DNA from: Microtetraspora niveoalba
GTDB lineage: Bacteria; Actinomycetota; Actinomycetes; Streptosporangiales; Streptosporangiaceae
Assembly: GCF_001570405.1 (NCBI RefSeq)
Contig: NZ_BBYM01000007.1
Location: 62,001 to 126,000 of the forward strand
Direction of reading: 5' to 3'
DNA length: 64,000 nt
A program made the position numbers and the translations under genes. Numbering within the stretch: the stretch's first letter is position 1; each line of letters opens with the position of its first letter. The notes beneath the pieces were generated by a model. That model was not told the origin of the DNA. It saw only the letters and a program-made list of their open reading frames with translations, and made no database searches. Shown here piece after piece: positions 1-64,000 of this stretch.

Positions 1-441
1 GGCGACCGTCACGTCCGCGCCCGAGTCGATGTGCTGCTCGACCATCTGCCGGGGGTCCATGCGGTAGATGTGGTCGGCGCCGAAGACGATGCAGTGGTCC
101 GGCAACTCGTCGTAGATCAGGTTGAGGTTCTGGAACAGCGCGTCCGCCGAGCCGGCGAACCAGCGGGGGCCGAGCCGCTGCTGGGCCGGCACGGGCGTCA
201 CGTAGTTGCCGAGCATCGCCGACAACCGCCAGGTCCGCGAGATGTGCCGGTCCAGGCTGTGGTTCTTGTACTGCGTCAGCACAACGATCTGCAGGTAATG
301 CGCGTTGGCCAGGTTCGACAACACGAAGTCGACGAGCCGGTATATCCCCCCGAACGGCACGGCGGGCTTGGCGCGGTCCGCCGTCAGCGGCATCAGCCGC
401 TTTCCCTCACCGCCGGCGAGCACGATCGCGAGGACCTTCAT
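1..441 (-). CDS. glgC: Glucose-1-phosphate adenylyltransferase, N-terminal part
   Basis: Makes ADP-glucose from glucose-1-phosphate and ATP, the activated donor for glycogen or maltose-1-phosphate synthesis. Only the first 147 residues are in the window; the gene runs off the left edge. The N-terminus carries the nucleotidyltransferase signature ([13 protein letters not shown], then [10 protein letters not shown] and [10 protein letters not shown]), followed by [13 protein letters not shown] and the [10 protein letters not shown] segment near residue 120, all typical of bacterial GlgC. ATG start at 441. It is divergent from glgA, with about 180 bp between the starts that must hold both promoters, the usual actinobacterial arrangement. 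Confidence 0.95.
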
Positions 442-624
442 AGCCACGACCCTAACCCGCCAAAGCTCGTATAAAACACCGCGATTGCCGACGAGAAATG
501 CGAAACCACCGCGGAATCCGATGCAGTGCCGGGGGACCCCGCGACGCCGTGCGGCGCCGTCCGGGTGGCGGGCGGGCGGCAGGCGGCGGGACGCGACCCG
601 GCGCGCACGACCTAAGCTCCTGCC

Positions 625-1812
625 ATGCGCGTCGATCTGCTCAGCCGGGAGTACCCGCCCGAGGTGTACGGCGGTGCCGGCGTCCACGTGGAGTACCTCG
701 CCCGCGAGCTGCGGCGGCTCGCCGACGTCCGGGTCCGGTGCTTCGGCGCGCCGCGCGAGGAGACCGGCGTGGCGGCCTACCGGGTGCCGGGCGGCCTGGA
801 GACCGCCAACCCGGCGCTCCAGGTGCTCGGGGTCGATCTGGAGATGGCCGCCGCCTGCGCCGGAGCGGACGTGGTGCACAGCCACACCTGGTACGCCAAC
901 TTCGCCGGACAGGTCGCCAAGACGCTCTACGGCACGCCGCACGTCGTGACCACGCACAGCCTGGAACCGCTCCGCCCGTGGAAGGCCGAGCAGCTCGGCG
1001 GCGGGTACGCCCTGTCGTCCTGGGCCGAGCGGACCGCCCTGGCCTCGGCCGACGCCGTCATCGCCGTGTCCGAGGGCATGCGCCGCGACGTTCTCACTGC
1101 GTATCCCGAAATATCGCCCGACCGGGTGCGGGTGATCCACAACGGCATCGACACCGCCGAATACGCGCCCTCACCCGGCGCCGAGGCGCTGGTCCGGCAC
1201 GGCATCGACCCGCGGCGGCCGTACGTCGTCTTCGTCGGGCGGATCACCCGGCAGAAGGGCCTGGTCCACCTCCTGCGCGCGGCCCGGTCCTTCGACCCGG
1301 GCGCCCAGATCGTGCTCTGCGCCGGGGCGCCGGACACCCCCGAGATCGCCGAGGAGGTCACCACCCTGGTCTCCGAGCTGGCCGCGACCAGGAAGGGCGT
1401 CGTCTGGATCTCCGAGATGCTGCCCCGGCCCGAGGTGATCCAGATCCTCACGCACGCCGCCGTCTTCGTGTGCCCCTCGGTCTACGAGCCCATGGGCATC
1501 GTCAACCTGGAGGCGATGGCGTGCGAGACGGCCGTCGTGGCCACCGCCACCGGCGGGATCCCCGAGGTCGTGGACGACGGCGTCACCGGCCTGCTCGTCC
1601 CCCTCGACCAGGGGCCGGACGGCGAGCCTCATGACCCCGGCGCGTTCGCCGCCGCGATCGCCGAGCGGGTCGGCGCCCTGCTCGCCGACCCGGACCGCGC
1701 CGCCGCCATGGGCGCGGCCGGCCGGAGCAGGGCCGTCGAGCGCTTCTCCTGGCGCAGCATCGCCGAACGGACCCACCGCCTCTACACGACGCTCGCGGAC
1801 GCCCGCACGTGA
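625..1812 (+). CDS. glgA: Glycogen synthase / maltose-1-phosphate synthase (GlgA/GlgM type)
   Basis: A 395-residue glycosyltransferase of the short actinobacterial GlgA family. Family members transfer glucose from ADP-glucose to glycogen or, as mycobacterial GlgM, to glucose-1-phosphate to give maltose-1-phosphate; which of the two applies cannot be read from sequence. Visible marks: the N-terminal [20 protein letters not shown] donor-site region, [14 protein letters not shown] near residue 110, VIHNGID then [10 protein letters not shown] in the middle, and the C-terminal [18 protein letters not shown] nucleotide-sugar motif with its Glu. It is divergent from glgC. The next gene starts 55 bp downstream with its own ribosome site. 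Confidence 0.93.
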
Positions 1813-1867
1813 ACGGCGGGCAGACCCCTTCCGGGCGCCCGCCCGTTCCCCACGGACAAGGAGACAC

Positions 1868-2578
1868 ATGATCGCGATCGACCGGGTCCGCATGGCCTTC
1901 ACCGACCGCCACGGCGGCGTCAGCGTCGAGCCGTACGGCACCCGCAACCTCGGCGGCGCGGTGGGCGACGACCCCGCCGCCGTCGTGAAGAACCGGGCCG
2001 CCACCGCGGCGGGGTTCGGCCTGGACGAGGTCGTCTTCATGCGCCAGGTCCACGGCGCGGACGTCGCCTACGTCACCGCCCCCTTCGGCGACGACCCGCC
2101 CGGCCTGGACGCCGTGTACACCGACCGGCCGGGCCTCGGGATCGCGGTCCTGGTCGCCGACTGCGCACCCGTCCTGGTCGCCGACCCCGTCGCGGGCGTC
2201 GTCGGGGGAGCGCACTCGGGCCGCCCCGGGACCGAGGCCGGAGTGGTCCCCGCGCTCGTCGAGGCCATGGCCGCGCGCGGCGCGGCCCCGGAGCGGATGG
2301 TCGCGCTCGTCGGCCCCGCCGCCTGCGGCCTCTGCTACGAGGTGCCGGCCGACCTGCGCGACCGCGTCGCGGCGCGGGTCCCGGAGACCCGGTCCGCCAC
2401 CCGGCTCGGCACACCCGCCCTCGACATCCGCGCGGGCATCGCCGCGCAGCTCACGCGCGCCGGGGTGGCCGACATCAGGCACGACGACCGCTGCACGATC
2501 GAGACGCCCGACCTGTACTCCTATCGCCGGGACCGGAACACCGGCAGGTTCGCCGGATATATCTGGCTCACCCGATAG
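1868..2578 (+). CDS. pgeF: PgeF/YfiH family multicopper-oxidase-like (LACC1) protein
   Basis: 236 residues of the YfiH/YlmD/LACC1 family, reported in other bacteria as a peptidoglycan-editing or purine-nucleoside-acting zinc enzyme. Family features: FTDRHGGVS at the start, MRQVHGADV, VADCAPVLV (metal-ligand Cys), GAHSGRPG (ligand His), GPAACGLCYEVP and the C-terminal YSYRRDRNTGR. The usual HAGWRG loop reads HSGRPG here, a variant I recall from some actinomycete members. ATG at 1868 was chosen because AAGGAG lies at 1858-1863; an in-frame upstream extension would overlap glgA. In many actinobacteria this gene sits beside ftsZ, so its place next to glgA is atypical. Confidence 0.85.
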   Translation: MIAIDRVRMAFTDRHGGVSVEPYGTRNLGGAVGDDPAAVVKNRAATAAGFGLDEVVFMRQVHGADVAYVTAPFGDDPPGLDAVYTDRPGLGIAVLVADCAPVLVADPVAGVVGGAHSGRPGTEAGVVPALVEAMAARGAAPERMVALVGPAACGLCYEVPADLRDRVAARVPETRSATRLGTPALDIRAGIAAQLTRAGVADIRHDDRCTIETPDLYSYRRDRNTGRFAGYIWLTR

Positions 2579-2689
2579 GGGCGCTCAAGACGCGCGCCCC
2601 CGTGGGCGCCGGCGAGTGTGACCGGCGCGGCGACCGTGACCGACCGGCGCGGCGACCGTTACGGATCGGCGCCGTGGCCGGCCGCGGCC

Positions 2690-3370
2690 TCAGCGCCGGG
2701 TGAGCCGGCAGGCGTCCTCCCACCGGAGCGGATCGACCGGCGGCTCGTGACGGATCAGCTCGGCGCAGTCGCCGATCGCGTCCGTCAGCAGCTTCCTGAG
2801 CATCGCGTCCGGATCGGCGACGCACGCCTCCGAGATCCCCCGGACGGCGAGCTGGACCGTGTTCGGCGCCGCGTACCTGCGGAACCCCTTGGCGGAGACC
2901 CGGACGCCGCGCCGGAACCTGTAGGCCCACCGGGCCGCGTCCGGGACCTTCGCCAGCGTGCGCGCGCTCTCCTCGCCGACACTGCCCTGCGGCCGCCCGT
3001 CGAGGGTGGCCAGCACGTGCTCGGCGGAGAGCACGGACACCGCCAGCGCGAGCTGGCGCTCGTGCGAGACCACCGGCAGCGCCGAGGTCGCGCACCGGAG
3101 CGCGATGCGGGCGTCGATGCGCGGGTCGTCGCCGGTGAGCCCGATCACGGACGGGATCAGCGGGGCCAGCAGCGGCCGCGCCGCGTCCGTCGTGTGGTCG
3201 TTGACCAGGCGCGCCAGGCCGGCCAGCAGCGGATGCGTGCAGGCCGGATGGTCGCTCCAGCGCTCCCCGGCCAGGAAGGACGCCAGCTCCATGAAGCACG
3301 CGCCCTTGCTGGGGTTGCGATGCTTGCCGCGTGACAGCAGCGGCATTGCCGTGGGCATCTGATCGTGCAC
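2690..3370 (-). CDS. Conserved actinobacterial protein of unknown function
   Basis: 226 residues, mostly helical and without membrane segments or a signal peptide. I do not recognise a named domain, although the opening MELASFLAGERWSDHP (from residue 27) and the central AYRFRRGVRVSAKGFRRYA look like a conserved actinobacterial family. GTG start at 3370 is supported by GGGAG six bases upstream; an internal ATG at residue 27 is the alternative and would fit the conserved block better. It converges with pgeF and is followed leftward by 110 bp of non-coding DNA. Function unknown. Confidence 0.7.
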   Translation of the reverse strand: MHDQMPTAMPLLSRGKHRNPSKGACFMELASFLAGERWSDHPACTHPLLAGLARLVNDHTTDAARPLLAPLIPSVIGLTGDDPRIDARIALRCATSALPVVSHERQLALAVSVLSAEHVLATLDGRPQGSVGEESARTLAKVPDAARWAYRFRRGVRVSAKGFRRYAAPNTVQLAVRGISEACVADPDAMLRKLLTDAIGDCAELIRHEPPVDPLRWEDACRLTRR

Positions 3371-3601
3371 GAGAAACTCCCACCCGAATCGCCCAACATG
3401 TCGCTTTCCAGTGTGCGCTCAGGTGGCGTCATTGAGAAGAACCGGCCCCCGGGGGTCCCCGTCCACGGACGCGGAAAGCGCCGATTTCACGGGTATCGCG
3501 GCGGATCCGCTTTCGCATTGGCAAAGTCGCGTTTCGAGGAAGCTGCCCGCCCGAACGCCCACGCGGCCGGGGGTTTCGCAGGGCCGCGCGTCACCGAGAC
3601 G

Positions 3602-3644
3602 GGTAATCGGCCTCAACGGAGCCTTTTGCCTGTAATAGGTGACC
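3602..3644 (+). repeat. Upstream box 1, copy A
   Basis: 43-bp element beginning GGTAATC and ending GGTGACC, with TTTGCC in the middle. It matches 4641-4683 over the same 43 bp (32 identical positions by eye). It lies 446 bp before the first secreted gene. Possible promoter or activator site; function inferred only from conservation. Confidence 0.6.
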
Positions 3645-3884
3645 ACCGTGATTTGCGCCCTTTAGCGTGAAGCGAGGGAGTACCCGATAAATGCCGCCCG
3701 TGCCTCGGGCACGGATCCGGACGGACACGCCGCGACGCGCGTGAAGGCCGGAGCGAGCCTCCGGCCGACCGTCCCGCCCTCGTCGAGAGATCCGAGCGCG
3801 CGAGGAGCTCTCGGCGAGTTGGACGACAACGCGGCGAGCACCGCCGGGCCGTGCGCGGCTAGGGCGCATTTTCCGGGGACGACC

Positions 3885-3937
3885 AGGTCACACGCCGTTT
3901 CGGCGCCTTCCCGGGAAGCCGATTCGACTGCTCCGTC
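3885..3937 (+). repeat. Upstream box 2 (conserved hairpin), copy A
   Basis: About 53 bp, close to 90 percent identical to 4714-4766. It begins AGGTC, contains the small hairpin CGCCG-TTT-CGGCG and continues through CCCGGGA, CCGATTCGAC and GCTCCGTC. It ends 110 bp before the start codon, so it is either core promoter/operator DNA or a structured part of the 5' leader. Confidence 0.65.
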
Positions 3938-4047
3938 GATCCGCGAGTGCCACCGGCCCAGCCGACCCGTTCGGCGGGCCAGGCAACACCTGCGAACACG
4001 CCCCGCCCCTGAGCCGGGCGTGAACCTCACCACACGGAGTGATTCTC

Positions 4048-4401
4048 ATGCTCAGACAAGTCCTCGCAACCGGCGCGCTCGTCGCCTCCGCCTTCGTCGT
4101 CCCGCTGGCCATGCAGGCCCAGCCCGCCAACGCCGGCGTCACCCCCTGCTCCACCGGCACGGACAGCTCGTCGTCCTCCACCAGCACGACGACGTCGTCC
4201 TCGGCCGCCTGCCACTGGCGGCGCGGCTGCAAGATCTGCCATGGCGAGGTCGTCTACTGCAAGCACCGCCGCTACCACCACCCGCGCCATCCCGGTAACG
4301 AGAACTTCAACGAGAACCGGAACGAGAACCTCAACCGGAACGAGAACATCAACCGGAACGAGAACATCAACCGGAACACCAACATCAACCGGAACGGCTG
4401 A
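4048..4401 (+). CDS. Small secreted four-Cys protein with alternating Asn tail (paralog A)
   Basis: 117 residues. Sec signal peptide ending around QPANA (residue 29), a Ser/Thr-rich linker (about 37-52), then a module C-x5-C-x2-C-x6-C containing CHWRRGCKIC, a basic His-rich patch (HRRYHHPRHP), and from about residue 83 a tail where every second residue is Asn (NENFNENRNENLNRNENI and so on, over about 33 residues). In a beta strand such a tail would show one pure Asn face, as in amyloid-like polar zippers; that is inference. ATG at 4048 is preceded by GGAG (4036-4039); a GTG nine bases earlier overlaps that site. Paralog B follows. Extracellular, no recognised family. Confidence 0.85.
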   Translation: MLRQVLATGALVASAFVVPLAMQAQPANAGVTPCSTGTDSSSSSTSTTTSSSAACHWRRGCKICHGEVVYCKHRRYHHPRHPGNENFNENRNENLNRNENINRNENINRNTNINRNG

Positions 4402-4416
4402 CGCCCACCGGTAGAA

Positions 4417-4453
4417 GCGGCCGCCCCGTGAGCGCACCTCACGGGGCGGCCGC
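4417..4453. terminator. Strong hairpin terminator after paralog A
   Basis: Perfect 16-bp stem (GCGGCCGCCCCGTGAG and its complement) with a 5-base loop, 16 bp after the stop codon. No T tract follows, as is common in actinomycetes. Confidence 0.8.
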
Positions 4454-4640
4454 CCCATGGCGTGCCCACGACGGCGGGGACGGCCTCTCCGGCCTCCAGC
4501 GGCCTCTCCGGCCCGCGGGGCCGCTTCGCCGTGCCGACCGACGTCCCCGCGCGGCATCTGAGCGTAGGAGCGCCGCTACGGCCTGACATCTGGTTGTTCG
4601 CCGCGTTCGCTGAACGGTTTCACAGTCCATCCGAACAGAC

Positions 4641-4683
4641 GGTAATCCGCCCCGTCCGAGCCCTTTGCCACTTACGGGTGACC
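4641..4683 (+). repeat. Upstream box 1, copy B
   Basis: Second copy of the 43-bp element (see 3602-3644), 203 bp before the start of paralog B. GGTAATC, TTTGCC and GGTGACC blocks are kept at the same internal spacing. Confidence 0.6.
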
Positions 4684-4713
4684 CCCCGCGAGGGGCGTCC
4701 CTACCGTTGGGAT

Positions 4714-4766
4714 AGGTCGACACGCCGTTTCGGCGTCATCCCGGGAGACCGATTCGACGCTCCGTC
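4714..4766 (+). repeat. Upstream box 2 (conserved hairpin), copy B
   Basis: Second copy of the hairpin element (see 3885-3937). Here the hairpin extends to six pairs, ACGCCG-TTT-CGGCGT. It ends 119 bp before the start codon of paralog B, nearly the same distance as in copy A. Confidence 0.65.
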
Positions 4767-4885
4767 AGTCACCACGCGCCCGTGGCAGGCCGCATCACCG
4801 GCAGGCTCAGCGGGTCACGGAGGTCCGGCCCTTGCCATGAGGGGCGCGCGATCACCAGCCAGAAGACACCAACGGAGTGATTCTC

Positions 4886-5203
4886 ATGCTCAAGAACGCA
4901 ATCGCCACCGGCGCGCTGGTGGCCTCCGCCCTCGTCATCCCCGTCACCTTCTCGGCGCTTCCCGCGAACGCGGCCGCGGCGTCCCAGGGGGTGGGCTCCG
5001 AATCGACGACCACGAACGCCGCCGACTGCTGGTGGCGGGAGGGCTGCAAGTACTGCAAGCAGCACGGGGAGACGCGCCGCGTCACCTGCGAGCGCAGCCG
5101 CCGCGGCCACGAGAGTCGCGAGCACTGGGAGAGCCGCGACCACCGCGGCCACGAGTACCGGAACCACGAGTACCGGAACCACGAGCAGTACCGTCGCCAC
5201 TAG
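4886..5203 (+). CDS. Small secreted four-Cys protein with His-rich tail (paralog B)
   Basis: 105 residues. The signal peptide (MLKNAIATGALVASALVIP to about PANA) is nearly the same as that of paralog A, and the leader ACGGAGTGATTCTCATGCTC is shared almost base for base. The cysteine module is C-x5-C-x2-C-x10-C, containing DCWWREGCKYC, so W-R-x-G-C-K-x-C is common to both proteins. The tail differs: HESREHWESRDH followed by repeats of HEYRN, giving a His/Arg/Glu-rich low-complexity end that might bind metal. ATG at 4886 follows GGAG by eight bases. Extracellular; no recognised family. Confidence 0.85.
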   Translation: MLKNAIATGALVASALVIPVTFSALPANAAAASQGVGSESTTTNAADCWWREGCKYCKQHGETRRVTCERSRRGHESREHWESRDHRGHEYRNHEYRNHEQYRRH

Positions 5204-5271
5204 CGGGGCGAGGGGCGCTTCCTAGGGCCGCCCCACGCTGAGAAAGGCCCGGCGAGCCGGGCCGGACACCG

Positions 5272-5305
5272 CCGTCGCCTCGCGGGGGAACCCGCGGGGC
5301 GACGG
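5272..5305. terminator. Bidirectional terminator
   Basis: Nested stem CCGTCGCC...GGCGACGG enclosing CGCGGG-GGAA-CCCGCG, between the convergent paralog B and the DUF5302 gene. A further stem GGCCCGGC/GCCGGGCC lies at 5246-5263. Confidence 0.75.
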
Positions 5306-5330
5306 TGCTCCGGACGGCGGCGCGGCCCGA

Positions 5331-5528
5331 TCAGCCGCCGCTCTTGCGGCGGAAGGTGCGCCGGCCGCCGGCCGGGCCGTGGGCGGCGTGGACCTTCGAC
5401 GGGTCCTTGCCGGTGCCCGAGGCGTTCCGCTCGGCCTGCGCGCGCTTCTTGCGCTCCAGGGCCTCGCGGAACTTCCGCTTCATCTCGTCGTCTTCCGGCG
5501 CGTCGTGCTCCGGTTCGGCGGCAGCCAT
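5331..5528 (-). CDS. DUF5302 family protein
   Basis: 65 residues, highly charged, with the family layout [18 protein letters not shown], then [13 protein letters not shown] and a C-terminal [13 protein letters not shown]5302 proteins are small, conserved across actinobacteria and uncharacterised; the basic C-terminus suggests nucleic-acid or ribosome contact, which is only inference. ATG start at 5528. It lies between the secreted paralogs (convergent) and two tRNA genes on the same strand 150 bp upstream. Confidence 0.85.
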
Positions 5529-5673
5529 GCGGACCTCCTGCAGGGTGCATGCGCGCGGTTCCAGGACCGGCGCGGTACACGCTCACCCTACCGCCACACA
5601 GGTTCTCTTGATCCGCGCGGAACAGGGCGCGAAGGAACACGGACGGCCTGGCCCACCGGCCGGATCGTTTCAG

Positions 5674-5744
5674 AGGTGGAGACGGGATTTGAACCCGTGT
5701 GGACGGCTTTGCAGGCCGCTGCCTCGCCTCTCGGCCACTCCACC
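5674..5744 (-). tRNA. tRNA-Cys (GCA), copy 1
   Basis: 71 nt. Acceptor GGTGGAG pairs with CTCCACC, the T-arm is GGGTTCAAATCCC, the anticodon loop reads CTGCAAA (GCA), and the discriminator base is U as expected for Cys. CCA is not encoded. The last anticodon-stem pair is G-U, whereas copy 2 at 38064 has G-C there. Confidence 0.95.
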
Positions 5745-5773
5745 GAGGGAGGCCCGTACGGAAGACCTCTCAG

Positions 5774-5845
5774 AGCGGAAGACGGGATTCGAACCCGCGA
5801 CCCTCACCTTGGCAAGGTGATGCTCTACCACTGAGCCACTTCCGC
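5774..5845 (-). tRNA. tRNA-Gly (GCC), copy 1
   Basis: 72 nt. Acceptor GCGGAAG pairs with CTTCCGC, anticodon GCC sits in the loop TTGCCAA, the T-arm is GGGTTCGAATCCC, and the discriminator base is U. It lies 29 bp from tRNA-Cys on the same strand and is probably cotranscribed with it. Confidence 0.95.
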
Positions 5846-6009
5846 GTCCGCCTGACGGCGTCGCCGTAACTGTACCGGGTTTCCGGCTCCGATGCGTACT
5901 CTCGCGACAGGCGTCGTTCACGGCCGTGTTCCCGCCGGTTCGCCGCGGGTCTCCCGGCCCGGCCCCGATGCCGTACGTTCCACACCCGGCCGACGGCGAG
6001 AATGAACGC

Positions 6010-7122
6010 ATGAAAATCGGGACGTTCGAGGTGTGGCCCCCCGTGGTGCTCGCGCCGATGGCGGGGATCACCAACATCGGCTTCCGCACGCTCTGCCGCG
6101 AGCAGGGCGGGGGCCTGTTCGTCTCCGAGATGATCACCTCCCGGGCGCTGGTCGAGCGGGTGCCGCTGACGTTCCAGATGATCCGCTTCGGTCCGGAGGA
6201 GCGCCCGCGCAGCATCCAGCTCTACGGCGTGGACCCGGCCATCGTCGGCAAGGCGGCGCGCATGGTGGCCGAGGAGGACCTGGCCGACCACATCGACCTG
6301 AACTTCGGGTGTCCCGTCCCCAAGGTGACCAGGCGCGGCGGCGGGTCGGCGCTGCCGTACAAGCGGAACCTGCTGCGGGCCATCCTGAGGGAGGCGGTGG
6401 CGAACGCCGGCCCGCTGCCGGTGACGATCAAGATGCGCAAGGGCATCGACGACGACCACCTGACCTACCTCGACGCGGGCCGGATCGCCGCGGAGGAGGG
6501 GGTCGCCGCGGTCGCCCTCCACGCGCGCACGGCAAAGCAGCACTACGGCGGCACCGCCGACTGGGACGCCGTCAAGCGGCTCAAGGACGCGGTGCCGGAG
6601 ATCCCCGTGCTGGGCAACGGCGACATCTGGACGGCCGACGACGCGCTGCGCATGGTCGCCGAGACCGGTTGCGACGGCGTCGTGGTCGGCCGCGGCTGCC
6701 TGGGCCGGCCCTGGCTGTTCCGCGACCTGGACCTCGCCTTCGGCGGGTCGCCCGAGCGCACCCGGCCGACCCTCGGCGAGGTCGCGGCCACGATGGTGCG
6801 CCACGCCGAGCTGCTGTGCGAGGTCATCGGCAGCGAGCCGCACGGGCTGGCCGACTTCCGCAAGCACGTGGGCTGGTACCTCAAGGGCTTCGTGGTCGGC
6901 GCCGAGACGCGGCGCGCGCTCACCACCGTCTCCAGCCTCGCCGAAATGCGCGAGCGCGCCGCCGAGCTGGACCGGGACCAGCCGTGGCCGGCCGAGGCGG
7001 ACGGCCCGCGCGGCAAGAGCGGCGAGCGGGCCAAGGTCATGCTGCCGCACGGCTGGCTCGACGACCCCGACGACATGACCGTCCCCGGCGCGGACGCCGA
7101 GGACGCCACCTCCGGCGGCTGA
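6010..7122 (+). CDS. dusB: tRNA-dihydrouridine synthase (DusB-like)
   Basis: 370 residues. FMN enzyme that reduces uridine to dihydrouridine in the tRNA D-loop. Visible: LAPMAGITNIGFRTLCRE at the N-terminus, IQLYGVDP, the catalytic-Cys segment DLNFGCPVPKV (Cys about residue 101), KMRKGIDDDH, ALHARTAKQHYGG for phosphate binding, VLGNGDIW and VVVGRGCLGRPWLF. ATG at 6010 puts the family N-terminus at residue 1; upstream in-frame codons look non-coding. It is divergent from the tRNA-Gly/tRNA-Cys pair, a fitting though probably coincidental neighbour. Confidence 0.93.
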   Translation: MKIGTFEVWPPVVLAPMAGITNIGFRTLCREQGGGLFVSEMITSRALVERVPLTFQMIRFGPEERPRSIQLYGVDPAIVGKAARMVAEEDLADHIDLNFGCPVPKVTRRGGGSALPYKRNLLRAILREAVANAGPLPVTIKMRKGIDDDHLTYLDAGRIAAEEGVAAVALHARTAKQHYGGTADWDAVKRLKDAVPEIPVLGNGDIWTADDALRMVAETGCDGVVVGRGCLGRPWLFRDLDLAFGGSPERTRPTLGEVAATMVRHAELLCEVIGSEPHGLADFRKHVGWYLKGFVVGAETRRALTTVSSLAEMRERAAELDRDQPWPAEADGPRGKSGERAKVMLPHGWLDDPDDMTVPGADAEDATSGG

Positions 7123-7152
7123 CCCGCGCCCTCCGGCCGGCACCCTCCGGTC

Positions 7153-7168
7153 AGCGCCTTCCGGCGCT
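7153..7168. terminator. Hairpin between convergent dus and helicase genes
   Basis: AGCGCC-TTCC-GGCGCT, nested inside a larger pairing of CCGGCCGGC (about 7133-7141) with GCCGGCCGG (about 7178-7188). Confidence 0.55.
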
Positions 7169-7194
7169 CTGGGAGGGCGCCGGCCGGGGAGCGG

Positions 7195-9684
7195 TCACAT
7201 CCGGGCCATGCCGGTGACGTGCAGCACCGCGTGGCCCTCCTCGTCGGAGGCGGCGAGATCGACCTGCGCGGTGATGCCCCAATCGAGATGCCCCGCCGGG
7301 TCCTCGATGACCTGGCGGACCCGCCACAGCTCCTTCTCCTCCTCGATCTGGAGCAGCGCGGGGCCGCGCGCGGAGGCGCCGGTGCCGATCTCGTCGTGCT
7401 CCTCGTAGTACGCGTCGAGCGCGGCCCCCCAGTCCACGTCCGGCGCCAGCTCGACCAGCTCCTCCTCGCGGTCCAGCGCGGCCAGCTCGACCATCCGGAA
7501 CATCGCGTTGCGCACCAGCACCCGGAACGCGCGGGCGTTGGCCGTGACGGGCCTGATCCTGCTCTCCAGCTCGGCCTCGGACTCCAGCGCCTCCGACGGG
7601 TTGGCCAGCTTCTCCCACTCGTCGATCAGGCTGGAGTCCACCTGCCGGACCAGCTCGCCCAGCCACTCGATCAGGTCGATCAGGTCGTCGGTCTTGAGGT
7701 GCTCGGGCACGGTCTTCGACAACGTGCGGTACGCGTCGGCGAGGTACCGCAGGACGGTCCCCTCCGACCGGGCCAGCTCGTAGAACTGGATGTACTCCGT
7801 GAAGGTCATCGCCCGCTCGTACATGTCGCGCACGATCGACTTGGGGCTGACCGTGTGGTCGCCCACCCACGGATGGCCGCGCCGGTAGGTCTCGTACGCG
7901 CCGAACAGCAGGTCGGCGAGCGGCATCGGATAGGTGATCTCGGCGAGGCGCTCCATGCGCTCCTCGTACTCGACGCCGTCGGCCTTCATCTCGGCCACGG
8001 CCTCGCCGCGCGCCTTGTTGAGCTGCGCGTGCAGGATCTGGCGCGGATCGTCCAGCGTCGACTCGACGATCGAGACGATGTCCAGCGCGTACGTGGGCGA
8101 CTCGGCGGACAGCAGCTCGAACGACGCGAGCGCGAACGTGGACAGCGCCTGGTTGAGGGCGAAGTCCTCCTGGAGGTCCACGGTGAGCCGGGCCCTGCGG
8201 CCGTGCTCGTCGGGCTCCTTGAGCGTCTCCACGATGCCGCCGGCGAGCAGCGAGCGATAGATGGCGATCGCGTGGCTGATGTGCCGCCGCTGCGCCTTGC
8301 GGTCCTCGTGGTTGTCGGTCAGCAGCCGCTTCATCGCCTGGAAGCAGTCGCCCGGCCGGTTGATCACCGAGAGCAGCATCGCGTTGCTGACCTTGAACCG
8401 CGAGGTCAGCGGCTCGGGCTCGGCCGTCTGCAGCTTCTCGAAGGTCTCCTCGCTCCAGCCGACGAATCCCTCCGGCGGCTTCTTGCGCGCGTAGCCGCGG
8501 CGCCGCTTCGGGTCGTCGCCGATCTTGGCGAGCGCCCGCTCGTTCTCGATGACGTGGTCGGGGGCCTGGCACACCACGTACCCGACGGTGTCGAAGCCCG
8601 CCCGCCCGGCGCGGCCCGCGATCTGGTGGAACTCGCGGGCGCGCAGCCGCCGCACCCGGTTGCCGTCGAACTTCGACAGCGCGGTGAACAACACCGTGCG
8701 GATCGGGACGTTGACCCCCACGCCCAGCGTGTCGGTGCCGCAGATGACCTTGAGCAGGCCCGCCTGGGCCAGGCGCTCCACCAGACGGCGGTACTTCGGG
8801 AGCATGCCGGCGTGGTGGACGCCGATGCCGTGCCGTACGAGCCGGGACAGGGCCCGGCCGAACCGCGTGGTGAACCGGAAGCCGCCGATGAGGGAGGCGA
8901 TGGCCTCCTTCTCGGCCTTCGTGCACATGTTGATGCTCATCAGCGACTGGGCCCGCTCCATCGCGGCCGCCTGCGTGAAGTGCACGACGTAGACGGGCGC
9001 CTGCTGCGTGGACAGCAGCTCCTCCAGCGTCTCGTGCAGCGGCGTCAGCCGGTACGAGTAGAGCAGCGGCACCGGCCGCTCGGCATTCTTCACCACGGCG
9101 GTGGGGCGGCCGGTGCGGCGCGTCAGGTCCTTCTCGAACCGCTCGACGTCTCCCAGTGTGGCCGACATCAGTACGAACTGCGCCTGCGGCAGCTCCAGCA
9201 GCGGCACCTGCCAGGCCCAGCCGCGGTCGGGCTCGGCGTAGAAGTGGAACTCGTCCATGATCACCGTGCCGACGTCGGCGCGCTCGCCGTCCCTGAGGGC
9301 GATCTGGGCCAGGATCTCCGCCGTGCAGCAGATGATCGGCGCGTCGGAGTTGACCGAGGCGTCGCCGGTCATCATGCCGACGTTCTCGGTGCCGAAGATC
9401 GCGCACAGGTCGAAGAACTTCTCCGACACGAGCGCCTTGATGGGCGCCGTGTAGAAGCTGACCTCGTCCCTCCCGAGGGCCGCGAAATGGGCCCCGGCGG
9501 CGACCAGGCTCTTGCCGGACCCGGTCGGGGTGGCCAGGATCACGTTGTTTCCGGAGACGACCTCGATCAGCGCTTCCTCCTGCGCCGGGTACAGCGTCAG
9601 CCCCCGCTCGGTGTTCCACGCGGCGAACGCCTCGTAGAGCGAGTCGGCGTCGCTGTCAGCCGGAAGGCGCGCGATGAGATTCAT
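7195..9684 (-). CDS. DEAD/DEAH-box RNA helicase (Ski2/Mtr4-like, DUF3516 type)
   Basis: 829 residues. Superfamily 2 helicase, presumably unwinding structured RNA in decay or ribosome maturation. Motif I ATPTGSGKS is at about 51-59, the Walker B variant DEFH at 144-147, motif III SAT at 174-176, the C-lobe GTDTLGVGVNVP at about 316-327 and motif VI QIAGRAGRAG at 354-363. The remaining 450 residues match the long helical C-terminal region of actinobacterial DUF3516 helicases. The start at 9684 gives the natural N-terminus MNLIARLPAD; the frame stays open upstream but that stretch overlaps the divergent promoter and gene. It converges with dus. Confidence 0.88.
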   Translation of the reverse strand: MNLIARLPADSDADSLYEAFAAWNTERGLTLYPAQEEALIEVVSGNNVILATPTGSGKSLVAAGAHFAALGRDEVSFYTAPIKALVSEKFFDLCAIFGTENVGMMTGDASVNSDAPIICCTAEILAQIALRDGERADVGTVIMDEFHFYAEPDRGWAWQVPLLELPQAQFVLMSATLGDVERFEKDLTRRTGRPTAVVKNAERPVPLLYSYRLTPLHETLEELLSTQQAPVYVVHFTQAAAMERAQSLMSINMCTKAEKEAIASLIGGFRFTTRFGRALSRLVRHGIGVHHAGMLPKYRRLVERLAQAGLLKVICGTDTLGVGVNVPIRTVLFTALSKFDGNRVRRLRAREFHQIAGRAGRAGFDTVGYVVCQAPDHVIENERALAKIGDDPKRRRGYARKKPPEGFVGWSEETFEKLQTAEPEPLTSRFKVSNAMLLSVINRPGDCFQAMKRLLTDNHEDRKAQRRHISHAIAIYRSLLAGGIVETLKEPDEHGRRARLTVDLQEDFALNQALSTFALASFELLSAESPTYALDIVSIVESTLDDPRQILHAQLNKARGEAVAEMKADGVEYEERMERLAEITYPMPLADLLFGAYETYRRGHPWVGDHTVSPKSIVRDMYERAMTFTEYIQFYELARSEGTVLRYLADAYRTLSKTVPEHLKTDDLIDLIEWLGELVRQVDSSLIDEWEKLANPSEALESEAELESRIRPVTANARAFRVLVRNAMFRMVELAALDREEELVELAPDVDWGAALDAYYEEHDEIGTGASARGPALLQIEEEKELWRVRQVIEDPAGHLDWGITAQVDLAASDEEGHAVLHVTGMARM

Positions 9685-9906
9685 GCTCTTTATCCTGCCG
9701 AAGGCTGAGGGCTGCTTCGACCGCCGGGCGCGGTTCGGCCGCGGATGACCCGCCTGAGATCCCGCGGCCCCCGCCGTCCGGGAGGAGGTTCTTTCTCCCG
9801 GTAGGAGGAACCCCAACCCGAGGGCCCTGCGGCGCGCGGCGCCCACCACCGGTTCCGTTACCGTCTGCGACTGTCCCATCACAGACCCCCGAAAGGAATC
9901 GGTACG

Positions 9907-10326
9907 TTGACCGTGACCATCGAGAGCTTGGACAGACGGGTGACCGTGCTCGAAGGGCAGGTGAAGACGGTGAGCCACTTCGCCGGACTGGCGCAGCGGC
10001 GCTACGAGGCCACCGCGGAGTGCGTGAGCCACGTGCAGATCGAGATCCGGGAGCTGCGCGCCGAGGTGAACGAGCGATTCGACGCGCTCGGCGAGCGCGT
10101 CGCCGGGCTCGAAGAGCGCATGGACCGGTTCGAAGAACGGATGGGCCGGTTGGAGGAGCGCCTGACCACCGTCGGGCACCGGCTCACCGATCTCGAGAGA
10201 CGCCTCACGAACGTCGAGAGCCGGCTGACCAGGGTCGAGCACCGCCTCGACGGCGTGGAGGTGGTCCTGCGGTCGCACGGCGAGATGTTGCAGGAGATCC
10301 TCCGCAGGCTCCCCGCCGCCGCGTGA
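9907..10326 (+). CDS. Coiled-coil protein of unknown function
   Basis: 139 residues that are almost entirely heptad-patterned (VTVLEGQVKTV, then runs such as LEERMDRFEERMGRLEERL and LERRLTNVESRLTRVEHRL), predicting a long, probably oligomeric rod. No catalytic motif, signal or membrane segment. TTG start at 9907 has AGGA nine bases upstream; GTG at 9913 is the alternative. It is divergent from the helicase and ends in a strong terminator. Similar short coiled-coil proteins are common in actinomycetes; role unknown. Confidence 0.75.
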   Translation: MTVTIESLDRRVTVLEGQVKTVSHFAGLAQRRYEATAECVSHVQIEIRELRAEVNERFDALGERVAGLEERMDRFEERMGRLEERLTTVGHRLTDLERRLTNVESRLTRVEHRLDGVEVVLRSHGEMLQEILRRLPAAA

Positions 10327-10330
10327 CGCG

Positions 10331-10359
10331 CCGCCCGGCCGAGACCGTCGGCCGGGCGG
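10331..10359. terminator. Terminator of the coiled-coil gene
   Basis: 12-bp perfect stem CCGCCCGGCCGA with its complement and a 5-base loop, starting four bases after the stop codon and lying between convergent genes. Confidence 0.8.
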
Positions 10360-10419
10360 TCCGCCATCCCGAGTGGCCCGGCCCGGGCCCGGGCCGGTTC
10401 GTACGCCGGGCGGCGGATG

Positions 10420-11109
10420 TCAGAGGCCGAGGTCCTCGATCTCCTTCAGCAGCGCCGACCGGGAGTCGCCCGCGGAACCGGACGCCGGGCCGGATGACGA
10501 CGGGGGGCCGCCCCGGCCGGAGGAGACGGCGGCCCGGCGCTCGCGGAAGAGATAGCCGCCCGCGATGCCGCCCAGGAACCCGAACAGATGCGCCTGCCAG
10601 CCGATCCCCTCGGCGGGCAGGAGCCCGGTGAACTGGTAGGCGAAGCAGAGCCCCATCACCAGGCCGATCACGATGTCGATCAGGTGCCGGTCGAACGCCC
10701 CGCGCACCAGGATGTAGCCGAAGTAGCCGAACACCAGCCCGCTCGCTCCGGCCCCGACCGTCGAGGGGGCCGCGGTGAACCACGCGCCGAGCCCGCTCGC
10801 CACCGCGATCAGCGCGGTCACCCCGAAGAACTTCTTCACCCCCCGGTACGCCGCGAGGAACCCGAAGATGAAGAGCGGGCCGGAGTTGCCCTCGATGTGC
10901 TCCCAGCTCCAGTGCAGGAACGGGGCGGAGACGATGCCGGGCAGCCCGTCCAGCTCCCACGATTTGATCCCGTAGCTGTAGCTGAGGCCGTATCCGGCGG
11001 CCCAGTTCACGATCTGGACGACCCAGATGAGGCCGAGAAGGCCGACCATGACCCAGAACGCCTTCCGGGCCTCGGCGATCATGATTTCCGCGGTGCGGCC
11101 GTCGCTCAA
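10420..11109 (-). CDS. Rhomboid-family intramembrane serine protease
   Basis: About 229 residues with six or more hydrophobic segments. Rhomboid protease features: HWSWEHIEGNSGPLFIFG in the second helix region, the catalytic-Ser loop GAGASGLVFGYFG, and the catalytic His in WQAHLFGFLGG. The polar C-terminal tail (from RERRAAVSSG) is cytoplasmic and ends DSRSALLKEIEDLGL. TTG at 11109 was taken because GGGGAGG precedes it by four bases; ATG at 11082 is the alternative. Family members cut membrane-anchored substrates; the substrate here is unknown. Confidence 0.85.
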   Translation of the reverse strand: MSDGRTAEIMIAEARKAFWVMVGLLGLIWVVQIVNWAAGYGLSYSYGIKSWELDGLPGIVSAPFLHWSWEHIEGNSGPLFIFGFLAAYRGVKKFFGVTALIAVASGLGAWFTAAPSTVGAGASGLVFGYFGYILVRGAFDRHLIDIVIGLVMGLCFAYQFTGLLPAEGIGWQAHLFGFLGGIAGGYLFRERRAAVSSGRGGPPSSSGPASGSAGDSRSALLKEIEDLGL

Positions 11110-11161
11110 CGAACCTCCCCGTCCGGCGGACACTGCAGCCGAAACATATCCCCGGGCGGGC

Positions 11162-11182
11162 CCGGCCGCCACCGGCGGCCGG
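11162..11182. terminator. Hairpin downstream of the tetR-oxidoreductase operon
   Basis: CCGGCCGCC-ACC-GGCGGCCGG, about 90 bp after the leftward oxidoreductase gene and just before the rhomboid start. Confidence 0.55.
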
Positions 11183-11273
11183 ACGCGCGCCACCCGCGGG
11201 GCGTGACCGCGGCCCGGCCTATGGCGGGGCCGGGCCGCTCCGGCGCGCCGGGTCCGCCATGGGCCGTCGCCGG

Positions 11274-11675
11274 TCAGGCGCGTTCGATGACGACCACCGG
11301 GATCTCGCGCTCGGTCTTGCGCTGGTAGTCGTCGTACGGGGGCCAGGTGGCGGCCATGGTCCGCCACATGTCCGGCTTCTCCTCGGGCGTCGCCGTCCGG
11401 GCCACCGCGGCGAACCGGTCACCCCTGACCTGGAACTCCACGTTCGGGTCGGCCTCGATGTTCCGGTACCAGAGCGGCGGCTCGTCGGCCCCGCCCTTGG
11501 ACGCCACCACCAGGTAGGCGTCGCCGTACTTCTGGTAGATGAGCGGAGTGCTGCGCCTGAGCCCGGACCGGCGGCCGGTGGTCGTGAGGATCGCGACCGT
11601 CGTTCCCTGCCAGTCGTGGCCTTCCGCGCCGTCGGTCTCGACGTAGCGCCTGACGTGTTCCGCGCCGTAAAGCAT
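11274..11675 (-). CDS. Deazaflavin (F420)-dependent nitroreductase-family protein
   Basis: 133 residues of the Ddn-like split-barrel family, which use reduced F420 to reduce quinones or xenobiotics. Marks: VAILTTTGRRSGLRRSTPL near the F420-binding region, YLVVASKGGADEPPLWYRNI and NVEFQVRGDRF, then EKPDMWRTMAATWPPYDDYQ at the C-terminus. It starts six bases after the stop of the upstream tetR, so the two are one operon. That places a redox detoxification enzyme under the regulator that also faces the MFS exporter. Confidence 0.85.
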   Translation of the reverse strand: MLYGAEHVRRYVETDGAEGHDWQGTTVAILTTTGRRSGLRRSTPLIYQKYGDAYLVVASKGGADEPPLWYRNIEADPNVEFQVRGDRFAAVARTATPEEKPDMWRTMAATWPPYDDYQRKTEREIPVVVIERA

Positions 11676-11681
11676 GGTGAG

Positions 11682-12263
11682 TCACCTGTCCTCTCGTCGG
11701 GGGCAACCTTCCGCCGAGTCGATCAATTCCAGCGCGAGCCGCAACGCCGCGTCCGTCCGCTCCTCGTCGTCCACCTTCACGTCGCGCAGCACGAACCAGG
11801 CCGCGTGCATGGTGAAGATCGCCATGGACCGCCGCAGTCTGACGTCGACCGGATCGTCGGCTTCGCAGAGGACGGAGAGGATCGTGGTCATCCGCTCGCG
11901 CATCATGGTGATCTTGTCGTGCCCCTGGAGCGCGGTCTGGTTGCGTTCCAGGAAGCGCATGACCTCGTGGTCGCGTCCGTGGGTCATGTCGTGCGAGTAG
12001 CGGCGGACGAGCTCGCGGCGGGTCTCCGCCGTACGCGGCTGCTCCTTGGCCCAGGAGATCAGCGAGTCCAGGGACGCGATGCGGTCCTCGGTGAGACTCG
12101 CGACGATGTCGTCCTTGCTTTTGAAGTGGTAGTAAAGGGCGGCTTTGGTGACGTTGAGTGCTTCGGCGATCTCACGTAGGGACGTCGCCTCGTAGCCCTG
12201 TTCCGTGAACAGTCGCAGCGCGACCTCCTGGATCCGACGCCGCGTGTCGGTCTGTGCACCCAT
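11682..12263 (-). CDS. TetR-family repressor
   Basis: 193 residues. N-terminal helix-turn-helix typical of TetR: EVALRLFTEQGYEATSLREI, then NVTKAALYYHFKSKDDI; the C-terminal ligand domain is not assignable. It is divergent from an MFS multidrug-type exporter with two palindromic sites between them (12288-12304 and 12331-12351), and leads an operon with the deazaflavin oxidoreductase. The expected logic is repression of the exporter and of itself until a toxic ligand binds. Confidence 0.9.
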   Translation of the reverse strand: MGAQTDTRRRIQEVALRLFTEQGYEATSLREIAEALNVTKAALYYHFKSKDDIVASLTEDRIASLDSLISWAKEQPRTAETRRELVRRYSHDMTHGRDHEVMRFLERNQTALQGHDKITMMRERMTTILSVLCEADDPVDVRLRRSMAIFTMHAAWFVLRDVKVDDEERTDAALRLALELIDSAEGCPRREDR

Positions 12264-12287
12264 TGCCTCGCTTTACCCCTTTATTTA

Positions 12288-12304
12288 ACTTGACGGCCGG
12301 TAAG
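12288..12304. promoter_or_regulatory. Putative TetR operator 1
   Basis: Imperfect palindrome ACTTGACGGCCGGTAAG around a CGGCCG centre, 25 bp upstream of tetR. Confidence 0.6.
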
Positions 12305-12330
12305 CATGGAGCTTAGCGTGTCCCCCTGCC

Positions 12331-12351
12331 GCTAGCCGGTCGGCAAGTAAG
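12331..12351. promoter_or_regulatory. Putative TetR operator 2
   Basis: GCTAGCCGGTCGGCAAGTAAG; its reverse complement shares ACTTG..CG.CCGG with operator 1. It lies 24 bp before the exporter start codon. Confidence 0.55.
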
Positions 12352-12374
12352 CCACACATTCAAGGGGGACGTCG

Positions 12375-13967
12375 ATGACAGAATCCGCTGCGCCACCAGG
12401 CAGGTCCAAAGAGGTCATGATGGTGCTGCCGGGCCTCATGCTCGCGATCATGCTGGCGATGCTGGACAACATGATCGTCGGGACGGCCATGCCGCGCATC
12501 GTCGGCGAGCTGAACGGCCTCGAGTACTTCACATGGGTCACCACATCGTACGTGCTCGGGACGACCGTCTCGACGCCGATCTGGGGCAAGCTGGGCGACC
12601 TCTACGGCCGCAAGAACATCTTCCTCGCCTCGATCGTGATCTTCCTGGTGGGTTCCGCGCTCTGCGGCATGGCGGGTTCGTCGCTCTTCGGCGGAACCGA
12701 GGACGGCATGATCGAGCTCATCGCCTTCCGCGCGGTCCAGGGCCTCGGCGCCGGCGGTCTCCTGGTGAACGCGATGGCCATCGTCGGCGACCTCGTGCCG
12801 CCCCGCGAGCGCGGGCAGTACCAGGGCATCATGGCCGCGATCATGTCGCTGGCCATGATCGCGGGACCGCTGGTCGGCGGCTTCATCACCGACCACCTGG
12901 ACTGGCGCTGGGCGTTCTACGTGAACCTGCCCATCGGCGGCGTCGCGCTCATCTGGCTGATCCTCAAGCTGCACCTGCCCAAGCACCGCACCGAGCACCG
13001 CATCGACTGGCTGGGCGCGGCCGTCCTCACCGTCGGCATCACCGCCATCGTGCTGATCACCTCGTGGGGCGGGCAGGCGCACGGCTACCCGTGGGGTTCC
13101 TGGCAGATCCTCGGCCTGACCGCCCTGGCCGTGGTCTCGCTGGCGATCTTCCTGCCGATCGAGAAGCGCGCGGCGGAGCCGATCATGCCGCTGCACGTGT
13201 TCCGCGACCGCAACTTCACCCTGATCTCGGTGCTCGGCTTCCTGCTCGGCTTCGCGATGTTCGGCGCGATCAGCTTCCTGCCGCTGTTCCAGCAGACCGT
13301 GCAGGGCGCGAGCGCCACCAACTCCGGCCTGCTCCTGCTGCCGATGATGGGCGCGTCGATGGTCGTCTCGCTCTTCGTCGGCCGCGCCATCACGAAGACC
13401 GGGAAGTACAAGATCTACCCGGTCGTCGGCGGCGCGATCATGGCGGTCGGCACCTGGCTGCTGTCCCTGCAGGACGCGAAGACCAGCACGCTGACCACCG
13501 GCGTCTTCATCGCGGTGCTCGGCCTCGGCATGGGCTTCCTGATGCAGACCACCATGCTGATCGCCCAGAACAGCGTCGAGCAGAAGGACCTGGGCGTGGC
13601 GAGCAGCGCCTCCACGTTCTTCCGCTCCATCGGCGGCTCGTTCGGCATCTCGCTGTTCGGCGCGATCTTCAACAACAACCTGACGAACCAGCTCACCGAG
13701 AAGCTCGGCCCCGAACTGGCCCATCAGGTCTCGTCCACCGGAGGCCGGATGAACCCGGCGCAGCTCGCCCAGCTCCCGCCGCAGATGAAGGACGGGATCC
13801 TCGGCGCGCTCGCCGACTCCATCAGCGGGGTCTTCGGGTGGTCGGTCCTGTTCGCGGTGCTCGTCCCGGTCATCGCGATCTTCGTGAAGGAGGTCCCGCT
13901 CCGCAGCGCCGCCGACATGCCGGGCGCCGCGGGGGAGAAGGCGGAGGTGGTCCCGGCCTTCGAGTGA
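12375..13967 (+). CDS. MFS exporter, DHA2 (EmrB/QacA) family
   Basis: 530 residues with about 14 membrane helices, an expected length for proton-driven multidrug exporters of the DHA2 family. Motif A-like GKLGDLYGRKNIFL lies after the second helix; FRAVQGLGAGGLL and the motif C-like AGPLVGGFITDHLDWRWAFYVN are family hallmarks, and a large loop (QVSSTGGRMNPAQLAQLP) precedes the last helix. The substrate is unknown. It is divergent from a TetR repressor with two operator-like palindromes between the genes. Confidence 0.93.
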   Translation: MTESAAPPGRSKEVMMVLPGLMLAIMLAMLDNMIVGTAMPRIVGELNGLEYFTWVTTSYVLGTTVSTPIWGKLGDLYGRKNIFLASIVIFLVGSALCGMAGSSLFGGTEDGMIELIAFRAVQGLGAGGLLVNAMAIVGDLVPPRERGQYQGIMAAIMSLAMIAGPLVGGFITDHLDWRWAFYVNLPIGGVALIWLILKLHLPKHRTEHRIDWLGAAVLTVGITAIVLITSWGGQAHGYPWGSWQILGLTALAVVSLAIFLPIEKRAAEPIMPLHVFRDRNFTLISVLGFLLGFAMFGAISFLPLFQQTVQGASATNSGLLLLPMMGASMVVSLFVGRAITKTGKYKIYPVVGGAIMAVGTWLLSLQDAKTSTLTTGVFIAVLGLGMGFLMQTTMLIAQNSVEQKDLGVASSASTFFRSIGGSFGISLFGAIFNNNLTNQLTEKLGPELAHQVSSTGGRMNPAQLAQLPPQMKDGILGALADSISGVFGWSVLFAVLVPVIAIFVKEVPLRSAADMPGAAGEKAEVVPAFE

Positions 13968-13984
13968 CCGGCGGTCCTGCCACC

Positions 13985-14029
13985 ACGGGTACGGCCCGCA
14001 CCCCCGCGTGGGGTGCGGGCCGTACCCGT
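13985..14029. terminator. Bidirectional terminator
   Basis: Perfect 20-bp stem with a 5-base loop between the convergent MFS and gnd genes. Confidence 0.88.
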
Positions 14030-14080
14030 TCTCCCGGTGGCCGGACGCGCGGTCCGGTGGGAAAGGTCGGGCGGGGGTGG

Positions 14081-15505
14081 TCAGGCGGGCCGCTCCCGGC
14101 GGTCGCCGGACCAGTCGGTGTGGAACACGCCCTCGCGGTCCACCCGCTGATAGGTGTGCGCCCCGAAGAAGTCGCGCAGCCCCTGGATGAGCGCCGCCGG
14201 GAGCCGGTCCCGGCGCAGTGCGTCGTAGTACGCGAGCGCGGAGGAGAAGCCGGGGGTCGGGACGCCGATCGTCGCCGCCGTCGCGACGACCCTCCGCCAC
14301 GACTCCTGGGCGTCGGCCAGCGCGGCGGCGAACGTCGGGTCCGCCAGCAGCGTCGGCAGCGCCGGGTCGGCCTCGTAGGCGGTGCGGATCCGGTCCAGGA
14401 ACCTGGCCCTGATGATGCAGCCGCCCCGCCAGATCGTGGCCATCGCGCCCCGGTCCACGTTCCAGCCGTACTCCTCGCCGGCCGCGGTGATCTGGTCGAA
14501 CCCCTGCGCGTACGCGACGATCTTCGAGGCGTAGAGCGCGCGCCGCACGTCCTCCACGAGCTCCGCGCCCGCCGCGGCGGCGGCCGCCGGCCCGGCGAGG
14601 GAGCGGGCCGCGGCGCGCTGGCCGGGATGGCCGGACAACGAACGCGCGAACACCGCCTCGGCGATGCCGGTGACCGGGACGCCGAGCTCGAGGGCGCTCT
14701 GCACCGTCCAGCGGCCGGTGCCCTTCTGCTCCGCCTGGTCGACCACCACGTCCACGAACGGCCGGCCGGTGGCGGGGTCGGTGTGCCCGAGCACCTCGGC
14801 GGTGATCTCGATGAGGTAGGACTCCAGCTCGCCCCGGTTCCACTCGCGGAAGACCTCCGCCAGCTCGCCCGGCGACAGTCCGAGCGCCTGCCGCAGCAGG
14901 TCGTAGGACTCCGCGATGAGCTGCATGTCGGCGTACTCGATGCCGTTGTGGACCATCTTCACGAAGTGTCCGGCGCCGTCCGGGCCGACGTGGACGCAGC
15001 AGGGGGTGCCGTCCACCTTCGCCGCGATGTCCTCCAGCAGCGGCCCGAGCGTCTCGTACGCCTCGGCGGCGCCGCCGGGCATGATGCTGGGCCCGTGGAG
15101 CGCGCCCTCCTCGCCGCCGGAGATGCCGGTGCCGACGAAGTGGAGGCCGCGTTCCCGCAGGGCGGCCTCCCTGCGGCGGGTGTCGAGGAAGTGCGCGTTG
15201 CCGCCGTCGATGATCATGTCGCCCGGCTCCATGCACGCGGCGAGCTCCTCGATCACGGCGTCCGTGGCCGGGCCCGCCTTGACCATGATGATCGCCTTGC
15301 GCGGCCGCCGGAGGGAGGAGACGAACTCCTCGATCGACGAGGACGGGACGAAGGCGCCCTCGTGGCCGTGCTCCTCGACGAGCTGCTTGGTGCGGCTCTC
15401 GGTGCGGTTGTGGACCGCGACCGTGTGGCCGTGGCGGGCGAAGTTCCGCGCGAGGTTGCGGCCCATGGTGGCCAGCCCCGTCACTCCGATGTCTGCTGTG
15501 CGCAT
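14081..15505 (-). CDS. gnd: 6-Phosphogluconate dehydrogenase (decarboxylating)
   Basis: 474 residues, standard for the long homodimeric form. Oxidises 6-phosphogluconate to ribulose-5-phosphate in the oxidative pentose-phosphate pathway, giving NADPH. NADP site GVTGLATMGRNLARNFARHG, then NRTESRTKQL; IIDGGNAHFLDTRRR; substrate loop GTGISGGEEGALHGPSIMPG; catalytic Lys segment GHFVKMVHNGIEYADMQLI; and DQAEQKGTGRWT. The start at 15505 gives MRTADIGVTGL; a longer in-frame start at 15553 is unlikely. No zwf or other pathway gene lies nearby. Confidence 0.95.
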   Translation of the reverse strand: MRTADIGVTGLATMGRNLARNFARHGHTVAVHNRTESRTKQLVEEHGHEGAFVPSSSIEEFVSSLRRPRKAIIMVKAGPATDAVIEELAACMEPGDMIIDGGNAHFLDTRRREAALRERGLHFVGTGISGGEEGALHGPSIMPGGAAEAYETLGPLLEDIAAKVDGTPCCVHVGPDGAGHFVKMVHNGIEYADMQLIAESYDLLRQALGLSPGELAEVFREWNRGELESYLIEITAEVLGHTDPATGRPFVDVVVDQAEQKGTGRWTVQSALELGVPVTGIAEAVFARSLSGHPGQRAAARSLAGPAAAAAAGAELVEDVRRALYASKIVAYAQGFDQITAAGEEYGWNVDRGAMATIWRGGCIIRARFLDRIRTAYEADPALPTLLADPTFAAALADAQESWRRVVATAATIGVPTPGFSSALAYYDALRRDRLPAALIQGLRDFFGAHTYQRVDREGVFHTDWSGDRRERPA

Positions 15506-15750
15506 GTTCCCAGTCTTATCCCATGACCCCGGCCGGGCGGCGTCGCGTCTCACCGCTTGGCGCCCGGTTGGTGACCAGCGGAGACAGTCAAACCAATCAA
15601 ACAGATGGGTATTGTGTAATTATCGCGCGGCGTCCCGCCCGCACCACCGGGGGCTTCCCGCTGTAAGGGTGGCGTACAGCCGTGGCGGTGCCCGTGAGCC
15701 CGCCGGACTCCGGCTGCCCTCGTCGTCACGTGACCAACGGAGAGAAAGAC

Positions 15751-16635
15751 GTGTTCATACCGCAGCCGGACCGTTCCGCCGTCGCCGTCGCCCCGCCCGG
15801 GGAGGGCCCCGGATTCTGGGCGGGCGCGCCCAGCGCCGTCCACCGGGACGGCTCGATCTACCTCGCGTACCGGCTGCGGCGGCCTCTCGGCGAGGGGAGG
15901 GGCTACGCCGTCGCCGTCGCCAGGTCGGCGGACGGCGAGCGGTTCGAGACGCTCCTCACGATCACCAAGGAGCAGATGGACACCGAGTCGCTGGAGCGGC
16001 CCACCCTCGTCCCGACGCCGGACGGCGGCTGGCGGCTCTACCTGAGCTGCGCCACGTACGGCACCAAGCACTGGCGGGTGGAGGTGATCGAGGCCGCCGA
16101 CCCCGCGGCCTTCGACCCCGCGACCTCCCGCGTCGTGCTGCCCGGCGACGCCAAGACGGGCGTCAAGGACCCGGTGATCGTCCACCGGGACGGCCGGTGG
16201 CACCTGTGGGCGTCCTGCCACCCGCTGGAGGACCCCGAGCAGGCCGACCGGATGGTCACCCACTACGCCACCAGCCACGACGGCCTGGAGTGGACCTGGC
16301 AGGGCACGGCCCTCGACCGCCGCCCCGGTTCCTGGGACTCCCGCGGGGTACGGGTGAGCGCGGTGCGCTTCGACGGCGACGGCGCGGTCACGGCGTACTA
16401 CGACGGCCGGGCGTCGGCGGAGGAGAACTACGAGGAGCGGACCGGCGTCGCGACCGGCCCCGACCCCTCGGTGCTGACGGCGAGCGGCTCGGCGCCCGCC
16501 GCGCTGTCGCCGTACGCCGGGGGAGGGCTGCGCTACCTGGACATCGTCCCCGTCCCCGGCGGGCACCGGCTCTACTACGAGCTCACCCGGGCCGACGGAG
16601 CCCACGAACTGCGCACCGAACTCCGCCCGCACTGA
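15751..16635 (+). CDS. Five-bladed beta-propeller glycosidase-like protein
   Basis: 294 residues without a signal peptide. The fold resembles the GH43/GH130/sialidase-like propellers: GFWAGAPSAVHRDGSIYLAY is the first blade with its acidic site, ESLERPTLVPTPDGGWRLYLS the second, and KDPVIVHRDGRWHLWASCHP the third, each with the D-G-x-W/Y-x-L pattern. The acidic residues expected for a glycoside hydrolase or phosphorylase are plausible but not provable by eye. GTG at 15751 follows GGAGAG by seven bases. It is divergent from gnd; the AT-rich segment at 15595-15630 probably holds promoters. Confidence 0.65.
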   Translation: MFIPQPDRSAVAVAPPGEGPGFWAGAPSAVHRDGSIYLAYRLRRPLGEGRGYAVAVARSADGERFETLLTITKEQMDTESLERPTLVPTPDGGWRLYLSCATYGTKHWRVEVIEAADPAAFDPATSRVVLPGDAKTGVKDPVIVHRDGRWHLWASCHPLEDPEQADRMVTHYATSHDGLEWTWQGTALDRRPGSWDSRGVRVSAVRFDGDGAVTAYYDGRASAEENYEERTGVATGPDPSVLTASGSAPAALSPYAGGGLRYLDIVPVPGGHRLYYELTRADGAHELRTELRPH

Positions 16636-16772
16636 CCGGATATATCGCTATATAGGGGGATCCGCCCCGCGCCCTGGCGGGATGCTGTGGGACATGGCGC
16701 CCGGCGCGGGCCGTCCAGGGCGCCGTGGGAGCGGCGGCCCGGCCGCCGGGACGCGCCGGGCGGGTGTCGTGG

Positions 16773-17741
16773 TCAGACCGCCCGGGGGCGGCCGTTCCGC
16801 GCCTGCCGCTGCCCGGTGGGCCGCACGCCCACCAGGCCGCCCGACCGCTCTCTCGGACGCAGCCAGTCGCCGAAGTCGTCCCCGGTCACGTCCTGCAGGA
16901 GGGCGATGTCGGTCGTGAAATAGGACAGCAGCTCCTGCCGCTGCGCCCAGGTCAGCGGCTCGCGCGCCCGGCCGCCGCGTTGCAGCACCCGCTCCAGCGG
17001 CGACGTCAGCGCCTGGCCCGCCACCCGGTCGCCGAGCCGTACGAGCTGGGACAGGAGCCGGTGTCCGCGGCTCTTCGGCGGGTGGGCGGTGACGTTCTCC
17101 GGCGGCGCCTCCGTCACCAACCCCCGCTCGACGCCCAGGAACCCGCAGATGCGGTCGAGGGCGACCTCCGGCCGGTCCACCAGGTCGCGGTACCGGAACA
17201 CCAGGACCTGCTCGCGGGGGAACAGGGTGTAGAGGTGCCGCAACTGCCGGCCGTACCGGCCGAGCCCGACGTAGTGCCAGAACGGCGCCCACCCCGCGGC
17301 GACGCGGCGGCCCTCCTCGGCGCAGGCGCGGACCACGTCGCCGATCGGCTCCAGTCCGGCGGACCAGAGGTGGGTCCAGTTCGAGTGCGCCCGCTCGACC
17401 GGGTCGCGCAGGACGACGATCAGCCTCGCCGCCGGGATCAGCGCCCGGATGCGCCGCTGCGCGGCCAGGTCGTACAGGTAGAACGGGGTGGACTCGCCGC
17501 GCAGCGAGCCCGGGGGAGCGCCGTCGAACAGCGCCTCGTAGTCCGCGCGCCGCCACACGTGCTCCCGGTACGTCTCGGCGTCGCCGGGCCCGCCGCGCCT
17601 CGGCGGCGGGCCGTCGGTGAGGAAGAACTTGGGCTCCTTGACCGCCGACATGTGCAGCCTCGGATGGCGGGCCAGGGCGCTGTGCAGGGCCGTCGTCGCG
17701 GCCTTGGGCGCCCCGATCACCAGGAAGTCCGGCAGGGCCAT
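16773..17741 (-). CDS. Sulfotransferase domain protein
   Basis: 322 residues. PAPS-dependent sulfotransferases have a 5'-phosphosulfate loop near the N-terminus, here FLVIGAPKAATTALHSALARH, and a 3'-phosphate site, here RLIVVLRDPVERAHSNWTH; both are clear. The middle reads like heparan-sulfate/Stf-type bacterial enzymes (KEPKFFL, GESTPFYLYD, RYGRQLRHLYTLFPREQVLVFRYRDL). The acceptor, often a glycolipid, glycopeptide or small molecule, cannot be inferred because no biosynthetic cluster surrounds it. The next 440 bp upstream carry no gene. Confidence 0.88.
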   Translation of the reverse strand: MALPDFLVIGAPKAATTALHSALARHPRLHMSAVKEPKFFLTDGPPPRRGGPGDAETYREHVWRRADYEALFDGAPPGSLRGESTPFYLYDLAAQRRIRALIPAARLIVVLRDPVERAHSNWTHLWSAGLEPIGDVVRACAEEGRRVAAGWAPFWHYVGLGRYGRQLRHLYTLFPREQVLVFRYRDLVDRPEVALDRICGFLGVERGLVTEAPPENVTAHPPKSRGHRLLSQLVRLGDRVAGQALTSPLERVLQRGGRAREPLTWAQRQELLSYFTTDIALLQDVTGDDFGDWLRPRERSGGLVGVRPTGQRQARNGRPRAV

Positions 17742-18181
17742 CGCCGTCCCCTCTCCAGAGTTTTCCTACAAATTTAGTTGGAAACCCTCGGCTTCCGGAA
17801 GGCGTGGCGTCGCGGGAGTGGTCCGACCCCCCGCCCGCCGGTCGGAACGCGCCGGTCCGCGGCCGTCTCCCCCGGAGTTCCCGGCCGGCAGCCGATCATG
17901 TGCCGTACCGCACGGCCCGGCCCGGAAGCGGCGGGTGCACGGCCGGAGGCGGCGCGGGTGGCGGGCGGATACGGCGGGGGCGCGGGGCGGAGGCGGCGCG
18001 GGCGGCGGGTGGAAGCGGCGGGGGCGCGGCAACCTTCGGCCAAGGATCCCGTGCCGTCCTCGCGGCCGGGTGACTCCGGCGGCGGCGGGGGTATGGGCAG
18101 CCGAACGGCCGAGAGTGCGCTCCGGACGGCCGCCCGAGGCGGGCTCCGGCCACACCCCGAGCGAAGGCCGAGGTCGCGGAC
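17742..18181. other. 440-bp intergenic region with a GC-rich direct repeat
   Basis: Divergent promoters are expected here; the AT-rich TACAAATTTAGTTGG at about 17766 lies just upstream of the sulfotransferase start. The centre (17944-18029) is a duplicated GC-rich repeat. No credible gene. Confidence 0.6.
17944..18029. repeat. Tandem direct repeat, two 42-bp copies
   Basis: 17944-17985 and 17988-18029 both read CGGAGGCGGCGCGGG..GGCGGG.. and end GGCGGGGGCGCGG, with about four differences and two bases between them. Likely slippage of GC-rich non-coding DNA. Confidence 0.75.
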
Positions 18182-18745
18182 ATGACACGCACGACACCGA
18201 GGAGCGCCCCCACCCCTTCAGTCCCCGCGCCGGAGGCGGTGAGGACCCGTGCCGAGACCCGGCGCGAGGAGGCGCGGAGGAAGCCGATCCTGCGGGCCGC
18301 CGTCCGCGGCGTGATCGGCGCCATGGCCATGTCCGGCCTCCGGCAGGCCGTGGTCGCGCTGGGCGCGGTCGAGAAGACGCCTCCGGAGTCCATGCTCCGG
18401 CGCGTCGTCCCCGGCCTGTTCCACAGCGTCCCGTCCCGGCACAGGCCCGCCCTGGTCGAGTTCGCCCACTGGGCGTACGGCGCCGCCGGGGGCGCGGTGT
18501 TCGGCGCCCTGCCGCGCGCGGTGCGGGAGCGGCCCTGGGCCGGCCCCCTGTACGGCGTGCTGGCCTGGGGGGCGTTCGAAGGCGGCCTCGCGCCCGTCCT
18601 CGGCCTGGCCCAGGAGAAGAGCCACGATCCGGTCGAGCGGCTGACGCTGCTGGCCGACCACGTGCTCTACGGGGTCGTCGTCGCGGCGTCGCCGTGGCCG
18701 CACCATGACATGCCCGTCGCGGAGGGCGACCGTCCGGGACGCTGA
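18182..18745 (+). CDS. Small integral membrane protein (DUF1440/YagU-like)
   Basis: 187 residues. Basic cytoplasmic N-terminus, a first hydrophobic helix (VRGVIGAMAMSGLRQAVVAL), then AHWAYGAAGGAVFGALP and GPLYGVLAWGAFEGGLAPVLGL, and a last helix LADHVLYGVVVAASPWP. The AYGAAGGAVFG...GPLYG pattern resembles the DUF1440 inner-membrane family, but I am not sure. It stands alone ahead of lysS with 122 bp between them. Function unknown. Confidence 0.65.
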   Translation: MTRTTPRSAPTPSVPAPEAVRTRAETRREEARRKPILRAAVRGVIGAMAMSGLRQAVVALGAVEKTPPESMLRRVVPGLFHSVPSRHRPALVEFAHWAYGAAGGAVFGALPRAVRERPWAGPLYGVLAWGAFEGGLAPVLGLAQEKSHDPVERLTLLADHVLYGVVVAASPWPHHDMPVAEGDRPGR

Positions 18746-18867
18746 CGTTCCCCGGTTTCCGCCGGATTCGCGGCGCGAAACCGGCCTTCCGGCCGCGGAC
18801 GGACCGGGGAGCCCCGGGCATCCGCGACAATGGATGACCGGGATTTCACAGAAAGGGTGCGTCGATC

Positions 18868-20580
18868 GTGGCTGCAAGCTCCGAGACCGACTGGGTCTCC
18901 CGTTTCGCTGACGAGGTCATCGCCGAGGCGGAGCGTCGCGCGCCGGGCAAAGCCATCGTCTGCGCATCTGGCCTCAGTCCGTCGGGGCCCATCCACCTGG
19001 GCAACCTGCGCGAGGTCATGACCCCGCATCTCGTCGCCGACGAGATCCGCCGCCGCGGCCACGAGTGCGTCCACGTCCTGTCCTGGGACGACTACGACCG
19101 GTTCCGCAAGGTCCCGGCCGGGATCGACCCCGCGTGGTCGGAGCACATCGGCAAGCCGCTGACCTCCGTTCCCGCGCCCCACGGCAGCCCGTACGCGAAC
19201 TGGGCCGAGCACTTCAAGGCGCCCATGATCGCCGCGCTGGAGGAGATGGGCATCGAGGTCCGGCCCATCAGCCAGACCGAGCGGTACACCTCGGGCGCCT
19301 ACCGCGAGCAGATCCTCTTCGCCATGCGCGAGCGGGAGCGGATCGACGCGATCCTCGCCCAGTACCGGACGAAGGACAAGGGCGCCTCCCCGGCGTCGCG
19401 GCAGACGCCGGTGGACGAGGCGGAGGCCGCCGCCGCCGAGGGTTCGGGCGCGGCGACCGAGGACGACGGCAGCGCCGCCGCCGGCTACTTCCCGTACAAG
19501 CCCTACTGCTCGGCCTGCGAGCGCGACCTGACCACGGTCACGTCGTACGACGACGAGACGACCGAGCTGGCCTACACCTGCGTCTGCGGCTTCTCCGAGG
19601 TCGTGCGGCTGTCCGAGCACAACCGGGGCAAGCTGGTGTGGAAGGTCGACTGGCCGATGCGCTGGCAGTACGAGGGGGTCGTCTTCGAGCCGTCGGGGGT
19701 CGACCACTCCTCGCCGGGCTCCTCGTTCGTCGTCGGCGGACAGATCATCAGGGACGTGTTCGGCGGCGACCAGCCGATCGGCCCGATGTACGCCTTCGTC
19801 GGCATCAGCGGCATGGCCAAGATGAGCAGCTCCAAGGGCGGCGTGCCCACTCCCGCCGACGCCCTGGAGATCATGGAGGCGCCGCTGCTGCGCTGGGTGT
19901 ACGCCCGGCGCAAGCCCAACCAGTCCTTCAAGATCGCTTTCGACCAGGAGATCCAGCGCCTCTACGACGAGTGGGACGCGCTGGGGCGCAAGGTCGCGGA
20001 CGGCACGGCGCTGCCCGCCGACCTCGCCGCGCACGCCCGGGCGGTCGGCACCGCGGCCGGCCCGCTGCCGACGACGCCGCGGCCGGTGCCGTACCGGACG
20101 CTCGCCTCGGTGGTGGACGTCTCCGCGGGCGACGCCGAGCAGACCCTGCGCATCCTGCGGGACCTCGACCCGGCCGACCCGATCGTGTCCCTGGACGAGA
20201 CCCGGCCCCGCCTGGACCGGGCCGCCCACTGGGTCACCACGCAGGTGCCGGTCGAGCAGCGCACCCGCGTGCGCGACGAGCCCGACGCCGAGCTGCTCGC
20301 GTCCCTCGGCGACGCCGAGCGCGAGTCGCTGAAGCTGCTGCTGGAGGGGCTCGACGAGCACTGGTCGCTGGACCTGCTGACCACGCTCGTCTACAGCGTG
20401 CCCAAGATCCAGGCCGGTCTGGCGGCCGACGCCAAGCCGACTCCGGAGCTGAAGGCCGCGCAGCGCGCGTTCTTCGCCCTGCTGTACCGGCTGCTGGTCG
20501 GGCGCGACACCGGCCCCCGGCTGCCGACGCTGCTGCTCGCGGTCGGCGCGGACCGGGTGCGCAAGCTCCTCGGCGCCTGA
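18868..20580 (+). CDS. lysS: Lysyl-tRNA synthetase, class I
   Basis: 570 residues. Charges tRNA-Lys with lysine using the class I Rossmann catalytic domain, the archaeal-type enzyme found in only a minority of bacteria; Streptomyces relatives often have it beside the class II enzyme. The HIGH-equivalent is PIHLGN (HLGN 43-46) and the KMSKS-equivalent is KMSSSKG (318-324). A zinc-binding insert shows CSAC (214-217) and CVC (238-240). A roughly 30-residue acidic Ala-rich insertion (about 175-205) looks like a disordered loop. GTG at 18868 follows AAAGGG. A terminator lies 13 bp downstream. Confidence 0.93.
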   Translation: MAASSETDWVSRFADEVIAEAERRAPGKAIVCASGLSPSGPIHLGNLREVMTPHLVADEIRRRGHECVHVLSWDDYDRFRKVPAGIDPAWSEHIGKPLTSVPAPHGSPYANWAEHFKAPMIAALEEMGIEVRPISQTERYTSGAYREQILFAMRERERIDAILAQYRTKDKGASPASRQTPVDEAEAAAAEGSGAATEDDGSAAAGYFPYKPYCSACERDLTTVTSYDDETTELAYTCVCGFSEVVRLSEHNRGKLVWKVDWPMRWQYEGVVFEPSGVDHSSPGSSFVVGGQIIRDVFGGDQPIGPMYAFVGISGMAKMSSSKGGVPTPADALEIMEAPLLRWVYARRKPNQSFKIAFDQEIQRLYDEWDALGRKVADGTALPADLAAHARAVGTAAGPLPTTPRPVPYRTLASVVDVSAGDAEQTLRILRDLDPADPIVSLDETRPRLDRAAHWVTTQVPVEQRTRVRDEPDAELLASLGDAERESLKLLLEGLDEHWSLDLLTTLVYSVPKIQAGLAADAKPTPELKAAQRAFFALLYRLLVGRDTGPRLPTLLLAVGADRVRKLLGA

Positions 20581-20592
20581 TCCCGCCCCTCG

Positions 20593-20618
20593 CGGCCCGG
20601 GACGTGGTTCCCGGGCCG
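20593..20618. terminator. Terminator after lysS
   Basis: CGGCCCGGGA, a 6-base loop, then TCCCGGGCCG. Confidence 0.8.
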
Positions 20619-20626
20619 TGAGAACG

Positions 20627-20660
20627 CCGTCCGCCGCGGACAAGGGGCCACGGCGGACGG
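20627..20660. terminator. Terminator of the fabG operon
   Basis: CCGTCCGCCG pairs with CGGCGGACGG across a 14-base loop, just beyond the fabG stop on the leftward strand. Confidence 0.7.
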
Positions 20661-20665
20661 CGGGG

Positions 20666-21424
20666 TCAGCGGGCGCCGCCGTTGACGTAGAGCGTCTGGC
20701 CGCTGACGTAGGACGCCTCGTCGCTGGCCAGGAACGCGATGACCGAGGCCACCTCGCGCGGCTGCCCCACCCGGCGCAGCGGCGTCGCCTGCGCGGCCCG
20801 CTCCTGATGGTCCTCGACGGTCGACCCCACCCGCAGGGCGGTCGCCGCCGTCATCGCGGTCGCGATGTACCCGGGCGCGACGGCGTTCACGTTGATGCCG
20901 AACGGCCCCAGCTCGATCGCCAGCGTGGCGGTGAGACCCTGGATGCCGGCCTTGGCCGCGGCATAGTTGGCCTGGCCGCGCGCCCCGAGGGCGGACCGGC
21001 TGCTGAGGCTGACGATCCTGCCGTAGCGCGCCTCCACCATGTACTTCTGCGCCGCCCGGCAGCACAGGTAGACGCTGGTGAGGTTGGTGGCGAGCACGGA
21101 GTCCCAGTCGTCGCGGCCCATCTTGAACAGCAGGTTGTCGCGGGTGATCCCCGCGTTGTTGACCAGGATGTCCAGGCCGCCGAACTCCTCGACGACCCGG
21201 CCGGTCGTCTCGGTCACCGCCGCCTCGTCGGTGACGTCGCAGCCGAAGGCCGCCGCGACGCCGCCCGCGTCCCTGATCTCGCGGGCCACGGCCTCCGCCC
21301 GGTCGGTCCGCAGGTCCACCACGGCCACCCGGGCGCCCTGCTCGGCCAGCAGCGCGGCGGTCGCCGCGCCGATGCCCTGGCCCGCGCCCGTCACGATGGC
21401 GGTGCGGTTCCGGAATCTCGTCAT
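20666..21424 (-). CDS. 3-Oxoacyl-ACP/acyl-CoA reductase, SDR family (FabG-like)
   Basis: 252 residues, classical short-chain dehydrogenase. Cofactor loop TGAGQGIGAATAALL, acidic residue in VAVVDLRTDR (suggesting NAD preference), NNAGITRDNLL, catalytic Ser in RIVSLSSRSALG, YAAAKAG with the catalytic Tyr and Lys, and the C-terminal GQTLYVNGG. It follows an acyl-CoA dehydrogenase by 38 bp on the same strand, so it probably serves a fatty-acid or branched acyl-CoA degradative route and not housekeeping fatty-acid synthesis. A divergent TetR likely controls both. Confidence 0.9.
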   Translation of the reverse strand: MTRFRNRTAIVTGAGQGIGAATAALLAEQGARVAVVDLRTDRAEAVAREIRDAGGVAAAFGCDVTDEAAVTETTGRVVEEFGGLDILVNNAGITRDNLLFKMGRDDWDSVLATNLTSVYLCCRAAQKYMVEARYGRIVSLSSRSALGARGQANYAAAKAGIQGLTATLAIELGPFGINVNAVAPGYIATAMTAATALRVGSTVEDHQERAAQATPLRRVGQPREVASVIAFLASDEASYVSGQTLYVNGGAR

Positions 21425-21462
21425 GATCGGTTCTCCTCGCGTCGTGGGTGGGGGCGGGTGGG

Positions 21463-22611
21463 TCAGAACGCGTTCACGCCGGTGAGCGCGCGTCCGATGA
21501 GGAGCTGCTGGATCTGCGAGGTCCCCTCGTACAGGGTCGTCACCCGGGCGTCGCGCAGGTACTTGCCGACCGGGAACTCGTCCACGTAGCCGTAGCCGCC
21601 GAAGACCTGCAGCGCGTTGTTGGCCGCGCGCACCGCCGCCTCGCTGGCGAAGTACTTGGCGATCGACGCCTCGGTGGTGAACCTCTCGCCCCGGTCGACC
21701 AGGTCGGCGACCCGCCAGGCGAGCAGCCGCGCCGCGTCGAGGTCCACCCGGATCTGCGCGATCAACTGCTGGACGAGCTGGTACGACGCGATCGGCCGGC
21801 CGAACTGCTGACGCGCCGACGCGTACTCCACGGCGGCGTCCAGGCAGCCCTGGATGATGCCCGCGCAGCCGGCGGCGAGCGACATGCGGCCCTTGTCCAG
21901 GGCGGTCATCGCGACCCGGAACCCCTTGCCCTCCTCGCCGAGGCGGGCGGAGCCGGGCACGCGCACCTGGTCGAAGCTCAGCTCCGCGGTCGCCTGGCCG
22001 CGCAGGCCCAGCTTCCCGTGGACCTCCCGCCGGTCGAGCCCCGCGGCCGAGGTCGGCACGAGGAACGCGGTGACGCCCTTCGGCCCCGCCTCCCCGGTGC
22101 GGGCGAACACCACCGCCACGTCGGCCCAGGTGCCGTTGGTGATGAAGACCTTCTCACCGCTGATCAGCCAGTCGTCCCCGTCGCGTACGGCGCGCGTGGT
22201 GAGCGAGCCGGCGTCGGACCCGGTGCCGGGCTCGGTGAGCGCGAAGCACCCGAGCGCCTCGCCGGAGCACAGCCGGGGCAGCCACTCCCGCCGCTGCTCC
22301 TCCGTGCCGAAGGCGAGGATCGACTTGGCGACCAGTCCGAGGGACACCGAGACGATGCCGCGCACCGACGAGTCGCCGCGGCCGAGCTCCTCGATCACCA
22401 GGCAGTACGTCATGTGGTCGCCGCCGGAGCCGCCGTACTCCTCGGGGATCGTCAGCCCGAGGAACCCGATCTCGCCCAGCTTGGCGACGATCCCCGTGTC
22501 CACCTTCTCGGCGCGGTCCCAGCCCCGTGCGTTCGGGAGCACCTCCCGGTTCACGAAGTCCGCGGCGAGGGCGCGCACCGCCTGCTGCTCCTCCGACAGT
22601 GTCAGGTCCAT
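21463..22611 (-). CDS. Acyl-CoA dehydrogenase
   Basis: 382 residues. FAD enzyme introducing the 2,3-double bond into acyl-CoA. N-terminal MDLTLSEEQQAVRALAADFV, the signature CFALTEPGTGSDAGSL, WLISGEKVFITNGTWAD, and the C-terminal EGTSQIQQLLIGRAL, whose Glu is the catalytic base position in many members. The start at 22611 gives the standard N-terminus. It leads an operon with fabG and is separated from a divergent tetR by 199 bp holding the operator-like palindrome at 22632-22663. Confidence 0.92.
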   Translation of the reverse strand: MDLTLSEEQQAVRALAADFVNREVLPNARGWDRAEKVDTGIVAKLGEIGFLGLTIPEEYGGSGGDHMTYCLVIEELGRGDSSVRGIVSVSLGLVAKSILAFGTEEQRREWLPRLCSGEALGCFALTEPGTGSDAGSLTTRAVRDGDDWLISGEKVFITNGTWADVAVVFARTGEAGPKGVTAFLVPTSAAGLDRREVHGKLGLRGQATAELSFDQVRVPGSARLGEEGKGFRVAMTALDKGRMSLAAGCAGIIQGCLDAAVEYASARQQFGRPIASYQLVQQLIAQIRVDLDAARLLAWRVADLVDRGERFTTEASIAKYFASEAAVRAANNALQVFGGYGYVDEFPVGKYLRDARVTTLYEGTSQIQQLLIGRALTGVNAF

Positions 22612-22631
22612 CCGGGTCCTCTCACGATGGA

Positions 22632-22663
22632 TTACAGTAGCGAGGAAACTAGCACTGTAAGTT
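22632..22663. promoter_or_regulatory. Putative TetR operator in the divergent promoter
   Basis: TTACAGT and ACTGTAA form perfect arms around 15 bases. The right part, ACTAGCACTGTAAGTT (22648-22663), matches the palindrome at the 3' end of tetR (23444-23459) at 13 of 16 bases. Confidence 0.65.
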
Positions 22664-22810
22664 TTACCCGTCCAGGCAGGGATGTTCCTGTGGGACGATG
22701 GCGTCCTGCGGCGGTGCCCCCGGGTTCCAGGTGGGGGCAAGGCCGTGAGATCCGGTGAGGGGTGCCGGCGCGCGGTGTGCCCGCGCCCGCAGCGACGAGG
22801 GAGGCGCGAC

Positions 22811-23461
22811 ATGGGACGGCCGAGCCGCCCGATGCTCAGCCCCGGCATCATCGTGGCCGCGGCGACCGAGCTGATCGACGCCGAGGGGCTGGAGGCGTTG
22901 TCCACCCGCCGCCTCGCCGCCGAACTGGGGGTGAGCGCCCCGTCGCTCTACAACCACTTCAGGAACAAGGAGGAGATCCTCGACGCGGTGGCCGACGCGA
23001 TCATCGCCAGAGTGGACGTCTCCGCGTTCCTGACCCACGACTGGAAGTCCGCGCTGCTGCTGTGGGGGCACTCCTACCACCGGGAGCTGCGCGAACATCC
23101 GCGGATCGTGCCGTACCTGGCGAACGGGCCGCGCCGCAGGCCGGCCGCCCTCGCGATGGCCGACGCGGTGTACGGCGGGCTGATCCGGGCGGGCTGGCCT
23201 CCGGCGAGGGCGACCCACGTGGGCGCGCTCATGCGCTATTTCGTCGTCGGGTCGGCGGTCGGATCGTTCGCGATGGGCTTCGCCGGCGACGACGCGCTCG
23301 ACGAGGCGCGGTACCCGCATCTGGGCGACGCCCACCTGCTGCCCGGGCATCGGGAGGCGGTGGACGAGGGGGCCTTCGCCCTCGGCCTCGACTCCCTCAT
23401 CGCCGGGCTGGCGATCACGTTCGACGCGATCACCCGCCACCAGACTAACGCTGTTAGTTAG
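22811..23461 (+). CDS. TetR-family repressor of the acyl-CoA dehydrogenase operon
   Basis: 216 residues. Helix-turn-helix: GIIVAAATELIDAEGLEALSTRRLAAELG, then SAPSLYNHFRNKEEIL; the C-terminal half has the Trp/His-rich pattern of the tetracycline-repressor-like C domain (GHSYHRELREHPRIVPYLA). ATG at 22811 has GGGAGG nine bases upstream; in-frame codons before it are not coding. It is divergent from the acyl-CoA dehydrogenase. Its last codons (TNAVS-stop) themselves form the palindrome ACTAACGCTGTTAGT. Confidence 0.9.
   Translation: MGRPSRPMLSPGIIVAAATELIDAEGLEALSTRRLAAELGVSAPSLYNHFRNKEEILDAVADAIIARVDVSAFLTHDWKSALLLWGHSYHRELREHPRIVPYLANGPRRRPAALAMADAVYGGLIRAGWPPARATHVGALMRYFVVGSAVGSFAMGFAGDDALDEARYPHLGDAHLLPGHREAVDEGAFALGLDSLIAGLAITFDAITRHQTNAVS
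23444..23459. promoter_or_regulatory. Second operator-like palindrome at the tetR 3' end
   Basis: ACTAACGCTGTTAGTT: ACTAAC-GCT-GTTAGT is a perfect inverted repeat embedded in the last codons of the regulator and related to the upstream operator. Confidence 0.55.
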
Positions 23462-23509
23462 AGCCGCCCGTTCCCCGGAACGGTGGTCAGCCGACGACGC
23501 CGGCCGGGG

Positions 23510-24037
23510 TCAGTCGATGAGCTCCTCGGCGAGCAGGTCCATGAGGAGCCCGTCGTGCCAGGTGCCGTCCGGGCCGCGCTCGTACCGCCGCATGACGCCG
23601 ACCGGGCGGAAGCCCACCTTCCCGTAGCACCGGATCGCGGCCGCGTTGTCCGCTGCCGGGTCGATGGTCAGCCGGTGGTGGCCGCGGTCGGCGACCAGGT
23701 GCCGGGCCAGCGTCCGCACCGCGTCGGTGCCGACGCCGCGACCGTGCACCGCCGGATCGACGTACACGTCGATGCTCGCGTGGCGGTAGTCGGGCTCCTC
23801 CTCCGCCGACCACTGGATCTGGCCGGCCACCCGCCCGTCGTACACGATCGCGAGAACGGCGGTGTCCGGGTCGTCCAGGTCGCCGGCCACCTCCGCCGCC
23901 AGGTCCGCCCCGCCACGCCACCACCGGTACACCTCGGACGTGGACCGGATGGCGACGAGCGCCGGGATGTCGGCCTCCGTCGCGGGACGCAACGTCACGG
24001 CCGTGCCGTACAGGGTGGGGTGCGGGTCGAGGGACAT
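23510..24037 (-). CDS. GNAT acetyltransferase (aminoglycoside 6'-acetyltransferase-like)
   Basis: 175 residues. GNAT core: TLRPATEADIPALVAIRSTSEV, IDVYVDPAVHGRGVGTDAVR (acetyl-CoA loop GRGVGT), then DNAAAIRCYGKVGFRPVGVM. The VYRWWRGG segment near residue 42 and the AIRCYGKVGF end resemble the AAC(6') family that acetylates aminoglycosides; whether it confers resistance cannot be told. ATG at 24037 was preferred; an in-frame ATG at 24076 adds 13 residues. It converges with tetR and is divergent from a methyltransferase. Confidence 0.82.
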   Translation of the reverse strand: MSLDPHPTLYGTAVTLRPATEADIPALVAIRSTSEVYRWWRGGADLAAEVAGDLDDPDTAVLAIVYDGRVAGQIQWSAEEEPDYRHASIDVYVDPAVHGRGVGTDAVRTLARHLVADRGHHRLTIDPAADNAAAIRCYGKVGFRPVGVMRRYERGPDGTWHDGLLMDLLAEELID

Positions 24038-24264
24038 GCCCGGGGACGCTACCGCAGCGGGGCGGCCGGCGGCCATACGGTATTCCTCCGCACGCCTCCG
24101 TGCCGTTCAGGAGGGCCGCTCCCGGCATCGCGGCGCGGGCGATCCGGATGAGGGAGGCCGCTCCCCGGCCGCGCGGCGGGCCGGCCCATTGGGACCCCGG
24201 CCGGGTCCGCGACCGGCGGGAAATCGGGTTGATCCGGGCACGGGCGGGAGGCATCCTCGCGAGC

Positions 24265-25065
24265 ATGACGCGGTCGCCGGAGTTCCCGCCCGAGATCCTC
24301 GACTACTACCTGCGGGGGAGGGAGGACGGGCGGCTGCGCTCCGGCCGGGGACGGCTGGAGTTCTGGCGCACGCAGGACGTGCTGCGCCGCGTGCTGCCGC
24401 CCGCCCCGGCCCGCGTCCTGGACGTGGGCGGGGGCAGCGGCGTGCACGCCGAGTGGCTGGCCGCGGACGGACACCGGGTCGAGGTGGTCGATCCGGTGCC
24501 GATGCACGTCGAAATGGCGGCCCGGCTGCCCGGCGTCGTCGCCCGGATGGGGGACGCGCGGACGTTGGAGGACGCCGACGGCTCGGCGGACGCCGTCCTG
24601 CTGCTCGGACCGCTGTACCACCTGACCGACCGTGCCGACCGGGTGCGCGCCCTCGCCGAGGCCCGCCGGGTCGTACGGCCGGGCGGCGTGGTCGCGGCGG
24701 CGACCATCAGCAGGTGGGCCGCGGTCCACGACATGATCAGGTCGGGCCGCTACGCCGAGGAGAGCGTGCGCGCCGTCGTGGACGACTCCGCGCGCCACGG
24801 GCTGCTCCGGGGGAACGAGCGGATCGGCTTCACGACGGCCTACTTCCACGACCCGGACGAGATCCTCGGCGAGTTCGCCGACGCGGGCCTGCCGGAGGCC
24901 CGGCGGTACGCTCTCGAGAACGTCTTCGGCCTGTACGCCGACATCGACGAGTGGCTGGACGACCCGGAACGCCGCGGCATGATCCTCGACGTGGCCCGGC
25001 GCTCCGAGGGCGAACCCACCCTGCTCGGCGTCGCCGGCCACATGCTCACCGTCGCCCGGGCGTGA
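24265..25065 (+). CDS. SAM-dependent methyltransferase (class I)
   Basis: 266 residues. Rossmann SAM site RVLDVGGGSGVHAEWLAADG, VEVVDPVPMHVEMA, the acidic GDARTLEDADGSADAVLLLG loop and YHLTDRADRVRALAEARRVV typical of the UbiE/Methyltransf_11 group. The acceptor is unknown. ATG at 24265; the frame is open for 55 codons upstream but those are Arg-rich and uncoded-looking. Its 3' end overlaps the convergent aryl-AMP ligase gene by 20 bp. Confidence 0.85.
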   Translation: MTRSPEFPPEILDYYLRGREDGRLRSGRGRLEFWRTQDVLRRVLPPAPARVLDVGGGSGVHAEWLAADGHRVEVVDPVPMHVEMAARLPGVVARMGDARTLEDADGSADAVLLLGPLYHLTDRADRVRALAEARRVVRPGGVVAAATISRWAAVHDMIRSGRYAEESVRAVVDDSARHGLLRGNERIGFTTAYFHDPDEILGEFADAGLPEARRYALENVFGLYADIDEWLDDPERRGMILDVARRSEGEPTLLGVAGHMLTVARA

Positions 25066-26779
25066 CTCCCTGTCCCACCGCCGGCCTCGCCTCCGCGGCG
25101 ATCCGCCCGGCGATGTCCGCCCGCAGCGCCTTCTTGTCGATCTTCCCGACCTTGGTCAGGACCAGGTCCTCGACGAGCACGAGGCGCTCGGGGAGTTTGA
25201 AGCGGGCCACGCCCACCTGTTCCATCACCGCGCGGGCCTGTTCCAGCGTGACCGTCTCGCCGGGCCTCGGCACCACGTAGAGGCACACCCGCTCGCCGAG
25301 GGCGGGGTCCGGCATGGCCACCGCGGCGACCTGGCTGACGGAGGGGAGCCGGTAGACGAGGTTCTCCACCTCCTCGGCGGAGATCTTCTCCCCGCCCCGG
25401 TTGATCATGTCCTTGTCGCGGCCCTCGACCACCAGGTTGCCCTCCGGCGTACGGCGGCAGATGTCGCCGGAGCGGTACCAGCCGTCGGCGGTGAAGGCGC
25501 GGGCGTTCTGCTCGGCGGCCCGGTAGTAGCCGCGCGGAGTGTACGGGCCCCGGGTGAGCAGCAGGCCGGGTTCCCCTTCGGGCAGGTCCTGATCCAGTTC
25601 GTCCACGACGCGCACTTCGTCGTCCGGGGAGATCGGCCTGCCCTGGGTGGTGCACACGACATCCTCCGGATCGTCGAGGCGGGTGACGTTCAGCAGCCCC
25701 TCGGCCATCCCGAAGACCTGCTGGAGCGCGGCCCCGAGCACCGGCCGCACCCGGTACGCCAGCTCGTCGGACAGCCGGGCGCCGCCGACCTGGAGGACGC
25801 GCAGCGTCGCGAGCCGTCCCGCGCCGTGTTCGGCGGCGTGCTCCAGCCACCGCCCGGCGACGGCGGGGACGACGGCGGTGTGCGTGACGCCCTCGGCCTC
25901 CACGGTGGCGAAAGCGCGGCCGGGCTCCGGGGAGGGCAGGGTGACCACCCGGCCGCCGGCCAGCAGCGTGCCCAGGATCCCCGGGCAGGCCAGCGGGAAG
26001 TTGTGCCCGGCGGGCAGGCTCACCAGGTAGACGGTGTCGGGCCCGACCGCGGCGAGCTCGGCGCTGGCCCGCGCGTTGTAGGCGTAGTCGTCGTGGGTGC
26101 GCGCGATGAGCTTGGGCAGCCCGGTCGTGCCGCCGGAGAGCAGGAAGACCGCCACGTCACCGGCCGCGGGGGCGGCGGCGTCGAGCCGGGCCCGGTCGGC
26201 CTCCGCTTCGGTGGCGGGGCCGCACAGTGCGCGCAGGTCCACGCTGCCGGGCGCGACGTCGTCCCCGGCGACCAGGACGTGCCAGTCCGCGCCGGTGGCC
26301 GCGCGTACCTCGGCGGCGATGTCGTGGCCGAGCCGCTGGTGGTCGAAGTCGCGCATCCGGTCGGGCACGGCGATGGCGACCGCCTCGGCGTGGACGGCCA
26401 GGTGGGTCAGCTCGGCCCTGCGGTGCGCGGGCAGCGCCATGACCGGCACGATCCCGGCGCGCAGGCAGGCCAGGGTGAGCACGACGAACTCCCAGGAGTT
26501 CCCCAGTTGCACGACGATCCGGTCGCCCCTGGCGACGCCGAGGCGGAGCAGCCGTACGGCGGCGGCGTCGGCGCGTTCGGCGAGTTCCGCGTGGGTGAGC
26601 CGGAGCCCGGCCCCGCCGTGGGCCACCGGATCGACGAGGGCGGGGGCGTCCGGGGTGCGGTCGGCCACCGCGCGGAGCAGGGTGCCGATCGGGACCCCGG
26701 CCCAGTGGCCCGCCGCGACGTAGCGCTCGGCGTACGGCGCGGGCCAGGGCACGGTGTGCTCATTGATCGGGGTGGGCAT
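25046..26779 (-). CDS. Aryl-AMP ligase (salicylate/2,3-dihydroxybenzoate type)
   Basis: 577 residues of the acyl-adenylate superfamily, closest in appearance to DhbE/EntE and salicylate-AMP ligases. P-loop LSGGTTGLPKLIARTH, the aryl-ligase segment PAGHNFPLACPGILGTLLAG, TTQGRPISPDDEVRVVDE, GDICRRTPEGNLVVEGRDKD, INRGGEKISAEEVE and the catalytic Lys in TKVGKIDKKAL. Siderophore genes are absent beside it, and the next two genes are a CoA ligase and an aryl-CoA hydroxylase, so it probably activates an aromatic acid for catabolism, as the salicylate route of Streptomyces does. It overlaps the upstream synthetase by 20 bp. Confidence 0.88.
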   Translation of the reverse strand: MPTPINEHTVPWPAPYAERYVAAGHWAGVPIGTLLRAVADRTPDAPALVDPVAHGGAGLRLTHAELAERADAAAVRLLRLGVARGDRIVVQLGNSWEFVVLTLACLRAGIVPVMALPAHRRAELTHLAVHAEAVAIAVPDRMRDFDHQRLGHDIAAEVRAATGADWHVLVAGDDVAPGSVDLRALCGPATEAEADRARLDAAAPAAGDVAVFLLSGGTTGLPKLIARTHDDYAYNARASAELAAVGPDTVYLVSLPAGHNFPLACPGILGTLLAGGRVVTLPSPEPGRAFATVEAEGVTHTAVVPAVAGRWLEHAAEHGAGRLATLRVLQVGGARLSDELAYRVRPVLGAALQQVFGMAEGLLNVTRLDDPEDVVCTTQGRPISPDDEVRVVDELDQDLPEGEPGLLLTRGPYTPRGYYRAAEQNARAFTADGWYRSGDICRRTPEGNLVVEGRDKDMINRGGEKISAEEVENLVYRLPSVSQVAAVAMPDPALGERVCLYVVPRPGETVTLEQARAVMEQVGVARFKLPERLVLVEDLVLTKVGKIDKKALRADIAGRIAAEARPAVGQGVTPGRR

Positions 26780-28823
26780 CGTCGGCCTTCCTGGTGAGGA
26801 TGACGGCGTCGAGCGCGACCAGACCTTCGTGGCCGAGCCGCAGGGGGTTGATCTCGATCTCGTCGAGGATCGGGTTGGCGGCGAGCAGGTCGCCGAGCGC
26901 GGCGACGATCCGGCCCAGTTCCGCGACGTCGAGGACCGGGCCGCCGCGCCAGCCGGTGAGGAGGGCGTGCCCGGCGAGTTCCGCGGGCATCGCGGCGGCC
27001 TCCTCCGGGGTCAGCGGGGCGAGCCCGACGGCGACGTCGGCCAGCGCCTCCGCGACGGTGCCGCCCAGCCCGACCAGGACGACGGGCCCGAAGACCGGGT
27101 CGCGGCGGGCGCCGACGACCAGGTCGATCCCGGCGGGCGCCATCGACTCGACCAGGTAGCGGCGGGCCCCGGCCGCGTCGAGCCGGTCGAGCGCCGCGTC
27201 GAGGTCGTCGCCGGTCACGACGCCGAGGTGGACGCCGCCGATCTCGGTCTTGTGCAGGACGGCGGCGTCGAGCAGTTTGACCGCCACCGGCCCGCCCAGT
27301 TCGGCGAGCGCGGCGTGGGCGGCGGCCCGGTCGGCGCAGGCGCGGCGTGGCATGGTCGCCACGCCGAGGCGGCCGAGCAGGTCCTTGGCCTCGTGCTCGT
27401 CGTACGTGCCGGTGACGTCACCGGGCACCCCGGCGGGCGCAGGCGGTGCGGAAGGCATGTGGGCAGCCGCTCTGGCGCGGGCGTCGGCCAGCAGCGCGGC
27501 GGTGGCGGCGGCCACGCCCCGGGGGTCGGCGGCCACGGCGATCCCGCCGTCCCGCAGCGCCGCCCGGTCGCGGGCGACCTCCTCTCCCGTACCGCCGAGG
27601 CCGAGCACCATGGGGACCCCGGAGGTACGGCCCTGCCGGGCGGCGGCGACGACGTCCGCGGCGTCCGGTTCGTGCAGGACGTAACCGGCGATCACATCGA
27701 CGCCCGGGTCGGCGCCGACGGAGGCGAGCACGGCGCCCAGTTCGGGGCCGGGGCGGCCGGTGTCCACCGGGTTGAGCTGGTAGGTCAGCGGCGGCAGCAG
27801 CCCGGACAGGGTCCGCCGGGTGCCGGGGGTCAGCTCCGGCACCCGCGCCCCGCGGCCGCGCAGATCGTCCAGGAGCAGCAGCCCGGGGCCCGCCTGGGCG
27901 GTGACCAGGCCGACGCCCGGCTCGGCGCACGGCGGCATCCGGGTCACCGACAGCGCGCCGACCGCGTCGACCAGCTCACGCTCGTCGCCGACGAGTACGG
28001 CTCCCGCCCGGGCGAGCGCCGCCCTGGTGGTCCGCCAGGAGGTGGCCAGCGCCCCGGTGTGCGAGGCGGCGAACGCGCCGACGTTGTGGCGGCCGACGAC
28101 GAGCGCGACGACCGGGCGGCGCGCGGAGAGCCGGCGCACGCTCTCGACCAGCCGGGGGCCGTCCGCCACCGACTCGACGTGCAGCGCCACCGCGGCCGTG
28201 CCCGGGTCCTCGGCCAGGTGGTCCAGCACGTCGGGGGCGGTCACGTCCGCGCCGTTGCCGAGCCCGACCGCGAGCCTGACGCCGTACCCGGCCTCGGTCA
28301 GCGCGAACGCCAGGGCGTGGTTGACGCCGCCGCTCGCCGCGACGACGGCCACGGAGCCGGGCCGTACCCGGGCGACGCCGGGGACGAAGCTGGCGGTCAC
28401 CCCGGCGGCCGGGGCCAGGAAACCGCTGGTGTTCGGGCCGAGCAGCCGGATGCCGGTGTCGCGGACGACCTCGCGCAGCGCGTGCTGGTGGGCCACGCCC
28501 GGCCCGCCCGCCTCGGCGAACCCGCCGCCGCAGACGACGGCGGCCCGCACACCGGCGGCGGCGGCCTCGGCGAGCACGCCGGGGCAGGCCGCGGCCGGGA
28601 CGCAGATCACCGCGAGGTCCACCGGCCCGGCCTGCGCCGCCGCGCGGATCGACCGGTGCATCGTGTCGTCGCGGGCGTTGACGAGCGCCAGGTGGCCGCC
28701 CGCCTCGGCGAACGCCGACAACGACCGCGCCATGACCGCGCCGAGCTTGGCCGGGTCGCGGGACGCGCCGACGACGGCGACGCCGCGCGGCGCGAACATC
28801 GGGGTCAGGCTCCGCGCCGTCAT
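26760..28823 (-). CDS. Acyl-CoA synthetase, ADP/NDP-forming type
   Basis: 687 residues, single-chain alpha-beta fusion. The CoA-binding domain (FAPRGVAVVGASRDPAKLG, LLGPNTSGFLAP) covers about 1-140, a flavodoxin-like succinyl-CoA ligase part with the phospho-His-bearing ASHTGALATSW follows, and a C-terminal ATP-grasp domain begins near 460 (TYDEHEAKDLLGRLGV, VAVKLLDAAVLHKTEIGGV, ending NPILDEIEINPLRL). It would transfer CoA to an acid or acyl-AMP. Its ATG overlaps the stop of the upstream hydroxylase (ATGA), so the genes are translationally coupled. Confidence 0.9.
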   Translation of the reverse strand: MTARSLTPMFAPRGVAVVGASRDPAKLGAVMARSLSAFAEAGGHLALVNARDDTMHRSIRAAAQAGPVDLAVICVPAAACPGVLAEAAAAGVRAAVVCGGGFAEAGGPGVAHQHALREVVRDTGIRLLGPNTSGFLAPAAGVTASFVPGVARVRPGSVAVVAASGGVNHALAFALTEAGYGVRLAVGLGNGADVTAPDVLDHLAEDPGTAAVALHVESVADGPRLVESVRRLSARRPVVALVVGRHNVGAFAASHTGALATSWRTTRAALARAGAVLVGDERELVDAVGALSVTRMPPCAEPGVGLVTAQAGPGLLLLDDLRGRGARVPELTPGTRRTLSGLLPPLTYQLNPVDTGRPGPELGAVLASVGADPGVDVIAGYVLHEPDAADVVAAARQGRTSGVPMVLGLGGTGEEVARDRAALRDGGIAVAADPRGVAAATAALLADARARAAAHMPSAPPAPAGVPGDVTGTYDEHEAKDLLGRLGVATMPRRACADRAAAHAALAELGGPVAVKLLDAAVLHKTEIGGVHLGVVTGDDLDAALDRLDAAGARRYLVESMAPAGIDLVVGARRDPVFGPVVLVGLGGTVAEALADVAVGLAPLTPEEAAAMPAELAGHALLTGWRGGPVLDVAELGRIVAALGDLLAANPILDEIEINPLRLGHEGLVALDAVILTRKADDAHPDQ

Positions 28824-30409
28824 CGGGGCACCCCCACCAGGTCGGCGCGGCCGGACAGCACCGTGGTCAGCGCCCGGTCGAGGTCGTGGTCCGGCTCGAC
28901 CGTCAGGGCGGGCAGCCGCTCCCGTAGCCTGGCCCGCTCGCAGAGCAGGGCGCGTGTCAGCGGGGTGCCCCCGTGTACGGCGACCAGCACGGGGGCGTCC
29001 TGCCCGTCCTGCCCTGCCAGCCCGGCCTGCCCGGCGAGCCGGTCGAACGACGCGGGCAGGCCCGCCTCGGTGTCCGGCGCGGCCAGCAGCGCCCCCCACG
29101 CCCCGGGCGCCGGCCGCGCGGACAGGGGCAGGTCGCCGGTGCCGCGTACCGCGGCGGGCAGGCCGTCCGGGCCGGTGACGATGTCCACGAGGCGGCCGGG
29201 CGCGGACCAGCGGGGCGTGCGGAACGGGGTGTCGAGCGGCTGGGCGCCGTGCTCCTCGCGCCACCTGCGGTGCGCGCCGGCGACGTAGTCCGGCGCGCGG
29301 CGGGCCAGCCGGGCGTCGGTGATGCTGCGGGTCAGGAAGTGGTAGGCGAACTGCCACGGCTCGAACGCGTCGTGGTAGCCGCCGAAGTTCTCCCACCAGG
29401 CCAGGCTGGGCCGCGCGGAGTCCTGGATGCGCCGTACCGGAGGCTGGGCGGCCCGTTCGTAGGCGGCGAGGGCGGCGGGCAGGTCATCGGGGTGCGCGGC
29501 CAGCGCCCCGGCGAGGGCGACGGCGTCCTCCATCGCCATCTTGGTGCCGGACCCCACCGAGAAGTGCGCGGTGTGCGCGGCGTCGCCGAGCAGGGCGACC
29601 GGGACCGGGCTCAGGGTGTGCCACCGGCGGGTACGGCGGGTGCGGAAGTTCGCCCACCGGGAGTTGTTCGTCAGCAGTCGCCCGCCGTCGATCTGGTCGG
29701 AGAAGAGCCGCTCCAGGTACTTCTTGGACCGCATGTCGCTCGACCCGGGCGGCTGGGACACGTCGAACGCGTCGAGCCCGGCCCGCCGCCACGACGCCTC
29801 GTCGGTCTCGACGATGAACGTCGAGACCGTGTCGGAGATCGGGTAGCCGTGCACCGCGAAGACGCCGTCCGGGCCGCTCTCGTGGATGAACGTGAGCCCG
29901 TCGAAGAGGTGGTCGGTGCCGAACCAGATGAACTTGGCGCCGGCCGTCTCCACCTCCACGCCCAGGCCGGTGCCGAGGGCGTCGCGGATCCTGGATCCGG
30001 TGCCGTCCGCGGCCACGACGAGGTCGTAGCCGGTCAGGTCGTCCAGGGTCACCTCGGTGGAGAACCGCAGCGTGGCTCCCATGTCGCGGGCGCGATCCTG
30101 GAGCAGCAGGAGCAGGGTGCGCCGGGAGACGGCGGCCATGCCGTTGCCGCCGCAGCGGATCCGCTCGCCCTTCAGCCGTACCTCGATCTCGTCCCAGTGC
30201 CGCCCGTGCTCGACCAGCGCCCGGCGCAGCACCGGGTCGGCCTGGTGGATCGCCTCCAGGGTGCGGTCGGAGAAGACGACGCCGAAGCCGAAGGTGTCGT
30301 CGGCGCGGTTGCGCTCGAACACGGTGACCTCGGCCGTGGGGTCCGCCTGCCTGATCAGCGCGGCCAGGAAGAGCCCGCCCGGCCCGCCGCCCGCCACTGC
30401 GACACGCAT
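28820..30409 (-). CDS. Flavoprotein aryl-CoA hydroxylase (salicylyl/anthraniloyl-CoA type)
   Basis: 529 residues. Group A flavin monooxygenase: GGGPGGLFLAALIRQADP, GFGVVFSDRTLEAIHQADP, VVAADGTGSRIRDALG and LLGDAAHTAHFSVGSGTKMA. These blocks are characteristic of salicylyl-CoA 5-hydroxylase and of the N-terminal half of anthraniloyl-CoA monooxygenase/reductase. The OYE-like reductase half of the latter is missing; a roughly 130-residue tail ending LTTVLSGRADLVGVP follows. Expected reaction: para-hydroxylation of an ortho-substituted benzoyl-CoA, for example to gentisyl-CoA. Coupled to the synthetase by a 4-bp overlap. Confidence 0.85.
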   Translation of the reverse strand: MRVAVAGGGPGGLFLAALIRQADPTAEVTVFERNRADDTFGFGVVFSDRTLEAIHQADPVLRRALVEHGRHWDEIEVRLKGERIRCGGNGMAAVSRRTLLLLLQDRARDMGATLRFSTEVTLDDLTGYDLVVAADGTGSRIRDALGTGLGVEVETAGAKFIWFGTDHLFDGLTFIHESGPDGVFAVHGYPISDTVSTFIVETDEASWRRAGLDAFDVSQPPGSSDMRSKKYLERLFSDQIDGGRLLTNNSRWANFRTRRTRRWHTLSPVPVALLGDAAHTAHFSVGSGTKMAMEDAVALAGALAAHPDDLPAALAAYERAAQPPVRRIQDSARPSLAWWENFGGYHDAFEPWQFAYHFLTRSITDARLARRAPDYVAGAHRRWREEHGAQPLDTPFRTPRWSAPGRLVDIVTGPDGLPAAVRGTGDLPLSARPAPGAWGALLAAPDTEAGLPASFDRLAGQAGLAGQDGQDAPVLVAVHGGTPLTRALLCERARLRERLPALTVEPDHDLDRALTTVLSGRADLVGVPR

Positions 30410-30414
30410 CGCGA

Positions 30415-30507
30415 TCAGCCCTTCCCGGCCATGACGTCGCGGGTCTCGTCCGCACGGACCCCCGCGGTTTCGGTGGTGGTGGTGGTGCGGATCGTCGCGA
30501 GTTTCAC
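30415..30507 (-). pseudogene. 30-codon relic resembling the start of a fumarylacetoacetate hydrolase gene
   Basis: GTG-started reading frame with AGG a few bases upstream. It opens MKLATIRT, the typical N-terminus of FAH-family (fumarylpyruvate/fumarylacetoacetate hydrolase) proteins, then runs into a Thr run and stops after 30 codons. The stop lies five bases before the aryl-CoA hydroxylase start. An FAH enzyme would be expected in a gentisate route, so a deletion that kept only the 5' end and its ribosome site is a reasonable reading. It may instead be a functionless leader peptide. Confidence 0.45.
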
Positions 30508-30613
30508 TGCTGACAACCTCTCTGGATGTACGGACGTGAGGTCTCCGGCGGAAGACGCCAGGAGGTACGGCACGCCCGGGCCACGCCCACGCGGACGCGG
30601 CCCGGCGTTCCGG

Positions 30614-32386
30614 TCAGACGGCGGAGTCCGCGCGGCCGAGGATCTTCGCGACGGCCGTGCCCAACGCGGCCTCCGGGTCCGACGGCAGGGAGGCGGCCCG
30701 CCAGCCCACCATGTGGTCGGGGCGGACCAGCAGGACGCCGTCCTCGCCGACCTCGGAAGCGGCCCGGTAGTCGCCGTAGCTGTCCTCGTAGTCGCAGCCC
30801 CGGCCGATGCTGTGCACCCGGATCGGCAGGCCGAAGCGCGCCGCGACCGCTTCGGCGGCCGCGCGCCAGGCCGCGCCGCCGATCCCGGTCAGCAGGGTGA
30901 ACTCGCCCCTGCCGCACAGGTCGAAGGTGGACACCCGCCGCTGGTCGCGGGTCACCCACACATGCGGCAGGTGCCGTCCCGGGCGGGTGGTCCGGAAGTA
31001 GTAGACCTCCTCGTCACGCGGCGCGGGCACCTCGGGCGTGCCGTCCGGGACGACGGCCGCGGACGTGTAGTGCTGATTGGTCTCGACGCCGTGCGTGTTG
31101 AAGCACATGAGCGTGGCGTGCAGCGCGTCGTCGAACGTGCGGCGGCGCCGACCCGCCTCCGCGGTCGGCTCGGACAGCCGGTCGATCGCCTCACGCATCG
31201 TGTTCTCGTCCGGCGCGGTCGGCAGTTCGAGCGCGGCGAAGATCGGCGGCATGAGGTGCGCGCTGCGGGTGGCCCGCTGCACGATCTGCTTGGCGACGGG
31301 CGCCCGCTCGTCGCGGTAGGTCTCGAGCAGCGAGGGCGCGGCCTGGCCACGAAGGACCAGCGCGAGCTTCCAGCACAGGTTGTAGCTGTCCTGCATGGAG
31401 GTGTTGGAGCCGAGGCCGTTCATGGGCGAGTGCCGGTGCACGGCGTCACCCACGCAGATGACCCGGCCCCGCATGTTGTCCGTCGCGTACACGTCGTTGA
31501 CGGCCCAGGTGGAGATCGACAGCACCTTCACCGGGACGGTGTCGTCGCCGATGAGCTGGTGCGCGATCCGGATGCCGTCCTCCTCGGTGAACGTGGGCGT
31601 GCCCTGCGACTCGTCGTAGCCCCACACGCCGACCCACCGGGTCCACGGGCGGACGACGCGCAGGACGCCGATGCCGTTGCCGTCATGGCCGACCCCGGGC
31701 TGTACCAGCCAGTACATGTCGCCCGGCCGGTGTTCCACGAACCGGGTGAGGTCCGCCTCGAACACCACGTTGATCGAGCCGCCGGTGCCCATCTCACCGA
31801 CCATCGGCAGGCCGAGCCTCTCGGCGACGACGGACCTGCCGCCGTCGGCGCCGATCAGGTACTTGCTGCGGATGCCGTATTCCTGGCCGGTCAGCCGGTC
31901 GCGGACCAGGGCGGTCACGCCGTCCTCGTCCTGGGTGAACGTCACCAGTTCGGTGTTGAACCGTACGGAGGAGCCACGCGTGGACGCGGCGTCCACCAGG
32001 ATCGGCTCCAGGATGTGCTGCGGCAGGTCGCACACCGAGCAGGGGCTGGCGAGGTCGTGCTCGGCCTTGAAGTGCGGGTGGGTGTACCAGGTGCGCAGCC
32101 GGCCCAGCTCGTTGCCGGCCAGGCTGGTCGCGTAGACGTGCTCGCCCATCAGGTGTTGCGGCGTCGCCTGCCTGATCACCTGGTCCTCGACGCCGAGGTC
32201 GCGCAGCACCTCGACGCCACGCTGGTTGGTGATGTGCGCGCGGGGCGTGTTCGAGACCCCGGCGTACTTGTTGATCATCACGTTCGGGATGCCGTACGTC
32301 GCGAGCAGCGCCGCGGCGGTGGCGCCGGCGGGCCCGGCGCCGACGATGAGGACTTCGGTCTCCAGGACGGGGGTGAGGTTGTCCAT
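30614..32386 (-). CDS. FAD-dependent phenol hydroxylase (TfdB/MhpA-like)
   Basis: 590 residues, matching 2,4-dichlorophenol 6-monooxygenase/phenol hydroxylase length. FAD site VLIVGAGPAGATAAALLA, NTPRAHITNQRGVEVLRDLG (TfdB-family signature), YLIGADGGRSVVAERLG, VICVGDAVHRHSPMNGLGSN, and a thioredoxin-like C-terminal domain (RVSTFDLCGRGEFTLLTGIG, VLLVRPDHMVGWRA). It would ortho-hydroxylate a phenol to a catechol using NAD(P)H, feeding the extradiol dioxygenase encoded 91 bp upstream in the same operon. Confidence 0.9.
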   Translation of the reverse strand: MDNLTPVLETEVLIVGAGPAGATAAALLATYGIPNVMINKYAGVSNTPRAHITNQRGVEVLRDLGVEDQVIRQATPQHLMGEHVYATSLAGNELGRLRTWYTHPHFKAEHDLASPCSVCDLPQHILEPILVDAASTRGSSVRFNTELVTFTQDEDGVTALVRDRLTGQEYGIRSKYLIGADGGRSVVAERLGLPMVGEMGTGGSINVVFEADLTRFVEHRPGDMYWLVQPGVGHDGNGIGVLRVVRPWTRWVGVWGYDESQGTPTFTEEDGIRIAHQLIGDDTVPVKVLSISTWAVNDVYATDNMRGRVICVGDAVHRHSPMNGLGSNTSMQDSYNLCWKLALVLRGQAAPSLLETYRDERAPVAKQIVQRATRSAHLMPPIFAALELPTAPDENTMREAIDRLSEPTAEAGRRRRTFDDALHATLMCFNTHGVETNQHYTSAAVVPDGTPEVPAPRDEEVYYFRTTRPGRHLPHVWVTRDQRRVSTFDLCGRGEFTLLTGIGGAAWRAAAEAVAARFGLPIRVHSIGRGCDYEDSYGDYRAASEVGEDGVLLVRPDHMVGWRAASLPSDPEAALGTAVAKILGRADSAV

Positions 32387-32477
32387 CTGCCAGTGACTCC
32401 TAGATGTGGGGTGTCGCGACGGCCCGGCCTGCGGCGGGCCCCGGGGGCCGGTCCGTTGCCGGGAGGGCGCCGCAAGG

Positions 32478-33338
32478 TCAGTGCCGGTGGCCCCAGATGT
32501 CGGGCCCGGGGATCTCGGTGACCTGCCAGGTGGCGTCGTCGATCAGCACGCCGCCGCAGCCGAACTCGGTGTGCACCCCGACGGGGGACTCGGCGTAGAA
32601 GGAGAACATCTTGTCGTTGGTGTGCTGGCCGAGCGTCATGGTGACCGGCACGTCGCGGTCCAGCACCAGGTCGTACGTGCGGCCGACCTGCTCCATGTCG
32701 GGGACCTCGAGCATGAAGTGGTGGAGGAAGGGGTGCTCGATGCCGAAGAACGGGCCGTCCACGAAGGCGATGCTGTGGTGCCGCGGATTGGTGTGCAGGA
32801 ACGTGGCCCGGAACGGCGCCCGCATCGTGTCACTGATCTTGAAGCCGAGCACGTCGGTGTAGAACGCCTCCTGCGCGGCGACGTCCGGGCTGGCCAGGAC
32901 GACGTGCCCGAGGCCGAGGTCGCCGGTGATGAACCGTTCGATGTCGCGGGCGGAGGTGAACTCGCCCTCGCCGCTCGCCTGGCCGTGGTACAGCTCCACC
33001 CGGTTGCCCGCCGGGTCGAGGAAGTGCGCCATGCCCTCGACGCGGCGGACCTCCAGTTCGCGCTGCGTGGCCGACTGCGCCCGGACGCCGTGGTCGCTCA
33101 GCTCGTCCATCGCGGCGCGCAGCGCGTCGGCGTCGGCGAGTTCCCACCCGTAGTAGGCGCCGCCGTCGCGGTCGGCCGTCTCGACGGTGACGCGGTGGTG
33201 CCGGTCGTCGATGCGGAAGTGGGTGGCGCCGTCCTCTCCCGCGACCCGCTGCATGCCGAGGATGTCCGTGGCGTAGGTGGCGAACGCCTCCGGCTCCCGG
33301 GAGTGGAGGCCGAGGTAGCCGAGCTGCTTGATGTCCAT
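32478..33338 (-). CDS. Type I extradiol ring-cleavage dioxygenase
   Basis: 286 residues, two vicinal-oxygen-chelate domains as in BphC/HsaC-type enzymes. The first domain (GYLGLHSREPEAFATYATDI) is structural; the second binds Fe(II) with His in LGHVVLASPD, His in FLHHFMLEVPD and Glu in GVHTEFGCGG, all present. Active-site residues HHSIAFVD and the late Tyr (FSFYAESPVG) are also kept. It opens a catechol next to the hydroxyls. ATG at 33338 has GGAG four bases upstream. It lies between the phenol hydroxylase and the C-C hydrolase. Confidence 0.92.
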   Translation of the reverse strand: MDIKQLGYLGLHSREPEAFATYATDILGMQRVAGEDGATHFRIDDRHHRVTVETADRDGGAYYGWELADADALRAAMDELSDHGVRAQSATQRELEVRRVEGMAHFLDPAGNRVELYHGQASGEGEFTSARDIERFITGDLGLGHVVLASPDVAAQEAFYTDVLGFKISDTMRAPFRATFLHTNPRHHSIAFVDGPFFGIEHPFLHHFMLEVPDMEQVGRTYDLVLDRDVPVTMTLGQHTNDKMFSFYAESPVGVHTEFGCGGVLIDDATWQVTEIPGPDIWGHRH

Positions 33339-33370
33339 GTGTCTCCTACCTGACTGGTGGTGGCCGGCCG

Positions 33371-34219
33371 TCAGTTCGCGTCGGCGAGGAAGTGGCGGAG
33401 CAGGGCGGCGTAGTCGCGGGCGCGCTCGATCTGCACCCAGTGCCCGCAGTGCGGGAAGACGTGCAGCTCCGCGTTGGGCAGGTGCTGCTGGAGGTACACG
33501 CTGGAGTCGGGCGTCACGAACCGGTCCTCGCGGCCGTGCACGATCAGGAACGGGTGCGGCATCCGGCGCAGCGCGGACGGCGGGACGGCCGCCTCCGCCG
33601 GGGTCGAGACCGCGGAGAAGAACCGCTCGTAGGACCGGCGGACCTCCGGGCGCATGACCTCCTGGTAACGCTGCTCGACGATCGACGAGATCGATTCGCT
33701 CAGCGCGCCCTCGTCGTGGACGAACCACCTGGTGAGGTTCTCAAGGGCGCTGATCGTCGGGTCCTTGTAGAAGGAGACCATCCGCATGACCTCGGGCGTC
33801 GGGTGCATGCTTCCTCCCGCGCTGCCCATCAGGGAGATCCGGGCGAAGCGGTCCGGCGCCGCCATCACCAGGTGCATCGCCAGGGCCCCGCCCATCGAGT
33901 TGCCGACCAGGTGCGCCCGCTCGATGCCCAGCCCGTCCATCAGGGCCAGCACCTGGTTCACCCGCAGCCGCAGCCAGCCGATGAGGGTGGGCGGCATGTC
34001 CTCCGGGTGGTCGGTACGGCCGTAGCCGACCAGGTCGGGCGCCAGGACCCGGTAGTCGCCGGAGAGCAGCGGGACGAAGTCACGCCAGTTCGACGAGGCG
34101 TTCGCGCCCGGGCCGCCGCCGTGCAGCAGGATCACGGTTTCGGAATTCTCCGCTCCGCTCTCCAGAAAGAATGTGGAGTAGCCGTCTGTCTCGACAGTAT
34201 GTTCGGTTACCTGGGTCAC
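33371..34219 (-). CDS. Meta-cleavage product C-C hydrolase (MhpC/BphD-like)
   Basis: 282 residues, alpha/beta hydrolase. Oxyanion loop LLHGGGPGANASSNW, a hallmark of the meta-cleavage hydrolases; nucleophile elbow LVGNSMGGALAMHL with catalytic Ser; Asp in HGREDRFVTP; and His in HCGHWVQIERA. It would split the ring-cleavage product into a carboxylic acid and 2-hydroxypenta-2,4-dienoate. GTG at 34219 was chosen, with AGGA eleven bases upstream. First gene of the leftward catabolic operon, opposite the PucR-like regulator. The later hydratase, aldolase and acetaldehyde dehydrogenase are not in the window. Confidence 0.9.
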   Translation of the reverse strand: MTQVTEHTVETDGYSTFFLESGAENSETVILLHGGGPGANASSNWRDFVPLLSGDYRVLAPDLVGYGRTDHPEDMPPTLIGWLRLRVNQVLALMDGLGIERAHLVGNSMGGALAMHLVMAAPDRFARISLMGSAGGSMHPTPEVMRMVSFYKDPTISALENLTRWFVHDEGALSESISSIVEQRYQEVMRPEVRRSYERFFSAVSTPAEAAVPPSALRRMPHPFLIVHGREDRFVTPDSSVYLQQHLPNAELHVFPHCGHWVQIERARDYAALLRHFLADAN

Positions 34220-34563
34220 GCGTATCGGGTTCCTTTCCTCACGTGTCGGACTGCTCGGCCGGGGTTCCGTCGGTCGCCGCCCCAGGCGGCTGGCAATCAT
34301 GCCCCGCGCTGTGCCAGCATTCGTCCAGGCCCCGGGTGATTGACCGCCGACCCGGACTCGGAGATCAGGGGGCCTTTCCCAGTGACCCGGCCGTCGCGTC
34401 CCGGCATGGACGGCAGCGGCTTTCGGTCACCTTCACATGCGGCGAAGTCAGCTTGTGCGGTGTTGACTCACCGTAGCCGGGCGGCAGGCGGACGCGCTTC
34501 GGACGTTCTGTCGCCGCTTGTCGGACGTGATCCGACGAAGTGTCGAAGGAGAGGACCACCCCG
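34220..34563. other. 344-bp divergent promoter region of the catabolic island
   Basis: Separates the catabolic operon from its likely regulator. No gene. TTGACT occurs at about 34461, but no convincing -10 partner or clear palindrome was found by eye. Confidence 0.5.
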
Positions 34564-35736
34564 ATGAGCCTTGATGACACCCTCCAGGATCTGGCTGATC
34601 GATTGGGCGCCCCGCTGGTCGTGCTGGACCTCGACCTGAAGGTCGCGGCGTACAGCGTCCACGACACCGACGCGCGCCGCTCCCGGCTGGCCCGGCTGCT
34701 GGCCGGATCCCTGGCGCCGCTGACCGAGGCCCTGGTCAGGGCGTACCGGCTGCGCACCGTCGCGCACCCGGTGCGCGTACCGGCCGATTCCCAGTGCGAC
34801 GCAAGGGTCGTCATGCCGCTGCGTCACGAGCAGCACCTCCTCGGCTATGTCTACTGCGTGGACGACCGGCCCGGCGGGGAGACGCCGGCCGACGCCATGC
34901 GGGCTTTGGAGGCCGCCGGTCCGGAGATCGGCATGCTCCTCGCGTTGCGGCTGTCGGACCTGCGCCGCAGCGTGGAGCACGCGAGATCCCTGCTGTCCGC
35001 CCTGCTGAGCGACGCGCCGGAAGAGCGCGGGCGGGCCGCGGAGTCCCTGCTGCGGGAAGGGCTGATCGAGGACGTCGAGCACTACTCGGTGCTGGTGTGC
35101 CGGGCCCCCGAGCCGTACCCGCGGTCCGTCACCCGACTGGCGGTCGAGGCGACGCTGGAGTTCACCACCCGCTCGACGACCGTCAAGATCGTCGGCGCGG
35201 TCCTCGGCGTGGAGGGGGTCGTGCTGTTCCCCCGCCCGGTCAACCCGGCCAGGCTGGACCGCGTCCTCGCCTCTCCCGGCCTGGAGCACGTCACGGCCGG
35301 GGCCGGCGGCGTCAAGCGGTCGCTGACCGAGGCGGTGGAGTCCTACCGTGAGGCGCAGATCGCCTACCGCGCCTCACGCGCGGACCCGCGGCGTTATGGC
35401 AGGCAGGTCTTCTGGGACGACCTGGGCCTGGACCGTCTCCTCCTGCAACTGCCGCTCGACCGGCTGACGTCCGGCCACCTGCCCGCCGGAGTGCGGCGGT
35501 TGCTGGCCTCCCCGCACAAGGCCGAACTCGTCTCGACCCTGCAGACCTACCTGGACAGCGGCGGCGAGATCCAGCGGACCGCCCGACGGCTGGCCATCCA
35601 CCGCAGCACGTTGTACTACCGGCTCGACCGGATCCGTGAGGTCACCGGCTGCGACATCTCCGACGGCGCGGTACGGCTCGACCTGCACGCCGGCCTGCGG
35701 ATCGCCCGCCTCGCCGGACTCTGCTCGGACGAGTGA
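34564..35736 (+). CDS. PucR/CdaR-like transcriptional regulator
   Basis: 390 residues. The N-terminal half is a GAF/PAS-like sensor region (LGAPLVVLDLDLKVAAYSVHD, RVVMPLRHEQHLLGYVY) with a central GGDEF-like PucR domain; the C-terminal helix-turn-helix is the PucR type: LQTYLDSGGEIQRTARRLAI followed by HRSTLYYRLDRIREVTG. Such regulators commonly activate catabolic operons on sensing the substrate. ATG at 34564 follows GGAGAGG by nine bases. It is divergent from the aromatic operon, which makes that operon its likely target. Confidence 0.88.
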   Translation: MSLDDTLQDLADRLGAPLVVLDLDLKVAAYSVHDTDARRSRLARLLAGSLAPLTEALVRAYRLRTVAHPVRVPADSQCDARVVMPLRHEQHLLGYVYCVDDRPGGETPADAMRALEAAGPEIGMLLALRLSDLRRSVEHARSLLSALLSDAPEERGRAAESLLREGLIEDVEHYSVLVCRAPEPYPRSVTRLAVEATLEFTTRSTTVKIVGAVLGVEGVVLFPRPVNPARLDRVLASPGLEHVTAGAGGVKRSLTEAVESYREAQIAYRASRADPRRYGRQVFWDDLGLDRLLLQLPLDRLTSGHLPAGVRRLLASPHKAELVSTLQTYLDSGGEIQRTARRLAIHRSTLYYRLDRIREVTGCDISDGAVRLDLHAGLRIARLAGLCSDE

Positions 35737-35788
35737 CGCCCCGGGCGGCGGATCGCGAGCCCGTCCTGTGGCCAGGTGCGGGGGCGTC

Positions 35789-35815
35789 GAGCGCCGCGAG
35801 GAAGTCGCGGCGCTC
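35789..35815. terminator. Bidirectional terminator after the regulator
   Basis: GAGCGCCGCGA-GGAAG-TCGCGGCGCTC, 11-bp perfect stem between convergent genes. Confidence 0.8.
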
Positions 35816-35916
35816 TTCGGGCGTGTGGTGGAGATCACGCGAAGGTTTGCCCGGGTCGCCCCACTGCCGACGGCAGCCCGGCTCGCGCGGGGATCCTCAC
35901 CGGTCGCGCCTCTCCG

Positions 35917-37542
35917 TCACCGGGACACGAGGAAGGCGAGCATCTCGGCCCGGGTCTGCTCGTCCGGCTCGATCGCCGCCGCCCGCCGGACCCAGGCCCC
36001 GGCCTCGTCCGGTACGGCCGACGCCGGCCAGGCGGCCAACGCCCCCGTCGCCGCGCGCCTGAGCCGGGTGATCCGGTTGCGCAGGGCCACCCGGATCAGC
36101 GGCAGGCCGATCCCGGGAAAGGCGTCCAGCCTGGAGACGACGGACTCCAGAGCCCGATCGGCGGCGTACTCCTCCCCGAGGTCGTAAACGTCGCCGGGGC
36201 CGTTGGCCAGATCGGACAGGGGGAGCAGTCGCTCGGCGAGGACGCACAGCCGTTCGGCCTCCGATGACGTGGCGGCGCCCAGCGCCGACCACCAGACGAA
36301 CCCGTCCAGCGGGTCGATCTCCAGACGGGCGACGGCCTGCGGGACGACCGGCAGCTCCAGCGGCCCGGCCGCCCAAAGCGCGTCGTGGAAGCCGGGGTCG
36401 CGCGGATCCGCGAGGTGCCCCAGCACGAGATCGCTCCATCGGGGCTCGGCGAGGCGATCCTGGTAGCTCCGGCGCAGCCGTGCGATGTCGTCGGACGGCC
36501 ACCGGGCGCCGTCGCCGGGGTCGCGCAGGTAGCCCAGCACTCCCAGCAGGCCGTGCAGCCTCCGGAGCGTGGCCTGGCGGCCGGCGAGAAGCTCGGCGAA
36601 GCGTCCCATCGCCGGCAGGGCGTCGTCGTAGTCGCTCATGTCCTCGGCCGGGCCGCCCAAGGCCAGGGCGGCCAGGATGTCCCCGGCGCCGTCGAGCAGG
36701 GCGTCGTCGACGTCGCTCTCGACGAGAGCGCGCCAGAGGCCGCCGGTCGTGGCGGCGATGTAGGCGAGGTACTCGTTCATGATTCCGTTGCGGAAGCCGT
36801 CCCGCAGCAGCCACGCTTTGATCTCCGGATCGTCGCAGCCCTTGAGTCGTTCCACCGCGTGGATCCGGCCCCAGCCCTCGACGCGGCGGGCCAGCTCGTA
36901 CACGGCCCGCTGCCGGTCCGGCTGGGTGCGCACCAGGGCGACGACCGCGTACAGGGTGAGCTCCTCCAGGGTGCCGAGCAGGAGCAGCAGGTCCCGGTCG
37001 CGCTGGTCGCCGTACGCGCCCACCAGCACCAGACCGATCTTCACCGTGTCGCGGCGGGTGCCGTGCTCCGCCAGGTGGCGTCCGAGTGCGCGGATCCGGT
37101 CGCCGGGCAGCCGACGCAGCCGGGTCTGTTCGACGAGGTCGTCCGCGACGGCGATCGCCGACGTGCCTGCGGACCGATCGTGCAGTCGCGACAGGTCCTC
37201 GCGGGCGGGTCTCCGGGTGGTGGCCAGCCTGTCGAGCAGGTCGGCGATCTCGGTGACCGCGCCGGCGTCCGGGGTGGCGCGGAAGTGGTGGCTCTCGATG
37301 CCGTCCCTGACGACGCTGCTGATGAGGGGCCCGCCGTCGCTCGGAGGAGGCGGATCATCGGGGAGCGTGTGTGCCTCTTCCGGCCAGGGGCCGGGACCGT
37401 GGCGCAGGGACATCGCGAGCGCGTGTGCGAGGAAGGTGGGGCGATCGTCGACGGGGTCGTCGCCCAGCTTCCACATGCCGGGGTTCACCGGCTGGGGCGG
37501 TGGCCGCCCTTCCCATAGATCATGTCCGTCATGATGGCCCAT
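35917..37542 (-). CDS. Large helical-repeat protein of unknown function
   Basis: 541 residues, cytosolic, rich in Leu, Ala, Arg and Asp. The pattern of about 35-residue helical pairs (ALGRHLAEHGTRRDTVKIGL, TLEELTLYAVVALVRTQPDR, AVERLKGCDDPEIKAWLLRD, RNRITRLRRAATGALAAWPA) suggests HEAT/ARM-like repeats, as in scaffold or DNA-glycosylase-like proteins. I do not recognise the family. The start at 37542 (MGHHDGHDL) has only a weak ribosome site; a TTG 18 bases earlier is possible. It follows the small VOC gene by 36 bp on the same strand. Confidence 0.7.
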   Translation of the reverse strand: MGHHDGHDLWEGRPPPQPVNPGMWKLGDDPVDDRPTFLAHALAMSLRHGPGPWPEEAHTLPDDPPPPSDGGPLISSVVRDGIESHHFRATPDAGAVTEIADLLDRLATTRRPAREDLSRLHDRSAGTSAIAVADDLVEQTRLRRLPGDRIRALGRHLAEHGTRRDTVKIGLVLVGAYGDQRDRDLLLLLGTLEELTLYAVVALVRTQPDRQRAVYELARRVEGWGRIHAVERLKGCDDPEIKAWLLRDGFRNGIMNEYLAYIAATTGGLWRALVESDVDDALLDGAGDILAALALGGPAEDMSDYDDALPAMGRFAELLAGRQATLRRLHGLLGVLGYLRDPGDGARWPSDDIARLRRSYQDRLAEPRWSDLVLGHLADPRDPGFHDALWAAGPLELPVVPQAVARLEIDPLDGFVWWSALGAATSSEAERLCVLAERLLPLSDLANGPGDVYDLGEEYAADRALESVVSRLDAFPGIGLPLIRVALRNRITRLRRAATGALAAWPASAVPDEAGAWVRRAAAIEPDEQTRAEMLAFLVSR

Positions 37543-37578
37543 CCGCCGCGTACGCCGCAATCCGGACGCGTACCCGGA

Positions 37579-37875
37579 TCAGGGCGCGGGCCGGACATGG
37601 ATCTCGACCACCCGGTCGTCCGGGTCGCGCGTCAGATGCCGCCCCGGAGGGAGCCCGGCGGCGGCGAGGGTCGCGAATCCCAGCCGGAGGGCGCCGGTCG
37701 TACGGCCCCTGAGCGCGGGATAGATCTCGAAGACCGTCCCGTCCGGCAGGACGGCGGCGAAGTGCTCCGGCCCGTCGCCGTGCCGCTCGAGGCGGAAGTC
37801 CATGCCCAGGGAGGAGTAGAAGTCGCGACACTCCCCGGGACGCGTGGTGTAGATGACCAGAAGGTTCGCCCGCAC
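37579..37875 (-). CDS. Small glyoxalase/VOC-fold protein
   Basis: 98 residues, about one vicinal-oxygen-chelate domain with the fold order beta-alpha-beta-beta-beta: NLLVIYTTRPGECRDFYSSLGM, FRLERHGDGPEHFAAVLPDG, TVFEIYPAL, ending DPDDRVVEIHV. Metal-ligand positions are incomplete, so it may bind and not catalyse. GTG start at 37875 lacks a strong ribosome site. Probably an operon with the helical-repeat gene; a terminator at 37940-37971 shields both from the tRNA operon upstream. Confidence 0.65.
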   Translation of the reverse strand: MRANLLVIYTTRPGECRDFYSSLGMDFRLERHGDGPEHFAAVLPDGTVFEIYPALRGRTTGALRLGFATLAAAGLPPGRHLTRDPDDRVVEIHVRPAP

Positions 37876-37939
37876 AGTCTCATTGTGGAGCGGAGGCGCG
37901 GCTCGATCTCCGGGCTCGGGGCCGTTGCCTCGGGAAACA

Positions 37940-37971
37940 GGAAATCCCAGGCCGCGGGGCCTGGGATTTCC
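37940..37971 (-). terminator. Terminator of the Gly-Cys-Val tRNA operon
   Basis: GGAAATCCCAGGCC-GCGG-GGCCTGGGATTTCC, perfect 14-bp stem, six bases after tRNA-Val. Confidence 0.85.
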
Positions 37972-37976
37972 GATGG

Positions 37977-38048
37977 TGGACGATACTGGGATTGAACCAG
38001 TGACCTCTTCCGTGTCAGGGAAGCGCTCTCCCGCTGAGCTAATCGTCC
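37977..38048 (-). tRNA. tRNA-Val (GAC)
   Basis: 72 nt. Acceptor GGACGAT/ATCGTCC, loop CTGACAC with anticodon GAC, T-arm TGGTTCAATCCCA, discriminator A. Last of three tRNAs in a leftward operon. Confidence 0.95.
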
Positions 38049-38063
38049 TTGGCGTGGGGCCAG

Positions 38064-38134
38064 AGGTGGAGACGGGATTTGAACCCGTGTACGCGGCTTT
38101 GCAGGCCGCTGCCTCGCCTCTCGGCCACTCCACC
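38064..38134 (-). tRNA. tRNA-Cys (GCA), copy 2
   Basis: 71 nt. Almost identical to the tRNA at 5674-5744; differences are confined to the 3' side of the anticodon stem and the variable loop (G-C here, G-U there). U discriminator. Confidence 0.95.
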
Positions 38135-38147
38135 ACGTAAAGCTCCG

Positions 38148-38219
38148 AGCGGAAGACGGGATTCGAACCCGCGACCCTCACCTTGGCAAGGTGATGCTCT
38201 ACCACTGAGCCACTTCCGC
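38148..38219 (-). tRNA. tRNA-Gly (GCC), copy 2
   Basis: 72 nt. Same sequence as the tRNA at 5774-5845; anticodon GCC. First of the Gly-Cys-Val operon. Confidence 0.95.
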
Positions 38220-38363
38220 GTGATTTCCCGCCCCCTTGGAGGCGGCCTCACGCAGAGAACTCTAGCGAATCCGCGCCGACTCCCCAAATCAAGCGGGAGA
38301 CCCTGGAGATGTAAGCAGCTAACATTGCAGACGCTAGTTACCAAGTGTGGGAAGAGTGGAACC

Positions 38364-39911
38364 ATGCGGGACAACGAGGTCGTGGAGATCGGGCCGGAAC
38401 CCCTGGCCTTCGGCGATGTGATCAGCGTGGCCAGGTACGGCGCCGCCGTACGGCTCACGGACGACGCGATCGCGGAGATGGCCGCGTCCCGGGGCAGGAT
38501 CGAGGAACTGGCGGAGGGGGACACCCCCGCCTACGGCGTCTCCACCGGGTTCGGCGCCCTCGCCACCCGGCACATCGACCCGGCGCTGCGCGGCCGGCTC
38601 CAGCGCAGCCTGATCCGCTCGCACGCCGCCGGGTCGGGCCCGGAGGTGGAGACCGAGGTCACCCGGGCCATGATGCTCCTGCGCCTGCACACCCTCGCGA
38701 CCGGTCACACGGGCGTGCGCCCCACGACCGCCAGGGTCCTCGAGAGCCTCCTCAACGCCGGGATCACGCCCGTGGTCCACGAGTACGGCAGCCTGGGCTG
38801 CTCCGGCGACCTCGCCCCGCTCTCGCACGTCGCGATGACGATCATGGGCGAGGGGGTCGTCCGCGACCGCGAGGGCCGCGTCCGGCCCGCCGACGAGGCG
38901 CTCAAGGAGTACGGCGTCGAGCCGGTCGAGCTGGCCGCCAAGGAGGGTCTCGCCCTCATCAACGGCACCGACGGCATGCTCGGCATGCTCGTGCTCGCCA
39001 TCCACGACCTGGAGCGGCTGCTCAGAACGGCGGACATCAGCGCCGCGATGAGCGTCGAGGCCCTGCTCGGCACCGACCGGGTCTTCGACGCGGCGCTCCA
39101 GGCGCTGCGCCCCCACCCCGGCCAGGCGGCCGCCGCCGCCAACATGCGCGCCCTGCTCGCCGACTCGGGGATCATGGCCTCGCATCGGGACGGCTCCTGC
39201 ACCCGCGTGCAGGACGCCTACTCGCTGCGCTGCGCCCCCCAGGTCGCCGGAGCCGCCAGGGACACCGTCGCCCACGCCGCCACCGTCGCCGGGCGCGAGC
39301 TGGCCAGCGCGATCGACAACCCGGTGGTGCTCGCCGACGGCCGGGTCGAGTCGAACGGCAACTTCCACGGCGCTCCCGTGGCGTACGTGCTGGACTTCCT
39401 GGCCATCGCGGTGGCCGACGTGGCGTCGATCGCCGAGCGCCGGACCGACCGCATGCTCGACGTCGCCCGCAGCCACGGGCTGCCCGCGTTCCTGGCCGAC
39501 GATCCCGGCGTCGACTCCGGGCACATGATCGCCCAGTACACGCAGGCCGCCATCGTCTCGGAGCTGAAGCGCCTGGCCAACCCCGCCAGCGTCGACTCGA
39601 TCCCCAGCTCGGCGATGCAGGAGGACCACGTGTCGATGGGCTGGTCGGCGGGGCGCAAGCTGCGCCGGGCGGTCGACGGCCTGACCCGGGTGCTCGCCGT
39701 CGAGCTGCTCACGGCGGCCCGCGCGGTCGACCTGCGCGCGCCGCACGCCCCGGCCCCGGCGACGGGGGCGGTGACCGCGCTGATCCGGGAATCGGTCGCG
39801 GGCCCCGGGACGGACCGGTTCCTCGCGCCGGAGATCGAGGCGGTCGTACGGCTCGTCGACGAGGGGGCCGTGGTCACCGCCGCCGAGTCGGTGACGGGGC
39901 CGCTGAGCTGA
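38364..39911 (+). CDS. hutH: Histidine ammonia-lyase
   Basis: 515 residues. Removes ammonia from histidine to give urocanate, the first step of histidine use. Loop YGVSTGFGALATRHI carries the catalytic Tyr; the MIO cofactor forms from Cys146-Ser147-Gly148 in GSLGCSGDLAPLSH, the Cys variant also known from Streptomyces in place of Ala-Ser-Gly; VQDAYSLRCAPQV and SNGNFHGAPV follow. ATG at 38364 follows GGAAG by nine bases. Other hut genes (hutU, hutI, hutG) are absent, as is common in actinomycetes, where the genes are scattered. Confidence 0.95.
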   Translation: MRDNEVVEIGPEPLAFGDVISVARYGAAVRLTDDAIAEMAASRGRIEELAEGDTPAYGVSTGFGALATRHIDPALRGRLQRSLIRSHAAGSGPEVETEVTRAMMLLRLHTLATGHTGVRPTTARVLESLLNAGITPVVHEYGSLGCSGDLAPLSHVAMTIMGEGVVRDREGRVRPADEALKEYGVEPVELAAKEGLALINGTDGMLGMLVLAIHDLERLLRTADISAAMSVEALLGTDRVFDAALQALRPHPGQAAAAANMRALLADSGIMASHRDGSCTRVQDAYSLRCAPQVAGAARDTVAHAATVAGRELASAIDNPVVLADGRVESNGNFHGAPVAYVLDFLAIAVADVASIAERRTDRMLDVARSHGLPAFLADDPGVDSGHMIAQYTQAAIVSELKRLANPASVDSIPSSAMQEDHVSMGWSAGRKLRRAVDGLTRVLAVELLTAARAVDLRAPHAPAPATGAVTALIRESVAGPGTDRFLAPEIEAVVRLVDEGAVVTAAESVTGPLS

Positions 39912-40035
39912 CCGCCGCGGCCCGTCACGGCCGATCCACCTGATTCACCCGGTCCACCCGATCGGGCCGGCCCGGCGCCCGGCCGCACCGGTCCGATCGG
40001 TCCGCCCCGTACGCGGCGCCGCCGCGCGGCGGGGG

Positions 40036-41364
40036 TCAGGGGATCGCGGCGATCACCTCGACCTCCAGCAGCGCGTCCGGCAGGAAGAGCCGGCCCACCT
40101 CGACCGTGGTGCTCGACGGCGGCTCCCCGGTGAGATAGCGCGCCCGGGCCTTCGCGTAGTCGAGCAGCCGGTCCATGTCGGTGACGAACGTCTTGACGTG
40201 GATCACATCGTCGAACGAGCTTCCCTGGTCCGCGAGGATCCGGCCCAGGCACTCGAAGACGTACTCCGACTGGCGGGCCATGTCGCCCTCGCCGACGACG
40301 CGGCCGTCCCCGTCCGCCGCGACCTGGCCGGAGACGAACAGCAGGTCTCCGAAACGCACCGCGTGGGAGTATCGGCCGTTGGTCGGGGGGACCGTGGAGG
40401 GGTTGATCCGCACCGCGGCCTTCCGGCTCCCGGGCGAGCCGGAGGCCGCGACGGGGCCGGTCGCGCGGATCTCACCCCCGGCCGGGGCGCTCCCGCCCGG
40501 GGCCGCCGCGTCCGCCGCCCCGGCGGCCCAGCGGACGACGGCGGAGAGGTCCTCGGAGCCGAGGCCCGCCGCCTCGGCCGCGGCGAGCAGGTCGCGGGCC
40601 GCGGCGGCCACCGTCTGGCCCGCCCCGGTCCCGCCGGTCGCGAGCCGCAGGTCCTTCGCCGCCAGGCCCAGCGCGTACCGGGTCTCGGCGGGGCCCGTCG
40701 CGGCGGCGTCCAGGCGGCCGGCGAGCGCGCCGAGCGGGGTGCCGGCGAGGATGTCGAGGAAGACGTCGCGGCCGACGCCCAGCCTCTCGGCGTACGCCAG
40801 GTTCTCGGCGAGCATCACCTGGGCGGGGACGAGCGCGCTCATGACGGCCAGCTTGAGCGCGGCGCCCGCGCCGAGGCGGCCGACCTCGCGCACCGTCCCG
40901 AAGACGGCGAGCACGTCGCGGCAGCGGGCGAGGTCCTCGGTCGAGCCGCCGGCCAGGACGACCAGCCGCCCCTCCTCCGCGGGGGCCACGCTGCCGAGGA
41001 CGGGCGCGTCCACCAGGCCCGCCCCGGACGGCAGCGTCCGCCGGAGCCGGGCCACGGCGTCGGGGCCGATCGTGGACATCTCGACGATCAGCGCGTCGGG
41101 ACGCAAGCCGGGCAGCGCGGAACGCGTCACGTCCTCGACCGCGTCCGGGTCGGCCAGCATCGTGAGGACCAGGCCGGCGTCCGCGACGGCCTCCGCCGGG
41201 GTGGCCGCCACCGTGGCCCCGGGGAACTCCTTGCGCGTGCGGTTCCAGACGGTCACCTTGTGCCCGGCGTCCACGAGGCGCCGGGCCATGGGGGCGCCCA
41301 TGCGCCCCAGTCCGAGAAAAGCGATCACGGGTGGCGACTGTAGGTCGGCGCCGAGCCATTCCAC
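40036..41364 (-). CDS. Fusion: beta-hydroxyacid dehydrogenase + RidA/YjgF domain
   Basis: 442 residues. Residues about 12-290 are a 3-hydroxyisobutyrate-dehydrogenase-type enzyme: VIAFLGLGRMGAPMARRLVD, LVLTMLADPDAVEDV, MSTIGPDAVARL, VDAPVLGSVAPAEEGRLVVL and LGAGAALKLAVM with the catalytic Lys, though the Asn usually four residues after it is Met. After a Gly/Ala linker, residues 319-442 form a complete RidA domain (RINPSTVPPTNGRYSHAVRF, LLFVSGQVAADGDG, FLPDALLEVEVIA); the catalytic Arg that usually precedes VEIE is Leu. ATG 41364 or GTG 41328, the latter giving MIAFLGLG. Divergent from a LysR gene. Confidence 0.85.
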   Translation of the reverse strand: MEWLGADLQSPPVIAFLGLGRMGAPMARRLVDAGHKVTVWNRTRKEFPGATVAATPAEAVADAGLVLTMLADPDAVEDVTRSALPGLRPDALIVEMSTIGPDAVARLRRTLPSGAGLVDAPVLGSVAPAEEGRLVVLAGGSTEDLARCRDVLAVFGTVREVGRLGAGAALKLAVMSALVPAQVMLAENLAYAERLGVGRDVFLDILAGTPLGALAGRLDAAATGPAETRYALGLAAKDLRLATGGTGAGQTVAAAARDLLAAAEAAGLGSEDLSAVVRWAAGAADAAAPGGSAPAGGEIRATGPVAASGSPGSRKAAVRINPSTVPPTNGRYSHAVRFGDLLFVSGQVAADGDGRVVGEGDMARQSEYVFECLGRILADQGSSFDDVIHVKTFVTDMDRLLDYAKARARYLTGEPPSSTTVEVGRLFLPDALLEVEVIAAIP

Positions 41365-41416
41365 CAGCGACTAAATGTCATGCTATCCATGCGCTCAGGT
41401 CATGGATGGAGGGATC

Positions 41417-42370
41417 GTGTTCGACACCGACGCGCTCAGCCTGCTCGACGCCGTCGCCCGCACCGGGTCGTTCACCGCGGCCGCGGCCGAGCTGAACTAC
41501 ACGCAGTCCGCCGTCTCCCGGCGGATCGCCACCCTGGAGGCCCACGCCGGTGGCCCGCTGTTCGAGCGGCTGCCCCGGGGCGTACGGCTCACGCCCGCCG
41601 GGCGCGCCCTCCACCGGCACGCCGTGGACGTGCTCGACCGCCTGCGCTCCGCGGCGGAGGAACTGTCGGCCATCCACCGGGGCGTCGCCGGGCGGCTGCG
41701 CGTCGGGGCCTTCGCCACCGCCAACGCCGCGCTCGTCCCCGGCGCGCTGCGGGCGTTCCTGCGGCACGCCCCGGACGTGGAGACCCGCATCGTCGAGGGG
41801 CCGAGCGACCGGCTCATGGGGCGTCTCGCGGACGGCGACATCGACGTCGCCGTGGTCAGCGACTACCCGTCGGGGCTGGAGGAGGGAGCGGAGACCACGC
41901 TCACCCCGCTCCTGGAGGACGAGTTCCTGGTCGCGCTGCCGAGCGGCCACCCGCTGGCCGGGCGTACGGCGGTCGACCTGCGCGACCTCCGGGACGAGAG
42001 CTGGATCGAGGCGCCGCCGCGCGGGCACACGACGATGCTCGTGACCTCGTGCGCGCGGGCGGGTTTCACGCCGAGGACCGGCTTCCGGGTGGCGGAGTGG
42101 ACGGGCAAGTTCGGTTACGTGGCGGCGGGTCTCGGCGTCACCCTCGTCCCGGCCATGGCGGCGGCCGGCGTCCGCCACCGCGCCGACCTCGTGCTCCGCC
42201 CGCTCGCGGAGTTCGCGCCGCGCCGGGCGGTGTACGCGGCGCTGCCGTCCGCGGCCCCGCTCCCCGCCGCGCTGACGTTCCTGCGGCTGCTGCGGGCCGA
42301 GGTGCGCGCGGGCGTGGACCGTCCCGCGGACCCGCGAGCGGGCGGTGAGGTGGAGACGGCGTCACGGTGA
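41417..42370 (+). CDS. LysR-family regulator
   Basis: About 317 residues. N-terminal winged helix: DALSLLDAVARTGSFTAAAA, then ELNYTQSAVSRRIATLEAHA and FERLPRGVRLTPAG; the C-terminal periplasmic-binding-like effector domain includes GRLRVGAFATANAALVPGAL and GDIDVAVVSDYP. GTG at 41417 is preceded by GGAGGG four bases upstream; ATG at 41402 is the alternative. It is divergent from the dehydrogenase-RidA fusion with only about 50 bp between them, so it most likely controls that gene. Confidence 0.9.
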   Translation: MFDTDALSLLDAVARTGSFTAAAAELNYTQSAVSRRIATLEAHAGGPLFERLPRGVRLTPAGRALHRHAVDVLDRLRSAAEELSAIHRGVAGRLRVGAFATANAALVPGALRAFLRHAPDVETRIVEGPSDRLMGRLADGDIDVAVVSDYPSGLEEGAETTLTPLLEDEFLVALPSGHPLAGRTAVDLRDLRDESWIEAPPRGHTTMLVTSCARAGFTPRTGFRVAEWTGKFGYVAAGLGVTLVPAMAAAGVRHRADLVLRPLAEFAPRRAVYAALPSAAPLPAALTFLRLLRAEVRAGVDRPADPRAGGEVETASR

Positions 42371-42449
42371 CGCGGGTCCGTGACGGGGGAGCGGCCCGGC
42401 GACGGTGAACGCGGCCGCGGTGGGCCCGGGCGGGGGACGGGAGAGGGCG

Positions 42450-43472
42450 GTGGCCGGAACGGGCGAGAATGGAGCGGTGCACGACGCCTTCGCCCATGTG
42501 GGCGGTCGCCTCGCCACCGGACTGCGCGACGTGACCACCGATCCCGCCGCCCTCGACTCCGCCGGGTGGTGGGCCGTCGTCGTGACCTACGAGGGCAAGG
42601 TCACGTGCGCGCGCTTCGACGACGTGCGCCCCGCGCCGCTGCCCCGGCCGCGCGGCCCCTGGCCGGGCCCGGCCCGCGACGCGTGGACGACCTCGCTCGA
42701 CCGGGAGGCGTACGAGCGGGGCGTGCGCGCGATCAGGGAGCACATCGGGCGGGGGGATGTCTACCAGGCCAACCTCTGCCGGGTGTTGTCGGCCCCGCTG
42801 CCAGGGGACGCCGACCCCGCGGCCCTCGCCGTACGGCTCGCCGAGGGCAACCCGGCGCCGTACGCCGCGGTGATCGACGTGCCCGGCCGGACGGTCGTGT
42901 CGGCCTCGCCCGAGCTGTATCTGTCGCGGGCCGGCGACGTCGTCGAGTCGCGGCCGATCAAGGGCACCGGGGTCACGGCGGCGGACCTGCTGGAGAAGGA
43001 CCACGCCGAGAACGTGATGATCGTCGATCTGGTGCGCAACGACCTCGGCCGGGTCGCCGAGGTCGGCTCCGTCACCGTGCCCGCGCTATGCGAGGTCGAG
43101 GAGCACCCGGGCCTCGTCCACCTCGTCTCGACCGTACGGGCCAGGCTGGCGCGGGGCGCGGGGTGGCCGGAGCTGCTCGCGGCCACGTTCCCGCCCGGCT
43201 CGGTGACGGGAGCGCCCAAATACACGGCGCTTCAGATCATCGATCGGCTCGAACCGGAGCCGCGGGGGCCGTACTGTGGGGCGGTGGGCTGGGTCGACGC
43301 CGACCGGCGGGAAGCCGCGCTGGCGGTCGGCATCCGCACCTTCTGGGTGGAGCAGGGCATGATCCGTTTCGGCACCGGAGCGGGCATCACGTGGGGTTCG
43401 GACCCCACGCGGGAGTGGCGCGAAACCGAGTTGAAGGCGTCCCGGCTCATCGGACTCGCCTCGCGGAGCTAG
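42450..43472 (+). CDS. pabB: Aminodeoxychorismate synthase component I
   Basis: About 340 residues, only the chorismate-binding catalytic domain. With a glutaminase partner it converts chorismate to 4-amino-4-deoxychorismate for folate. Signature segments: HIGRGDVYQANLCRVLSAPL, VSASPELYLSRAGD, SRPIKGTG, MIVDLVRNDLGRVA, FPPGSVTGAPKYTALQIID and the final FGTGAGITWGSDP. GTG at 42450 has GGGAG six bases before it; GTG at 42477 is a shorter option with a crowded ribosome site. pabC follows 23 bp downstream; no pabA glutaminase is adjacent. Confidence 0.9.
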   Translation: MAGTGENGAVHDAFAHVGGRLATGLRDVTTDPAALDSAGWWAVVVTYEGKVTCARFDDVRPAPLPRPRGPWPGPARDAWTTSLDREAYERGVRAIREHIGRGDVYQANLCRVLSAPLPGDADPAALAVRLAEGNPAPYAAVIDVPGRTVVSASPELYLSRAGDVVESRPIKGTGVTAADLLEKDHAENVMIVDLVRNDLGRVAEVGSVTVPALCEVEEHPGLVHLVSTVRARLARGAGWPELLAATFPPGSVTGAPKYTALQIIDRLEPEPRGPYCGAVGWVDADRREAALAVGIRTFWVEQGMIRFGTGAGITWGSDPTREWRETELKASRLIGLASRS

Positions 43473-43495
43473 CACGAGCAGGGATGGAGATCTAG

Positions 43496-44326
43496 ATGGC
43501 AGTACCCGTGTGGGTCAACGGTGAATTGCTGGACCCGGAGAAGGCCGTCGTCTCGGTCTTCGATCACGGGCTGATGGTCGGCGACGGCGTCTTCGAGACG
43601 GTCAAGTTCGTGAACGGGCGGGCGTTCGCGCTCACCCGCCACCTGGACCGGCTCGCGCTCTCCGCCAAGCGGATGGACCTGCCCGAGCCCGACCTCGGCG
43701 CCATCGCCGACGGCGTGCGGCAGTGCCTCGCCGCCGCGCCCGCCTGGCCGCTGGGCCGGATCAGGATCACGTACACCAGCGGACCCGGGCCGCTCGGCTC
43801 CGACCGCGGGTCGGAGGGGACCAACGCGGTCGTCATCGTCGCGGAGCAGAAGCCCTTCCCGGAGACGGCCGCGGTGACCGTCGTGCCGTGGCCGCGCAAC
43901 GAGCGCGGCGCGCTCGCCGGGGTCAAGAGCACCTCCTACGGCGACAACGCCAAGGCCCTGGCGTACGCGAAGGAGCGCGGCGGCGGCGAGGCGATCTTCG
44001 CGAACCTGGCCGGCGACCTCTGCGAGGGCACCGGCAGCAACATCTTCGTCGTGACCGGCGGCCGCCTGGTGACGCCGACGCTGGCCTCCGGCTGCCTGGC
44101 CGGGGTGACCAGGGCGCTCGTCCTGGAGTGGTGCGGCGGCACCGAGGAGGACGTGCCCCTGTCCGCGCTGTACGAGGCCGAGGAGGCGTTCCTCACCTCG
44201 ACCACGCGCGACGTCCAGCCGATCCGGCTGGTGGACGACCGCGAGCTGCCGCAGGCTCCCGGTCCTGTCACGCTGGCGGCGATGAAGGCGTTCGCCGAGC
44301 GCTCGGCGGCCGATCTCGACCCGTGA
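43496..44326 (+). CDS. pabC: Aminodeoxychorismate lyase (class IV PLP)
   Basis: 276 residues, branched-chain-aminotransferase fold. Releases pyruvate from aminodeoxychorismate to give p-aminobenzoate. Marks: SVFDHGLMVGDGVFETVKF, RHLDRLALSAKRMDL, the PLP Lys in GVKSTSYGDNAKALAYA, ANLAGDLCEGTGSNIFVV and LASGCLAGVTRALVLEW. Position next to pabB supports PabC over a D-amino-acid or branched-chain aminotransferase. ATG at 43496. It ends four bases from the convergent LVIVD gene. Confidence 0.88.
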   Translation: MAVPVWVNGELLDPEKAVVSVFDHGLMVGDGVFETVKFVNGRAFALTRHLDRLALSAKRMDLPEPDLGAIADGVRQCLAAAPAWPLGRIRITYTSGPGPLGSDRGSEGTNAVVIVAEQKPFPETAAVTVVPWPRNERGALAGVKSTSYGDNAKALAYAKERGGGEAIFANLAGDLCEGTGSNIFVVTGGRLVTPTLASGCLAGVTRALVLEWCGGTEEDVPLSALYEAEEAFLTSTTRDVQPIRLVDDRELPQAPGPVTLAAMKAFAERSAADLDP

Positions 44327-44330
44327 CCGG

Positions 44331-45755
44331 TCAGCTTCCGTAGGCGTACTGGGTCTGGGCGTTGAACTCCTCCACGGTGACGGCCTTGGCGGGGTCGGTG
44401 CGCGGGTCGTCGATCCGCAGGACGTCCAGACCCTTGGTGATGTCGCTCGAATAGATGTGGCCGTTGTAGTAGTACGCCGACCACGATCCGCCGACGCGCA
44501 GCCCGGCCCGCAAGGGGCCGCGCTCGAAGAACGCGATCTCCGCGGGGTGGTCGGAGTCGGTGAAGTCCCAGACGGAGACCCCGCCCTGGTACCACGCCTG
44601 GACCATGATGTCCTTGCCCGGCACCGGGATCAGCGCGCCGTTGTGGGCCACGCAGTTCTCCTCCGGCCCCTGCGGGCGCGGGATCTTGAAGTAGCCGTGC
44701 CGTACGAGCTCCCGCGAGGGGGTGATCTCGTACACGGCGTTCGCGCCCTTGGTGTCGTTGCCCGAGGAGTCGCAGGTCGCGACCATGCCGCCGCCCAGCT
44801 CGTCGCCGAAGACGACCTTGGTCCCGGTGTCGTTGAACGTGGCCGAGTGCCACAGGGAGAAGTTCTGCCGGTCCGTCACGGTGGTGATGACCTGCGGACG
44901 GGCCGGGTCGGAGATGTCGAGCAGGTAGCCGTCGCCGTAGCACGCGGCCGCGGCCAGCTTCTTCGCCGGATAGACCGTGATGTCGTGGCAGCCGCCGTAC
45001 CCGCCGCCGCCCTGGTGCTCCTTGAAGAGGGAGGGGGTGGCGACGACCTTCGCGGCCTTGGGGTCGCGGACCGGCACCTCGACGATCGAGATGCCGTCGT
45101 GCGGTGCCGGGCAGTTCGGCGCGCCGGGGTCGGGCCCGCCGGCCGAGACGTACACGTAGAGGGTGTCCGCGTCCGGCCCGGGGACGATCACATTGGTGTG
45201 GGAGCCGCACTCGGTCGCCACCGCGGCCAGGTACTCGGGGCGGGCCTTGTCCGAGATGTCGAAGATCCGGATGCCCTCCCAGCCGGACTCGGCCGCGCGG
45301 GACATGAGGTCGCTCTCGCAGGTGTCGCCGGCCCGAGGGTCGTCCACCGAGACGATCAGCAGGTCGCCGGAGACGGAGACGTCGTTCTGCCCGCCGGGGC
45401 ACAGTACCCGGGCGACCACCTTCGGGTGCGCCGGGTCGGAGATGTCGTGGACGGTGAAGCCGTCGTAGTTCCCGGCGAACGCGTAGTCCCCCTGGAAGGC
45501 CAGATCGGTGTTCCAGGAGTGCTCGCCGTCGAACGGCGCCTCGAGGGGGACGTTGGCGACCGGCGTGATGTTGTCGCTGTGCAGGATCTCGTCGACGCCG
45601 AGGTCCGCGCTGGCCCGCGCGGCGCCCCCCGAGGATGACGGCGCGGACGCGGCGGACGACCTCGACGGTGTGGCCGTGGACGCGCCGGAGCCCGAGGTGC
45701 AGGCCGTCGCGCACAGCGCCATCGCCAGGCACGCTGCCAGTCCCGCACGCTTCAC
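44331..45755 (-). CDS. LVIVD-repeat secreted lipoprotein
   Basis: 474 residues. Lipobox LCATAC near residue 15-19 gives a membrane-anchored exported protein; a Ser-rich linker follows. The rest is a beta-propeller of LVIVD-type blades: VHDISDPAHPKVVARV, IRIFDISDKARPEYLAAV, LLDISDPARPQVITTV and VWDFTDSDHPAEIAFF. Role unknown; probably a binding or scaffold protein on the cell surface. It is divergent from the DUF305 lipoprotein with 32 bp between the starts, a pairing I recall from many actinomycetes, so the two likely work together. Confidence 0.85.
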   Translation of the reverse strand: MKRAGLAACLAMALCATACTSGSGASTATPSRSSAASAPSSSGGAARASADLGVDEILHSDNITPVANVPLEAPFDGEHSWNTDLAFQGDYAFAGNYDGFTVHDISDPAHPKVVARVLCPGGQNDVSVSGDLLIVSVDDPRAGDTCESDLMSRAAESGWEGIRIFDISDKARPEYLAAVATECGSHTNVIVPGPDADTLYVYVSAGGPDPGAPNCPAPHDGISIVEVPVRDPKAAKVVATPSLFKEHQGGGGYGGCHDITVYPAKKLAAAACYGDGYLLDISDPARPQVITTVTDRQNFSLWHSATFNDTGTKVVFGDELGGGMVATCDSSGNDTKGANAVYEITPSRELVRHGYFKIPRPQGPEENCVAHNGALIPVPGKDIMVQAWYQGGVSVWDFTDSDHPAEIAFFERGPLRAGLRVGGSWSAYYYNGHIYSSDITKGLDVLRIDDPRTDPAKAVTVEEFNAQTQYAYGS

Positions 45756-45787
45756 TGTTCCCCCTGGATCTTGGAGACTGCCGCACT

Positions 45788-46462
45788 ATGGACGTTATGT
45801 CGGGCAGATATGGCGTGCGTGGCGCTTTTGTAACAGTTGTGGGGGCAGTTCTGATCTCGGGCGCGGCAGGCTGCGCCGCCGACACCCCCGCCGACCGGAG
45901 GGCCCCGTTCGTCGCGGGATCCGGTGCGCCCGTCGTCGTGCCCGGCGCTCCCGGAGGGGCCGCCCGTACGGCGACGCCGGGGGAGCGGATCGGTGAGTCG
46001 GACGCCCGGACCGGCGCCGCGGACGTGCGCTTCGCCGAGGCGATGATCCCGCACCACCGGCAGGCGCTGGAGATGGCGGGACTGGTCGCCGGCAGGGACG
46101 CCGGAGCCGAGGTGGCCGCGCTGGCCGGGCGGATCGCCCAGGGCCAGGGACCCGAGATCGCGACGATGACGTCGTGGCTCGCGTCCCTCGGCCGTCCCGC
46201 CCCCGCCGCACACGCCCACGCTCGCCGGGACGCGTACGGCATGGCCACGCCGGAGGAGATGAACCGCCTGCGTGGCGCTCGGGGCACCGCCTTCGACACG
46301 CTGTTCCTACGGTTGATGATCAGGCATCACGAGGGAGCGGTGCGGATGGCGGAGGAGGAGCTGCGCGACGGCGCGGACCGCCTCATGCGGGAGATGGCCC
46401 GTGACGTCGTCTCCGGGCAGCGGGCCGAGATCGGCCGGATGCGGCGGATGCTCGCCGCTTAG
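45788..46462 (+). CDS. DUF305 family lipoprotein
   Basis: 224 residues. Hydrophobic N-terminus with lipobox ISGAAGC, so exported and lipidated. Two copies of the DUF305 four-helix unit, each with the His pair: EAMIPHHRQALEMAGLVAG and RLMIRHHEGAVRMAEEEL. DUF305 proteins resemble ferritin-like bundles and are often linked to copper, which the paired HH motifs would fit. ATG at 45788 has GGAGA ten bases upstream; 45797 is an alternative. Divergent partner: the LVIVD-repeat lipoprotein. Confidence 0.88.
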   Translation: MDVMSGRYGVRGAFVTVVGAVLISGAAGCAADTPADRRAPFVAGSGAPVVVPGAPGGAARTATPGERIGESDARTGAADVRFAEAMIPHHRQALEMAGLVAGRDAGAEVAALAGRIAQGQGPEIATMTSWLASLGRPAPAAHAHARRDAYGMATPEEMNRLRGARGTAFDTLFLRLMIRHHEGAVRMAEEELRDGADRLMREMARDVVSGQRAEIGRMRRMLAA

Positions 46463-46635
46463 GAGTCCCGCGGCCGGTACGCCCGCGCGTCGGCGGGACA
46501 CCCTCGGCCGCGGCGGCGCCGGTGAGAACACCTAGGAGCGCCGACCGGGCGGGAGCGGGCCGGATCGGGATCGGACCGGGGGCCTGTGGGGGCAGACCGC
46601 CGGATCGGGAACGCGCGGGGAGTGGGGGACCGGGG

Positions 46636-47052
46636 TCAGGAGCTCCAGAGCATGTTGGTGAGCTCTTCGTCGAGGTCCATGAAGTCGGTCTCACGACCGG
46701 CGGGGACGAGCTCGAACGTGCGGTGCAGGAACTGCGTCAGCGGAGCCAGGGGCACTTCGAACAGGGCCTGTCCGAACGGGGACGTGAGGCTGATGTTCAG
46801 GGTGCGCTCTCCATCGGAACGGGCGGGCCACACCTGGACGTCCCCTTCTCCCACGCGCCGGACGATGCCGACGGTCAGGAGTTCGCGGGCGAAGATCCAC
46901 TCGACCGGTTCGTCGTTCCCCACGTGGAATGCCATGCGTATGGCGTACGGGTCCTCGGCCGTGTAACTGAGCCCGGCGAGCAGGGGCACGGTAGTACGGT
47001 CGGGGACCACAAGCCGAAGGCCCAGCTCGGCAGTGACGGTGGTGCTGTGCAT
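46636..47052 (-). CDS. ssgB: SsgA-like sporulation/cell-division protein, SsgB type
   Basis: 138 residues. SsgA-like proteins are restricted to sporulating actinobacteria; SsgB localises FtsZ to the future septum in aerial hyphae. The family pattern is clear: LGLRLVVPDRTTVPLLAGLS, then TAEDPYAIRMAFHVGNDEPV, EWIFARELLTVGIV, GDVQVWPAR, and SPFGQALFEVPLAPLTQFL. ATG at 47052 with GAAAGG eleven bases upstream. The 637-bp region upstream has no gene and contains the inverted repeat at 47198-47223. I assign SsgB and not another SsgA paralog from overall resemblance, with moderate confidence. Confidence 0.82.
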   Translation of the reverse strand: MHSTTVTAELGLRLVVPDRTTVPLLAGLSYTAEDPYAIRMAFHVGNDEPVEWIFARELLTVGIVRRVGEGDVQVWPARSDGERTLNISLTSPFGQALFEVPLAPLTQFLHRTFELVPAGRETDFMDLDEELTNMLWSS

Positions 47053-47689
47053 CGTCAGCCAAACCTTTCGTGACGGGTCCCCTCACAGGGGCTTGCAACT
47101 GCTCTCACGGACTTGCTGCCGTCCGCGGAGCTATGTACGCGAACGAAGAAACCCGTAGGAGAGATTCCGCTTCCTGGGCCTTCTGTAACGCATCTCACAG
47201 GTAGACATTTGAGCATCTACCTGCCCAAACATCGCTAACAGCCGCATGTTGGCGCGGGTTTTGCGTGTCGATCCGGCTGTCGTGGCGAAGTCTTGCACAG
47301 TACAAATGATCTTAGCCTGGGACGTATCGGGGGACTCTGGGGCATCACGATGCTATGACAACACGGCGCCGTCCCGCCGGTCCGGGTGGAAACGATTCGG
47401 TGAGGACCGGCCCCGATCACTGTGGCGGGGGCCCGGCGGGTGGCCCGCGCGGCACCGATGGGGAGCCGCCCTCCGAGGCTCGGGCGTGGTCCGCCCCCGG
47501 GTGCCGGCGGAAGGGCGCGTCGTGGGAGGGGCCGCGCGCCCGGTGGTGTCGCCCGGGTGTGGTGTCGGCGGAACGTGGCCGCCGGGCCGCGGGGAGGCGG
47601 GTGAGGGGCCGTGCCCGCTTCGCTTCGCCAGGACCCCTCCAAGTGCGGTATGGTTTTCCCCGTCGGCGCCGCGAGGGGCCGATCATCCC
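47053..47689. other. 637-bp intergenic region between ssgB and tRNA-Val
   Basis: The left half is relatively AT-rich and should hold the ssgB promoter; it contains the inverted repeat at 47198-47223. The right half (47341-47689) is very GC-rich with no supported gene. Reading frames there overlap each other and look random. Confidence 0.6.
47198..47223. promoter_or_regulatory. Inverted repeat upstream of ssgB
   Basis: CAGGTAGA-10 bases-TCTACCTG, perfect 8-bp arms, 146 bp before the ssgB start. Possible binding site of a developmental regulator. Confidence 0.5.
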
Positions 47690-47764
47690 GGGCGATTAGC
47701 TCAGCGGGAGAGCGCTTCGTTCACACCGAAGAGGTCACTGGTTCGATCCCAGTATCGCCCACCA
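47690..47764 (+). tRNA. tRNA-Val (CAC), CCA encoded
   Basis: Acceptor GGGCGAT pairs with ATCGCCC, loop TTCACAC (anticodon CAC), T-arm TGGTTCGATCCCA, discriminator A at 47761 followed by a genomically encoded CCA. The other tRNAs in the window lack an encoded CCA. Confidence 0.95.
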
Positions 47765-47780
47765 TATAGATGCAGCTCAG

Positions 47781-47811
47781 AGGCCGGACCCCGATATCGG
47801 GGATCCGGCCT
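47781..47811 (+). terminator. Terminator of tRNA-Val
   Basis: AGGCCGGA/TCCGGCCT plus CCCCGAT/ATCGGGG with one bulged A, followed by TTC. Confidence 0.8.
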
Positions 47812-47993
47812 TTCGCGTCCTGGACCGTGGTCGGACCGCGGGATCAGACGTCACGTCCCGTCTCGGACCGTCACGGACCCGCCTTCCCTGGCACCTGGCG
47901 ATCTCTCGCGGGTTGATGCCTGCCTGGCCGTCGCTGGACTGGCTTCGGTGGCCGGCGAGCTCTCATTCTGATCTTCGTGCCCCCCGTGCCGAC

Positions 47994-48020
47994 GCGAGCG
48001 CTCGTCGCTGGAGCGCTCGC
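47994..48020. repeat. Perfect inverted repeat
   Basis: GCGAGCGCTC-7 bases-GAGCGCTCGC. About 100 bp upstream of padR; terminator, operator or mobile-element scar. Confidence 0.5.
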
Positions 48021-48100
48021 CGTCATGTACGCCGTCATGCGCGTCGCCATCGCCCCGATCGAACTCGGAGGCCAAGCAGCGAGTTGCCTTAGTCAATCAG

Positions 48101-48114
48101 TCGGTATATATCGA
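48101..48114. promoter_or_regulatory. Putative PadR operator
   Basis: TCGGTATATATCGA, near-perfect palindrome in an AT-rich stretch five bases before the padR start codon. Confidence 0.5.
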
Positions 48115-48118
48115 TCAC

Positions 48119-48526
48119 ATGAAACACAGATCGATGCAGGAGCCCACATTCCTGATCCTGACGTCACTGGCAGCCGGACCTCAGCACGGGTACGGCATCA
48201 TCACGGACGTTCTGCGGATCTCCGCTGAACGGGTACGGCTACGCGCCGGCACGCTCTACGCCGCGCTCGACCGCCTGCAAGGGGAAGGCCTGGTCGAAGC
48301 CGACCGCGAGGAGATCGTCGACGGCCGCGCACGGCGTTATTACCGTCTGACTTCCGAGGGTGAGTCCCGCCTGTCCGTCGAAGCCGAGCGACTGCGCCGC
48401 AACGCGGAAACCGCCACCTCGCGACTGCGTGCCCAGCTAGGCCCGGCGCTCACTGTGAGGCTGCGCGCTCTGGGCGCCCCTCGCCGTGGAGCGGCCTTGG
48501 CCACCTCGCCGGGGAGCACCGCATGA
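48119..48526 (+). CDS. PadR-family transcriptional regulator
   Basis: 135 residues. Winged helix with the PadR signature: FLILTSLAAGPQHGYGIITDV, RAGTLYAALDRLQGEGLVEA and GRARRYYRLTSEGESRL; a short C-terminal dimerisation helix follows. ATG at 48119 lacks a ribosome site, so translation may be leaderless; ATG at 48134 is an alternative. Its stop overlaps the start of a membrane-protein gene by ATGA, the usual PadR-plus-partner arrangement, so it probably represses its own operon through the palindrome at 48101-48114. Confidence 0.88.
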   Translation: MKHRSMQEPTFLILTSLAAGPQHGYGIITDVLRISAERVRLRAGTLYAALDRLQGEGLVEADREEIVDGRARRYYRLTSEGESRLSVEAERLRRNAETATSRLRAQLGPALTVRLRALGAPRRGAALATSPGSTA

Positions 48527-49416
48527 CCCCGCTGGAACGGCGTTACCGAAGGCTGCTGGCGTGGTACCCCGAGGCGCACCGCGAGCAGCACGAGGAAGAG
48601 ATGATCGCGGTGCTGCTCGCGGGGGCGGATCCCGGCCAGGACCGGCCGACCGCTCGCGACACGCTCGACCTGCTGCGCGGGGGCCTCGCGATCCGCCTGC
48701 GCCATGCCGTCGGGCCCGGGTCGCGTCGGCACTGGCGTGCTGCCCTCAACATCACGGCATTCATCCCACCGCTCGTGCTCTTTCTTATGGCGATCTTCCG
48801 AGCCGGAGCACTCGCCGGTCGGCTCAACTTCGATTCGGCACTGGGAACGCTCGCCTCCGCCCTGCCGTACGGTTTGATCTTGTTGCTGACCTGGCGCAAG
48901 CGACCGAAGGCCGCAGCCGCCTGCGCGTGGGGCTGGACGGTGGTGGCCGCGTTGATCCTCCTCAACCTGGGCGTCAACGACCTGTCCTCTGACGACATGG
49001 TTGTCAGCATCGGGGTGAGCATGCTTCCCAACTGTGTGTGCGCCGCGATGCTGACCTTCGCGCCTTCACCAGGGCCGGCTCCGTTGGGCGCTCCGCGGCT
49101 ACTGACCTGGACGGCCATAGTGCTGGCCACTTTGGTCGCCGGCCGCCAGGTCTCTTTGGCGTGGGGGACTCAACTTCCCTTTGTCGTATTGCCCGTTGTC
49201 GTGCTGGTAGTGGCGGCCGTGAGGGCACTGCGCTCCTCCATCGGTCGCCGAGCGGTGATCACCGTGCTGCCGTTCCTCGGCGTGTTCTTGCCAAAGCCCG
49301 GGGTCGGCGGTCTGGCGATGCTGGCGACGCTCGCCCCTCTCTCGGTAACGATCCTGGCGGTCACAGCATGGCTTGCGAGAACCGACCATGCCATCTCAAG
49401 GTCGTCGAACGGATAG
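48523..49416 (+). CDS. Membrane protein cotranscribed with padR
   Basis: 297 residues. The N-terminus LERRYRRLLAWYPEAHREQHEEEM is the short cytoplasmic motif often found in membrane proteins paired with PadR regulators; it is followed by about seven hydrophobic helices (ALNITAFIPPLVLFLMAIF, VVLPVVVLVVAAVRA, MLATLAPLSVTILAVTAWLA). No transporter motif is recognised. ATG overlaps the padR stop, indicating translational coupling. Codon usage is a little less GC-extreme than its neighbours, compatible with transfer. Confidence 0.78.
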   Translation: MTPLERRYRRLLAWYPEAHREQHEEEMIAVLLAGADPGQDRPTARDTLDLLRGGLAIRLRHAVGPGSRRHWRAALNITAFIPPLVLFLMAIFRAGALAGRLNFDSALGTLASALPYGLILLLTWRKRPKAAAACAWGWTVVAALILLNLGVNDLSSDDMVVSIGVSMLPNCVCAAMLTFAPSPGPAPLGAPRLLTWTAIVLATLVAGRQVSLAWGTQLPFVVLPVVVLVVAAVRALRSSIGRRAVITVLPFLGVFLPKPGVGGLAMLATLAPLSVTILAVTAWLARTDHAISRSSNG

Positions 49417-49517
49417 TGACACCCTCGGCGCGGTTTCAGGATTCGACCGACGCAAACGCTTGATCCGGCGTTGAGGAACATCTCTGCGAGATCGTGCGCT
49501 GAGCACGGTTGATCGCC

Positions 49518-49604
49518 CGCCGCGAGCCAGGCCTCAAGGACATCGGCCGTGCGGCCGGGCAGGACGTCGATGCGCTCGCGGGTCTCGGCGTCGATGAGCA
49601 CCTC
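49518..49604 (-). pseudogene. Remnant of an ISL3-family transposase
   Basis: About 29 codons reading EVLIDAETRERIDVLPGRTA then DVLEAWLAA, which is the conserved start of the ISL3 transposase catalytic region. Both flanks lose similarity, so only a scrap remains. It sits between the membrane protein and the isochorismatase-like gene and marks old insertion activity in this accessory stretch. Confidence 0.6.
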
Positions 49605-49624
49605 GAGCGCGCAGGCTCACTACC

Positions 49625-50146
49625 ATGCTGATCATGGAGAAACCGGACCCTCGCCGCACCGCATTGCTCCTTGTCGATCTGATGACGCGCATCGTCGAGC
49701 AGCCCACGGCACCACATGCCGGATCTGCCGTGGTCGCCCGCTCCCTCGCGCTGGCCGACGCGGTGCGAAAGGCGGGAGGTCTCGTTGTCGCAGTGCGGGT
49801 CGAGCGGCCGGGCGTCGCGGAGCAGCCACCGGGCAGCGAGCTGGTGGAAGGGGTGTCCGGCGACCTGGAGATCGTGAAGCGCACCTGGGGCGCGTTTCAC
49901 AACACCGGGCTGGAGGAGGCATTGCGGGAGCGCGCCATCGACACTCTGATCATCACCGGGATCGCCACGAACTTCGGCGTCGAGCAGACCGCGCGTTTCG
50001 CCGACGAGTTCGGCTTCAAGGTGATCCTGCCCGAGGACGCGGTCACCGCGCTCGACGCGCACGCCCACGAGTTCGCGTTCGAGTATGTCTTCCCGCGCAT
50101 CGCCGCTGTCAGCACCACCGCCGAGGTCGTGGCAGCACTCGAGTGA
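49625..50146 (+). CDS. Isochorismatase-like (cysteine hydrolase fold) protein
   Basis: 173 residues. Fold landmarks: TALLLVDLMTRIVEQ with the acidic residue, DLEIVKRTWGAF with the Lys, and the GIATNFGVEQTARFADEFGF loop. In cysteine hydrolases of this superfamily that loop carries the nucleophile Cys; here the segment is N-F-G-V, so there is no Cys. True isochorismatases also act without it, so hydrolysis of an ether-like substrate remains possible. ATG at 49625 (or 49634). No operon partner. Confidence 0.82.
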   Translation: MLIMEKPDPRRTALLLVDLMTRIVEQPTAPHAGSAVVARSLALADAVRKAGGLVVAVRVERPGVAEQPPGSELVEGVSGDLEIVKRTWGAFHNTGLEEALRERAIDTLIITGIATNFGVEQTARFADEFGFKVILPEDAVTALDAHAHEFAFEYVFPRIAAVSTTAEVVAALE

Positions 50147-50413
50147 GAGCAGTACGGACTCGAACCGGCTGGAGCGCCATGGCCACCAGGGGCGGCCATT
50201 GCAACGCCAGGCCGCCGAAGACGAGACTCGCACAGTGATCGTGCCGTTGCACGACACTCTGGCCGTCGGCGCGCTCGCCTCCATCGCGCGACCGGCCGGT
50301 CGTACTTCCGAGCGCCTACGCCACCTGCTGCGACCGGCGCCGCGTTCCGTTGCCGGTCCCTGTCACCTGTGAGAGCTGACGGCTGCCCGGCGCGGCGACT
50401 GTCCGATCACCGG

Positions 50414-51589
50414 TCAGGCGATGACGCAGTGCGTGCCACTGAAGATCGTCGGCATGCATTTGTTGCAGTGGATGCACAACGATCGGGTGCCGGAGTCCTG
50501 CCGGACGCGGTCGATCAGGTCGGGCTCGCGGAGCAGGGCGCGCCCCATCGCGACGAACTGGAAGCCCTCGGCCATCGCCAGGTCCATCGTGGCGCGCTGG
50601 GTGATGCCTCCCAGCAGGACCAGCGGAAGCTTCAGCGCGGCGCGGAACTGGCGGGCGCTGTCCAGCAGGTACGCCTCCTGGTAGGGGTAACTGCGGATGA
50701 ACCGGTCGCCGACGAGCTTGATGCCGAGCCGCATGGGCTGCTTGAACGTGGCGGCGAACTCCGAGATCGGCGCGTCGCCGCGGAAGAGGTACATCGGGTT
50801 GAGCAGTGAGCTGCCGGCGGTCAGCTCCAGGGCGTCGACGCTGCCGTCGCGCTCGAGCCACTGGGCGACCTGGAGGCTCTCGTCGAGCCAGAGGCCGCCG
50901 GGCACGCCGTCGTCCATGTTGAGCTTGGCGAGGACGGCGATGCGGTCGCCGACGGCGTCGCGTACGGCCCTCGCCGCTCCGAGGGCGACCTTGGCCCGGT
51001 TGGTCAGGGTGCCGCCGTACCCGTCGCGGCGCTTGTTGATCTTCGGGCTGAGGAACGAGCTGGCGAAGTAGTTGTGCCCGAGGTGGATCTCGACGGCGTC
51101 GAAGCCCGCCTCGATGGCGAGCAGCGCGGCGTCGGCGTGCGCCCTGGTGATGCGCTCGATGTCGGCGCGAGTCGCGCTGCGGGTGAGCTGCATGGCCTGC
51201 GCGTTGAACGAGACCGACGGGCCCAGCGCGGGAACGCGGTTGGACTTGCCGTTGGCGACCGGCCCCGCGTGCCCGATCTGTGCCGAGGCGGCCGCGCCCT
51301 CGGCGTGGACCGCGTCGGTGAGGCGGCGCAGTCCGGGCAGCGCCTCGGGCCGCATCCAGATCTGGTCGCGCTCGGTGCGGCCCTCCGGCGCCACGGCGCA
51401 GTACGCGACGGTCGTCATGGCGACGCCGCCCGCGGCGTGCCGCCGGTGGAACTCGATCAGATCGTCGCTGACCAGTGCGCCTTCGGTCATGCCCTCGAAC
51501 GTCGCGGCTTTGATGATCCGGTTGCGCAGGGTCAGCGGGCCGAGTTCGGCCTGCCCGAACACGTCGGGGATCGATGAGGTCGTGTTCAT
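50414..51589 (-). CDS. NADH:flavin oxidoreductase (Old Yellow Enzyme-like) with C-terminal Cys cluster
   Basis: 391 residues. FMN TIM barrel: LGPLTLRNRIIKAATFEGMT, SAQIGHAGPVANGKSN, FDAVEIHLGHNYFASSFLSP, NKRRDGYGGTLTNRA, and phosphate-binding LPLVLLGGITQRATMDLAMA with FVAMGRALLREPDLI. It ends LCIHCNKCMPTIFSGTHC, with Cys spaced x2, x2, x9, which resembles the iron-sulfur site of the dienoyl-CoA-reductase subgroup but has no following FAD/NAD domains. Probably reduces an electrophilic enone-like compound. It is divergent from a TetR with palindrome TCAATCACTGATTGA between them. Confidence 0.88.
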   Translation of the reverse strand: MNTTSSIPDVFGQAELGPLTLRNRIIKAATFEGMTEGALVSDDLIEFHRRHAAGGVAMTTVAYCAVAPEGRTERDQIWMRPEALPGLRRLTDAVHAEGAAASAQIGHAGPVANGKSNRVPALGPSVSFNAQAMQLTRSATRADIERITRAHADAALLAIEAGFDAVEIHLGHNYFASSFLSPKINKRRDGYGGTLTNRAKVALGAARAVRDAVGDRIAVLAKLNMDDGVPGGLWLDESLQVAQWLERDGSVDALELTAGSSLLNPMYLFRGDAPISEFAATFKQPMRLGIKLVGDRFIRSYPYQEAYLLDSARQFRAALKLPLVLLGGITQRATMDLAMAEGFQFVAMGRALLREPDLIDRVRQDSGTRSLCIHCNKCMPTIFSGTHCVIA

Positions 51590-51655
51590 GTCGCTGGTCT
51601 CCTCCGGGGCGAGTCTCGCTGCGCGGTGCCTCCGGGAGGCACCGCCTAACAGTAG

Positions 51656-51670
51656 TCAATCACTGATTGA
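51656..51670. promoter_or_regulatory. TetR operator, upstream copy
   Basis: TCAATCA-C-TGATTGA, perfect palindrome in the divergent promoter between the oxidoreductase and tetR. Confidence 0.75.
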
Positions 51671-51704
51671 ATGCTGCATGGAACAGATGTGGTGCAATGG
51701 CCGT

Positions 51705-52343
51705 ATGACTGAGGAAGCGCCGTCGACACGTGCACGCCTGCTGGCCGCGGCGGAGCGCCTGTTCCTGGACAAGGGCGCCGACCAGGTGTCGGTCCGCGCC
51801 ATCAACGCGGAGGCGGGCCTGAACCCGGGCGCGGTGCACTATCACTTCGGCTCGCGGGAGGGCCTGATCACGGCCCTGCTGGAGCAGGAGTTGCTGCCGC
51901 TGTGGGCGGACCGCCTGGAGGTCCTGGCCCGGCGGTCCCGTGCCGACGACGATGACGGCGCTCCCTTCGAGGTCTCCGACCTGGTGACGGCCATCGTCGA
52001 GCCGTTCGAGGAGCTGTCGCGGACCGAGAAGGGGCGGATGTTGTGCCACCTGCTGGCCCGTTCGACGCTGTCGATGGGACGGCTGCCGAACGTCTCGACG
52101 TGGTTCGGTCCGGCACCGTTCGAGGCGATGCTCGGCCGTGCCCTGCCGCACCTGTCGGTGCGTGCGGTCGCCGAACGGTGGCGGTTGGCGTTCACGCTGC
52201 TGCTCGAGGTGTACGGACGTTCGCACAGCGCCGCTCCGAGGGTCGCGACCCCGCTCCCGGAGACGGCGACCGTCATCGCCTTCGTCGCCGCCGGCCTGAC
52301 CGCGCCGCCTCCGCAGGAGGGGCCGCCGCGGATCGTTCACTAA
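51705..52343 (+). CDS. TetR-family repressor of the oxidoreductase
   Basis: 212 residues. HTH: LLAAAERLFLDKGADQVSVR, AINAEAGLNPGAVHYHFGSR; the C-terminal domain (FEELSRTEKGRMLCHLLARS) is of the TetR_C type found with ligand-responsive repressors. ATG at 51705 was preferred; ATG at 51678 is possible. Divergent from the Old Yellow Enzyme with a perfect palindrome between them; a second copy of the same palindrome follows its stop codon directly. Confidence 0.88.
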   Translation: MTEEAPSTRARLLAAAERLFLDKGADQVSVRAINAEAGLNPGAVHYHFGSREGLITALLEQELLPLWADRLEVLARRSRADDDDGAPFEVSDLVTAIVEPFEELSRTEKGRMLCHLLARSTLSMGRLPNVSTWFGPAPFEAMLGRALPHLSVRAVAERWRLAFTLLLEVYGRSHSAAPRVATPLPETATVIAFVAAGLTAPPPQEGPPRIVH

Positions 52344-52358
52344 TCAATCGGTGATTGA
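52344..52358. promoter_or_regulatory. TetR operator, copy directly after the tetR stop
   Basis: TCAATCGGTGATTGA differs from the upstream operator only at the two bases following TCAATC (GG against AC), and begins at the base after the TAA. Confidence 0.65.
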
Positions 52359-52412
52359 ATCGCGTTTGGCGCCTTTCTTTCCGGCGCCGTGACCGTCGCG
52401 AAAGCCGGCCGT

Positions 52413-53054
52413 TCACAGCCGCGCCCGCGCCTCCTGGACGTGGCGCAGAATGCCGTGGGCGCCCGCCGTTTCCGCGATCGAGCCGGCCTCGTCAAGGAGT
52501 TTCAGCGCCTCGTCGCGGCGGCCTTCCCCGGCGGTGACGTAGGCCAGTCCGACCAAGTTGGCGGCGACACCGGGCAGGAACCCGACCTCACGGCGGAGCC
52601 GTGTCGACTCCTCCAGGCGTTCCCGCGCGGACTCCGGGCGGCCCGCCCTTTGATCCGCGATGCCCAGGTGCCTGAGGGCGTAGGACGCGGTCAGGACGTC
52701 GCCGGCATGCACCGCTTTCCCGTGGGACTGTTCCAGCACGGGAACCGCGGCGGCGTCGTCATTCCGTACGACCTGATGGAAGCACCCGATCCAGAACAGG
52801 GCCTCAGCCTCACCGCGTACGTCTCCGAGACGCCGGCGGAGCTCGGCCGCGCGCTCGAACAGACTCAACTCGTGCGGGTCCTCGTGTCCGCTGTCCAGGA
52901 AGCGCGCGTGCGCGATGCGGCCCCGGGCGAGGACGAGGTCCGCCTCCACCGCGTCCAGCTCCCGTTCGGCCGCCGCCACGGCGCCGGTGTCGCCCCCGAA
53001 TACCGCTCGTTCGTAGAGCAGCCTGGCCTGCTCGATCCGGTCGTCCGCGCTCAT
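52413..53054 (-). CDS. TPR-like repeat protein
   Basis: 213 residues, soluble, all helical. Tetratricopeptide-style pairs: LFERAAELRRRLGDVRGEAE, ALFWIGCFHQVVRNDDAAAV, TASYALRHLGIADQRAGRPE, SARERLEESTRLRREVG and ANLVGLAYVTAGEGRRDEAL. No enzymatic or DNA-binding domain is attached. It converges with tetR and is divergent from amt. Likely a protein-interaction module; partner unknown. Confidence 0.78.
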   Translation of the reverse strand: MSADDRIEQARLLYERAVFGGDTGAVAAAERELDAVEADLVLARGRIAHARFLDSGHEDPHELSLFERAAELRRRLGDVRGEAEALFWIGCFHQVVRNDDAAAVPVLEQSHGKAVHAGDVLTASYALRHLGIADQRAGRPESARERLEESTRLRREVGFLPGVAANLVGLAYVTAGEGRRDEALKLLDEAGSIAETAGAHGILRHVQEARARL

Positions 53055-53282
53055 CTCGCCCCTCGCCGCTCTCGTTCGGTTCGTCGAACCCTAGAAGAGC
53101 AAAACGGCGCATGCAGGTGAATATGCGAACCGCTCCCGGGGCGTCCGCACCGGCCGATACTCGTCCGGCGGTGACGGCCGGGTCCTGTCGCGGGGAAGAC
53201 TTTGCCCGCCGCGTGCCTCGCCTCGTCCGCGCGCGAGGAAGGAACAGGAGGTGGTCCTGCTCCGCTAAGCGAGGTTCCGGAA

Positions 53283-54491
<1,209 letters not shown>

Positions 54492-54643
54492 CGGTCCGCT
54501 CGGACGGGCCACGGAACGGCGGCGCCTGTTCATCTCTCAGGGCTGCTCGCCCTTCTCCATGAACGGGACGGGTGTGTCCGGCCGGCCGCCGACGGGGGCG
54601 TCTTCTTCCGGAAGGCGCGCAGGCGGAACGGCCGTCACGAGGA

Positions 54644-55339
54644 TTACGCGACTTCCCGGTAGTGCCGGATGAGCGCGGTCACGATGACGGATCCGAGCGT
54701 GGCCAGGGGGACGGCCGGATAGAAGGCCGGGGCGTTCACGACGAGCAGCGAGCCGACGGCCGCCCCGGTGGTGAGCGCCGCCAGGATGGCCATCCCGCGC
54801 GAGTCCAGACGGCCGCTGCGCCGCGGCACGAGCATCGTGGCGACCATCCCGGTCAGGGTCCCCGTCAGGTAGGTGGTGGACACGGCGGCGTGCCCGCCGA
54901 GCCCGCGCATCGCCGCGCTCTGCGTCCCCATGGCGGCCGCGGCCAGCGCGAGGAGGACGAAGGCGGCGGCCCCGGCGGGGCGTCCTCCCGTCAGCAGCCA
55001 GCCGGCGGAGAAGGCGAGCAGACACACGAACTCCAGGACGAGCGCCCTCGTCACCCTGACCGGCCAGATCGGCATGTCCTCCTTGGGAGGGCCCGTGACG
55101 CGGGTGCCGACCGCGACCCCGACGACGTACCCGGCGACGGCGACGACGGAGTGCAGGGCCACATCCCTGATCAGCCCGCTGATCGCGTATCCCAGCAGCA
55201 CCAGGTTGCCGGTGACCACGCTGCTGAACACCCCGCCGAGCCGGATGAAGCAGGCGGCGTCCACGGCTCCCGTGCCGACGGTGAGGACGACCGCCAGGAG
55301 GGTGAGCCGATGACCGCCCGGGCGCGGGGAGCCGGTCAT
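54644..55339 (-). CDS. YoaK family (DUF1275) membrane protein
   Basis: 231 residues, six or seven helices. DUF1275 marks: VGTGAVDAACFIRLGGVFSSVVTGN near the N-terminus, ALVLEFVCLLAFSAGWLL, and AMGTQSAAMRGLGGHAAVST then TYLTGTLTGMVA. The family is widespread and its transport substrate is unknown. Convergent with amt, 152 bp apart. Confidence 0.88.
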   Translation of the reverse strand: MTGSPRPGGHRLTLLAVVLTVGTGAVDAACFIRLGGVFSSVVTGNLVLLGYAISGLIRDVALHSVVAVAGYVVGVAVGTRVTGPPKEDMPIWPVRVTRALVLEFVCLLAFSAGWLLTGGRPAGAAAFVLLALAAAAMGTQSAAMRGLGGHAAVSTTYLTGTLTGMVATMLVPRRSGRLDSRGMAILAALTTGAAVGSLLVVNAPAFYPAVPLATLGSVIVTALIRHYREVA

Positions 55340-55706
55340 GCGCTCCGGCGCTCCCGGCCGGACGCCCGGGAGTCCACACGACGCTCCACGCTGGTCATGA
55401 GCGGTTCCTATCCAGCGGGAACGCCGCCGTCACCCTCGGTGACGGTTCTGCCCCCCGGGCGGGCGGCGTCAGGCGGAGTAGACGCCCGCCGGGCCCTCAA
55501 GGACGAGATCCCCACCGTGCTTGTGCCGTTGCACGACCAACTGGCGGTCGGCGCCCTGGGCTCCACCGCCCGCTGAGCCGGGATCACCGCGATCGCTTCG
55601 GGTCAGGCCGCGGCCGGTTCCGGTTCTCTCGTTTTCCCGGCCGTGGCCGGATCGTGCCCCGCCGCCGCCCGGAAGGACGGCGGCGGGGCTCCGCCGTACG
55701 CGTGGC
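55340..55706. other. 367-bp region with a short conserved tail sequence
   Basis: Between yoaK and the RNHCP genes. The only supported content is the reading frame at 55439-55576, whose end is similar to 50231-50302. Otherwise nothing is seen. Confidence 0.5.
55439..55576 (+). CDS. Possible 45-residue protein or gene tail
   Basis: GTG-started frame ending DEIPTVLVPLHDQLAVGALG then STAR-stop. Its last 24 codons are about 78 percent identical in DNA to 50231-50302, which translates as DETRTVIVPLHDTLAVGALA then SIAR, with many of the differences at third codon positions. That supports a conserved C-terminus once translated in this frame. No ribosome site is obvious, so it may be the leftover end of a lost gene. 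Family not recognised. Confidence 0.3.
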   Translation: MTVLPPGRAASGGVDARRALKDEIPTVLVPLHDQLAVGALGSTAR

Positions 55707-56114
55707 TCAGAGGGCGAGCGGTCCGCGGACGGGGAGGCGGGCGACCAGCGGCCGGATCGCCAGTCGCAGGAGGACGAGCGTGTTGTCGTCCCCGGCGACC
55801 CGGTTGGCGCTGAGCTTTCCGCAGGCCAGGCAGTGGTGGATGAGCAGCCACTCCCCGTCACGCCGTGCCGTCACGCCGACGGCCGCCATGCGTCCGCGGC
55901 AGGTCTCACGTCGGTCTCCGGGGATCCGGCCGTCGACATGCAGACTCGTCAGGCAGTGCGGGCAGTGGTTGCGGTGGCCGGTGCCGGGCGCGGACACCGG
56001 AACGTCGAGCCGGCAACCGGTGCAGCGGAACGCGTCGCCCCGCTCGCCACCCGGCCCGTGCAGTACGTCCTTGCGCCGCTGCGGCCTCCGCTCCCGCGGC
56101 TTGCGTCGTGGCAT
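55707..56114 (-). CDS. RNHCP-domain protein 1
   Basis: 135 residues. Basic N-terminus (PRRKPRERRPQRRK), then the RNHCP domain: FRCTGCRLDVPV, GHRNHCPHCLTSLHVD, CRGRMAAVGV and WLLIHHCLACGKLSANRVAG. The Cys pairs CTGC, HCPHC and HCLAC suggest a zinc site. Function of the family is unknown; the basic tail suggests nucleic-acid binding. It follows a second RNHCP gene on the same strand by 30 bp, so the two form an operon. Confidence 0.85.
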   Translation of the reverse strand: MPRRKPRERRPQRRKDVLHGPGGERGDAFRCTGCRLDVPVSAPGTGHRNHCPHCLTSLHVDGRIPGDRRETCRGRMAAVGVTARRDGEWLLIHHCLACGKLSANRVAGDDNTLVLLRLAIRPLVARLPVRGPLAL

Positions 56115-56144
56115 GGGTGTTCCGTCCTCTCGTCACCCGGCCTC

Positions 56145-56510
56145 TCACAGATCGGCGAAGGTCTCGAGCGGGAACGGCGGCTGGGCGAGCGGGCGCACGG
56201 CCATCCGCATGAGGATGAACTGGTTGTCGTCGCCCCGCACGGGGTTGGACGTCAACTCGCCACATCGGGTGCAGTGGTGGATGAGTGCCCAGTCGCCGTT
56301 GCGGAGCACCGCGATGGTGATCGGCGCCATGCCGGACCGGCACTCGGACGGCCCACCGTCGGCGTGGTCGCGGACGTGCTGCGAGTACAGGCAACGCGGG
56401 CAGTGGTTGCGACGGCCGCCGTCCGGGGCGAGCGCGGTCACGGTGAGGCCGCAGCGCACGCACTCGAAGGTCTCGGTCCTGAGAACGGAACGCTGGATGT
56501 CGTTCGACAT
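56145..56510 (-). CDS. RNHCP-domain protein 2
   Basis: 121 residues, clear paralog of the next gene: FECVRCGLTVTALAPDGGRR, NHCPRCLYSQHVRDHADGG, CRSGMAPITIAVLRNGDWAL, IHHCTRCGELTSNPVRGDDN. It lacks the basic N-terminal extension of its partner. ATG at 56510 (MSNDIQRSV) was preferred over in-frame codons further upstream. First gene of the operon; an AT-rich stretch near 56720-56740 is a candidate promoter. Confidence 0.85.
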   Translation of the reverse strand: MSNDIQRSVLRTETFECVRCGLTVTALAPDGGRRNHCPRCLYSQHVRDHADGGPSECRSGMAPITIAVLRNGDWALIHHCTRCGELTSNPVRGDDNQFILMRMAVRPLAQPPFPLETFADL

Positions 56511-56985
56511 CGGGAAAGACTCCTTGCTGGATATCGCTTCGAGGGCAGCAAGGAAGCGCCGAGCGGGCCTTGGGAGGCGTTCGTCCGCCGACGGTGTCCG
56601 CGTGGCACGCGAACACACGGGAAGGTCGGTGCACCCGGGACCCGGCCGGAAAGAGGTGATGCGTCAGTGGCGGGAGCAGCCCAGGGCACAGTAAGGCGCG
56701 CTCGGCGCAGGCCAGGGCATAAAACACCACTTTCTATGGGCGTGACGGCCCAGAGTTCACCGGAAAGACGCGGGGAGCCTAACAGCGCCCCTCAGCGTGC
56801 CGCCAATGGTTTTCCGCCCGTCCGGGACGGCCCGCCGGGGTGGGCCTCGGCGCGGCCCGGGAGCCGGTCTCGCGGCTCACGTCCGGAGGCGGAGTCCGGC
56901 CCACCGGTTTCCGGCGCCGGGCAGGGGGCGCGTCGCCGCCGATATCCGGATGCGCCGGCCGTGTCCGTCCCCGGACAATGCCCCG
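56511..56985. other. 475-bp divergent intergenic region
   Basis: Promoter space for the RNHCP operon (left) and the immunity-like genes (right). The only AT-rich patch is around 56720-56740. No gene or repeat supported. Confidence 0.5.
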
Positions 56986-57663
56986 GTGAGCGACCTGGAC
57001 TTCTTCGCCGATCTGATGATCACGGGCACCGTGCTGGGGCTCGACCACACCAGCGGGCCGGCGGAGGTCGAGGAGGTGCTCGGGCGAGACCGGACGTTCG
57101 AGGCGTCCTCAGGGATGATCTCGGACTTCGGTCTGATCGAGTTCGGCTGGTGGCGCGACCGGCCCCAGGACGAGTGGGCGGTCACCTACTTCGGGGCCCA
57201 GACCCACCGGCTGCCCTGGCTCGCCGACGGTGACCAGGTCGAGAGCGCCCTCGTGGCCCGGTACGGCCGTTTCCGGCCGCGGCTCGACGTCGGCGACCTG
57301 CTCGCCGCCGTCGAGGCTCGCGGGTTCACGTTGCGAGAACGCCCCGGCTACAACGACGGCTGCGTCGAATATTGGGAGCCGACATCGCGGATGGGCCTCC
57401 TCGCGGTGACGGACCCCGACGAGTGGGAGGAGCCGGCCGGGACCGTGCTCAAGATGCTCGGGCCCGGAAGCGGCAACGCGTGGTTGTCGTTCCAGGGGCG
57501 TGAGCAGGCGTTCACGGACTACGCCGACCACGCGCTGAGCCTGTCCGAACCGGAGCTGGCCAGGTGGCTGGACGGGCGCGAACCCCGCGTGGAGCCGACC
57601 CGGACCGACTGGTGGGCCTGTCTCCGGAACACGGTCGCCCGGCGTACCGAGGGAACGGCATGA
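56986..57663 (+). CDS. Hypothetical protein next to an Imm32-like gene
   Basis: 225 residues, acidic and Trp-rich, soluble, no signal. The first half reads like an immunity-type alpha/beta protein (LDFFADLMITGTVLGLDHTS, LIEFGWWRDRPQDEWAVTYF), the second like a sensor or second domain (RLDVGDLLAAVEARGFTLRE). Small acidic proteins of this style often neutralise polymorphic toxins, but no family is recognised. GTG at 56986 is the assumed start. It lies 84 bp before the Imm32-like gene on the same strand. Confidence 0.7.
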   Translation: MSDLDFFADLMITGTVLGLDHTSGPAEVEEVLGRDRTFEASSGMISDFGLIEFGWWRDRPQDEWAVTYFGAQTHRLPWLADGDQVESALVARYGRFRPRLDVGDLLAAVEARGFTLRERPGYNDGCVEYWEPTSRMGLLAVTDPDEWEEPAGTVLKMLGPGSGNAWLSFQGREQAFTDYADHALSLSEPELARWLDGREPRVEPTRTDWWACLRNTVARRTEGTA

Positions 57664-57747
57664 GAACGCTCTCCCGTACGGGCTCGGCTCCCTCGGCGAG
57701 GGGGATAACGTGGTCACCCTCTTCGCGAAGATCGGGAGCGGGTGTCC

Positions 57748-58014
57748 ATGGACGTTGTGATGAATGTGAAGGAGTACTCCCCTGAGGTCGGGCTGCACCT
57801 CGTCTGGGACGAGGAGGCGGGGATCCTCGTCACGTTCGATCACGGTGAGGTGCGCGTGAGGGGGAACGCCTCCGGGTTGAGGACGCTGGCCCGCCACCTG
57901 CTCACGCTGGCCCAGGCCGGGGTCCCCTCGGGATCTCACGTGCATCTCGACGACCTCTCCGGCCTGGAGGACGACTCCGTCCCCGTCGTGCTTGAGAGGG
58001 ACGACCGCCTCTAG
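57748..58014 (+). CDS. Imm32-like immunity protein
   Basis: 88 residues. GNASGLRTLARHLLTLAQAG, then VPSGSHVHLDDLSGLEDDS and VPVVLERDD match the layout I recall for the Imm32 immunity family of polymorphic toxin systems. ATG at 57748 follows GGGAG by nine bases; GTG at 57742 is in frame but too close. No toxin (no Rhs, WXG100/LXG or secreted nuclease) lies in the window, so it would be an orphan immunity gene protecting against neighbours, or its toxin is elsewhere. Confidence 0.65.
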   Translation: MDVVMNVKEYSPEVGLHLVWDEEAGILVTFDHGEVRVRGNASGLRTLARHLLTLAQAGVPSGSHVHLDDLSGLEDDSVPVVLERDDRL

Positions 58015-58117
58015 TGCCGTGACCGGAAAGGGTCACCGGGGCGGCAGGTAGGACGCCCGTGCCGCGGTGCTCACGTCGGCGGCCGGCAGGACAGCACGAC
58101 GGCCACGCGCTTTTCGG

Positions 58118-58160
58118 TCCGCCGTCCGCCCCGGTGTAGGGCCGCGGGGCGGACGGCGGA
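58118..58160. terminator. Terminator of the iron-ABC operon
   Basis: TCCGCCGTCCGCCCC pairs perfectly with its complement at 58146-58160 across a 13-base loop, just beyond the ATPase stop. Confidence 0.85.
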
Positions 58161-58168
58161 GCGGATCT

Positions 58169-58927
58169 TCAAGAGAAGTAGACGCCGATGCGGCGGCCGC
58201 CGATCTCGTGGACGTCGATGTCCAGGTCGTACACGGCGTTGAGCACCTCGGGGGTCATCATCTCCGCCGTCGTCCCCCGCGCGATCACCGAGCCGCGTTT
58301 CATCGCCACGATCGTGTCGGAGTGGCAGGAGGCGAAGTTGATGTCGTGCACGACCATGACCACGGTCTTGCCGTAGTCGTCGGCCATGCGTCGCAGCCTG
58401 CGCATCATCTGCACGGAGTGCCGCATGTCGAGGTTGTTCAGGGGCTCGTCCAGCAGGACGTAGTCCGTGTCCTGGCAGAGCACCATCGCCACGTAGGCGC
58501 GCTGCCGCTGGCCGCCGGAAAGCTGGTCCAGGTGCCGGTCGGCGAGGTCGCCCAGCTCGAAGTAGTCGATCGCCTCGTCGACCAGTTCGTGGTCGGCCGC
58601 GGTGAGCCGGCCGCCCGAGTGCGGGAAGCGGCCGAAGGCGACCAGCTCCCGCACGGTGAGCCGCACCGACATGTGGTTGTCCTGCCGGAGTACGGCGAGG
58701 CGGCGGGCCAGCCGGTCGCCGGGTGTGGTGGCGACGTCCATGCCGTCCACGGTGACGGTGCCGCCGTCGGCCGGGGTCAGCCGGCTGACGACGGACAGCA
58801 GGGTCGACTTGCCCGCGCCGTTGGCGCCGATGATGGAGGTCACGCCGCCGGGGGCGATGGTCAGCGACACACCGTCGACCACGGCGGTGTCGCCGTACCG
58901 CTTGGTGACGTCCTTGATCTCGATCAT
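58169..58927 (-). CDS. Iron-siderophore ABC transporter ATPase
   Basis: 252 residues. Walker A SIIGANGAGKSTLLSVVSRL, Q-loop VLRQDNHMSVRLTVRELVAF, signature LSGGQRQRAYVAMVLC, Walker B YVLLDEPLNNLDM and switch His in VVMVVHDINFASCHSD. It matches the FecE/CeuD/YclP group that powers catecholate or ferric-siderophore import. Last gene of a four-gene operon with 4-bp stop/start overlaps throughout; the iron box lies at the operon start. Confidence 0.92.
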   Translation of the reverse strand: MIEIKDVTKRYGDTAVVDGVSLTIAPGGVTSIIGANGAGKSTLLSVVSRLTPADGGTVTVDGMDVATTPGDRLARRLAVLRQDNHMSVRLTVRELVAFGRFPHSGGRLTAADHELVDEAIDYFELGDLADRHLDQLSGGQRQRAYVAMVLCQDTDYVLLDEPLNNLDMRHSVQMMRRLRRMADDYGKTVVMVVHDINFASCHSDTIVAMKRGSVIARGTTAEMMTPEVLNAVYDLDIDVHEIGGRRIGVYFS

Positions 58928-59940
58928 CGTCGGGACTCCCGGATGAGCAGGGCGATGAAGTAGGCACCGCCGACGAAGTTGATGATCACGCTGAGCGCGG
59001 TGTTCATGGTGAACACCCGCTCCAGCACGAGTTGCCCGCCGGCCAGCACGGTCACCGAGAGCAGCGCGGCGGCGGTCAGCACGGTGCCGTGGCGGAACGT
59101 GCCGGTGAGCTGCCTGGCGAGGTTCGCGACCAGCAGGCCGAGGAAGGTGATGGGCCCCACCAGCGCGGTCGACACCGAGACCAGCACGGCGACGGCGACC
59201 AGCGACCGGTTGACCACCGAGGCGTGGTCCACGCCCAGGTTGAGCGCGTGGTCGCGGCCGAGGGCGACGACGTCGAGCCGGCGCGCCAGCCGTGCGATCC
59301 ACACCGCCGTCGCGGCGACGAGCACCGCGGACAGGGTGAGCAGGCCCGGGTCGACCTGGTTGAAGCTGGCGAACAGGCTGTCCTGCAGCACCACGAAGTC
59401 GTTCGGGTTGATCAACCGGGACGCCAGCGACGACAGGCTGCCGAACAGGGTGCCGAAGACGACGCCGGCGAGCACCAGGACGTACAGGTCGCGCGCACGG
59501 CGGCCGAACAACCACCGGTACAGGGCGACGGCGAAGAACACCATCACCGCCACCTGGCCGGCGAACAGCAGCCGGGGGTCGGCCGAGCTGAGCGCCAGCG
59601 CGCCGAACAGGAACACGACCAGCGTCTGGATCAGCACGAAGAGCTGGTCGAAGCCCATGATGCCGGGCGTCAGGACGCGGTTGCCGGTCACCGTCTGGAA
59701 CAGCACGCTGGAGAAGGCCACCGCGACCCCGACGACGACCATCGTGGCGATCTTGCGGAACCTGATGCCCAGGGCGTACTCCCAGTTGCCGGCGAGCCCG
59801 ATCAGGCAGAATCCGGCGACCGCGGCGGCGGCGAGCAGCGCGAGCGCGGTGAGGACGCGGCGCTCGCGGCGGCGCCTGGCCGCCCTTGCGGAGGAGGAGG
59901 TCGCGGCCGGGGGCGTCGTGATGGAGGAGGCCGCCGTCAT
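58924..59940 (-). CDS. Iron-siderophore ABC permease 2
   Basis: 338 residues, about nine helices, FecCD/BtuC family (CeuC/YclO-like). Marks: VVVGVAVAFSSVLFQTVTGN, ILTPGIMGFDQLF-type conserved turn, LGRDHALNLGVDHASVVNRS preceding the ATPase contact, and STALVGPITFLGLLVANLAR. The start at 59940 gives MTAASSITT followed by a basic linker and the first helix. The ATG overlaps the stop of permease 1 and its own stop overlaps the ATPase start. Confidence 0.92.
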   Translation of the reverse strand: MTAASSITTPPAATSSSARAARRRRERRVLTALALLAAAAVAGFCLIGLAGNWEYALGIRFRKIATMVVVGVAVAFSSVLFQTVTGNRVLTPGIMGFDQLFVLIQTLVVFLFGALALSSADPRLLFAGQVAVMVFFAVALYRWLFGRRARDLYVLVLAGVVFGTLFGSLSSLASRLINPNDFVVLQDSLFASFNQVDPGLLTLSAVLVAATAVWIARLARRLDVVALGRDHALNLGVDHASVVNRSLVAVAVLVSVSTALVGPITFLGLLVANLARQLTGTFRHGTVLTAAALLSVTVLAGGQLVLERVFTMNTALSVIINFVGGAYFIALLIRESRR

Positions 59941-60929
59941 CGCAGCCCCGTCCGCCTGCCGCGCAGCAGCAGGCCCAGGAAGACGACGCTGCCGACGACG
60001 CCGACGACCGTGGAGACCGGGATCTCGTACGGGAAGCGGACGACCCGGCCCGCGACGTCGCACAGCAGTACGAACAGTGCCCCGGCGAGCGCCGTCGCGG
60101 GCAGCGCGTGGCGCAGGTTGTCGCCGAGCGCCAGGGTGACGAGGTTGGGCACGATGAGGCTGACGAACGGGATCTCACCGACGGTGACCACGACGACGGC
60201 CGTGATGACGCCGGTGAGCACGAGTCCGGTGTTGACGACCCGGTCGTAGCGCACGCCCAGGTTGACCGCGAAGCTGCGGCCCATCCCGGCGACGGTGAAC
60301 CGATCGGCGTACAGGTAGCCGAGCACGGTCACCGCGCCCGCGATCCACAGCAGCTCGTAGCGTCCGCGCAGCACCCCGGAGAAGTCGCCCGACGTCCACG
60401 CGCCGAGGCTCTGCAGGAGGTCGGCCCGGTACGCGAGGAACGTGGTGGCGGCCCCGATGACACCGCCGAACATGATGCCGACGAGCGGCACGAGGATCAT
60501 GTCGCGGAAGGTCAGCCGGCGCAGGATCCACATGAAGAAGAACGTCCCGAGCAGCGCGAACGCGACGGCGACCGCCATCTTGACGAAGACGGCCTCGCCA
60601 CCGGCGAGCAGCGTGGCGAGCAGCACGCCGAAGGAGGCCGACTCGCTGGTGCCGGCCGTGGACGGGGAGACGAAGCGGTTGCCGGTGATGTGCATCATCA
60701 CCAGGCCGGCCACGCTCATCGCGGTGCCGGCGAGGACGACGGCGAGCAGCCGCGGCAGCCGGGACTCCACCAGGACGCGCAGGTCCTCCGGCCGCCCGTG
60801 GAGCAGGCCGGCCGGGGTGAGGTCGCCGACGCCGACGAAGAGCGATCCGGCGGCCAGGACGGCGAGCAGCGCCGCCCCGGCCGCCAGATGCCACGCGCGC
60901 AGCCGCCCGAGGAGCGGCCGGCGGGTCAT
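59937..60929 (-). CDS. Iron-siderophore ABC permease 1
   Basis: 330 residues, FecCD family (CeuB/YclN-like), about nine helices. Marks: LRVLVESRLPRLLAVVLAGT, AMSVAGLVMMHITGNRFVSP, STAGTSESASFGVLLATLLA, FAVNLGVRYDRVVNTG and GEIPFVSLIVPNLVTLALGD, followed by PYEIPVSTVVGVVGS. Forms the channel with permease 2. Its start overlaps the stop of the binding-protein gene. Confidence 0.92.
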   Translation of the reverse strand: MTRRPLLGRLRAWHLAAGAALLAVLAAGSLFVGVGDLTPAGLLHGRPEDLRVLVESRLPRLLAVVLAGTAMSVAGLVMMHITGNRFVSPSTAGTSESASFGVLLATLLAGGEAVFVKMAVAVAFALLGTFFFMWILRRLTFRDMILVPLVGIMFGGVIGAATTFLAYRADLLQSLGAWTSGDFSGVLRGRYELLWIAGAVTVLGYLYADRFTVAGMGRSFAVNLGVRYDRVVNTGLVLTGVITAVVVVTVGEIPFVSLIVPNLVTLALGDNLRHALPATALAGALFVLLCDVAGRVVRFPYEIPVSTVVGVVGSVVFLGLLLRGRRTGLR

Positions 60930-61888
60930 GACAGGCTGTCGCCGACGGCCTTGACCATGCCGTCGACCGAGCTGAGCGCGGTCGGGGCGAGGTACCAGGA
61001 GAAGGGGTCCAGGTAGACGATCTTGCCGTTCTCGGCGGCCTTGGTCCCGTTGACCAGCTTGTTGTCCAGCACCTGCTTGGCGGCCTTGCCGTTCTCGCCG
61101 ACGGCGGCGTCGCGGTCGACGACGTATAGCAGGTCGGGGTCGGTCTTGGCGACGAACTCGGCCGAGATCGCGTTGCCGTGGGTGTCGGTGGACAGGCCCT
61201 CGGCGGCCGGCTTCACCCCGAGGGCGTCGTGGATGAGGCCGAACCGGGAGCCCGGGCCGTACGCGCTGAGCTTGCCGCCGGTGGTGAGCACGACCAGTCC
61301 GGTCCGGTCGCCGGCCTTGGCCTTGACCTCGGCGACGGAGGCGTCGATGGCGTCGAGGCGCCGCTCGACCTCCGCCTGCTTGCCGAAGATGGCGCCGAGC
61401 GCCTCGGTGCGCTCGCGGAGGCTGGACAGGAAGGTGGCGTTGTCCACGGTCAGGTCGACGGTGGGGGCGATCTTGGCCAGCTCCTTGTACGCGGCGGAGG
61501 AGCGGCCGGCCACCACGATCAGGTCGGGCGCGAGCGCGTTGACCTTCTCGTAGTCGGGCTCGAACAGCGAGCCGACCTTGGGGTAGGCGTCGGTGCCGAA
61601 CTTGGCGAGCCTGTCCGGCAGGTTCTCCACCACGGGCACCCCGGCCACCGGGACGCCGAGCTCGTCGAGGGTGGCGAGCGCGCCGAGGTCGAACACGACG
61701 GCCTTCTTCGGCGTGCCGGGGACGGTGGTGGTGCCCTGGGCGTGCGTCACGGTCACACCACCGGCGGCGCCCTCGGCCGCGGCCGAGGTGTCGTCCGCCT
61801 CGGCGCCGCCCCCGCATGCCGCCAGCAGGAGCAGGAAAGGTAGCAGGAGCACGCCGAGCAAACGGGACCGGAAGGGACGGCGACCCAT
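60926..61888 (-). CDS. Ferric-siderophore binding lipoprotein
   Basis: 320 residues. Signal peptide with lipobox LLLAAC, mature Cys at about residue 25, so membrane-anchored outside the cell. Type III periplasmic-binding fold: KKAVVFDLGALATLDELGVP, YEKVNALAPDLIVVAGRSSA, a long connecting helix, and DPFSWYLAPTALSSVDGMV at the end, typical of the YclQ/CeuE/FatB group. No siderophore biosynthesis genes are adjacent, so it may collect siderophores made elsewhere in the genome or by other species. Confidence 0.92.
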   Translation of the reverse strand: MGRRPFRSRLLGVLLLPFLLLLAACGGGAEADDTSAAAEGAAGGVTVTHAQGTTTVPGTPKKAVVFDLGALATLDELGVPVAGVPVVENLPDRLAKFGTDAYPKVGSLFEPDYEKVNALAPDLIVVAGRSSAAYKELAKIAPTVDLTVDNATFLSSLRERTEALGAIFGKQAEVERRLDAIDASVAEVKAKAGDRTGLVVLTTGGKLSAYGPGSRFGLIHDALGVKPAAEGLSTDTHGNAISAEFVAKTDPDLLYVVDRDAAVGENGKAAKQVLDNKLVNGTKAAENGKIVYLDPFSWYLAPTALSSVDGMVKAVGDSLS

Positions 61889-61921
61889 GAAAACCTCCGA
61901 AAACGACAGAGCCGTAAAGGT

Positions 61922-61940
61922 TTGGTAAGGCTAACCTAAG
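61922..61940. promoter_or_regulatory. Iron box (DmdR/IdeR-type operator)
   Basis: The reverse complement reads CTTAGGTTAGCCTTACCAA, close to the actinobacterial consensus TTAGGTTAGGCTAACCTAA. It lies 33 bp upstream of the binding-protein start, so the importer is expected to be repressed when iron is plentiful. Confidence 0.85.
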
Positions 61941-62049
61941 TCCTTGTCGAGGTCGCGATCGGGGTGCCCCTGTCTTCCGTTTCGGCGGTCTGACCTGCGC
62001 TTTCGGTGCGCCCGTGGACGCGCCGGCCGCGCACTGATCGCCGCACCCG

Positions 62050-62210
62050 CCGGAACCCGCCCGGATCACCGGATCACCGGAACCGCCGGGATCACCAGAC
62101 CCGGATGGATCATCGGACCCGCCCGGATCACCGGGGCGTTTCGGCATCACAGGACCCGCCGGGATCAGGGAAACCGCCGGGATCACTGGAAGCGGCGTTA
62201 CTCCCGGATC
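62050..62210. repeat. Degenerate short repeats (CCGGGATCA-like)
   Basis: About a dozen imperfect copies of a 9-12 bp unit built on CCGGATCACC/CCGCCGGGATCA, spacing irregular. Non-coding in any convincing frame. Similar to slippage-prone spacer DNA. Confidence 0.5.
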
Positions 62211-62240
62211 CGGGCGGGTAACCCGCCCATGGAGGTCGCC

Positions 62241-63401
62241 ATGGTCGGTCACCCGGAACGGCAGAGCCATCGACGGATCTCCCCCCTCGATCCCGGCGCG
62301 TCCCGAACCTCTCCGGGGGCGCCCGGGCCCCCTCCCGAGCCCCCTGCCGCGCCCTCACCCGGGCCGCCGGGAACGCGCGCCGAGCAGGAGGCGCGCGGCA
62401 CGCCGGGCGAGGGGCCCACGCCGCCGTCGCACCTGCAGCTCGAGGTGACCTCGGCGTGCAACCTGCGCTGCCGGATGTGCCTCGTCCGCTACCGGCCGCC
62501 GGTGAACCGGATCCGGGGAGCGATGCCGCTGGAGCTCTTCCACCGGCTCCTGGACGCCCTGCCGGGGCTGCGCCTGCTCACCCTCCAGGGGCTGGGCGAG
62601 CCGCTGCTGTCGCCCCACCTGCTGCCGATGATCGCCGAGGCCAAGCGGCGGGGCGTCAGGACGGGGTTCACGACCAACGCGACCCTGCTCACCCCCGAAC
62701 GCTCCGCGCGGCTCGTCGAGCTCGGCGTCGACTGGGTGCGCGTCTCCCTCGACGGCGCCACGGCCGAGACCTACGAGGGGATCCGCGACGGAGGCAGCTT
62801 CGCCGCGGTCGCGGCCAACATCCGGAGCCTGTGGGCCGCCAAGAAGGCCGCCGGCTCCCCGCTGCCGTGGACCCGGGTCGTCTTCGTCGCCATGCGGCGC
62901 AACATGGAGGAGCTGGCGGACACCGTACGGCTGCTCGCGGGCTGGGGCGTGGACGAGATCCGGGTGCAGAACCTCGCGCACACCTTCGAGGACGCGGGCG
63001 GCGCGTACGCGGGGATCCGCGACTTCACCGAGGCGGAGTCGTTGTGGCGGGGCGGGGACCGGATCCGCTCGGCGCGCGCCTTCGCCGAGGCCGCCGCCGT
63101 GGCGGAGGAGTACGGCGTACGGCTCAGGCTCCCCGACCTGTCCGGACGGCGCTCGCCCCGGGCGCCGGGGGAGCCCGGGTGCGGCTGGCCTTGGGACGCG
63201 GTCTACGTCACCAGCGAGGGCGTGGTGCAGCCGTGCTGCATGGTCATGGGAGACGACCGGGCCACGCTCGGCGACCTGCGGAGCCAGTCCTTCGCGGAGA
63301 TCTGGGAGGGGGCGGCCTACCGCGAGTTCCGCCGCCGCCTCATGGGCGACGACCCGCCGGAGGTCTGCCGCGGGTGCGCCCTCTACCGGGGCACCTTCTG
63401 A
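62241..63401 (+). CDS. Radical SAM/SPASM-domain protein
   Basis: 386 residues. A Pro/Gly-rich disordered N-terminus (about 1-60) precedes the radical SAM core: LQLEVTSACNLRCRMCLVRY with the C-x3-C-x2-C cluster, LLTLQGLGEPLLSPHLLPMI, TGFTTNATLLTPE, and VRVSLDGATAETYEGIR. The C-terminal SPASM region has GVVQPCCMVMGDDRATLGDL and VCRGCALYRG for extra iron-sulfur clusters. Such enzymes modify peptides, sugars or alcohols. ATG at 62241 has GGAGG six bases upstream. Its end overlaps the glycosyltransferase start, so the two are coupled and may act on the same glycan or glycolipid. Confidence 0.88.
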   Translation: MVGHPERQSHRRISPLDPGASRTSPGAPGPPPEPPAAPSPGPPGTRAEQEARGTPGEGPTPPSHLQLEVTSACNLRCRMCLVRYRPPVNRIRGAMPLELFHRLLDALPGLRLLTLQGLGEPLLSPHLLPMIAEAKRRGVRTGFTTNATLLTPERSARLVELGVDWVRVSLDGATAETYEGIRDGGSFAAVAANIRSLWAAKKAAGSPLPWTRVVFVAMRRNMEELADTVRLLAGWGVDEIRVQNLAHTFEDAGGAYAGIRDFTEAESLWRGGDRIRSARAFAEAAAVAEEYGVRLRLPDLSGRRSPRAPGEPGCGWPWDAVYVTSEGVVQPCCMVMGDDRATLGDLRSQSFAEIWEGAAYREFRRRLMGDDPPEVCRGCALYRGTF

Positions 63402-64000
63402 CCGGCTCGACAGCGACCGGCTCGACACCGACCGGCTCGACACCGACCGGCTCGACAGCGACCGGCTCGACAGCGACCGGCTCGACAGCGACCGGCTCGA
63501 GAGCGACCGGCTCGACGCCTCCCCGCCTGCTGGCGTTCCGCGCGCTCAACCTGGGCGATCTGCTGGTGGCCGTGCCGGCGCTGCGCGGGCTGCGGCGGCG
63601 CTATCCCGGTCACCGCCTGACGCTCGCCGTCCCCGCAGCCCTCGCCCCGGTGGCCCGGCTGACCGGCGTCGTGGACGAGGTCGTCCCGCACCGCGGCCCG
63701 CACCCGCCGCCCGTGCGGGAGCCGGACGTGGCCGTGGATCTGTGCGGGGTGCTGCCGGACAGCGTCCGGGCCCTGCTCGCGATCCGGCCGCGCCGCCTGG
63801 TGGCCTTCTCCTGCCCCGAGGCCGGGCACCCGGACGGGCCTCCCGTACGGGATGTGGAGCACGAGACGGCCCGGTGGTGCCGGCTGGTGCGGTCGGACGG
63901 GGCGGAGGCCGACGAGGGCGATCTGCTGCTGGCCCCTCCGTCCGTCCCGAGCCCCTGTCCCGGGGCGGCGGTCGTGCATCCGGGCGCCGCCTACGGCAGC
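63374..64000 (+). CDS. Glycosyltransferase family 9 with N-terminal pentapeptide repeats (partial)
   Basis: The right end of the window cuts the gene. GTG at 63374, with GGAGG ten bases upstream (63359-63363), is the only start codon in frame before the domain. It overlaps the radical SAM gene by 28 bp. Residues about 10-49 are eight copies of a pentapeptide TGST(A/P), encoded by the 15-bp tandem array. The GT9 (heptosyltransferase-like) domain follows: LLAFRALNLGDLLVAVPALR, LRRRYPGHRLTLAVPAALAP, VDEVVPHRG and PDVAVDLCGVLPDSVRALLA. Transfers a sugar, often a heptose, from a nucleotide donor; acceptor unknown. Confidence 0.8.
   Translation, partial: MRPLPGHLLTGSTATGSTPTGSTPTGSTATGSTATGSTATGSRATGSTPPRLLAFRALNLGDLLVAVPALRGLRRRYPGHRLTLAVPAALAPVARLTGVVDEVVPHRGPHPPPVREPDVAVDLCGVLPDSVRALLAIRPRRLVAFSCPEAGHPDGPPVRDVEHETARWCRLVRSDGAEADEGDLLLAPPSVPSPCPGAAVVHPGAAYGS
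63400..63519 (+). repeat. 15-bp tandem repeat, eight copies, in frame
   Basis: GACCGGCTCGACAGC unit with variants (last base pair of bases AG/AC/GC, and one GAGAGC copy). Eight units of exactly 15 bp start at the radical SAM stop codon and run into the glycosyltransferase coding region, keeping its frame. Confidence 0.9.

Follow-up and report, generated by a model that had tools for sequence, protein, structure and literature searches.

Two small secreted proteins at one locus

The window, i.e. the whole 64,000-nucleotide stretch of Microtetraspora niveoalba DNA analysed here (from the genome called G000 below), carries two genes for small secreted proteins on the plus strand. Gene A (4048..4401) encodes 117 amino acids and gene B (4886..5203) encodes 105. 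At the head of each gene, ACGGAGTGATTCTC stands immediately 5' of the ATG. The two signal peptides are very similar (approximately codons 1-29 in A, from a by-eye reading of the alignment), and the head alignment places a C-x-W-x-x-G-C-K-x-C module in both proteins. In A, this four-Cys module, with the conserved pattern C-x-W-x2-G-C-K-x-C...C, covers codons 55-71 (4210..4260, plus strand); in B, where it is defined by alignment and predicted strands, it covers codons 48-68 (5027..5089, plus strand). A preliminary description of this DNA had reported two open reading frames with similar signal peptides and a shared W-R-x-G-C-K-x-C module. All of these are present and, because homologues in other species carry the same heads, both reading frames are supported (A by homologues with the same head and leader, B by a paralogue and the head alignment). 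Four Cys had been counted in each protein, which is right for B (Cys48, 54, 57 and 68) but not for A, which has five (Cys34, 55, 61, 64 and 71). Four of these can be considered conserved, since Cys34 is missing from the two closest A orthologues.

Codons 84-117 of A (4297..4398, plus strand) encode the 34-residue tail NENFNENRNENLNRNENINRNENINRNTNINRNG, in which Asn fills 17 of 17 alternating positions; the opposite face, EFERELREIREIRTIRG, is a near-repeat of R, E and hydrophobic residues. When the 34 residues were shuffled 20,000 times, the longest alternating run obtained was 11. The strict Asn-X-Asn-X pattern, already recognised in the preliminary description, is also kept in another genus: tails orthologous to that of A were found at loci L010, L011 and L119, the last of which belongs to another genus, and an Asn-X tail with a four-Cys module occurs again in genome G206, from a different genus. 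The His/Arg/Glu-rich tail of B (5102..5200, plus strand) consists of HEYRN/EYRNH repeats, visible in the translation as previously proposed, and TRF detected repeat arrays in the tails of both A and B. In forced alignments, the B tail shares 46% and 57% identity with the same-locus tails of two relatives, G001 and G003. The tails of A and B are not degraded forms of one domain.

The AlphaFold models have a mean pLDDT of 52.8 for A and 56.5 for B, tails and linkers being of low confidence. For both proteins, a three-strand mini-sheet is predicted over the Cys module, with block-mean pLDDT values over residues 51-70 of 75 and 84 in A and of 83 and 78 in B (strands 48-51, 54-59 and 62-68; 64 over residues 41-50). 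No Pfam family matched A or B at E up to 1 and no NCBIfam model matched them above its cut-off (the best was TIGR02184 for B, 12.7 bits against a cut-off of 25, residues 3-23), in agreement with the initial impression that known families do not fit. Neither resource revealed a wall anchor or a binding domain in A or B, and PDB sequences contained nothing matching B at E up to 10. The curated-family scans, which covered A, B, the L119 protein and the polyQ protein of L036, gave no match for the L119 protein and only sub-cut-off matches for the L036 protein. A search for plasmid carriage of A gave no match. Elsewhere in the window, we observed a small basic, Lys/Arg-rich ORF of 65 amino acids between B and the tRNA genes (5331-5528, minus strand) and a near-perfect 15-bp tandem repeat, GACCGGCTCGACAGC (63400-63516; 7.8 copies, 96% match).

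A multigene family with a conserved leader

On the sequence evidence, A and B are two of five paralogues in G000 belonging to a lineage-specific family of small secreted proteins. A head profile (A1), made from an alignment of 22 sequences, gave five matches in this genome at E 3.6e-14 or better, the next one being at 0.033. These members are A, B and one copy each on contigs C16, C2 and C4, the C2 copy being cut by the contig end. A single-sequence search with B recovered the C16 member (1.9e-18), A (3.5e-12) and the C2 member (1.0e-10), and a search with A recovered the C4 member (2.4e-7). As the closest paralogue of B is the C16 member (69.6 bits vs. 49.5 for A), A and B are not mutual closest relatives.

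The profile search across actinobacteria found the family in a single GTDB family: in an even class-wide sample, 7 of the 394 genomes matched the heads (E up to 1e-4), all 7 from the window's GTDB family. Within the latter, head matches (E up to 0.001) were obtained in at least 86 of 341 genomes and at least 17 of 68 genera, a count that includes matches to the signal peptide alone within long ORFs; one genome had at least nine matches. A second profile, built from A-type members, matched 78 of 338 genomes. Named records, at 14 loci, come from Microtetraspora glauca, malaysiensis, fusca and sp. NBRC 16547, from Microbispora rosea and from Sphaerisporangium; according to GTDB, three of the Microtetraspora records belong to the window's own genus and malaysiensis to a neighbouring one. 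A literature search, covering listings and the beginnings of abstracts, found no description of this secreted-protein family among the entries listed, and a term search for it in PMC5431353 found nothing.

Most of the members read have in common a signal peptide, a 5' leader and the ribosome-binding region ACGGAGTGAT (4034..4043 for A and 4872..4881 for B, plus strand, from the alignment), and many also have a promoter-like motif composed of TTTGCC, GRTGAC and TANSGT. Under the strict family pattern, this motif lies at 3625..3668 for A (TTTGCC-n7-GGTGAC-n19-TAGCGT) and at 4664..4707 for B, both on the plus strand. In 6 of 10 genomes, the strict pattern, itself derived from family members, detected a total of 12 sites, every one just upstream of a member; the reversed-pattern control detected none. 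It misses members, as only 3 of 5 were found in G000 and none in 4 of the 10 genomes. In addition, about 210 bp (3669-3884 of the window) lie between the promoter-like motif and the leader core of A; this stretch is absent in G001 and G003, and similar sequence is present in two other relatives, G041 and G002.

The leader core was modelled (R1) from a 53-nt alignment. It spans 3885..3938 for A (GCCGTTTCGGC at 3894, GCTCCGT at 3930; E 5.6e-13) and 4715..4767 for B (GCCGTTTCGGC at 4724, GCTCCGT at 4759; E 6.4e-19), on the plus strand, both leaders being in the training set. R1 gave five matches in G000 at E 5.3e-12 or better, one upstream of each family gene, the next match being at 0.137. Five strong matches were also found in each of G001, G002, G003 and G041 (E 9.7e-11 or better), all 20 preceding a head match. 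Because 22 of these 25 strong leaders trained R1 and match by construction, the evidence from the model consists of the three untrained leaders and of the lack of other strong matches among those listed. Of 27 head matches in the five genomes, 25 have a strong R1 leader; the two others are L197, a G003 copy whose leader is diverged by eye, and a match on contig C47 of G041. Two weak R1 matches also occur in these genomes, on contigs C7 of G003 and C27 of G001. Among 25 weaker R1 loci elsewhere (L105-L129), 15 directly precede a short ORF whose start is signal-like and lies behind the same kind of ribosome-binding site, L117 is the member seen in L166, 8 look like chance and L113 was left unjudged. 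Several family-matched genes have no recognisable leader: among those read, 16 loci (17 records) were set aside because the leader was not recognisable, cut or diverged. As a separate observation, the upstream homology of L002 (G000 C16) and L004 (G000 C2) to their orthologues begins at about -254 and -275, near the promoter, and shared flanks were not found beyond this point within the DNA compared, as if promoter and gene had moved together.

We then considered whether the leader could be a riboswitch-like element sequestering the Shine-Dalgarno (SD) sequence. CTCCGT is invariant in 22 Microtetraspora-type leaders and complementary to ACGGAG of the ribosome-binding site (fifth base variable, A/G); RNAalifold pairs the two in these leaders with a column-shuffle z of -11.2 (100 shuffles). 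The covariation, RNAalifold and pairing tests were repeated on a wider set restricted to recognisable, complete leaders, which excluded the 16 loci (17 records) mentioned above. Between anti-SD and SD, 197 of 250 pairs were kept vs. 198.9 in shuffles (36 distinct combinations, 70 leaders); in hairpin P1, 169 of 213 were kept vs. 165.9, a value reached by 345 of 2000 shuffles. Thermodynamic pairing of the ribosome-binding site was computed for 88 of 107 records (17 without a complete leader and two without a GGAG-like site being left out). Real and shuffled leaders gave 0.73 vs. 0.74 for 20 Microtetraspora-type leaders, 0.56 vs. 0.70 for 20 of Microbispora type and 0.82 vs. 0.81 for 48 others. 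For the 50 leaders that are not of Microbispora type, RNAalifold found no consensus structure; 23 of them taken separately had a z of -1.6 (17 of 200 shuffles as good) and the other 27 had none. In Microbispora-type leaders (z -3.6), the main pairing partner of the complement is a second copy, located immediately upstream of the ribosome-binding site. In L137, L144, L150 and other leaders of this type, the ribosome-binding region is duplicated (such as CACGGAGTCGACGGAGTGAT) and RNAalifold pairs the upstream complement with the first copy. Rfam models matched only tRNAs, both in the window at gathering thresholds, where the leader had no match, and in six loci at E up to 1. As the wider covariation, consensus and pairing controls failed, the controls for covariation and pairing being no better than shuffles, we retain a conserved leader and do not claim it as an RNA switch. 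A suppression of synonymous change in the signal peptide was rejected. The pooled pS is 0.19 there vs. 0.29 and 0.54, the tail value in this comparison being inflated by the alignment of repeats, and it is ordinary since two flanking genes have a pS of 0.12-0.21.

Replacement of gene bodies at the A/B locus

The A/B locus is syntenic in five genomes, as judged from flanking genes and two adjoining tRNA genes (Cys and Gly in the four relatives). The bodies found between these conserved flanks are not the same: at A, an Asn-X body is present in G000, G003 and G041 and a polyQ body in G001 and G002. The sister species G041 and G002 share 87% identity along the 520 bp that end at A+39 (codon 13), have unalignable bodies, and match again, at 91% identity, from A+485/+494, near the end of an adenosine deaminase gene. 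Between G001 and G003, the break falls at A+87 (codon 29) and similarity resumes at A+501/+528. G001 and G002 have homologous polyQ bodies (80-81%). At B, the leaders of G001 and G003 are 96% identical and their tails 44% in a forced alignment; locally, the match ends at B+132/+135 and resumes at 78% at B+501/+360. As it resumes inside the last part of both ORFs, the change at B is internal. The bodies observed are an Asn ladder or polyQ at A, and HEYRN/YEHR, RGRLERE or WDRDHRG at B. Flank homology was absent in the DNA compared for a putative third switching locus (Arg/Glu vs. His/Phe/Gly members), which was rejected.

The tree of four flanking genes is ((G003,G001)100,(G041,G002)100,G000). 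Asn-X and polyQ bodies cut across this locus tree, so at least two changes have occurred at A. One possible, though rather unlikely, alternative to body replacement is an ancestral array of several family genes, from which species lost different ones by recombination between heads. Identity between the leader-plus-head regions of A and B is 69-76% over 216-294 bp, which might suffice for unequal exchange, but none of the five genomes keeps both an Asn-X and a polyQ gene at the locus.

An adenosine deaminase gene (PF00962; E 9e-80 and 1.6e-79) separates A and B in G041 and G002; it lies on the minus strand at 1692-2840 of L033 and 1692-2723 of L036. The starts of A and B are about 1.8 kb apart in all four relatives compared (G001 and G003 included) vs. 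0.84 kb in the window, where the interval between A and B (4402-4885) does not contain this gene. A and B are therefore adjacent in the window because the adenosine deaminase gene is missing there. The preliminary description had explained the pair by a duplication followed by tail replacement. The syntenic breakpoints bear out that tails were replaced behind a constant head. An origin by simple tandem duplication of two genes can be dismissed: A and B are part of a multigene family, are not closest paralogues and have a gene between them in relatives.

Variable tails and their possible role

Across the family, 80 stretches and 26 further loci gave 115 records, i.e. 107 different proteins. The head is usually followed by a Cys module and then by a tail that is wholly different between subfamilies. 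Asn-X, His-rich, polyQ, polyN, polyG, polyS, Arg/Glu and Lys/His classes were found, with motifs such as (N)10GGR repeats, polyG with NTNTN, KHKK, RERGRFEE and HFHEHG, along with Trp/His-rich tails and, in L015 and L109, DDWDD tails. The number of Cys is two in 72 of the 107 proteins, four in 14, zero in 11 and another number in 10; L187 and L208 have nine Cys each, in an apparently duplicated module. Low complexity is all that the tails have in common, and in some members the tail is slight or missing, so one common physical role is not forced.

Tentatively, and still with some doubt, we favour a small secreted family under similar control, in which a Cys module held in the wall or matrix carries exchangeable tails as a surface coat. 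The same kind of leader and signal peptide in most copies, and the promoter-like motif in many, would provide promoter activity and Sec export, and similar control would lead to joint expression of the copies. Behind the signal peptide, the basic, aromatic Cys module most likely attaches the protein to the cell wall or to a surface matrix. The tail may then determine the physical properties of the layer, whether as a ladder of stacked Asn, a fibre rich in Q/N, a brush of flexible Gly or Ser, or a His-rich or charged coat binding metal or water. Recombination between the conserved head and a point beyond the stop codon would swap bodies and tails, so that each species would express a different assortment under similar control. 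The swapped repetitive tails would build or tune the outer surface. The role would be comparable to that of chaplins and rodlins, a developmentally used surface coat, without detected homology. A stronger form of this proposal, which we hold to be unlikely, is a surface wardrobe with exchangeable parts: a set of loci, all driven by a single kind of promoter, leader and signal peptide, would trade protein bodies as cassettes between strains or species. Unrelated, idiomorph-like alleles would then occur at one locus, and the polymer coat would mark or tune the hyphae and spores of each strain.

Only slightly less plausible than this stronger form, and quite unlikely, is a functional amyloid, i.e. 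fibrils formed on aerial hyphae by the tails, mainly those of Asn-X, polyN and polyQ type, for which the Cys module would be a cap or anchor. The full Asn alternation of the A tail with its regular opposite face, and the 20 of 107 unique proteins with at least 60% Q+N in a 30-residue window, are consistent with this, but numerous members have compositions dominated by Gly, Arg/Glu, His or Lys that do not resemble amyloids; the pLDDT of the A tail, under 50, argues neither for nor against it. More doubtful still are secreted antimicrobial or competition peptides, whose Trp-rich basic four-Cys module would be active, the tail aiding spread or binding and conflict driving allele replacement. Among the 25 loci shown by the A-type search, 14 encode four-Cys proteins of 75-94 amino acids with a short or absent tail. 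The four-Cys modules shown there abound in Trp, Arg and Lys, and a locus with alternative bodies recalls arms-race loci. Nevertheless, the two-Cys and Cys-less members, many of them homopolymer-tailed, look unlike antimicrobials.

We consider it very improbable that the tails are selectively near-neutral, low-complexity sequence generated by slippage of repeats downstream of a secreted Cys peptide. Tail length does change freely, sister species differ, the tail of gene A has a dN/dS of 0.50-0.83 in three pairs, and gene A uses AAC for each of its 18 Asn. Homopolymer runs, however, have mixed synonymous codons: runs of at least seven residues contain 258 AAC and 68 AAT (326 Asn), 391 CAG and 186 CAA (577 Gln), and 343 GGC, 159 GGT, 79 GGA and 9 GGG for Gly, and S runs use four codons, suggesting conservation of the residue rather than of a DNA repeat. 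Moreover, alternating Asn is kept between genera and heads are kept in several copies per genome. Metal or phosphate handling by His-rich, Trp/His-rich and Asp-rich tails binding metals at the surface is just as improbable, for although 11 of 107 members have at least 35% His in a 30-residue window and W-type members are rich in Trp and His, the same head is shared by polyQ, polyN, polyG and polyS members, which are not expected to bind metals.

The favoured reading, a surface coat with exchangeable tails, can be compared with known systems. Chaplins assemble as amyloid at the air-water interface of aerial hyphae. Like those of Streptomyces (PF03777, ChpA-C), the proteins described here are small, secreted, multicopy and found in aerial-growing actinobacteria, and would assemble at the surface. 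Unlike them, A and B have no Pfam match at E up to 1, PF03777 included, and in their family the head is constant while the tail changes; the likeness initially suggested is one of logic, with no homology detected. G000 itself has four chaplin matches; the two with listed positions lie together on contig C51 (7980-8486), at a distance from the family loci, and the genome may therefore possess another coat. At least two of the C51 matches sit in one open frame of 544 amino acids, unlike the chaplins of Streptomyces, which are short. In fungal mating-type idiomorphs, unrelated bodies occupy one locus between conserved flanks in related species. The A locus shows the same arrangement, but it is bacterial, concerns a single secreted gene, and its conserved flank takes in the gene's own 5' end. 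RiPP precursors and conotoxins combine a conserved N-terminal part with a fast-changing C-terminal part. The A/B family resembles them in this respect, with the difference that the part kept constant comprises the 5' leader, the signal peptide and, in many cases, the promoter motif, whereas a low-complexity tail varies (for leader peptides, see PMC2887384). The rodlins RdlA and RdlB are secreted surface proteins of aerial hyphae, a role proposed here for A and B; the comparison was made through Pfam and NCBIfam profiles, where neither protein had a match above cut-off. Two homologous rodlins are needed for rodlets, according to PMC5314377.

If the favoured reading is true, bacteria would here keep the regulation and export of a family near constant and swap the secreted material. 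The family would also offer, as a natural collection, polymers of polyQ, polyN, polyG, polyS, Asn-ladder and His-rich type that are probably served by one secretion route. Surface building in aerial actinomycetes other than Streptomyces thereby becomes testable, as does the evolution of repetitive proteins by replacement and not by slippage alone.
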